Of a stretch of 35,357 bases of DNA, positions 1 through 35,357 are shown one piece after another (the stretch's first letter is position 1; every line of letters begins with the position of its first letter). This stretch comes from Candidatus Falkowiibacteriota bacterium. Its GTDB lineage: Bacteria; Patescibacteriota; Patescibacteriia; Patescibacteriales; UBA12465. The notes beneath the pieces were generated by a model that did not search any database, had not been told where the DNA came from, and saw nothing but the letters and a program-made list of their open reading frames with translations. The DNA lies in contig JAACPL010000011.1 of assembly GCA_009995495.1 (NCBI GenBank), positions 1 through 35,357 of the forward strand, given 5' to 3'. A program made the translations under genes and the position numbers.

Positions 1-66
1 TGGTCTGGACGAGTGAGCTTTTCGCATGCTGGCGAAAAGCGAGCGAGAGAGTCCCTCTCGCGGTAC
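1..66 (+). ncRNA. 3' part of a structured RNA-like repeat unit (copy 1, truncated by window start)
   Basis: ctggacgagtga + hairpin GCTTTTCGC-atgctg-GCGAAAAGC + gagcgagagagtccctctcgcggtactta; the same layout as copy 2 at 220-282, with different stem bases but preserved pairing. GC-rich against an AT-rich background. Confidence 0.55.
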
Positions 67-78
67 TTAAAGGAAAAA

Positions 79-110
79 GGTAGGTCGAAAGACCTGCCTT
101 TTTTCTTTAT
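79..110 (+). terminator. Intrinsic terminator after copy 1
   Basis: GGTAGGTC-GAAA-GACCTGCC followed by TTTTTTCTTT. The one imperfect pair is U-G on the plus transcript and C-A on the minus, favouring plus. Confidence 0.7.
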
Positions 111-112
111 TT

Positions 113-282
113 GCGAGAGGGGCTTGAACTGGTTGGAAGCGAGACGCGAGAGAGGGCGGAAGCCCGAACGAGCGGACGAGCGTCGGACAAACTGCCGGGG
201 GCAGTTTGGACGCCAACCCTGGACGAGTGAAACCGCCGCACTGCTGGCGGCGGTGAGCGAGAGAGTCCCTCTCGCGGTACTT
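113..282 (+). ncRNA. Candidate structured non-coding RNA (copy 2, complete)
   Basis: Possible closing helix GCGAGAGGG (113-121)/CCCTCTCGC (267-275); GGTTG (131-135)/CAACC (214-218); GGGC-GGAA-GCCC (154-165); GCGTC (180-184)/GACGC (209-213) enclosing AAACTGCC-GGG-GGCAGTTT (189-207); hairpin ACCGCCGC...GCGGCGGT near 232-254. Followed by a terminator hairpin. Confidence 0.55.
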
Positions 283-322
283 AATAAAATAGACTAGCAC
301 TTTTGTGCTGGTCTATTTTATT
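283..322 (+). terminator. Intrinsic terminator after copy 2 (possibly bidirectional, also serving the minus-strand NUDIX gene)
   Basis: AATAAAATAGACTAGCAC-TTTT-GTGCTGGTCTATTTTATT, an 18-bp stem with one U-G wobble on plus. Confidence 0.7.
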
Positions 323-367
323 AAATAATTGGCTAAAAACTAAAAATTAATTTAGCGCCAAAAAAAA

Positions 368-811
368 CTATTTATTTTTTTTAACTAAAGACTTAAAGCC
401 TTCTCCAATTCCTTCTTCTCCCTCAAATAAATTTAAGCTTTGTATTTCTTCTAAAGTAAACCATTTTATCTCCGAGTATTGTAATGAAAAATCAACTTTT
501 GATTCATCAAACTTAACCTCGTAGTAAATTGGAAAATTATAAAACCAGTCTAACCCTCGCTTATTATGAACAATATGTGGTAATGCTAAAATTGGCTTAT
601 CTGAAATGTATGATACTTCACATCCAGTTTCCTCCAAAATTTCTCTTTTTAAAGCATCCTGTAATTCTTCTCCAAAATCAAGACCACCGCCAAAAGTTTC
701 CCAGGTACTATCCTCACCATGGCGCCCTAATAAAAATTTATTCTCTTTTATCATTATTCCACGAACGCTAACTCTATAAAAAGCGTCAGGGAAATTTTTT
801 GATTCACTCAT
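368..811 (-). CDS. NUDIX hydrolase
   Basis: 147 aa ORF; Nudix box GGLDFGEELQDALKREILEETGC. Confidence 0.9.
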   Translation of the reverse strand: MSESKNFPDAFYRVSVRGIMIKENKFLLGRHGEDSTWETFGGGLDFGEELQDALKREILEETGCEVSYISDKPILALPHIVHNKRGLDWFYNFPIYYEVKFDESKVDFSLQYSEIKWFTLEEIQSLNLFEGEEGIGEGFKSLVKKNK

Positions 812-829
812 ATATTATTAGTTAAAATC

Positions 830-1840
830 TTACTTCCTCCCCCGCAACTGCCCACAAGCAGCCGACAATTCAGCGCCGACACTATGACGAAGAGTGACTG
901 GAACCTGATTTTCTTCTAAGATTTTTTTAAACTTTTCCATCCGCTCGGGACTAGAAGCTTGAAAGCGACCGGTTGGATTATAAGGAATTAAATTAACCAT
1001 ATATAATGGCTTTCTCATAATCTTCGCTAGAGCCAAGGCGTCCTTATCACTATCGTTAATATTTTTAAGCATTAAATACTCAAACATAACCCGTCTGCCA
1101 CTTTTTAAAATATAGTTATCTACCGCTTTTAGAATTTCCCTAATAGAATATTTTTTAGCAATCGGCATCAAATCCTTTCGCAAATTTTCATCAGCCGTAT
1201 GCAAAGAAATTGCTAAATTGATTTGTAATTTTTCACCAGAGATTTTTTTAATTCCCTCAACGATGCCGGAAGTTGAAACCGATAAGCGACGAGCAGCAAA
1301 ATTAAAGGTCTCCTCATTATTTAAAAACTTAGCTGCTTTAATAAATTCATCATAATTTAAAAAGGGCTCACCCATGCCCATAAAAACGATGTTATCAATT
1401 TTTTCTTCTCTGCCTTCATCCTTCAAAAACCTCGCCCAAAACAAAACTTGCTCAACAATTTCTAAATAATCTAAATTGCGACGAAAACCAAAATCACCAG
1501 TAGCGCAAAAAGCACAAGCTAGAGCACAACCAACTTGCGAAGAAAGACAAACCGTATTTCTAGTTCCCTCTTTTGTTTTTTGGCGAATTAAAACCGTTTC
1601 AATTTTCTCACCATCAATTAACTCAATTAAAGCCTTTAAACTTTTAGCGTTTTTCGCCCCGATTAATTCCGCTTTAATTTCTATCGGACAATTAAGGTTT
1701 AATCTTTCCCTTAAATTTTTAGAAAAATTTGAAACCTCATCCCAAGAAGAAATAAAATCTTGAAACAAAGCCTTGTTCGCTTGAACAAAACGAAACTTCG
1801 GCTCCTCATTTAATATTTCTGATAATTTAGATAAATTCAT
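830..1840 (-). CDS. rlmN: 23S rRNA/tRNA adenine C2-methyltransferase RlmN (radical SAM)
   Basis: 336 aa; CALACAFCATG radical-SAM motif, FMGMGEPFLNYDEF, SLHTADENLRKDLMPI. Confidence 0.93.
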   Translation of the reverse strand: MNLSKLSEILNEEPKFRFVQANKALFQDFISSWDEVSNFSKNLRERLNLNCPIEIKAELIGAKNAKSLKALIELIDGEKIETVLIRQKTKEGTRNTVCLSSQVGCALACAFCATGDFGFRRNLDYLEIVEQVLFWARFLKDEGREEKIDNIVFMGMGEPFLNYDEFIKAAKFLNNEETFNFAARRLSVSTSGIVEGIKKISGEKLQINLAISLHTADENLRKDLMPIAKKYSIREILKAVDNYILKSGRRVMFEYLMLKNINDSDKDALALAKIMRKPLYMVNLIPYNPTGRFQASSPERMEKFKKILEENQVPVTLRHSVGAELSAACGQLRGRK

Positions 1841-1850
1841 TTTTTTAAAA

Positions 1851-2960
1851 TTATTTTCTCCTTAAAACTATTTTCACAATCTCACTTCTAGCGGTTGTTC
1901 TCATCGGTGGCCCCCAAGTACCAATCCCAGAACTAACAACTAAATTAAAACCATTTTCTTTAAATAGACCATAACCATAGCCCTTATGCATCCATCTAGC
2001 AGGAAAATTCAAAGGAAAAAGTTGACCGTCATGGGTATGTCCAGATAGCTGCAAATCTATACCAGCGTTTTTGGCTAATTCAATATTTTTCGGTGTATGA
2101 AAAATTAAAATACTGGGCTTAGCTTTATCATAACCTGATTGTTCAAGAATTTCTTGTTCCAAATTAAAATTATTACTAAAAGAATAATTAATACCAATTA
2201 ACTGCAAGCCCTCAACTTCAACTAATTTATTATCCAAAACTGTTAAATTTTTATCAGCCATTAATTTAACCACATAATCAAAGCCTAAGTAAAGGTCATG
2301 ATTACCAAAGCCATAATAAATTCCCTTTTCCGTCTTAAGATCACTTAAGGGCTTGTGCAGCCAGGAAAAATCTGATTCCATCCCGTCAAAAAAATCACCG
2401 CTAATAAAAACTGCTTCCGGTTCTAAAAAATTAATTTTCTTAACTAAGCGACCTAAAAATTTATCTCGATAAACTGGGCCAATGTGAATATCGGAAATAT
2501 GAACAACCGTTTTCCCCTCCCAATAAGCTGGCAAATCTTGAATTTTAACTTCATATTCTTTAACTACTGGCACTAAGGCGCGATAAAAACCAACTAAAGA
2601 AATAACCACTGTACCAACAATGAATATTAATTTCAAATAAAAAATTGGCAAACTTAAATTAAAAACTGATAAAGTATTTTTTAATAGAAAAATAGCAACT
2701 ATCATTAAACCAATATTTGTTAGTACCCCTAGCCAAGAAACAAAAAAAACATAAGTCGAGCGAGCAAAAACATTATCCCAGACATGAATAAAATAAGAAG
2801 CTGCTATAACACCAACGAAAAGACTACTAATAATAATGGCTGTAATTAACTTGCCTGAAAAAAAAGAAATACTAAAAAATCTAAGCAAAAATGAATAAGC
2901 TATAAAATGGCCAATAAATAAAAAGATAGCTGAAAAAGAAAAAAATAATAATTGCATCAT
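1851..2960 (-). CDS. Membrane-anchored calcineurin-like metallophosphoesterase (YkuE/YaeI-like)
   Basis: 369 aa; N-terminal TM helices; HISDIHIGP, SGDFFDG, GNHDLY and SGHTHDGQLFP motifs. Confidence 0.9.
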   Translation of the reverse strand: MMQLLFFSFSAIFLFIGHFIAYSFLLRFFSISFFSGKLITAIIISSLFVGVIAASYFIHVWDNVFARSTYVFFVSWLGVLTNIGLMIVAIFLLKNTLSVFNLSLPIFYLKLIFIVGTVVISLVGFYRALVPVVKEYEVKIQDLPAYWEGKTVVHISDIHIGPVYRDKFLGRLVKKINFLEPEAVFISGDFFDGMESDFSWLHKPLSDLKTEKGIYYGFGNHDLYLGFDYVVKLMADKNLTVLDNKLVEVEGLQLIGINYSFSNNFNLEQEILEQSGYDKAKPSILIFHTPKNIELAKNAGIDLQLSGHTHDGQLFPLNFPARWMHKGYGYGLFKENGFNLVVSSGIGTWGPPMRTTARSEIVKIVLRRK

Positions 2961-2968
2961 ATGTTTTT

Positions 2969-4249
2969 TTAAAAAGGAAAGTTCGCTAAGACCGCTTCTT
3001 TTCCTAACTCTGCTTCAATCTCCATTAAGCGATTATACTTAGCGGTTCTTTCACTTCTAGCCGGCGCCCCAGTTTTAATTTGACCCGTCCCCATAGCAAC
3101 TACAAAATCAGCAATAAAAGCATCCTCAGTTTCACCACTACGATGAGAAATAATTGAACTCAGGCCATTTTTACGAGCCAGTAAAATTGCTTCTATTGTT
3201 TCCGAGAGTGTGCCAATTTGATTTAATTTAATTAAAATTGAATTAGCCGATTTTTCCGCAATTCCTCTTTCTAAACGGTGGACATTGGTAACAAATAAAT
3301 CATCCCCAACAATTTGAAATTTATCACCAGTTTTAGCGCTAAAGGCTTGAAAATTTTCCCAATCATCTTCGCCGAAAATATCTTCAAAAGATTTAATTGG
3401 ATATTTTTCCGCCAAAGCCAAATAAAAATCACTTAACTCAGTGCCACTTAAAATTTTCCCTTCTTTCTGTAAATTATATTTCCCCTCTTGATGAAATTCG
3501 CTAGCCGCCGCATCAATACAATAAATAAAATCTTCAGCAACTTTATAACCAGCTTTTTCTACTGCTTCTGATAATAAAGTAAACGGTTCTTCATTACTTT
3601 TTACCACTGGAGCAAAACCGCCCTCATCGCCAACGGAAACGCTATAATTTTTAGCATGTAAAACTTTTTTCAAAACCCGATAAACCTCAGCACTCATTCT
3701 AATCGCCTCGGCCACAGTCTTAGTGGAAATCGGCATAATCATATATTCCTGGATATCAGTTGCCCAATTAGCATGCTTACCACCATTTAAAACATTTAAC
3801 ATCGGTAAAGGCATAATAAATTTACCATCAAAGTCAGGATTAAATTTACTTAAATAGCGATAAAGAGGAATATTTAAATTAAGAGCGGCCGCTCGAGCTA
3901 AAGCTAGAGAAACTCCTAAAATTGCATTAGCGCCAAGCTTTTCCTTATTTTCTGTTCCGTCAAGAACTATCATTTTTTTATCAAGCTCAACTTGATTTTC
4001 AACCTCCTCGCCAATTAAAGCTGGGGCAATAATAGTTTTAATATTTTCTTTGGCCTTTAAAACACCTTGACCACCATAACGACTAGAATCACCATCTCTT
4101 AATTCACAAGCCTCATAAGCTCCAGTAGAGGCGCCACTAGGCACCATGGCCGAGCCAACAATATTATTGTCTAAAATAACTTTAACGGCTAAACTTGGGT
4201 TGCCGCGTGAATCAAGAATTTCAAAAGCTTGAATGTTTTTTATTTTCAT
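2969..4249 (-). CDS. eno: Enolase
   Basis: 426 aa; EILDSRGNPSLAV, GASTGAYEACELRD, GDEGGFAP, SHRSGETED, KTGAPARSERTAKYN. Confidence 0.95.
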   Translation of the reverse strand: MKIKNIQAFEILDSRGNPSLAVKVILDNNIVGSAMVPSGASTGAYEACELRDGDSSRYGGQGVLKAKENIKTIIAPALIGEEVENQVELDKKMIVLDGTENKEKLGANAILGVSLALARAAALNLNIPLYRYLSKFNPDFDGKFIMPLPMLNVLNGGKHANWATDIQEYMIMPISTKTVAEAIRMSAEVYRVLKKVLHAKNYSVSVGDEGGFAPVVKSNEEPFTLLSEAVEKAGYKVAEDFIYCIDAAASEFHQEGKYNLQKEGKILSGTELSDFYLALAEKYPIKSFEDIFGEDDWENFQAFSAKTGDKFQIVGDDLFVTNVHRLERGIAEKSANSILIKLNQIGTLSETIEAILLARKNGLSSIISHRSGETEDAFIADFVVAMGTGQIKTGAPARSERTAKYNRLMEIEAELGKEAVLANFPF

Positions 4250-4258
4250 ATATATTAT

Positions 4259-5287
4259 TTAAATTTTTAAATTTTCTTTATCTAAATATCTTTCGGTCCT
4301 ATTTACCACTTTTTTCAAAGTTCTAACAGCAATAAAAGGATGATCGCCAATCGTTGTTTCATCAGAAAGCATAACCATGTCACCACCATCTAAAACAGCA
4401 TTAGCGATATCACTAATTTCAGCCCGGGTTGGATGAGAATTTTTTATCATCGAAGTCATAATTTGAGTTGCAATAATTGCTGGCTTATCATGCCAATGAG
4501 CAAATTTAACTAAATACTTTTGTACAATCGGCAATTCCTCAATCGGAATTTCAATTCCTAAATCACCACGAGCAATCATAATAGCATCAGAGGCTTGAAT
4601 TATTTGGTCAATATTTCTTAAAGCAATCGCTCGTTCAATTTTAGAAATTAATTGCACTCCTTTTTTCTTAGAAATAAGCTTTCTTAATTTCTCCACATCA
4701 TCCCTTGTTTGAACAAAAGATAAAGCAACATAATCAACACCAGTTTTTAAACCAAATTTTACATCACGTATATCCTTTGGCATTAAACCACCTCGCTTCA
4801 TATTAGTATAAGGGACGTTAATACCCTTATGAGAAGTAAGAAGGCCACCGCGAACAACAGTTCCTTTAATAAAGCCTTTTTTAATTTCATTAACGATTAA
4901 TTCAATTTCACCATTAGCTAAATAGAGCGGTTCACCTTTTTTAATATCAAGATGGAGCTCAGAGTTATCAATAGGAATTATGCCTTTTTGATAAGTTCCG
5001 CCTTTTTTAAAAATAAAAGAATAACGCTCACCCTCTTCTAAGTTAATCCCCCCATCTGGCATATTGCCAACTCTAATTCTCGGCCCTTGAAGATCAAGCA
5101 TAATTTTTACTTGCTTCTTATTTTTTTTATTATAAAAATCAAGTATCTTTTTTACTCTAACATATTGTTCATAACTAGCGTGAGAAAAATTAATTCTTAT
5201 CATCTCAACCCCCTCATCTAAAAGGCGTTTTAAATCTTCTGGAGATTCAGTCTTGGGGCCAATAGTCGCAATAATCTTAGTGTTCAT
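4259..5287 (-). CDS. pyk: Pyruvate kinase, short form lacking the C-terminal domain
   Basis: 342 aa; TKIIATIGP, RINFSHAS, DLQGPRIRVG, ISKIER, ARGDLGIEI, ATQIMTSM; ends just after the MLSDETTIG motif and one further helix. Confidence 0.9.
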   Translation of the reverse strand: MNTKIIATIGPKTESPEDLKRLLDEGVEMIRINFSHASYEQYVRVKKILDFYNKKNKKQVKIMLDLQGPRIRVGNMPDGGINLEEGERYSFIFKKGGTYQKGIIPIDNSELHLDIKKGEPLYLANGEIELIVNEIKKGFIKGTVVRGGLLTSHKGINVPYTNMKRGGLMPKDIRDVKFGLKTGVDYVALSFVQTRDDVEKLRKLISKKKGVQLISKIERAIALRNIDQIIQASDAIMIARGDLGIEIPIEELPIVQKYLVKFAHWHDKPAIIATQIMTSMIKNSHPTRAEISDIANAVLDGGDMVMLSDETTIGDHPFIAVRTLKKVVNRTERYLDKENLKI

Positions 5288-5292
5288 AGTTA

Positions 5293-6456
5293 TTATCTTA
5301 ATTTATTATTTTTCTTTTCTGCTCTTAACTCAGTCATCAATTTCTGATAAAACTCTAAGTTATTAAGAGCGGCTAATTTCTGTCCTAAAGGTTCTTTAAG
5401 TTGAAAAAGATGTTTCAAATAAGATCGTGAATGTGTTTTCAACGCCTTAATATTACTCCTCTTATTGATAGCTGTAAAATCTTGATTAAAAATTGCATTA
5501 CTAATATTAATAGAGCGCGTTTTAACTTTGATTAAAGATTGAGCCCCATCTAAAAAAAGTTTTCCATGACGACCTTCTCTGGTTGGAATAACACAATCAA
5601 ACATATCCCAACCGAGCTCGGCACAAATTTTTATATCCTCAGGACTACCAACGCCAAGCGCAAAACGAAGCGAGTTTTCTGGAATAAAACTGGCTGTTTT
5701 CTTTAAAATTTCTTTTAAAAATTTACCATTTTTATCAACATGTCTAGCGCCAAAACCGTAACCATCAAAACCGATTTTAACTAATTCTTTAGTACATTTT
5801 TCTCGTAAATCAAGTTCGGCTCCACCCTGTATTACCCCAAAAATTAATGGTTTTTTTAAGCCAACTAATTTTCTTTTTTTAATCTGATGTTCATATTCAA
5901 GCTTGCATCTTTTTGCCCAATTAATAGTTCTCTCAACCGCCTTTTCTAAGTCATGACGAGAAAATTCGTTTGGTGGACAATCATCAAGACAAACCATCAT
6001 ATCAACCCCTAAATCAAACTGAATTTGAATTGCTTTTTCTGGACTAAATTCATGACGCGAACCATTAAGCGGTGATTTAAAAACAACTTTATCATCATCA
6101 ATCTTGCCCATGGCTGAATTTTTATGGATTAAAGAAAAAACTTGAAAGCCGCCGGAATCAGATAATAAAGGACCATCCCAAGCCATAAATTTATGAACAC
6201 CACCAGCTTTTTTAATTGTTTCTAGTCCTGGCTGAAGATAAAGATGAAAAGTATTAACAACCATCGCTTTAGTTTTTGTCTCTAAAACTTCATCAGCCGA
6301 GCTTAATTTAATAAAAGCTCTGGTTGCATCAGGCATAAAAAATGGTGTCTTTAAAAGACCATGCCTTGTTTTTAAAAGCCCCAAACGACGCCCGTCTTTT
6401 TTTCTTGTAATTAATTTAAACATTTTTATAATCAACTTTATTGAATTAAATTTCAA
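5293..6456 (-). CDS. tRNA-guanine transglycosylase (Tgt) family protein, atypical
   Basis: 387 aa; LLSDSGGFQVFSL, LDDCPP, FGVIQGG, DMFDCVIPTREGRHG. The zinc CxCxxC and GGLxVGE motifs are absent. Translation may start at the internal Met of MFKLITRKKDG (about 6423). Confidence 0.85.
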   Translation of the reverse strand: MKFNSIKLIIKMFKLITRKKDGRRLGLLKTRHGLLKTPFFMPDATRAFIKLSSADEVLETKTKAMVVNTFHLYLQPGLETIKKAGGVHKFMAWDGPLLSDSGGFQVFSLIHKNSAMGKIDDDKVVFKSPLNGSRHEFSPEKAIQIQFDLGVDMMVCLDDCPPNEFSRHDLEKAVERTINWAKRCKLEYEHQIKKRKLVGLKKPLIFGVIQGGAELDLREKCTKELVKIGFDGYGFGARHVDKNGKFLKEILKKTASFIPENSLRFALGVGSPEDIKICAELGWDMFDCVIPTREGRHGKLFLDGAQSLIKVKTRSINISNAIFNQDFTAINKRSNIKALKTHSRSYLKHLFQLKEPLGQKLAALNNLEFYQKLMTELRAEKKNNKLR

Positions 6457-6465
6457 CCATCATCC

Positions 6466-8487
6466 CTATTTTACCCGCCCGGAATTATTCATTTGGGCAA
6501 TATCATCATCTTCAAGACGACTAGTTTTCGGTTCAGTTTTACTTAGAATCACTCCCCCTGTTTCTGTATCAATAGCACTAACGATTGAGCCAGGTGATAA
6601 AACTAAAATCTTGTCTCTATCATTATCAGTTGGAGTAACGCTTAAATAAAAAGAACCCTGAAGTAAATATTTAGAAGTTGGTAATAATCCAATTTCCCAA
6701 ACTACTTGCCTTAAATCATCATCATAATAAAGACTACCGACCTCAAGCTCTTGACGCCCAGTAAAATTGACATAGGCCGGGAGATTAAAAGTTGCCTTCA
6801 ACTCTCTTAATTCGTGCAAATTATTTTCTATCGTCCAATAAACTCTAAATTCAGTTTTTTGATTAACTTCCGGAGGTAAAGGACCGGAGCCAACCGGATA
6901 ATTATCATCATTAAAATATCTTAATTCTTCTTTAAGATTAAGGTCACTATTTATTTTATTAATAATTTTATTACTAATATTCTCAGCTCCACTTATTTCT
7001 TTGCCACCAACACTATATTGAGCGTGAGCAGAAAGTTCTAAATTTTTTCCTAAAAAATTAGAATTAAAATCTTTAACTTTAATATTAAAATTAATTTCAC
7101 CTTCGGTTCCCGCTTTAATTTCTCTTAAAGCAGGTAACTCATTTTTTGACCAAACTATTGAATTAGCACTTCTTTCACCATTTTGACCAATAACTAAAGA
7201 GTCAAAATCCAAAACTTCACCCTCTAAAATTGCCATAATAACAACATCTTGATAAGCTTTAGTGCCTTTATTTGAATAATGTAGAGAATAATTTAAATCT
7301 GAACCAAAATTTAAAGCTTGGTCATTACTAGAATCATTTAAAATTAAATTCAAACTCAAATCACTAGAAACTAATTCTGGTTTTAAAGTTTTTTGCCAAA
7401 AAACATATTCCTTATCACTTAAACGATGGCGCAAGCTAATGTTAACTTGGAAAGCATCAACCTTATTCTTAACCCGATATTTGAAAGTTGTTTCTTGACG
7501 ATTCATGAGTGAGCTTAAGTTGGCGATATGCCAAGAGAAAGCACTTAATTTTTCTAAAGATAATTTTTCTTCAGACAATTCTTCATTTGAAGCTAAAGAT
7601 AAAGAAGATGTTGCTCCTAATATCTCTCCGCCACTACCATCACTAAAATCAAAAAAGATATCAAATTCACTAAGTTTTTCTGTCAACAAGCCATCATCAA
7701 AGCCTGAAAAAAATATTTTTATTTCATTTTCCTGATTAATAAAGATAGCATTAGAGCTTTCAGTGTCAACTAAAAATCCTAAACCACGAATAATCGTTGA
7801 ACTTGAATCCTCCTTCTTAAAATGACTAGAAAAAGTTCCTGGTAAATAAGTTAAACGGGCAACTGCCAAATTAACAGATTCTGGTAAATTTAAAATGTAT
7901 CCTTTAATCTTCAAACTTGCTCTTTCCCCTGAATCAAGTGTCTCTAATTTAAAAGCATAGTTTCCGTTTTCAGGTAAAACGGGGATAGAATTAAGAGTAG
8001 CAGAATCAAAAATAAAATTATCCGGATATTGCATCTCTAAATAAATTTCCGAAAAAACAAATTTACTTGGATTAAAATATTCAACTTCATAATAAAATTC
8101 TTCTCCAGCCACAACTCTTTCCGGCGCAATTAACTCTAGTTTTAAAGAGCTAATATCATTATCATTACGGAAATATTGATTATAAACAAAATTAACAAGT
8201 GCCACTAGTAGTGCGACAAAAATAATATTTTTCAAAAGTGATAGAAAAAATTTCGGTTTCTTTTTAATATTCATGTGGCTGACATCTACCCTTCCACCTT
8301 TCTTGTCACTATAAACATCAATTAGATGAGAATCAATTTCTTGATCGCGGAGTTCACGATTAACTGCTTTTTCAAAATCAATTATTTCGCCCTCTTCTGG
8401 GATTGGTCGTGCAACAAAGGAGGCTAAACCAGATTCTTTTTGATTTTTAAGGCTAAAGTCTTTTCCTTGTTTTTTCTTCGCTATCAT
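6466..8487 (-). CDS. Single-pass membrane protein with large extracytoplasmic beta-rich (DUF11-like) region
   Basis: 673 aa; acidic N-terminal tail, one TM segment (FFLSLLKNIIFVALLVALVNFVYNQYF), then repeated Ig/CARDB/DUF11-like stretches. Confidence 0.7.
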   Translation of the reverse strand: MIAKKKQGKDFSLKNQKESGLASFVARPIPEEGEIIDFEKAVNRELRDQEIDSHLIDVYSDKKGGRVDVSHMNIKKKPKFFLSLLKNIIFVALLVALVNFVYNQYFRNDNDISSLKLELIAPERVVAGEEFYYEVEYFNPSKFVFSEIYLEMQYPDNFIFDSATLNSIPVLPENGNYAFKLETLDSGERASLKIKGYILNLPESVNLAVARLTYLPGTFSSHFKKEDSSSTIIRGLGFLVDTESSNAIFINQENEIKIFFSGFDDGLLTEKLSEFDIFFDFSDGSGGEILGATSSLSLASNEELSEEKLSLEKLSAFSWHIANLSSLMNRQETTFKYRVKNKVDAFQVNISLRHRLSDKEYVFWQKTLKPELVSSDLSLNLILNDSSNDQALNFGSDLNYSLHYSNKGTKAYQDVVIMAILEGEVLDFDSLVIGQNGERSANSIVWSKNELPALREIKAGTEGEINFNIKVKDFNSNFLGKNLELSAHAQYSVGGKEISGAENISNKIINKINSDLNLKEELRYFNDDNYPVGSGPLPPEVNQKTEFRVYWTIENNLHELRELKATFNLPAYVNFTGRQELEVGSLYYDDDLRQVVWEIGLLPTSKYLLQGSFYLSVTPTDNDRDKILVLSPGSIVSAIDTETGGVILSKTEPKTSRLEDDDIAQMNNSGRVK

Positions 8488-8497
8488 ATATTTATTA

Positions 8498-10984
8498 TTA
8501 TTTGATTTTTTTGATTAAAGATCCGTAAAAACGATCTTGATTTAAACTATCCTTAATTTCAATTTCTCTTAAGTTATAATCTTCCTCTGCTCGCCAAAAA
8601 ACTTCATGTTCTTCTGGTAGTTTAATATTTAACTCAAAATCAAAAGCTTTAGCCCCTGGTTGTTTTTGCCAAAGAAAGGAATAAGGAAAAACTAAGTCTT
8701 CATCAGGATTTAAAATTTGATAGAATTTTTCTAACCAAGAGACATCATCTTTTTGAGAAATATCATTAAAATTATAAGGCAAACTATAGCTAATAACTAT
8801 TTCTGAACTTTGACCAGGGTCGGTCATTGTCCAATTAGCAAAAACCGTTTTCTCATCTTCGTCGTAAATTAAAGTTCCACTAGGCTCATCAACTAGCGCT
8901 CGGTATTCGTTTTCAAGTTCCGGCAAAATTAAAGCATCGGGATCAACTTCATCAAAATATTCAGCATCAGGCGAGTTAAAACCACGAGCCTCTAAAAGAT
9001 TCGCTCCTTTTGGTACATAAATTCTAAGCCAATTAACATTACGAACCCCAACCAAGACTTCATTCTTTCGACCAAGATGTTCGCGCTTAATAGTTAAAGT
9101 ATTAATTATTTGACCATTATTAGCTATCTTTGATTCCAAGGAAGCGTTTTTAGAAATTACTCTGTCCGTTTTCTGTCCAGCAATATTAGTATCAACTATC
9201 ATCAAATAATCGGTTTCTACATTTTTCATTTCTCCTGATAAGCGATAGCGACTAGCTTCTTTTTGTAAGTTCTCATCTTTAAAATAAAACATCACTTGTT
9301 TTTCTAAAACACTTTCTTCAAGAATAGAAATGACTAATGGTAAATTTTCACGACTTAGCTTACTTGGTAAAACCTCTAAAATCTTAGCCATTAAGTCACC
9401 AATTATTTTCTTTGGTTTATTATTACTACTGTTTTCTAAATCTTGAAATAAAGGCAGGCTAACATTAATTGGTGAGGAACTGGCTGGCAAGCCAATTAAA
9501 TCATCGGGATGAGTAGGCATTAAATTTTTATATTCAACGACTCTTTGTACCGTTTCCCAAAAATTTTCAGAATCAATTATTAAGCCATATTCTTCAGTCA
9601 TGTCTATCGGTCCACTAACTTTAAGCATTCTTTCAACTACTGTTGGTGTTAAAGAGATTACGCCATCAACACTCGGTCCGCTGCTTTGCTCATAAAACCA
9701 CATTAAATGCCTAGCGGTTTTAGGCCAATCAGGCCACCAATTAGCGTCCCAAAAATTCCATAAAGGATTAACTAAATGAAGTGCATAAGGAGAGGCAAAT
9801 TTTTTACCCTTAAGACCAGCCTCTAAATCATAAGAACCTCCGGCCGGAACTTCAAGATTTCTAATCTTACCGTCACGTACATCAACCAAAGCATAACTAC
9901 CAAGAAAACCACCACTCGCTCTTAGTTCAGAATTATTCTGAAAAACTAATAAATATCGTTTATCCATACTTAAGCCAAGAACATCTTTTAAGCTATCACT
10001 AAGTTTAAGAAATTCATCAAGATTATTAGCCAAAATAGAACTTTGATTTTTTAATTGAGTAAATTTTAAGTAATATTCTTCAGGTAAATCTTTATCATCA
10101 ATTTGAGCAATAATTTTTTCAAGTTCCTTAGCGTCTTTAACTGCTAAAAAACCATAATCAATAAAATCTTCTAATGACTTCTCAAAATCATCATTACCAC
10201 TAAAAAGACTATTAGTTGCTGCTAATAAATTTTTACCCAAAGAGGAGGCAACAAAACCAGCAGCTAAAAATTTTCTACTTTGTGAGGCTAGTTTAATTTT
10301 TGAGTCAGAAGATAAAGATGCTAGAGCAAAAATTGCATCATTTATTTTACCTAAATCATCATCAGCCGCTAAAAAATTTAAGCCAGCGGCTGTTAAATTG
10401 GCGTCCGCATCTTTTAAATCAAAACGAGAAATTGAATCAGCTGCGGCTAATAAATTATTAACACCTTGATAAGAATTATTAAAAATACGAGCTTCAAAAT
10501 TTTCAAAATCAAGAATACCAAACAAAGAAAAAGCTTTTAAAGGAATTACTAAAAAAACAAGAGCGATTGCAAATGTTGGTAGTCGTTTCAGAAATATTAC
10601 TTTTTTTGTTTTAGGTTTTTTCTTAAATGAAATCGATATCTCTGGTAAAATAAAGAAATCTTTAACCTTATTATTCAAAACCTTTTTTTTGTTTTTTAAA
10701 ATTTTAAAAAATATCTTTCTCTCCTGTTTTCTAGTTTTATAATTTTTAAACAAGGAAGAAAATTTTTTATAAAAAGGCTCATCTTCTTTCTGAATAAAAC
10801 TTTGATGAAAATTCTTTTTCTTAAAAAACTTAAAACTTTCTTTTAGCTGATTTGTTTTTTTAATTGAGACTTTCGCAACATCCTTTAAAATTTCTTTTTC
10901 CTTAACTAAAGGACGCAAATCAACGACCAAACTGGAATTTTGATATTTTTGTAGTATTTCTTGTTTTAAATCTTTTTTGTTCAT
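8498..10984 (-). CDS. DUF4012 family membrane protein
   Basis: 828 aa; lysine-rich cytoplasmic N-terminus, TM helix (LPTFAIALVFLVIPLKAF), RYLLVFQNNSELRASGGFLGSYALVDVRDGKI typical of DUF4012. Confidence 0.85.
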   Translation of the reverse strand: MNKKDLKQEILQKYQNSSLVVDLRPLVKEKEILKDVAKVSIKKTNQLKESFKFFKKKNFHQSFIQKEDEPFYKKFSSLFKNYKTRKQERKIFFKILKNKKKVLNNKVKDFFILPEISISFKKKPKTKKVIFLKRLPTFAIALVFLVIPLKAFSLFGILDFENFEARIFNNSYQGVNNLLAAADSISRFDLKDADANLTAAGLNFLAADDDLGKINDAIFALASLSSDSKIKLASQSRKFLAAGFVASSLGKNLLAATNSLFSGNDDFEKSLEDFIDYGFLAVKDAKELEKIIAQIDDKDLPEEYYLKFTQLKNQSSILANNLDEFLKLSDSLKDVLGLSMDKRYLLVFQNNSELRASGGFLGSYALVDVRDGKIRNLEVPAGGSYDLEAGLKGKKFASPYALHLVNPLWNFWDANWWPDWPKTARHLMWFYEQSSGPSVDGVISLTPTVVERMLKVSGPIDMTEEYGLIIDSENFWETVQRVVEYKNLMPTHPDDLIGLPASSSPINVSLPLFQDLENSSNNKPKKIIGDLMAKILEVLPSKLSRENLPLVISILEESVLEKQVMFYFKDENLQKEASRYRLSGEMKNVETDYLMIVDTNIAGQKTDRVISKNASLESKIANNGQIINTLTIKREHLGRKNEVLVGVRNVNWLRIYVPKGANLLEARGFNSPDAEYFDEVDPDALILPELENEYRALVDEPSGTLIYDEDEKTVFANWTMTDPGQSSEIVISYSLPYNFNDISQKDDVSWLEKFYQILNPDEDLVFPYSFLWQKQPGAKAFDFELNIKLPEEHEVFWRAEEDYNLREIEIKDSLNQDRFYGSLIKKIK

Positions 10985-10987
10985 GTC

Positions 10988-12160
10988 TCAAATATTATTT
11001 AAACCCAAAGCATCCAAATAAACTTTTAAAGTTTTCTCAGCACAAGTATCCCATGAATATTTTTTAACTTGCAATAGTCCTTTTCGCACTAAATCAGTCC
11101 GCAAAGACTCATCTTGATTTATAATTTTTATTTTATTAACTATATCGTTTAAATCTTGTGGATTAAAATATAAAGCGCTATCTTCTAAAATTTCTGGTAA
11201 ACAAGAATGGTCAGAAGACAAAACTGGACAAGACTTTGACATCGCCTCTAAAGGTGGTAAACCAAAGCCTTCATAAAGCGAGGGAAAAATAAAAGCTAAA
11301 GCTTTAGAATATAAAGAAGAAAGCTCAACGTCAGAAACATAACCAGGGAAAAAAATACGTCGAGCCTTAATTAATTCTAAAGCAGGCTCATCTTTTTTTA
11401 AACGTTCATAAAAAAAGTCACTCTTTCCAACTAAAACCAAATAAATATCCGAGCCTTCTTTTTCTAATACATTAAAAACTTTTAATAACCTTTCTAAATT
11501 TTTATGAGGATAGGCGCTACCAACATAAAGTAAAAACTTAGATGGATAATTTTGAATCTTTTCCTCTACTTGCTTTTCTACAAATCTACTATCTTTTGCT
11601 AGCTCTAAATTAGCTGCCCCCTCATAAATTAAAACTATTTTATCAGACGCAACTTTAAATAATGATATAATATCTTTCTTAGTGAACTCAGAAATAGTAA
11701 TTATCTTCAGCGAATTATTAATAGCCCGACGTAAAACTAAACGATAAGCTAAGTTCTTTAAAATATAAATAAATTTATTTCTAGTCGTTGCTTTAATAGC
11801 TGGAAAACGAGTAAGAATTAAATCATGAATTGTGACTATAAATTTAGTTGGACAAAAAATTGGTATATTAAAATGAAGAAAATGAATCAAGTCGAGGTTA
11901 TATTTCTTAATATAAAATGGAAATAGTAATTGCTCTTTCACTGAATACCAGCGAAATGGTAATTTAACTTTAGAAACTCTTTCATTTTTTAACTGAAATT
12001 CATCAAAATTTTCTGGACTTAAAAAAATAACAAAAGACAAATTAAGTTCTGAACTTGATTTACTTTTTTCTATTACTCTATCCACAACTTCTTGAGTATA
12101 GCGCCCCAAACCTTTGCCTAGGGGGCCATAGAAGCGTGCGTCTATGCCAACAATTCTCAT
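10988..12160 (-). CDS. GT4-family glycosyltransferase
   Basis: 390 aa; YVGSAYPHKNLERL and FPSLYEGFGLPPLEAMSKSCPVLSSDHSCLPEI motifs. Confidence 0.9.
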   Translation of the reverse strand: MRIVGIDARFYGPLGKGLGRYTQEVVDRVIEKSKSSSELNLSFVIFLSPENFDEFQLKNERVSKVKLPFRWYSVKEQLLFPFYIKKYNLDLIHFLHFNIPIFCPTKFIVTIHDLILTRFPAIKATTRNKFIYILKNLAYRLVLRRAINNSLKIITISEFTKKDIISLFKVASDKIVLIYEGAANLELAKDSRFVEKQVEEKIQNYPSKFLLYVGSAYPHKNLERLLKVFNVLEKEGSDIYLVLVGKSDFFYERLKKDEPALELIKARRIFFPGYVSDVELSSLYSKALAFIFPSLYEGFGLPPLEAMSKSCPVLSSDHSCLPEILEDSALYFNPQDLNDIVNKIKIINQDESLRTDLVRKGLLQVKKYSWDTCAEKTLKVYLDALGLNNI

Positions 12161-12166
12161 ATTGTT

Positions 12167-13660
12167 TTAAGCTATTGGTAAATTTGGCGGCAAATCAGCT
12201 TTATTGTCATCATCTTCAGTGATACCAAAAAAATTATTAATTTCATCATCTTTTCCCAAATTATCATTTAATGAAGAATCATCTTCGTTAATAGAATTAG
12301 TCTCAGCTTCATCAGAAATAAAATTTAAAAATTGCCCCGAAGCGCCCGGCAAATCATCATCAAGAGGTAATGTGGGTGGGGCATCCGCTTTCCTGCCCGG
12401 AGCTTTTTGTAACATAGAAAATTTAGCCATAAATTCAACGGGAAAATGCCATAAAGTTGCAAGTTCTTCAATATTAAATATACCCACATCAGAACCAATT
12501 GAACTAGAGCGATTAATATAAGCGGCAAGCAAAGTTCTTTTCAATCTATTCAAGCGACTGGCTTTATTAAAATACGCTACTCTCGTCGCAATTCGACTTA
12601 ATTCCGGTTTTAGATTATTTAAGTTCAAAGACATGAATTGTTTAATATAACCAACAAAACCAGAAACAACTTTAGCTCTATTCATCACCTCTTTACGTGA
12701 CATGTAGATAACTCGAATCTTAGCCTCAAAACCTAATTTTGCTGCTTTAGTTTGAATGGCTTCAATCCTTACCTTTTCTTTTGGCGAAAGATCCATCATT
12801 GTTTTAGCTCTTTCCTCTTTCTTTTTAGGGGCCTCAACCTCGCCCCAAATTGGATAAATCGCTTCACTTATTTCGCCTAAAACACCTAACCCCCTAGTAA
12901 ATAAGTCGTCCTTAACTTTAGGTTTACGGTCTAAAAGTTTATCCATTTCTTTTTCGGCTCTTTTAACCCAATCAAAACCCGTTGGAATAACAATCATCTG
13001 AAACCAAAATTGCTCCCCTGGTCGCAAAGAACCACAGAGATCCATTAAGCTCGCCATTGGGTCCTTAAATTGAAGCTCACTTGGCCCCATTTGATGTTCA
13101 AATTCTTGATAACATTTAATTGGATAAACATCAGGTGATCCCTGAACAAATTCTGTTCCCCAAAAATCATACTCCTCATCAGGAACTTTATGGGGAACAT
13201 TATTAACGTAATCTTCAACTTCAGAAATTTCCGCATCCGGATATTGAGAATAAACGGCTGATTCAATTAAATTACGAAATTCAAGTGGAGTTCTAATAAT
13301 AAATTGGGTGTAGCCGTCAATGCTCACAATTTCAAAACTAAAAGATTTTTGATACATGCCCTCAAACCACTTTTCAAAAAAACTTTGACTTCCATGGGCG
13401 CCACCAAGATAAGTAAACATATTTTCAACCGCCTTAGGCGATTGCTCATTACCCCGGGGAATATCAATAGCTAATAAAATATATTTATGATTTTCTGACC
13501 ATTTTCCTCTAATCCAATACAAATATAACTCCCTAACTCCAATGACAAAAATTAAACCCAAAAAAGGCCAAGCAAAATTAGCAAAAAAACGCCAAAGCAT
13601 CTCTTCAGCCTCAAGATTAAAAAATCTCTGAAAGGGGCTAATATCTAAGAATATTTCCAT
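12167..13660 (-). CDS. Membrane-anchored conserved protein of unknown function (resembles CPR proteins found near type IV secretion-type ATPases)
   Basis: 497 aa; N-terminal TM segment, mixed alpha/beta body, acidic low-complexity C-terminus; no Walker motifs seen. Confidence 0.55.
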   Translation of the reverse strand: MEIFLDISPFQRFFNLEAEEMLWRFFANFAWPFLGLIFVIGVRELYLYWIRGKWSENHKYILLAIDIPRGNEQSPKAVENMFTYLGGAHGSQSFFEKWFEGMYQKSFSFEIVSIDGYTQFIIRTPLEFRNLIESAVYSQYPDAEISEVEDYVNNVPHKVPDEEYDFWGTEFVQGSPDVYPIKCYQEFEHQMGPSELQFKDPMASLMDLCGSLRPGEQFWFQMIVIPTGFDWVKRAEKEMDKLLDRKPKVKDDLFTRGLGVLGEISEAIYPIWGEVEAPKKKEERAKTMMDLSPKEKVRIEAIQTKAAKLGFEAKIRVIYMSRKEVMNRAKVVSGFVGYIKQFMSLNLNNLKPELSRIATRVAYFNKASRLNRLKRTLLAAYINRSSSIGSDVGIFNIEELATLWHFPVEFMAKFSMLQKAPGRKADAPPTLPLDDDLPGASGQFLNFISDEAETNSINEDDSSLNDNLGKDDEINNFFGITEDDDNKADLPPNLPIA

Positions 13661-13781
13661 AGAAAAATAGGTGGTCCTAAAAATAAACCTGCATTAACTT
13701 ATGCCTATATTTTAACATATTTTCAAAAAAAGATAAAACCTTTTTTAAAGCTTTTTTTAGAGTTAAATTAGCTTAATAAAA

Positions 13782-13809
13782 AAACAAGTCCAAAAAATTG
13801 AACTTGTTT
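13782..13809 (-). terminator. Intrinsic terminator downstream of the sigma-r4/HTH gene
   Basis: Minus strand AAACAAGTTC-AATTTTTT-GGACTTGTTT, then T-rich tract. Confidence 0.75.
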
Positions 13810-13837
13810 AAATTTGAATAAAATTAGGCTTTTTTCG

Positions 13838-14896
13838 TTATTTTTGCCACTCCTTAAGACCATAGGTTCCGCGACTAGTTAGGCAATATCTATCATCAAG
13901 AATTAATTCGTTATGAACGGTGGCAGCATTTGCTTTTTTCTTATCAAAAGCAACTTCATTTATCTTATCAGCTATTTCTATGAAGTGAAGTGGCTTTCCA
14001 TTATGTTTTAAAATTAGATAGATTTTATCATTAACGGTTTTTGGTTTAATTTCACCAGAATTAGCAAGTCCCCATTCACCAAATTTGTTTTGCTCAAGAT
14101 TTTTAACTGCTTGAATTAAAGAATAAAGCATTTTATTGCTATTCATAATTTCAGCTTTATCAGGAAAAATTTTACTTTTAAAAATTCTAGTAATATCAGC
14201 TCCAGTGTCTTTAACTTTACTTAACACTTCTTGATACTTAGCATAAGCATCTAGTTCTTTAACAGTTTCAATCAGTTCATCGGTTTTCAGAGTCTTTTTC
14301 ATCGACTCAACTTTCTTCATTAAATCTTTAGCTATTTCTTCGAAAAAATTAAGTTCTCTTTCTTTAATTTTAATTGAAGGGTTGAATCCAGTAATAATAT
14401 TACCCTGATCCAAATCATCGGACATGAGCTTAGTAATTAAAAAATTGAAATTATTTTTGTAAGAAGCTCTAACATCTTCATAATCCTTTGTTCCTGGTTC
14501 AAGCTTGTTATTAATCTCTAAAGCAATAACAGTTAAAATATCTAAGAGAAAATCTTTTCTTAATAAGCCACCGTGTTCTTCTAATAAATTATTAATAGTT
14601 TCTTTTAATAAAGCAATGTATTTTTCCAAATCATCAAGTTTTTTAATTTTCTTGATGCTAGCAGATTCAATTTGACGAACTCTTTCTCTTGTTAGATTAT
14701 GAAGATTACCAATTTTTTCCAAGGTTTCAGATTTTCCACCTTTTAAACCAAAACGACGAGATAAAATATCTCTTTCTCGCTCAAGGAGTTCGGAAAATAA
14801 AGAATTAACGATACTAACGGCATCAAGTCGAGCCATCTCTTCATTACGCTCTTCTTTAATAATTTTTTCTAACAAAACTTCAGATAATTTTTCCAT
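13838..14896 (-). CDS. Sigma-70 region 4-like HTH protein with C-terminal HARE-HTH-like domain
   Basis: 352 aa; N-terminal ERERDILSRRFGLKGGKSETLEKIGNLHNLTRERVRQIESASIKKIKK (sigma region 4); C-terminal NDKIYLILKHNGKPLHFIEIADKINE...ATVHNELILDDRYCLTSRGTYGLKEW (HARE-HTH-like). Confidence 0.8.
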   Translation of the reverse strand: MEKLSEVLLEKIIKEERNEEMARLDAVSIVNSLFSELLERERDILSRRFGLKGGKSETLEKIGNLHNLTRERVRQIESASIKKIKKLDDLEKYIALLKETINNLLEEHGGLLRKDFLLDILTVIALEINNKLEPGTKDYEDVRASYKNNFNFLITKLMSDDLDQGNIITGFNPSIKIKERELNFFEEIAKDLMKKVESMKKTLKTDELIETVKELDAYAKYQEVLSKVKDTGADITRIFKSKIFPDKAEIMNSNKMLYSLIQAVKNLEQNKFGEWGLANSGEIKPKTVNDKIYLILKHNGKPLHFIEIADKINEVAFDKKKANAATVHNELILDDRYCLTSRGTYGLKEWQK

Positions 14897-14931
14897 ACTA
14901 TTTTAATATTGCTAAATTATAATTTGCTACT

Positions 14932-14960
14932 AATCTATCACAATATTTTATATTAGTCAA
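14932..14960 (-). promoter_or_regulatory. Sigma70-type promoter for the sigma-r4/HTH gene
   Basis: Minus strand TTGACT-N17-TAGATT. Confidence 0.6.
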
Positions 14961-14967
14961 TAAAGAA

Positions 14968-15960
14968 CTAATTTTTCCAAAATAAATAGATTTTTTTATA
15001 CTCTTTAAGTAAAAATTGCTCAAATATAAGCGAAAAAACAAACATTGTCAGAATTTTGACAAAAATTACTATTTTTGACAAGAAATCTTGACTTAAAAAG
15101 TGTTTAATAAAAATGAAATGCTGATTTCTAAAAGACCAGGATCTTGCTAAACGACTTTTTTTAGTTCTTGTTTTAAAAAAATTAAGCGGACTAGAGCTAA
15201 GTGACTTCGTTGTCCTGTCATGATAAATAACAGCATTAAAAACTAGTAGTGTTTTGAGGTCTAAAAAGTGCAAACGATAAGCTAAGTCACAGTCCTCTTT
15301 ATACATAAAAAATCGCTCATCGAAGTATTCTTTCTTAGCCGCCCTTATTTCTACAACTTTTTCCAAAGCTTTGAGCCGATAAAGACCGGCTGCTCCACTT
15401 GGCGCTAACACATTTTTTCCTTGAAATAAATATTGTTCCCTTTTTTCTTCCAGATATTTTTCACCTTGACAAATATCAAAGAATTTTAAACCTCGTTTTA
15501 AGCCAATACCGAAAGAATCTATTAAATTATGTAATTCTGATTTTTCAGAATTAAAAGACATAATTCTTGGCGCCGTGGCCGATAAATTATTATCATGTAG
15601 TAATGGCTCAATTAGGAGCTTGATTGACTCTCGAGAAAAAATGACATCAGGATTAATCACTAAAAAATACTCAGCCCCGGATGATAAAGCTTTTTCAATC
15701 ATCAAATTATAAGGCTTAGCGAAACCTAAATTTTTACCATTACTACTTAATTGCTGATAATGGAAATCGGGATTAAGAGCTAAAAAATCTTTAATGAAAT
15801 TATCATTATCCCTAAAATTTAAATCACTATTTTCAAAACCATAAATGATATAATCACTAAGACCTGAAAAATCAAGGGCTTCTTTTAAACTTTTTAAAAA
15901 ATCAGACAAATAAGAACTTGAGCTCTCATTATAAGTTATAAAACCAATAGCTAGCTTCAT
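14968..15960 (-). CDS. GT2-family (rhamnosyltransferase-like) glycosyltransferase
   Basis: 330 aa; GFITYNESSSSYL, FLVINPDVIF, DERFFMYKEDCDLAYRLH. Confidence 0.88.
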   Translation of the reverse strand: MKLAIGFITYNESSSSYLSDFLKSLKEALDFSGLSDYIIYGFENSDLNFRDNDNFIKDFLALNPDFHYQQLSSNGKNLGFAKPYNLMIEKALSSGAEYFLVINPDVIFSRESIKLLIEPLLHDNNLSATAPRIMSFNSEKSELHNLIDSFGIGLKRGLKFFDICQGEKYLEEKREQYLFQGKNVLAPSGAAGLYRLKALEKVVEIRAAKKEYFDERFFMYKEDCDLAYRLHFLDLKTLLVFNAVIYHDRTTKSLSSSPLNFFKTRTKKSRLARSWSFRNQHFIFIKHFLSQDFLSKIVIFVKILTMFVFSLIFEQFLLKEYKKIYLFWKN

Positions 15961-15964
15961 AAAA

Positions 15965-16690
15965 CTAAATTATCATCTTTCCGACCAACTTTTCTTTAGC
16001 AATATTTTGTGCTTTCAATAAACTTTCAAAAGTCCCAGCATCTAACCACTCACCATTAACCATTGCTACCTCGAGCTCTCCTTTTTGTAAATACCAATTA
16101 TTAACATCGGTAATTTCTAATTCACCACGATCACTAGGTTTAATATTTTTGGCGATTTCAACCACTCGATTATCAAAAACGTAAAGACCAGTAACAGCTA
16201 AATCCGAAATTTTATCTTTTGGTTTTTCTATTATGAATTTTGGTTTTAAATTTTCATCTAATTTAATAACCCCAAATCTTTCTGGATCTGAAACTTTTTT
16301 AGCAAAGATTTTCGCGCCACTTTTAAAACTTTTAATTTCCTCAGAAAAATCATCTTCAAAAATATTATCACCCAAAATCATAGCGACGCTCTCTTGGCCA
16401 ATAAAATTTTCAGCAATAATAAAGGCCTGAGCTAAACCCTCCGGTTTATCTTGAATTTCATAAGTAAATTTAACACCAAATTCTTTACCACCACCTAAAA
16501 GATTTAAGTAATCACCCGCCCTTTCTGGAGCAATAATAATCAAAATTTCCTTAATCCCCGCTTTAATTAAAGTATTTAGCGGATAATAAATCATCGGCCT
16601 GTCATAAATCGGTAATAATTGTTTACTGGTTATCTTGGTTAATGGTTTTAAACGACTACCTGAACCACCAGATAAAATAATACCTCTCAT
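15965..16690 (-). CDS. Glucose-1-phosphate thymidylyltransferase-like nucleotidyltransferase (RmlA family)
   Basis: 241 aa; MRGIILSGGSGSRLKPLTKITSKQLLPIYDRPMIYYPLNTL, GLAQAFI, LGDNIF, EWLDAGTFESLL. Confidence 0.88.
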   Translation of the reverse strand: MRGIILSGGSGSRLKPLTKITSKQLLPIYDRPMIYYPLNTLIKAGIKEILIIIAPERAGDYLNLLGGGKEFGVKFTYEIQDKPEGLAQAFIIAENFIGQESVAMILGDNIFEDDFSEEIKSFKSGAKIFAKKVSDPERFGVIKLDENLKPKFIIEKPKDKISDLAVTGLYVFDNRVVEIAKNIKPSDRGELEITDVNNWYLQKGELEVAMVNGEWLDAGTFESLLKAQNIAKEKLVGKMII

Positions 16691-16700
16691 ATAATTATTT

Positions 16701-17570
16701 TTATTTTAAATTTAATAAATTAACATATTCTGCTAAAGCTTGATTTAAACCTCTTAATTTTTTCACTTTAGTATTTTTTAAAACTGAAAACTTCGGTCGC
16801 CTAGCTGCTCGTAAAAGATCTTCACTTCTAATAGCTCTAATTTTCACTTCTAACTTTTGCAAAGCAAAAAATTCCGTAACTGCTTCATACCAAGTGCAGG
16901 GACCTTCGTTTACTAAATGAAATTCTCCAAAAGGAACTTTAAGTTCCCAAAGTCTTTTGGTTGCTTGAGCTAAATCTGGGGTATAAGTAAAGCAACTTAA
17001 TTCTTCCTTAACTACCGTTAATTCCCCACCCTTGTAGGCGAGGCCAAGCATCACCTCAAAAAAACTAGGTTTAGAAGTCTCACTACTGCCGGCTGGGCCA
17101 AAAAGCTTTGAGGTTCTAATTAAATAATAATTTAAACCTCTTGCAGCTCGTTTTTTTAATTCAAGTTCGCCAGCAAATTTACTCTCACCGTATTTATTAA
17201 TAGGGTTTGGCGTTTCATGTTCTAAAAAAAATTGCTTATTATCGGTTCCGTTAAAAACATAGTCACTTGAATAATGAATTAAAACAGCAGAAATTGTTAG
17301 GGCAATATCAGCTAAGACTGCTGGTAATTCAGCATTTAATTTTAAGGCTTTAGTAAAACCATCTTTATTTTCGCAAGAATCAACGGCATTAAAAGCAACG
17401 GCATTAATGATTAAAAGTGGTTTTAATGCTAAAATTTTCTCTCGCAAAAGATCAAAATCAAGCACATCAACATCATCCCTATCCCAAGCGACAGTCTTAT
17501 AATCATTAGAAAAGAATTTCTTAAGTTGGCTGCCGAGATTACCTCGACCCCCTAAAATTAAAATAGGCAT
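16701..17570 (-). CDS. rmlD: dTDP-4-dehydrorhamnose reductase
   Basis: 289 aa; ILGGRGNLGSQLKK, IHYSSDYVFNGT, NKYGESKFAGE, RTSKLFGP. Confidence 0.88.
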   Translation of the reverse strand: MPILILGGRGNLGSQLKKFFSNDYKTVAWDRDDVDVLDFDLLREKILALKPLLIINAVAFNAVDSCENKDGFTKALKLNAELPAVLADIALTISAVLIHYSSDYVFNGTDNKQFFLEHETPNPINKYGESKFAGELELKKRAARGLNYYLIRTSKLFGPAGSSETSKPSFFEVMLGLAYKGGELTVVKEELSCFTYTPDLAQATKRLWELKVPFGEFHLVNEGPCTWYEAVTEFFALQKLEVKIRAIRSEDLLRAARRPKFSVLKNTKVKKLRGLNQALAEYVNLLNLK

Positions 17571-17578
17571 ATAAATAC

Positions 17579-17607
17579 AGTATAGTATATTTATTATGCC
17601 TTAGCAA
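17579..17607 (-). promoter_or_regulatory. Promoter for rmlD, implying a leaderless or near-leaderless mRNA
   Basis: Minus strand TTGCTA-N17-TATACT, with the -10 hexamer ending 8 bp upstream of the ATG. Confidence 0.5.
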
Positions 17608-17648
17608 ACGAAAATTATTTAATTATCCTTAAATTAAAGCTTTAAATT

Positions 17649-18932
17649 CTATTTCCAACCGCCCCCTTGACGAACTAAAAGTTCAGACGCCCGATCTTTT
17701 TCCGCCATAATCTCCTTAACAACTTTTTCAAGGCGCATTCCTTGTGAGCCTTTAACTAAAACTATATCACCTGAATTAATACGACTAATTAAAAATTCTC
17801 CAATCTCATCGGTACTATTAAAATGAAATGATTTATCATTATCTAAACCATTTTTAAGAGCCGATTCAGCTATCATTAAAGATTTATCGCCGATAGTAAT
17901 TAAAAAGTCCGCCTTTATTTTAGCGATTTTTTCACCAACTAAACGATGTCCTTCATTAGTATAGGAACCAATTTCTAACATATCCCCTAAAACAACATAT
18001 TTCTTAGATTCGGATTCAATTTTAATACTACCTAAAACATCAAGCGCTGCTAAACAAGCTTCTGGTGATGAATTATAACTATCATCAATAATAAAAGAAT
18101 TATTAATTCCCGGCAAAACATTCATCCTTCCTCTTGGCAAAGAAAAGTCCTTTAAAGAATTAGCAATATTAACTAAATTAAACCCCAATTCTAAAGCACA
18201 AGCACTAGCTGCTAAGGCTGCATAAACTGCTCCTGGAGATAAGGCGTTTTTCATTAAAACTGGAACAATTGAGCCACGAAAATTTAATTTAAAATTTATT
18301 CCACTTAGCTCATAATCACCTTTGTCAAAATTATATCTTACATCCTGAGCAAGTAAATCAACTCCTTCTTTAAAACCATAGCTTATAACTTTAACCCGAC
18401 TAGCTTCTGCCATTTCCTTACAAAAATCATTATCAAAATTTAAAATAGCGGCGCCCTGACCCTGTAACGATGTTACTAAAACCTCTTTTTCTTTTTTAAT
18501 TTCTAAAAGTGAGCCAAAATATTCAATATGAGCATAACTAATAGAGCTAACAATTCCTATTTTTGGTTTAGCTAACGAACATAAATATTTTAAGTCTCCC
18601 GGCCTATCAATACCCATTTCTAAAATTAATATTTCCGGATAATTTTTATCACCAAAAATAATTATTTTAAAAGCTAGAAAAAAAACACTAAACCAAGAAA
18701 GAATGTTTTTGCCAGGAGATTTTGCGCCAATAATAGTTAAGGGTAGACCAATCTCATTATTATAATTTTTATAAGTTGCTCTAACTTTAAATTTACTACC
18801 TAAAACTAGGGCTAGAGCTTCTTTAGTACTACTTTTTCCAATTGAACCAGTTATACCAATAACTAAAGGCTTCTGTCTTAATAGAATTAATTTAGCAAAA
18901 ATCTTTAATTTGAACATTAAAATCTTTTTCAT
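17649..18932 (-). CDS. murF: MurF-like UDP-MurNAc-tripeptide-D-Ala-D-Ala ligase
   Basis: 427 aa; GITGSIGKSSTKEAL, TYKNYNNEIGLPLTI, LEMGIDRPGDL, IIDDSYNSSPEACLAAL. Confidence 0.88.
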   Translation of the reverse strand: MKKILMFKLKIFAKLILLRQKPLVIGITGSIGKSSTKEALALVLGSKFKVRATYKNYNNEIGLPLTIIGAKSPGKNILSWFSVFFLAFKIIIFGDKNYPEILILEMGIDRPGDLKYLCSLAKPKIGIVSSISYAHIEYFGSLLEIKKEKEVLVTSLQGQGAAILNFDNDFCKEMAEASRVKVISYGFKEGVDLLAQDVRYNFDKGDYELSGINFKLNFRGSIVPVLMKNALSPGAVYAALAASACALELGFNLVNIANSLKDFSLPRGRMNVLPGINNSFIIDDSYNSSPEACLAALDVLGSIKIESESKKYVVLGDMLEIGSYTNEGHRLVGEKIAKIKADFLITIGDKSLMIAESALKNGLDNDKSFHFNSTDEIGEFLISRINSGDIVLVKGSQGMRLEKVVKEIMAEKDRASELLVRQGGGWK

Positions 18933-18933
18933 C

Positions 18934-20952
18934 TTATTTTCTTGTTTTTGGTATTTGATAATAACGAAGAATAAATTCGGCTATATCACGCCAGAGCGGA
19001 ACGGTTGAACCCTCAGCATACTGGACTCCTTTTGGGCTGTCAATTTTTACCAGCATCACAAAGGCAGGGTCATCAATTGGAGCGACGCCAATAAAAGTAT
19101 GAAGCCATTCATCTTTTTTATAACCACCAACTGTAGCAATTTGAGCCGTTCCTGTCTTGCCCCCTAAATAATAACCTTCAATCTTCGCTCTTTTAGAATG
19201 TCCTTTTTCTACAATATTAACTAACATTGCCGAAACTGTTGCCGCTGTTTCCGGGCTAATAACCTCCCTTACTTTCTTCGGATTTATTATTTCTTCAACT
19301 CCATTATTAATTATTTTTTTAACAACATAGGGCTTCATTAAAACTCCTTTATTAGCAATAGCCTGATAAGACATCACCATTTGTAAGGGTGTCACCGCTA
19401 TTCCCTGTCCAAAAGAAGCAGTCGCCGCATCAATTTCTTTAATTCTATTTTTTAATAAATTATTAATATTACCAGGGCTCTCGGCGCCAAGCTCAAGTCC
19501 ACTTCTTTCCCCAAAACCAAAATCTTGAACATATTTAGCAAAAACATCATCCCCAGTTTGTCGCATCGCAAAAATAGCTCCAGTATTTAAAGAATTATCT
19601 AAGACATAATTCATATCGACTAAACCATGTGCCCCCTTAGTACTAAAATCAGAATTTCTAATCGGCTTATTCCAACCACTAATCATTATTTCACCTTTAT
19701 CTTCATATAGCGTTGCCGGATTTACCTTACCCTCATTAATAGCCGCCGCCATCGTAATAACTTTAAAAACAGAGCCTGGTTCATATTGATATAAAATGGT
19801 CGGATTATTAAAATAACTTAAATCTTTAACATTTTGATAATCATTAGGATTAAAATTTGGTTCTGAACACATAGCTAAGATTGCCCCTGTTTTTGGTTCA
19901 ACCACAATGACTGAGCCTCCAGTCGCTTCAAATCTAGCCACCGTTTCTTTAAGTTTTTCACAAGCAAAAAATTCTATATTTCTATCGATAGTTAAAACTA
20001 GATCCGAACCTCCCTGAGGAGCAGTATACTCTCTATCATTTACAATAATTAAATTAGCTGAAGCCCCTTTTTCTGATTTCAGATTTCCGTACTGACCAAA
20101 TAACTCTTTATCAAAAAATTCTTCCAAGCCATAATGACCATTACTCTCACCATTAGAATAACCAACATAGCCAAGAATTTGTGAGGCAACCTCATTCTCA
20201 GGATAATAACGATATTTTGAAAAAGTAAATCCAAGCCCAGGTATATCTAAAGATTTTTTTATTTCTTTTTCCTCGCCACTTGATTCGTCCAATTCTTTAA
20301 TGGTTAAATAAATTTTCTCATTTCTAAATTCAAGATCTTCTTTACTAATATCTTTTGACACCAAGTCACGCAAAGAACCACGCCTAATTTCACCATTTTC
20401 AAAATAGTCAGAGTTCACTAAATAAACATAAAGATCAAGTAAACGATTAATTTCAAAAGTTTTGTTTAAAGGTTCATAAGGATCTCCAGGCTTATCAAAA
20501 CGAAGTAAATAGTTATTAATTATTACCTCTTTCGTTGAGGTAGCAACAATTAAATCACTTAAATTTTTATTTTTTAATTCTTGTTCTAAAATTTCTCTAT
20601 CAAAAAATTCATAAAATTTTTCTGCCATTTCTAAAGGATTAGTAATGTCCTTAGGAACTGAATAAATTGTCGCTAAGTCACGAACGGAAGCGGCCGCATA
20701 AAGTTTCTCCCCTTCGGTGGACCTTTCGGTAAAATATATTTTTCCTCTTTCTGGTATCAATTTTAATGAAACTTCATGTTGATCAGCGGCTCTGGCTTTA
20801 TAAATTTCAGATTCAGAAATTTGAATCGCGTACAATTTATAAACTAAAGAAAATGATAATAAAAAAACGACCGCAACGACTAGGCGCCAGCGACCAAGCC
20901 CAATTTTTGATTTTTCCGAGCCTTTTCTATTCCCTATCTTAATCGGCCTCAT
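18934..20952 (-). CDS. ftsI: Peptidoglycan transpeptidase FtsI/PBP2
   Basis: 672 aa; N-terminal TM; EPGSVFK (SxxK), SLN, GGKTGTAQ; between ftsL-like gene and murF. Confidence 0.92.
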   Translation of the reverse strand: MRPIKIGNRKGSEKSKIGLGRWRLVVAVVFLLSFSLVYKLYAIQISESEIYKARAADQHEVSLKLIPERGKIYFTERSTEGEKLYAAASVRDLATIYSVPKDITNPLEMAEKFYEFFDREILEQELKNKNLSDLIVATSTKEVIINNYLLRFDKPGDPYEPLNKTFEINRLLDLYVYLVNSDYFENGEIRRGSLRDLVSKDISKEDLEFRNEKIYLTIKELDESSGEEKEIKKSLDIPGLGFTFSKYRYYPENEVASQILGYVGYSNGESNGHYGLEEFFDKELFGQYGNLKSEKGASANLIIVNDREYTAPQGGSDLVLTIDRNIEFFACEKLKETVARFEATGGSVIVVEPKTGAILAMCSEPNFNPNDYQNVKDLSYFNNPTILYQYEPGSVFKVITMAAAINEGKVNPATLYEDKGEIMISGWNKPIRNSDFSTKGAHGLVDMNYVLDNSLNTGAIFAMRQTGDDVFAKYVQDFGFGERSGLELGAESPGNINNLLKNRIKEIDAATASFGQGIAVTPLQMVMSYQAIANKGVLMKPYVVKKIINNGVEEIINPKKVREVISPETAATVSAMLVNIVEKGHSKRAKIEGYYLGGKTGTAQIATVGGYKKDEWLHTFIGVAPIDDPAFVMLVKIDSPKGVQYAEGSTVPLWRDIAEFILRYYQIPKTRK

Positions 20953-20958
20953 ATTAAA

Positions 20959-21291
20959 TTATTTTTTTGCCACGGAAGCTATTGGTTTTAGATATTCAAA
21001 TTCAGCTACTTCAACCATATTTAATTGTACTACTCTTGAATTAACAGAATAATATGATTGAGTAAAACTTATTTTCTCTTCTAATTCCGACTTCTCAACT
21101 TTTAAAATATCGGTCTTAAAAGTTAATTCTTTTAGAATAAAGCCTTGAGTCGCTAAGTGACTAATATTAAATAAATAAAAACCAATACCAATAAAGATAA
21201 AAGAAAAAATCGAAAAATTAAAATAGCGCCAAGCGGAGCTGGTTTTTTTTCCTTGATTTTTGTCTCTTAGACGAGAATTATTGTTTGCCAT
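20959..21291 (-). CDS. FtsL-like small bitopic division protein
   Basis: 110 aa; basic N-terminus, one TM, predicted coiled coil; located between rsmH and ftsI. Confidence 0.65.
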   Translation of the reverse strand: MANNNSRLRDKNQGKKTSSAWRYFNFSIFSFIFIGIGFYLFNISHLATQGFILKELTFKTDILKVEKSELEEKISFTQSYYSVNSRVVQLNMVEVAEFEYLKPIASVAKK

Positions 21292-21320
21292 AGTTTTTAT
21301 ATTTTTAACTTGAAAATTAT

Positions 21321-22211
21321 CTAAATTTTTTGAGCAGCGCGTAATTTTGCACTTCTCGCCCTTTTATTACAACTTGCCTCAAAAGAACCTGGAATAAGTG
21401 GTTTTTTGGTTAAAATGTTAAAGTCTTTTCCCTTTCTATCTCTTAAAAAATTCTTAACAATTCTATCTTCACCACTATGGAAGGAAACAACCACTAATCT
21501 ACCGCCAATTTTCAATCTCTTTTCGGCCTGTTCTAGAGCTTCAGCTAGAACTTCCAATTCCTTATTAGTCTCCATTCTTAAAGCTTGAAACACTTTTGTA
21601 GCCGGGTGAATTTTTGACCAAGCACGAATGGGGATGATTTCTTCTATTAGAGTGCATAGGTCGGAGGTAGTTTTAATCTTTTTCTTTTTTCTAGTTTCAA
21701 CAATTTTCTTAGCAATGCGATAAGCTTGCTTTTCTTCGCCATATTCTCGAAATATTTTCGTTAATTCAAGTAAAGAATAAAAGTTAACTATTTTCTCTGT
21801 TGAAAGCTCGTTATCAGGGCCAAAGGACATATCAAGAGCCCTTTCACCTTTAAACGAGAACCCTCTCGCCTCATCGTCAAGCTGAGCCGAAGAAAGACCG
21901 AGATCAAAGACAATACCATCAACTAATTCTCCCGGAAAAACTGATTCCGCTACCTCATTTAAATTTTTAAAATTACTTCTTACTAATTCAACATTATTTA
22001 ACTTCTTTTCTTTTAATAATCTTTTAGCATTTTCTAAGGCGAGTTCATCCAAATCAATTCCCAGTACTTTTCCTTTTTCACCAACTAATTCAGCAATTGC
22101 CCTTGTGTAACCAGCGCCACCTAGAGTACAGTCAATAAATTTTCCTCCTATTTTCGGATCAAGAAAGGAAATTATTTCCTTCAACATTACTGGCACATGA
22201 CTATAGATCAT
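21321..22211 (-). CDS. rsmH: 16S rRNA (cytosine1402-N4)-methyltransferase RsmH
   Basis: 296 aa; HVPVMLKEII, FIDCTLGGAGYT, DLGLSSAQLDDEARGFSF, ALRMETNKEL. Confidence 0.95.
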   Translation of the reverse strand: MIYSHVPVMLKEIISFLDPKIGGKFIDCTLGGAGYTRAIAELVGEKGKVLGIDLDELALENAKRLLKEKKLNNVELVRSNFKNLNEVAESVFPGELVDGIVFDLGLSSAQLDDEARGFSFKGERALDMSFGPDNELSTEKIVNFYSLLELTKIFREYGEEKQAYRIAKKIVETRKKKKIKTTSDLCTLIEEIIPIRAWSKIHPATKVFQALRMETNKELEVLAEALEQAEKRLKIGGRLVVVSFHSGEDRIVKNFLRDRKGKDFNILTKKPLIPGSFEASCNKRARSAKLRAAQKI

Positions 22212-22212
22212 A

Positions 22213-22644
22213 TTAAATTCCTAAATTTCCCAATTCCTCGGCAATTGTATTAGTATTTTTTTCCGATTCAGTTTTATATTTTTTCCAAGCACCTTCATCC
22301 CAAATTTCTAAATGATCATATAACCCGGCAACAATTACTTTTTTCTTTAAAAAAGAAAATTCTCTTAAATACTCCGGTAAAGTAATTCTTCCCTGGTTAT
22401 CAAATTCCAAATCCATGGCTCCAGCTAACATGTGACGACTAAAAGCACGGGCCTTTGATTGACTAATTGGTAGAGCGGCGAGACTAATAGCAATCTTAGT
22501 AAATTGTTCCTTGCCATATAAAAATAAACAGCCGTCCAAACCTTTGGTAACGACTGCACCTTTTTTTAAGACAGCTCGAAATTTAGCCGGTATTGCTAGA
22601 CGACCTTTATCATCGAGATTGTGATTGTATTCTCCAATTAACAT
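22213..22644 (-). CDS. mraZ: Transcriptional regulator MraZ
   Basis: 143 aa; GEYNHNLDDKGRLAIPAKFR and DNQGRITLPEYLREF. Confidence 0.95.
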   Translation of the reverse strand: MLIGEYNHNLDDKGRLAIPAKFRAVLKKGAVVTKGLDGCLFLYGKEQFTKIAISLAALPISQSKARAFSRHMLAGAMDLEFDNQGRITLPEYLREFSFLKKKVIVAGLYDHLEIWDEGAWKKYKTESEKNTNTIAEELGNLGI

Positions 22645-22648
22645 ATAT

Positions 22649-22675
22649 TCACCTTAGTTCCCCACAAATCACCTT
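22649..22675 (-). promoter_or_regulatory. Putative MraZ operator: three 10-bp-phased repeats
   Basis: Minus strand AAGGTGATTT GTGGGGAACT AAGGTGAATA; G-G-(T/G)-G-A cores at exact 10-bp spacing between the -10 box and the mraZ start. Confidence 0.65.
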
Positions 22676-22684
22676 ACAGATTTA

Positions 22685-22713
22685 ATTATACACCACTTAT
22701 ACTCTCTGGTCAA
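22685..22713 (-). promoter_or_regulatory. Sigma70-type promoter for the mraZ operon
   Basis: Minus strand TTGACC-N17-TATAAT. Confidence 0.8.
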
Positions 22714-22755
22714 CACTTAATATATTGCTTAAATAAGCTAAAATAATAATAAAAA

Positions 22756-22779
22756 AGATACTTATCAACAAGTATCTTA
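22756..22779 (-). terminator. Intrinsic terminator downstream of dus
   Basis: Perfect AAGATACTT/AAGTATCTT stem with 6-nt loop, followed on minus by TTTTTTATTATTATTTT. Confidence 0.8.
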
Positions 22780-22854
22780 AAAAAATCGTTAAAAAATTTT
22801 TTTTTCATCAAAAGTTATCAACAGGCCATTTTCTGAAGGGCGCTTAACTTGAAC

Positions 22855-23910
22855 TTATAATTTTGTTTTAAAAACTTTTTTAATTTCATTCAAACTCTCC
22901 GCTTTAACTAAAGCTTCTCTTAGTTTTGCCGCCCCCTTAACCCCTCTTAAGTACCAACAAAGATTTTTTCTTAATTCATAAGTCGCTCGCTTCCCTTTTA
23001 ATTTATGCCCCAACTCAGCGTGTTCAAGTAATAATTTAAAAACCCCAGCCTTGCTTTTATTAATAATTTTATTGTTTTTGATTTCCTTAAAAAGCCAAGG
23101 GCGACCCAAAATTCCACGACCAAGACCTAAGCCATCAGCTTCACTCTCCTTAAGAGCTTTGTGGGCCTCCTCTAAATCATAAATTCCACCATTTGCAAGA
23201 ATTATTCCTTTAAAATATTTTCTCGCTTCTTTAATTGCTTTAAAATCAGCGGCGCCTACAAAACCTTGTTTTAAAGTTCGACCATGTATCATTAAAGCAG
23301 CGATTGGAAAATCAGAAATATTTTGTAAAAAATTTTTAAAATCTATTGAGCCACTTGCAAGTCTTATTTTAATAGAAACGGGCAAGTTTGTATTATCTAA
23401 AACGGCTTTAATAACTGCTTTAGAACGCTCTAAGTCTTTCATCAGACTGGCGCCAGCCCCTTGTTTAATTATTTTTGGTACTGGGCAACCAAAATTAATG
23501 TCAATCCCGTCAGGCTTAATTTTTTCAGTTATTATTTTTGTAGCAACGGCAAAATGCTCAGGGTTTGAGCCAAATATTTGAGCAACAAAATATTTTTCTT
23601 TTTTTCTATCAAAACGTAAAATATCTAAAGTTTTTTCACTTTCTAATCTGTCTCCTTTAGTTAATAATTTTCTGAGCGGATTTTTTTCTAAATAATAAAG
23701 AGCTGCGGTTGAAGCCATCTCGCTATATAAAACGTCAGCTCCGTTCTTCTTACAAATTTGACGAAAAGCAGCGTCAGAAAAACCGGCCATTGGCGCTAAG
23801 GCTAAAATTGGCCGGTCATGATTTTTTAACTTTTGCCAAAAATTATTTTTATTTTCTGTAAATTTTAAATTCATATTTTTCATCTTTAACCATAAAGCCA
23901 GCCGCCTCAA
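22855..23910 (-). CDS. tRNA-dihydrouridine synthase (Dus family)
   Basis: 351 aa; ALAPMAGFSDAAFR, QIFGSNPEHFA, DINFGCPVPKIIKQGAGASLM, ANGGIYDLEEA. Real start likely at an internal Met (MKNMNLKF or MNLKF) near the cysS stop. Confidence 0.92.
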   Translation of the reverse strand: MRRLALWLKMKNMNLKFTENKNNFWQKLKNHDRPILALAPMAGFSDAAFRQICKKNGADVLYSEMASTAALYYLEKNPLRKLLTKGDRLESEKTLDILRFDRKKEKYFVAQIFGSNPEHFAVATKIITEKIKPDGIDINFGCPVPKIIKQGAGASLMKDLERSKAVIKAVLDNTNLPVSIKIRLASGSIDFKNFLQNISDFPIAALMIHGRTLKQGFVGAADFKAIKEARKYFKGIILANGGIYDLEEAHKALKESEADGLGLGRGILGRPWLFKEIKNNKIINKSKAGVFKLLLEHAELGHKLKGKRATYELRKNLCWYLRGVKGAAKLREALVKAESLNEIKKVFKTKL

Positions 23911-25264
23911 TTTCTAATCGTAAAGCATCGGCTTGAGCAAAATCTTTATTCTCGCGAGCAATTATTCTTAGCCTAACCTTTTCTTTTATTTCTTCAGTTA
24001 AATCGAACGAAGAAACTTCTTTTGCTTCATCATCAATTATAATATCCTCCAACTTTAAGCCCAAAACCTTATCAAAATCAACTAAGGTTTCATATTTTTC
24101 TGCTTCAATTATTTTAGCTTTAAAAACTGAATTAACAACTGCTAAAGCTTTTGGCATATTCAAATCGTCATTAAGCGCTTCTAAAAATTTATTTTTTAAG
24201 TCTTCATTAACTTTAGCCTCACCCTTAGTTTTATCAAGTTTAACAAATTGGCGTCTTAAACTATTTAAGCCCTCTTGAGCTTGCTTTAAAATTTCCTCGG
24301 AATATTCCATCGGCTTGCGATAATGGACTTGAAGAGCAGTGAAACGATAAGCCAACGGATCTAGGTTTTTATCAATTAAAGCCTTTTTGAGAGTCAAAAA
24401 ATTATCATCACTTTTTGCCATCTTTTTCCCGCCTGGAATATTTAAAAAAGCACCGTGAAGCCAATAATTAAAAAATTTATTACCGGTCGCTGCCTCACTC
24501 TGAGCAATTTCATTAGTATGATGAATATTAATATGGTCAGCGCCGCCACAATGAATATCTAAATTATTAGTTAGATGTTTTAAGCTAATAGCCGAGCATT
24601 CTATATGCCAACCAGGAAAACCTAGACCCCAAGGAGACTCCCATTCCATCTGCCTCTTTTTATCATGGCTCGAAAATTTCCAAAGAGCAAAATCTGTTGG
24701 GTTTTTTTTCTCATTATTCTTCTCTACCCGAGCTCCCTCTTTTAAATCTTCAAGCGGAAGATGGCTTAACTTATTATAATTAGGGAATTTAGAAGTATCA
24801 AAATAAAGACCATCGCTAGTCTGATAAACAAAACTTTTCTCTTCTAGAGTTTTAATTAAATTAATTTGTTCGGGAATATTATCGCTGACTTTTTCCCAAA
24901 CATCTGGCCTTAAAATATTTAATTTTTCTAAGTCAGCCTTGAAAGCGTCACTGTATTTTTTGGCAATTTCCCAAGCACTTTTTCCCTCTCTTTTTACTCC
25001 CGCCTCCATCTTATCCTCACCCATATCCATATCACCAATTAAATGACCAACATCAGTAATATTTTCTACATGAAAAACTTTATAATCATTATAAATCAAA
25101 ATACGTTTTAAAAAATCTTCAAACAAATAAGTTCTAAGATTACCAAGATGAGCAAAATTATAAACAGTTGGGCCGCAAGTATAGAGACCAACTTTCGGAG
25201 CAGAAATTGCTTGAAATTCTTCCTTCTTTTTACTTAAAGAATTATATAAATATAACTTACTCAT
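23849..25264 (-). CDS. cysS: Cysteinyl-tRNA synthetase
   Basis: 471 aa; YTCGPTVYNFAHLGNLRTYL, GWHIECSAIS, HTNEIAQSEA, KMAKSDDN. Confidence 0.95.
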   Translation of the reverse strand: MSKLYLYNSLSKKKEEFQAISAPKVGLYTCGPTVYNFAHLGNLRTYLFEDFLKRILIYNDYKVFHVENITDVGHLIGDMDMGEDKMEAGVKREGKSAWEIAKKYSDAFKADLEKLNILRPDVWEKVSDNIPEQINLIKTLEEKSFVYQTSDGLYFDTSKFPNYNKLSHLPLEDLKEGARVEKNNEKKNPTDFALWKFSSHDKKRQMEWESPWGLGFPGWHIECSAISLKHLTNNLDIHCGGADHINIHHTNEIAQSEAATGNKFFNYWLHGAFLNIPGGKKMAKSDDNFLTLKKALIDKNLDPLAYRFTALQVHYRKPMEYSEEILKQAQEGLNSLRRQFVKLDKTKGEAKVNEDLKNKFLEALNDDLNMPKALAVVNSVFKAKIIEAEKYETLVDFDKVLGLKLEDIIIDDEAKEVSSFDLTEEIKEKVRLRIIARENKDFAQADALRLEIEAAGFMVKDEKYEFKIYRK

Positions 25265-25289
25265 AAATTCAAGTCAAGAATAACTCTTT

Positions 25290-25727
25290 TTAATTTTCTT
25301 TTGTAATAACAAAATTACTTGGAGCAACATCATCCTCAAAGGAAACCTCGGCCTCAAGAGCGATGTGTCCATCTTCATACTTAATCTGAGCTAAATCCTC
25401 GCTAGACCAGTTAAATTCTGTGATGTAAAAAGTCCCGCCTAAAACTTCTTTAATAGGAGAAAGTTCACTAATATTTTCCACTAAATAGTTTTGACGAGAA
25501 ACTAATTTACTAACAGGTTCTAATAAAACCTCTTCAGCAGGAACCTCTTCTTCTATTAAAACGTCTCCGTTTTGATTCTGCTCGTTGCTTAGTCTTGTCT
25601 CATCATTAATTAAATTTCTTTCTAATTTAAGAAAAACCACCAAAAAGAATAACAAAGCAATAACAAAAAGGAAGATAAAAACCACCAAAATTTTGTTATT
25701 TTTTTTTGTGTTGTTTGAAGTTTCCAT
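25290..25727 (-). CDS. Hypothetical single-pass membrane protein
   Basis: 145 aa; N-terminal TM helix (ILVVFIFLFVIALLFFLVVFL), acidic linker; promoter directly upstream and cysS directly downstream. Confidence 0.65.
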   Translation of the reverse strand: METSNNTKKNNKILVVFIFLFVIALLFFLVVFLKLERNLINDETRLSNEQNQNGDVLIEEEVPAEEVLLEPVSKLVSRQNYLVENISELSPIKEVLGGTFYITEFNWSSEDLAQIKYEDGHIALEAEVSFEDDVAPSNFVITKEN

Positions 25728-25780
25728 AATTTTAAAATTAATTATTTTTATTTTTTCAAGTATATCTTAATCTGTAATAT

Positions 25781-25809
25781 ATTATAGCAATAAAAGCCAA
25801 AAAAGCCAA
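25781..25809 (-). promoter_or_regulatory. Sigma70-type promoter for the 145aa-cysS-dus operon
   Basis: Minus strand TTGGCT-N17-TATAAT. Confidence 0.7.
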
Positions 25810-25832
25810 AAAAAATAAAAAAAGTTAAAAAG

Positions 25833-25858
25833 AAAAGCCCGTTTTTCAACGAGCTCTT
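25833..25858 (-). terminator. Intrinsic terminator
   Basis: Minus strand AAGAGCTCGTT-GAAA-AACGGGCTTTT, 11 pairs allowing G-U, then CTTTTTAACTTTTTTT. Confidence 0.8.
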
Positions 25859-25997
25859 AATTTTTTTATGTTAAGTTTTAAAACAATCTTATTTGTTCAG
25901 CGTCGCTTATTCTACCGGAAAAATAGCGACGACGAAAAGGAATTTCTTCCTTTAAGTCAGGTTTTTCTTCCTGAGCTTGGTTGACTAAAACTTTCGA

Positions 25998-26507
25998 CTA
26001 AAGACTCTTTAAATAAGCTTTATTAAACTCATAAAAGATGTCAAAAGGAGAAGCTCTTTTTTTAATTTTAAAAGCTTGGCGAAAAACTAGTTCCGCCCTT
26101 CTTCTTATAGTCGCGCCCCTAAATTGTCTTAAACCATCTAAATTTAGAGGGATTAAGCGACTTTCGGGTCGACTAGACTTTAAAGCCTCTTTACATTCAG
26201 CACTATCACAGCAACTCAACTTTAAATCAAGAATTGAGTAGTTAAGAAAAAGTAAAAATTTAATTTTACTTTTCTTACAGAATTGACAAATTTTCTCTGA
26301 CTCCATCTTTTTACTAGCTAAAACCAGAAATTTAATTTGCCGCGAGAGAGCATCGCCTTCTTTACGAACTGGGCGTAATTCAAGTTCGTAGAAAACTTCA
26401 GAATCATTAAAAATAAATGATTCTAAAAACATTCCTTGAAACCGAGTGGAGTTTTTAAAAAAATAGGGCTCGCTAGGAGTTTCCCAAATTTCATTTTTAT
26501 TTAGCAT
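25998..26507 (-). CDS. Hypothetical protein with four-cysteine zinc-ribbon-like motif
   Basis: 169 aa; CQFC...CC-x4-C; preceded by a strong promoter. An open frame continues past its TAG stop to 25878. Confidence 0.65.
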   Translation of the reverse strand: MLNKNEIWETPSEPYFFKNSTRFQGMFLESFIFNDSEVFYELELRPVRKEGDALSRQIKFLVLASKKMESEKICQFCKKSKIKFLLFLNYSILDLKLSCCDSAECKEALKSSRPESRLIPLNLDGLRQFRGATIRRRAELVFRQAFKIKKRASPFDIFYEFNKAYLKSL

Positions 26508-26599
26508 TTTATCTGTTTTTTTTGTTTTTGATTGTGAATGAACTTTAAAGATTAAAAATAGCCAAATTTATTGAAAATAGCTTTAAACTACTCTGCCCT

Positions 26600-26628
26600 A
26601 TTATATCACAATTTTTACAAAAAGTCAA
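26600..26628 (-). promoter_or_regulatory. Sigma70-type promoter for the 169-aa gene
   Basis: Minus strand TTGACT-N17-TATAAT. Confidence 0.8.
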
Positions 26629-26644
26629 TATTTTTAAGAAATTT

Positions 26645-27001
26645 TTAAGAAATTTTCTTAAATCTTACAGAAAAAACAGGCTCATACTCAACCTTGTTTT
26701 CATCAACTAATTTGATTAACTCCCCTTCTGAAAGTTTTTTAACTGCTAAATCACTAATTAATTGATTATCACCAGCAATATGTAATTTTAAACCTTCAAG
26801 CTTATCAAACTCCTCTTTAAAAGAATCCTTAATCGAAATTTCTACCTTTTTTTTCTTCAATTTTAAAGCTTCAAGCTCTTCTACTAAGTCCTGATATTCA
26901 CCATTAACGGATAAGGCGTCGCGATAAGCTTTTTTAAGTTCACGACTTTCTTTTTTATTTTCTTGGACACGTTTAAAAATGTCTGGAATTTCTTGAGCCA
27001 T
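26645..27001 (-). CDS. Conserved hypothetical coiled-coil protein
   Basis: 118 aa, charged helical sequence, intact ORF in the dominant coding orientation. Confidence 0.65.
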   Translation of the reverse strand: MAQEIPDIFKRVQENKKESRELKKAYRDALSVNGEYQDLVEELEALKLKKKKVEISIKDSFKEEFDKLEGLKLHIAGDNQLISDLAVKKLSEGELIKLVDENKVEYEPVFSVRFKKIS

Positions 27002-27042
27002 ATTATTTATTTAAATTAAATTAAATTATTTTACAAAAATTA

Positions 27043-27063
27043 AAATTGCCACTCAGGCAATTT
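27043..27063 (-). terminator. Probable intrinsic terminator downstream of mnmA
   Basis: Minus strand AAATTGCC-TGAGT-GGCAATTT followed by TAATTTTTG. Confidence 0.6.
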
Positions 27064-27110
27064 AAAATTTTAAAACCATCTTTAAAGATAAAGCTCCTTA
27101 ACAAAATTTA

Positions 27111-28223
27111 TTATAACATAATTATCCCGCCACCCAAAACTTTTTGACCATCATAAAAAACCGCACTTTGACCAGGAGTAATAGCTCTTTGGGGGCGACT
27201 AAAAATAACTTTATAAGTATTGTTATTTTTAGTTAGTAGAACTTCACAATTAACTGCTTTATGCCCATATCTAATAATAACCTGGGCTTTAAAATTTTTC
27301 TTTGGCACCTTAGAACTCAACCAATTAACATCCTTAACTATAAATTCTCGCCCATAAAGAATTTTATCATTCCATTCTTTAACAACATACAAAATATTAT
27401 TCTTATAATCAAAGTCAGCGACATAAAATGGGCCGATGCCACCGACTAAACCACGTCTTTGTCCAATAGTATAAAGTGGAAGTCCGAGATGTTCACCAAT
27501 TTTTTCATCAGTCCCTAAAATTTTAATGTCACCCTTGTTTAATTTTAAATATTTTTTTAAAAAAATATTATGATCACCAGACAAAAAACAAATATCCTGA
27601 CTTTCTGCCTTAGCAGCAATTTTCAGGCCATATTTTTGGGCTAATTTTCTTACTTGTGGTTTTTTATAATTACCAAGAGGAAAAAGTAAGTGTTTTAATT
27701 CTTTTTGAGAAAGAGTGTAAAGAAAATATGTTTGATCTTTATTTTTATCCTTAGCTCTTAACAAAACCTGCTCCTTGCCTTGTTTTTCAATTTTTAAATA
27801 ATGTCCAGTTGCTAAATAATCAAAACCAAGAGCACGAGCTTGTTTTAATAAACGAGCAGTTTTAATTTGTTTATTACAAGTAACACAAGGATTTGGTGTT
27901 CTGCCAGCCTGGTATTCATTTAAAAAAGTATCAACAACTTTTTCCTTAAACTCAGTAGAGTAATCAAAAGTAAATAAAGGAATACCGATTTTCGCCGTCA
28001 CCGCTTTAGCGTCAAGTAATGATTCCAAAGAGCAACAACGATTTTCAACTCTTGAACCAAGACCGGGTGACTCATCTTTCCAAAAATGTAAAAAAACTCC
28101 AGCAACTTCATATCCCTGATCTTTTAATAAACAGGCGGCAACACTTGAATCAACCCCGCCAGACATCGCTACTAAAACTTTTTTTGATGTAGGTTTTTTA
28201 ATTTGACTATTTAAATTTTTCAT
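27111..28223 (-). CDS. mnmA: tRNA-specific 2-thiouridylase MnmA
   Basis: 370 aa; VAMSGGVDSSVAA, TPNPCVTCNKQIK, ATGHY, KDQTYFLY, SQDICFL, GQRRGL. Confidence 0.95.
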   Translation of the reverse strand: MKNLNSQIKKPTSKKVLVAMSGGVDSSVAACLLKDQGYEVAGVFLHFWKDESPGLGSRVENRCCSLESLLDAKAVTAKIGIPLFTFDYSTEFKEKVVDTFLNEYQAGRTPNPCVTCNKQIKTARLLKQARALGFDYLATGHYLKIEKQGKEQVLLRAKDKNKDQTYFLYTLSQKELKHLLFPLGNYKKPQVRKLAQKYGLKIAAKAESQDICFLSGDHNIFLKKYLKLNKGDIKILGTDEKIGEHLGLPLYTIGQRRGLVGGIGPFYVADFDYKNNILYVVKEWNDKILYGREFIVKDVNWLSSKVPKKNFKAQVIIRYGHKAVNCEVLLTKNNNTYKVIFSRPQRAITPGQSAVFYDGQKVLGGGIIML

Positions 28224-28253
28224 AAATTTAATTATTATATCGGCTAATATCAG

Positions 28254-29441
28254 CTATTTTTCTAAACCAACTAAATCTTCAAAGTAAGCTAAATATTTTT
28301 TTGCGGTTTTATCCCAAGAAAAAAGCTCAGCTCTTTTTAAGCCTTTAGTAATTAAGTTGTAACGATAATCCTCATCTTTTAAAACAAGTTCAATCGCTTT
28401 CGCAATTTCTAAAGGTTTATTTGGATCAATTATTAAAGCAGCATCAGCAACAATTTCTGGCAAACTTGAAACATTAGAAGTTATAACCGGCAAACCCTTA
28501 GCCATCGCCTCAAGTGGTGGAAAACCAAAACCTTCATAAAAAGAAGGATAGATAAAAAGTTTAGCGTTTTGATATAAAGCTTCTTGAATTTCGTCATTTA
28601 CATAACCAAGGAAATAAATGTCATTCTTAAATTTTGACTGACGCCAAGTGGAAAAAATCTCCTTAATTTTCCAGCCCTTAGCTCCAGCTAAAACTAAAGG
28701 CAAAGCATTATCTCCTCTAGACAATTTTAAACGCCAAAATTCATAAGCCTTAATTAAATTAATCAAGTTTTTTCTTGGCTCAATATTACCTAAATATAAA
28801 AGATAACCTGACTCTAAATTTAATTTAGGAAAAAAATTATTAATTGGCATTATTGTCTCGCTTGAGATCTTCTGATTTAAGCCAGAATAAATTACTCTAA
28901 TTTTTTTTTCATTAATACCTAAAAGTTCAACTAAATCGCTTTTTGTATTCTCAGAAACGGCAATAATACCGTCAGCCTGATTTAATATTTTTTTAATTCC
29001 TAAAGCTGAGTGCCAAAATCTTTTACGCCAAGAAAAAAATTCGGGATAACGAATAAAAGACAAATCGTGAACGGTAATTACTATTTTAGTTTTTGAATTT
29101 TTAGAAAAGCTTGAAAAATTAAAATGAGGTGACCAAAAAATATCTGGACTCTCTAATAATAAGTCGAGTTTAGGCCAAGACAAAGTTTTTTGTAAAAAAT
29201 AATTAAAAATTTTATTAGACCAAGACAAGAATTTAATTTGAGAAAAATCATTCTCCCAAATACTAAGACGGTCTTTTATATTTTTCGAAGAATTATAAAA
29301 TAAATTATATGTATTATTTAATCCAGACTCAAAAGATTTTTGTTCTTGTTTAAATAAAGCTAATAATAAATTAGCGCCATACTTAGAAACGCCGCTATAA
29401 TTTTTATCCATTAAAACTCTAATATCAATCCCTATTTTCAT
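28254..29441 (-). CDS. GT4-family glycosyltransferase
   Basis: 395 aa; YLGNIEPRKNLINLIKAY, YPSFYEGFGFPPLEAMAKGLPVITSNVSSLPEI. Confidence 0.9.
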   Translation of the reverse strand: MKIGIDIRVLMDKNYSGVSKYGANLLLALFKQEQKSFESGLNNTYNLFYNSSKNIKDRLSIWENDFSQIKFLSWSNKIFNYFLQKTLSWPKLDLLLESPDIFWSPHFNFSSFSKNSKTKIVITVHDLSFIRYPEFFSWRKRFWHSALGIKKILNQADGIIAVSENTKSDLVELLGINEKKIRVIYSGLNQKISSETIMPINNFFPKLNLESGYLLYLGNIEPRKNLINLIKAYEFWRLKLSRGDNALPLVLAGAKGWKIKEIFSTWRQSKFKNDIYFLGYVNDEIQEALYQNAKLFIYPSFYEGFGFPPLEAMAKGLPVITSNVSSLPEIVADAALIIDPNKPLEIAKAIELVLKDEDYRYNLITKGLKRAELFSWDKTAKKYLAYFEDLVGLEK

Positions 29442-29459
29442 TGAATAATTTATTTAAAT

Positions 29460-30599
29460 TTAATCTTTAAGGAAAAAGTCACCCCGTCCTCCAGCCTGAG
29501 CCCAAGAAATATAAGCTTCAATTTTTTTTCTAAAATTTGAAACGGAAAATTTTTCAGCATAACTTTTAATTTCTTCCGGCCTGAAGCTCATAGCTTGAAA
29601 CTTTTTAATTGCTTCACAGATAGCATCGCTTGTTTGTTCTTTAAAAAAGGTTCCACTAAAGCCTTCAATCACGGTCTCCGTTGCTCCGCCTTTTTGATAA
29701 GCAATTACTGGACGACCAGCAGCCATTGACTCAACTACGGTAATGCCAAAATCTTCTTCTTGAGGATTAATAAAGGCTTCGGCTCCAGAATAAAGTTCAG
29801 CTTTATAACTATCACTTACCAGTCCTAAAAATTCAATATTACTAGCATCGCCTGTTATTTTTTTCAAGCGCTTCAAATCAACGCCATCACCAAATATTTT
29901 TAATTTATAATCAGTCCCTAAGCGCTTAAAAGCATCAATTACAATATCAACTCTTTTATAAGGTGCCAAGCGACAACCAACTAAAAAATATTTCTCTTTT
30001 TTTATTTGACTCTCTTGATAAATACTAAATTTTTGAGTTTCAACGGGCGGATAAATAACAATTGAATCGCGACGATAATATTTTTTTATTCTTTTCTGGA
30101 CAGTTTTAGAATTAGCAATAAAAAAATCTACTCGCGCCGCAGCCGCATAATCCCAAATTCTAATTCGGCTTAAAACCAAAGAAATTATTTTCTTAAACAA
30201 CCTATTATATTTAAGCTCATTAATATACTGATGGGTGTCACTCCAAAGATAGCGGGTCGGAGTATGACAGTAACAAATGTGCAAAGAATCAGGTGAGGTA
30301 ATAACCCCCTTAGCAAAGGAGCTGGTATCAGAAATTATTAAATCATAAGCTCTTAAATCAAAAAATTCAATTGCTAAAGGCATAAAACTTAAATACCATT
30401 GATAATGTTTAACACCACCAGGAAGTTTTTGAATAATAGAGGTTTCAATTTTTTTATCAGAAAAATATTTATTAATCTGTTCTTTTTCAAACAACAAGGT
30501 ATAAATAGGCGCCTCTTGAAACATCTCGGAAAAAACTTTCAAAACTTTTTCCGCTCCACCGTCTTGAGCCAAATGATCATGTATTAAAGCTATTTTCAT
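29460..30599 (-). CDS. GT4-family glycosyltransferase
   Basis: 379 aa; IALIHDHLAQDGGAEKVL, GCRLAPYKRVDIVIDAF, INPQEEDFGITVVESMAAGRPVIAY. Confidence 0.9.
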   Translation of the reverse strand: MKIALIHDHLAQDGGAEKVLKVFSEMFQEAPIYTLLFEKEQINKYFSDKKIETSIIQKLPGGVKHYQWYLSFMPLAIEFFDLRAYDLIISDTSSFAKGVITSPDSLHICYCHTPTRYLWSDTHQYINELKYNRLFKKIISLVLSRIRIWDYAAAARVDFFIANSKTVQKRIKKYYRRDSIVIYPPVETQKFSIYQESQIKKEKYFLVGCRLAPYKRVDIVIDAFKRLGTDYKLKIFGDGVDLKRLKKITGDASNIEFLGLVSDSYKAELYSGAEAFINPQEEDFGITVVESMAAGRPVIAYQKGGATETVIEGFSGTFFKEQTSDAICEAIKKFQAMSFRPEEIKSYAEKFSVSNFRKKIEAYISWAQAGGRGDFFLKD

Positions 30600-30603
30600 A
30601 TTT

Positions 30604-32019
30604 TTATTCTACTTCGCGATGTTTAAAAACTGCTAAAGGAGTCCTAAATAAAATTGAGATATCAAGCATTAAAGACCAATTTTCAATATAATAAACGTCT
30701 AACTTAACCTCTTCTTCAAAAGCCAAATCACTTCGTCCAGAAACTTGAGCTAGACCGGTAATTCCTGGCTTAACTGATAAAGTTTTACGATGGTAATTTT
30801 CATATTTAGCAACTTCTTCTGGTAAATGAGGTCTTGGGCCAACCAAACTCATTCGTCCACTAAAAACTAAAAATAATTCCGGTAATTCATCAATTGACCA
30901 GCGGCGAATAAACTTTCCAACTCGAGTAACTCGAGGGTCATCTTTTATTTTTACCATTGGTCCGTCAGAGCGAAGATTACGATCAGCTAGTTCTTTATAA
31001 CGCATGCTATCAGTGTTAGGGACCATTGATCTAAATTTAAAATAACGAAAAGGTTTTCCTCCTTCACCAATTCTTGTCACAGGGCTACCATTGTCGCGCC
31101 GAGAAAAGAAAATCGGTCCCTTAGAATCAAGCCAAATAGCTAAAATAGTTAAGATAATAATTGGTGAGAAAATTATAATCATCAAGGATGAAACAACTAT
31201 ATCAAAAATTCGCTTCCAAATTTTACCCCAGCCTTCTAAAGTTGTTCTTTTAACCTCAACGATTGGTACACCCATTACCTCAGCCACTTCAGAACGTAAA
31301 ACTTTTACTTCTAATAAATCGGCGACATATTTATAAATAATATGATTGTCAGTTGCAAAATCATAAAGACGAAGCGTTTCCGCTTTACTTAAGTTCGGAT
31401 CAGCTTGAATTATTTCATCAACTTTATTCTCGGCAATAAATTCAAATAGTTCTTTTGAGCTCTCTAAAGAAAAGTCGCGCAATCTTTTGGCAACCTGAAA
31501 ACCAAATTTTTTATTAGCCGAAAATTCAGATAAAAAATATTCCGTTGTTTTTGAATTACCAACCAAAACAACGTAGTGGACACCAATACCATATTTTAAT
31601 AAATATCTTTGTAATCGGCGTACTAATATTCTAGCCAAACCAACATAAACAAAAGTTAAAACATAAGCAACTAAAACAATGAAACGAGAATCAAACAAGT
31701 CGCGTTGAAAAAAAATGATAATAGCAATTAAAGCTAAGCCAGTAGAACTGGCAAAAAATATTTTTTGTAATTCTTGCGTTATTTGTTTAGTGCTTTTAAC
31801 TTGATAAAGACCTGCTAAAATAAAAATCAATAAACACAAAATAGCGACATAAAAAGAAGATCTTAAATATTCATCAAAAGGTAAATTAAAAATAACTGGT
31901 CTGATATCAAGCCATGAATTAGAAAATCTAATTTTATAAGACGAAATGGCTGCTAAAATAATTAGAAAAAAATCTAAGGGAACGAGTAGAACTGAAAAAA
32001 AAGATTCACTTCTTTTCAT
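30604..32019 (-). CDS. Exopolysaccharide polyprenyl glycosylphosphotransferase (initiating sugar transferase)
   Basis: 471 aa; N-terminal TM helices; KRIFDIVVSSLMIIIFSPIIILTILAIWLDSKGPIFFSRRDNG, KFRSM, RRWSIDELPELFLVFSGRMSLVGPRPHLPEEV, GITGLAQVSGRSDL. Confidence 0.93.
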   Translation of the reverse strand: MKRSESFFSVLLVPLDFFLIILAAISSYKIRFSNSWLDIRPVIFNLPFDEYLRSSFYVAILCLLIFILAGLYQVKSTKQITQELQKIFFASSTGLALIAIIIFFQRDLFDSRFIVLVAYVLTFVYVGLARILVRRLQRYLLKYGIGVHYVVLVGNSKTTEYFLSEFSANKKFGFQVAKRLRDFSLESSKELFEFIAENKVDEIIQADPNLSKAETLRLYDFATDNHIIYKYVADLLEVKVLRSEVAEVMGVPIVEVKRTTLEGWGKIWKRIFDIVVSSLMIIIFSPIIILTILAIWLDSKGPIFFSRRDNGSPVTRIGEGGKPFRYFKFRSMVPNTDSMRYKELADRNLRSDGPMVKIKDDPRVTRVGKFIRRWSIDELPELFLVFSGRMSLVGPRPHLPEEVAKYENYHRKTLSVKPGITGLAQVSGRSDLAFEEEVKLDVYYIENWSLMLDISILFRTPLAVFKHREVE

Positions 32020-32072
32020 AAAAATGTGTTTTAAATTATAATAAAGTTAATTTGTATTTTGCTATTTCGGGG

Positions 32073-32436
32073 CAGCTATAAGCCGGATTCTGTTTTAGCG
32101 ATCATTTATCTAAGACTAGTTGTTACCAACTAGTTCAAGCGAGCTACTTTTTCTTATCTTAAAAAGATAAGTTTGCTCTTGCTTCAGATAGGGTTTACCA
32201 CGACTCTCCGTCACCGGAGGCCGAAAAAAGTAGCTTAAGAGTTGCCCCTTAAACACCTAATTTCTTTTCACCTTTCATTTATCAAAAGATAAACTAGTAT
32301 TGTCTCTGTGGCACTTTCCCTAATCCGCCGGAACGGATTGGTGGGCATTACCCACTATCTTTTCACGAAGTCCGGACTTTCCTCTCCTTTCAATTTAAAT
32401 CAAAAGGAGCGATCGCCCGCTCACCCCTAACAGCTC
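32073..32436 (-). ncRNA. rnpB: RNase P RNA (bacterial)
   Basis: Minus strand GAGGAAAGTCCGGACTTC near the 5' end, AGAGTCGTGGTAAACCC, ACAGAATCCGGCTTAT at the 3' end; P1 AGCTGTTAG/CTTATAGCT. Ends approximate. Confidence 0.95.
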
Positions 32437-32440
32437 TTTT

Positions 32441-32469
32441 ATAATACTAATAAAAATGAAAAAAATCAA
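32441..32469 (-). promoter_or_regulatory. Promoter for rnpB
   Basis: Minus strand TTGATT-N17-TATTAT ending just upstream of the rnpB 5' end. Confidence 0.7.
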
Positions 32470-32473
32470 GAAA

Positions 32474-32516
32474 AAACCGCTTAAAGCTACTATTTCAAAA
32501 AGCTCTAAACGGTTTT
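32474..32516 (-). terminator. Intrinsic terminator after the LTD/LamG surface protein gene
   Basis: Minus strand AAACCGTTTAGAGCT...AGCTTTAAGCGGTTT, 15 bp with two G-U wobbles (C-A on plus), followed by TTTCTTGATTTTTTT. Confidence 0.8.
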
Positions 32517-32557
32517 CTTTATATTATATTAGCTAAAATATAACTAACATCTTCATA

Positions 32558-35357
32558 CTAAGGCTCTATATTTGGTCTTGTCTCTTGATAAATGTCGTAA
32601 ATTTCTGAGTCTTTTAACACCCCCTTAAAAATCATTAAATCATCAATCGCAGAAGCCTGTGAATCGGATGATATTTTCAAAGTATCTATTAACTCAGTCC
32701 CAAGTTGAAACGGAATTTGCTCTTTAGTTAAACGATTCTCAGCATCCACAAATAGTTTTAACTTATACTGAGAAGAGTCATAGACTAAGGCCAGATGATG
32801 CCAAGAACCATCATTAGGTATAAGAGATGTAATTCCTTGAGCTAAAATAGCTTCCCCCCCATTAAAAATATAACTTTGTCGATTATAATCAAGTGTTAAA
32901 CCAAACTTCCCCACCACATTCTCTTGTGAATCATTTTCCAATAAAGATAAGCGCACTCGCCCTTCGTCTGGGTGCGAAGCATTACGCCACCAAAAAGCTA
33001 AGGACAAATCTTGACAGGCTAAAGGATGTGAAAAATCAACTGAAATCGGAGCATAATTATTAACAAGAGCAGCATAATTATTAGGGGCACGGCTAGTCCA
33101 AGATTCCTGATCAATATATAATAGTTCAGCGCCAATCTTATCATGAGCAAGATTTTCATTATATTCATTAAATTCCCAATGATGTAAAAGTTCAGCCTCT
33201 GGCGGAATTTTAAGTAGTGAGCGTGGACCCAGAGCTAAATCGCGAAATAAGATTTCTGCAATTTCTTCCTGAGATAAAGCTCGGTCCCAAATCGCTATTT
33301 CATCAAACGACATTGACCCTATCCCACCAGACAAAGCAAAATAATTCATCTCGGGGAGATTAGCTAAAAAATTACGACGTAGTATTTCTTGACCATTAGA
33401 ATAAAGAGCCCAATAATTTTCTGGGCGATTAACAACTAAAGTAAAGTAATTCCAGCTATCACCAAAATCAGTATTAGTATAAATATTTGCACCATCAATT
33501 ACGCCACCAATATTAACTAAACCAGGCTCCACAGAAACTGAAAAAGAATTTCCATAGAGATTAGTTAAAGAAAGATCAATTCTCGGCCAGTGATAGTCAT
33601 TATGATGATAAAAACCAATACTAAAAGTATCCATATCAAGACCCTTAACTAAGTCCCCAGAAAAATTTCCGGGATGATATCCAAATTTCCTCCCACAAGC
33701 CCATTTACCAACAATTACTTGGCCCGCAAAATCAGCATAACAATCGTCAAAGTGCCAAAGATATTTAAGCCCTTCCGAACTTTGTGTTTCCCAAAAATCC
33801 TCAGGATTATTTCCCGACTCTTCATCAATATAAAAATAATCATAAGTCAAAGAAAAATCTAAAGAATTATTATTAGTTGTTTGAGTTCTTTCCAAAAAAT
33901 AACGATCAGGAATTGTTTGAGCGTGACTATCGCCTAAATAATAAAGAGCATTAAGGCCATAACCGACTAAATCTACTATATCCTCATCGTCACCGGAACT
34001 TATTGGCCCTCTTCCTAAGAAAATTGAATAATCAGACCCGGATAAATTAAATTCAATTCTAGTGGCAATCGCATCAGCTATTTCTAAAAGTCTATTAGAA
34101 GCTCCTTCTCTAACAATTAAATAAGTTGAACTAGCTTCAAGTATTGTTCCTCTTTGATAATGACCATCAAGCGGGTCGCCAATTCTCATCATAATCGCGG
34201 GATCGGAAGCGGTTTTAGTTTTTTCTAAACGAAAATTATAAGAGGCTAAATCTATATCATAATTACTATAATTAACTAACTCAATATAATCATCATTAGC
34301 AAAAACACCAATTTTTTGAATCATGACTGATTTTAAAGCTAAGGCAAATTCATCGTCTTCATTACTTTCAGGCATTAACTCATCCTCGGGTAAAGGGGGC
34401 ACTTCATCATCAGGTAAAGGGGGCACTTCATCATCAGGTAAAGGGGGCACTTCATCATCAGGTAAAGGGGGCACTTCATCATCAGGAGGCGGAACATCAT
34501 CAGCCGGTGGCGGAGGATTGTTTGGAGGTGGAGGATTGTTTGGTGACGGTGGAGTCGTAGAATTTTCATTATTATTTTCCGCCTGCCAAGCACTGATAGC
34601 CGCTGGATCCGATGAAAGTAATAAATTATAATCAAGACTATTATTATTTTTGTAAGCAAAGCGATTAAGAAAATGGTAATCTTCAATTTTAGATGCTGGG
34701 GCTGAACCTAAATAATATATCGCATCTGAACCAAAACCAACAACATCAACTATATCCTCATCTTCATAGGAACTTATAGCTCCTACACCAAGATAAACTG
34801 TTTGGTTTAAACCAGTCAAATTAAAATCAGTCCGCGTCGCAATTGCATCCGCCCGACTTAAATAATAATTAGTAGCAGAATTTCTAACAATTAAATAGTA
34901 ACCTTTAGCAGGAATGGTTGTGTCTCCAGGATAAGAGCCATCAGCCTCGTTACCAATCCTCATCATAATTCCCGGATCAATAGCGGTTTTAGCTTTTTCT
35001 AAACGATAATTTGCGGCTAAAAGATCAATGGCAAAATTATTAGGGTTATAAAGTTCAATAAAATCATTATCACCCGTTGTATAAATTTTACTAATTTTTA
35101 ATGTTTCCGCCGCAACCTCATTTTTCATAACATTTAAATTAGTAACTTCTTCAACTCCATGTTGAGGGTGCGTTGAGCTTTGATTTATTGTATTTGAAGC
35201 TTTAATTGAAGAGCTTGATGTTTGAGGTAAAGAGCTTGATGTTTGAGGTAAAGAGCTTGATGTTTGAGGTGAAGAGCTTGATGTTTGAGGTAAAGAGCTT
35301 GATGTTTGAGGTGCTACTGTTATCAAAGAATTCAAACTAGCTTTAACTTTTTCTAAA
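32558..35357 (-). CDS. Large surface protein with two lamin-tail-like (LTD) and two LamG/ConA-like domains; 5' end outside window
   Basis: Two similar blocks (KIYTTGDNDFIELYNPNNFAIDLLAANYRLEKAKTA..., KIGVFANDDYIELVNYSNYDIDLASYNFRLEKTKTA...), Pro/Asp-rich linker, two LamG-like blocks ending in SMSFDEIAIWDRALSQEEIAEI and SQASAIDDLMIFKGVLKDSEIYDIY. The frame stays open to the window edge; the ORF-track Met is a TTG. Confidence 0.8.
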   Translation of the reverse strand, partial: LEKVKASLNSLITVAPQTSSSLPQTSSSSPQTSSSLPQTSSSLPQTSSSSIKASNTINQSSTHPQHGVEEVTNLNVMKNEVAAETLKISKIYTTGDNDFIELYNPNNFAIDLLAANYRLEKAKTAIDPGIMMRIGNEADGSYPGDTTIPAKGYYLIVRNSATNYYLSRADAIATRTDFNLTGLNQTVYLGVGAISSYEDEDIVDVVGFGSDAIYYLGSAPASKIEDYHFLNRFAYKNNNSLDYNLLLSSDPAAISAWQAENNNENSTTPPSPNNPPPPNNPPPPADDVPPPDDEVPPLPDDEVPPLPDDEVPPLPDDEVPPLPEDELMPESNEDDEFALALKSVMIQKIGVFANDDYIELVNYSNYDIDLASYNFRLEKTKTASDPAIMMRIGDPLDGHYQRGTILEASSTYLIVREGASNRLLEIADAIATRIEFNLSGSDYSIFLGRGPISSGDDEDIVDLVGYGLNALYYLGDSHAQTIPDRYFLERTQTTNNNSLDFSLTYDYFYIDEESGNNPEDFWETQSSEGLKYLWHFDDCYADFAGQVIVGKWACGRKFGYHPGNFSGDLVKGLDMDTFSIGFYHHNDYHWPRIDLSLTNLYGNSFSVSVEPGLVNIGGVIDGANIYTNTDFGDSWNYFTLVVNRPENYWALYSNGQEILRRNFLANLPEMNYFALSGGIGSMSFDEIAIWDRALSQEEIAEILFRDLALGPRSLLKIPPEAELLHHWEFNEYNENLAHDKIGAELLYIDQESWTSRAPNNYAALVNNYAPISVDFSHPLACQDLSLAFWWRNASHPDEGRVRLSLLENDSQENVVGKFGLTLDYNRQSYIFNGGEAILAQGITSLIPNDGSWHHLALVYDSSQYKLKLFVDAENRLTKEQIPFQLGTELIDTLKISSDSQASAIDDLMIFKGVLKDSEIYDIYQETRPNIEP
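34389..34484. repeat. Four identical tandem copies of a 24-bp coding repeat
   Basis: ggtaaagggggcacttcatcatca x4, encoding PDDEVPPL repeats on the minus strand. Confidence 0.95.
35207..35311. repeat. Five tandem copies of a 21-bp coding repeat
   Basis: aagagcttgatgtttgaggt(a/g) units encoding PQTSSS(L/S) on the minus strand. Confidence 0.95.

What the first reader, a model, noticed from the sequence alone, without database searches (positions are those of the whole stretch)
1..322. Tandem GC-rich structured RNA-like units with a covarying hairpin, each followed by a terminator
Seen: two copies of [ctggacgagtga]-[hairpin]-[gagcgagagagtccctctcgcggtactta]. The hairpin is GCTTTTCGC/GCGAAAAGC in copy 1 and ACCGCCGC/GCGGCGGT in copy 2: different bases, same pairing, similar TGCTG-containing loop. 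That is compensatory change, the hallmark of RNA structure. Copy 2 adds a plausible multi-helix fold (closing helix 113-121/267-275 and several inner helices). Both are followed by terminator hairpins whose single wobble is only good on the plus strand, so two independent signals agree on plus-strand transcription, opposite to every gene in the window. I do not recognise a known RNA class. Inference: an undescribed structured RNA family, or less likely a palindromic repeat element.
Basis: partly seen in the sequence, partly recalled or inferred. Interest (0 to 1): 0.85.

Follow-up and report, generated by a model that had tools for sequence, protein, structure and literature searches.

The report
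Folded mobile units beside tRNA genes
The two repeats are members of a previously undescribed family of small, strongly folded, protein-free DNA units that insert just behind tRNA genes in Patescibacteria, copy that tRNA's 3' end at their own end, and sometimes mark the ends of inserted gene islands; how they move is unknown.

Summary
The window begins inside a tandem array of units anchored at tRNA-Leu(CAA), which ends the separate contig C7. Each unit reads: terminator; R'', complementary to the tRNA T-loop and T-stem; a folded core of about 135 nt; an exact copy of the tRNA 3' end.

A covariance model found 88 copies in 26 of 39 family genomes (Ca. Falkowbacteria) and further copies in 13 of 380 sampled phylum genomes outside the family. 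Of 72 copies with enough upstream sequence, 53 start 6-71 nt after a tRNA gene on the same strand, covering 16 anticodons, and 8 more lie in tRNA-anchored arrays. Covariation is strong: 34 of 36 pairs show double changes, score 0.66 against about 0.1 for slid controls. Rfam, IMG/VR, phage and plasmid searches found nothing.

Empty orthologous sites, decayed copies, and nearly identical cores at different tRNAs in different genera show insertion and retargeting. Several arrays enclose 1-13 kb of cargo genes.

Best reading: an integrase-less, tRNA-anchored mobile cassette whose core is a folded recombination site, comparable to integron attC or a tRNA-island att site. Mobility is well supported; the mechanism is inferred, since no recombinase class tested is shared by all carriers. 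An RNA role is not excluded.

The parts
1..49 (+). 3' part of unit 1 core, cut by the contig start: conserved CTGGACGAGTGA (5-16), apical hairpin GCTTTTCGC/GCGAAAAGC (17-40), GAGCGAGAG (41-49)
   Evidence: partial covariance-model hit 1-59
50..70 (+). copy of the 3' end of tRNA-Leu(CAA) (AGTCCCTCTCGCGGTA) plus CTTAA; end of unit 1
   Evidence: identical to the last 21 nt of contig C7, where the tRNA lies
68..109 (+). terminator-like palindrome with A-run and T-run, between unit 1 and unit 2
   Evidence: inverted repeat I3
113..129 (+). R'': GCGAGAGGGGCTTGAAC, reverse complement (16 of 17) of the T-loop, T-stem and part of the acceptor strand of tRNA-Leu(CAA)
   Evidence: sequence comparison with the tRNA; same rule in other copies
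130..263 (+). unit 2 folded core: P2 GGTTGG/CCAACC (131-136/213-218), P3 arm with GGAA loop, P4 hairpin AAACTGCC..GGCAGTTT, CTGGACGAGTGA (219-230), P5 hairpin 232-254, GAGCGAGAG 255-263
   Evidence: covariance-model hit 117-273, 151.8 bits; fold; covariation
264..284 (+). second copy of the tRNA-Leu(CAA) 3' end; its T-stem strand pairs with R'' to close the unit (113-124 with 264-275)
278..327 (+). terminator-like palindrome behind unit 2
   Evidence: inverted repeat I1

Best explanation
The units are small non-autonomous mobile cassettes anchored at tRNA genes. Shown: each copy sits behind a tRNA gene on its strand, ends in a copy of that tRNA's 3' end (from T-loop position about 58 to the tRNA end), begins with R'' (complement of T-loop and T-stem) and holds a covarying core. 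Sites are empty, filled, tandem or decayed in different genomes, cores appear at different tRNAs, and some arrays enclose cargo genes between units. Inferred: a recombinase supplied in trans acts at the T-loop. The R''/tail helix and core form a folded single-strand site, used somewhat like an integron attC against the tRNA T-arm as target. The copied tRNA end and the terminator carried by the cassette keep the tRNA functional, so insertion is harmless. The enzyme is not identified.
For: Placement and tail copy: (53 of 72 copies directly behind a tRNA; tail usually exact). R'' tracks the resident tRNA, including T-loop position 57, which the P1 helix does not need: A57 with T in 5 of 5; G57 with C in 38 of 41. 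Empty sites: tRNA-Leu(CAA) has a plain terminator in most of the 14 congeners printed; G012 empty against G002 filled at tRNA-Gly with matching downstream sequence, and remnant L209. Mobility and retargeting: cores 94% identical at tRNA-Gly (G014) and tRNA-Ser (G018, another genus). Cargo between units: EutH; Fic and CYTH; ABC transporter and MarR/ArsR; NYN, HD and ART-like; 13 kb island at tRNA-Ser in G009 against a 1.3 kb cassette in G003, same flanking genes. A second unrelated core (family C) has the same R''/tail layout. Fold.
Against: No shared enzyme: G243 (one contig) and G298 carry intact units but no tyrosine recombinase; no serine recombinase in G392, G298, G009, G030. Canonical attC boxes (RYYYAAC/GTTRRRY) are absent (read from the sequences). 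Simple cassette exchange at the T-loop would give a tRNA the wrong acceptor strand when moving between different tRNAs, yet tails match the resident tRNA, so the tail must come from the target. GNRA-like loop and tandem G.A loops look RNA-like.
Confidence: 0.45

Rival explanations
1. A structured noncoding RNA: the plus strand is transcribed (read-through from the tRNA), folds, and acts as an RNA, for instance as a guide or recognition RNA pairing through R'' (11-17 nt) with the T-arm of the tRNA gene or tRNA and recruiting an unknown protein.
For: Strong covariation; plus strand folds better than minus in 63 of 64 and GU exceeds AC; R'' complements the whole T-loop of the resident tRNA, more than P1 needs; GNRA-like loop, purine-rich internal loops.
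Against: Terminators on both sides and no evident promoter room; GU bias weaker than in tRNA stems of the same genomes; patchy, absent or decayed at orthologous tRNAs; no Rfam match; IS110 absent from 11 of 12 carriers tested.
Confidence: 0.27
2. A SINE-like retroelement: an RNA copy of the core is reverse transcribed by an enzyme in trans using tRNA 3' sequence, so the direct tail and the inverted copy R'' are both made from the target at insertion.
For: Tails run to about the tRNA 3' end (including CCA in lineages that encode it) and fit the new tRNA; R'' is the inverse copy up to position 53; L213 (G015) has a complete palindrome tail-terminator-inverted tail; a DGR-like reverse transcriptase lies inside one array.
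Against: No RVT_1 protein in G003, G023 and G243 (one-contig genomes), G016, G213 or G009, all carriers; cargo islands of several kb between units are hard to explain this way.
Confidence: 0.15
3. Attachment-site scars: ordinary tRNA-targeting phages and islands leave duplicated tRNA ends, and the conserved fold is only the integrase arm-site region of one old element family.
For: An ordinary integrase-bearing element sits at tRNA-Gly in G002 beside a unit; islands share a separate conserved right end TTCAGTTCGGATATAGTCC; duplicated tRNA ends are the classic mark of such elements.
Against: Base-pair covariation over about 130 nt kept across families and classes, retargeting of nearly identical cores, and tandem units without genes are not expected of scars.
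Confidence: 0.1

Closest known systems
Integron gene cassettes and attC sites
   Same: Arrays of cassettes, each ending in a folded imperfect palindrome whose arms covary; cargo between sites; insertion at one anchoring site.
   Different: Anchor is a tRNA T-arm, not attI; no integron integrase in all carriers; canonical RYYYAAC/GTTRRRY boxes missing; cassettes are mostly gene-free and carry a terminator and a tRNA 3' end; the core is conserved in sequence.
tRNA-targeting genomic islands and prophages (tyrosine recombinase, T-loop crossover)
   Same: Direct repeat of the tRNA 3' end, tRNA kept functional, same break point in the T-loop, hotspot behaviour.
   Different: Units of about 220 bp with no integrase and a large conserved fold; R'' inverted copy of the T-arm; the same core found at many different tRNAs.
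tRNA-targeting retroelements (Dictyostelium TRE, yeast Ty)
   Same: Insertion at a fixed short distance from tRNA genes of many kinds.
   Different: Those sit outside the tRNA without copying its 3' end and encode reverse transcriptase; here tail and R'' come from the tRNA and no reverse transcriptase is found in several carriers.
MITE and REP/BIME palindromic repeats
   Same: Short, dispersed, palindromic, non-coding, multi-copy.
   Different: No terminal inverted repeats or RAYT-type context recognised; tRNA-specific placement and tRNA 3' end copies.

Membership tests
Integron / attC cassette | integron integrase (IntI) present | tested here: not met
   No tyrosine recombinase in G243 and G298. 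The 269 and 281 aa proteins of G000 and G392 score best on TIGR02249 but below its cut-off (215 and 236 against 265), and recombinases of similar length also occur in genomes without units.
Integron / attC cassette | folded attC with complementary R and L boxes RYYYAAC / GTTRRRY | tested here: not met
   Folded closing helix present but the ends read GGGATTCGAAC / GCGATAAATCCC; consensus boxes absent by inspection.
Integron / attC cassette | tandem cassettes with cargo next to one anchoring site | tested here: met
   Cargo between units at tRNA-Ser, tRNA-Gln, tRNA-Glu and tRNA-His.
tRNA-targeting integrative element | direct repeat of the tRNA 3' end at both sides of the insert | tested here: met
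   empty against filled site.
tRNA-targeting integrative element | element encodes its integrase | tested here: not met
   Units of about 220 bp hold no gene; carriers without tyrosine or serine recombinase exist.
Known Rfam RNA family | covariance-model match at gathering score | tested here: not met
   None in the region at gathering score; all weak hits far below gathering scores.
IS110 bridge RNA | IS110 recombinase in the carrier | tested here: not met
   1 of 12 carriers.
Structured noncoding RNA | plus-strand transcript with its own ends | not testable with these tools
   No RNA-seq available; only indirect strand signals.

The most novel reading that the evidence does not exclude
A new class of programmable mobile element: a conserved folded core that, on each insertion, acquires from the target tRNA gene both an inverted copy of its T-arm (R'') and a direct copy of its 3' end, so one core can colonise most tRNA genes and build cargo-carrying arrays, through an enzyme and mechanism not yet described.
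Probability: 0.35. Interest if true: 0.92.

Novelty: new variant of a known kind. Interest (0 to 1): 0.74.

Why it matters
Patescibacteria have few known routes of gene capture. A family of tiny folded units that colonise tRNA genes, keep them working, and bracket accessory gene islands would be a gene-acquisition platform in a very large bacterial group. The rewriting of both unit ends to fit each new tRNA is not explained by any recombination system considered here and makes a concrete mechanistic question testable.

Tried and rejected
Known RNA family: no. Phage or plasmid origin: no match in IMG/VR by exact pattern, INPHARED or PLSDB. Dedicated resident recombinase: tyrosine, serine, IS110 and reverse transcriptase are each missing from some carriers. 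Integron-integrase-like 269-281 aa recombinase in G000 and G392: similar-length recombinases also occur in genomes without units, so no association. TnpB-like use of the tail as a cutting guide: rejected because the intact tRNA beside each unit would be cut (reasoning only). Long P1 explaining all of R'': rejected, T-loop position 57 covaries without being in P1. Terminator as a fixed part of the unit: left open, since terminators differ even between units with 98.5% identical cores. Literature searches found no description; most subscription papers and preprints are not held.

Full report
OBSERVATION. The two copies, their differing but pairing hairpins and both terminators are in the sequence. 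Copy 2 folds with z = -6.1. The window is a whole contig (C35) of a 940 kb draft genome and begins inside copy 1. The repeated motif AGTCCCTCTCGCGGTACTTAA is the 3' end of tRNA-Leu(CAA), which closes contig C7; the array very probably joins C7 to C35. In congener G010 that tRNA is followed within about 1 kb by RlmN, as NUDIX-RlmN follows the array here, which supports the join.

FAMILY. A DNA search found copies in 20 of 60 relatives, all in the same family. A covariance model from 25 copies found 88 copies in 26 of 39 family genomes and hits in 16 of 380 sampled phylum genomes, 13 of them in other families or classes. An exact-pattern search with organism names gave mainly Ca. Falkowbacteria, Ca. 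Buchananbacteria and other Patescibacteria. Nothing was found in IMG/VR, phage or plasmid collections.

ANATOMY. Of 72 copies with at least 300 nt upstream, 53 begin 6-71 nt (median 53) after a tRNA gene on the same strand, at 16 anticodons; 8 more lie further down tRNA-anchored arrays. Each copy usually ends in an exact copy of that tRNA's last 15-20 nt, starting near T-loop position 58. The start (R'') is the reverse complement of the same tRNA's GTTCRANNCCC. Position 57 follows the tRNA (A with T in 5 of 5, G with C in 38 of 41), although the closing helix does not use it. In L213 the inverted copy is complete, so tRNA tail, terminator and R'' form one palindrome; the window is nearly so (16 of 17).

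FOLD. Three-part fold: closing helix P1 (R'' with the tail), P2 enclosing two arms (P3, P4), and hairpin P5. On 62 distinct sequences 34 of 36 pairs show double changes; covariation score 0.661 against 0.075-0.118 for slid pairings and 0 of 500 shuffles (that alignment was fitted to the model, but the independent MAFFT alignment gave 27 of 36). The plus strand folds better in 63 of 64. GU exceeds AC, but by less than in tRNA stems of the same genomes, so RNA against single-stranded DNA is not decided.

MOBILITY. At tRNA-Leu(CAA) most of the 14 congeners printed have a plain terminator, and G015 has a unit with a different core. At tRNA-Gly(GCC), G012 is empty while G002 has a unit (plus an ordinary integrase-bearing element) followed by the matching downstream sequence; G013 keeps only a remnant. 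Cores 94% identical sit at tRNA-Gly in one genus and tRNA-Ser in another, so cores move and their ends fit the new tRNA. Identical tandem units occur.

CARGO. Units bracket accessory genes: EutH at tRNA-Ser(GGA) of G003, CYTH and Fic at tRNA-Glu of G030, ABC transporter, MarR, ArsR and DsbD-like at tRNA-Gln of G009, PEP-utiliser, NYN and HD at tRNA-Ser(GCT) of G007, ART-like proteins in three arrays, Fic and a reverse transcriptase at tRNA-His of G325. At tRNA-Ser(GGA) the close genomes G003 and G009 have the same flanking genes but 1.3 kb and about 13 kb of insert. Several islands share a second right-end motif, TTCAGTTCGGATATAGTCC, next to a diverged tRNA tail.

MECHANISM. The best fit is a non-autonomous cassette using the tRNA T-arm as target and its folded end as recombination site, with the carried tRNA end and terminator preserving the tRNA. 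Shown: placement, duplication, fold, insertion and retargeting, cargo. Inferred: that the fold is the recombination site and that an enzyme acts in trans. Unsolved: how R'' and tail become those of the new tRNA. Tyrosine, serine and IS110 recombinases and reverse transcriptases are each absent from some carriers, so the enzyme may come from transient elements, or the process may differ from all of these.

VERDICT. It is not a known RNA family, not an integron by the defining features tested, and not an ordinary tRNA island. It is filed cautiously as a new variant of tRNA-anchored integrative elements; a categorically new mechanism remains possible.

Noticed in passing
L196; L068; L086; L252; L261:2100-2400: Second core family (C): GCCGGAGCGA...GGCCGGGTCGGGGCGCTTAG...GACCGTGACCGA at tRNA-Leu, tRNA-Pro and tRNA-Ser, with the same R''/tail layout; in G009 hybrid C/A units occur.
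   Followed up: partly
L265-L269, L266 = G000:C13:7713: Conserved 19-nt island right end TTCAGTTCGGATATAGTCC followed by a diverged tRNA tail and terminator; islands often start near GTTCCAAAG. Possibly attachment ends of another mobile class.
   Followed up: partly
L042 (G000:C12), L234 (G392:C5): 269 and 281 aa tyrosine recombinases that score best on the integron integrase model TIGR02249, below its cut-off.
   Followed up: partly
L205 and L206: tRNA terminators evolve very fast: close genomes with almost identical tRNA promoters have quite different terminator stems.
   Followed up: no
L107, L110, L146: A family of about 190-206 aa ART-like proteins recurs in three tRNA-anchored arrays.
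   Followed up: partly
L247:7459-8478: Reverse transcriptase next to a DGR-like variable-region sequence inside a tRNA-His array of G325.
   Followed up: partly
window 32064-32428 (-): Bacterial RNase P class A RNA.
   Followed up: no
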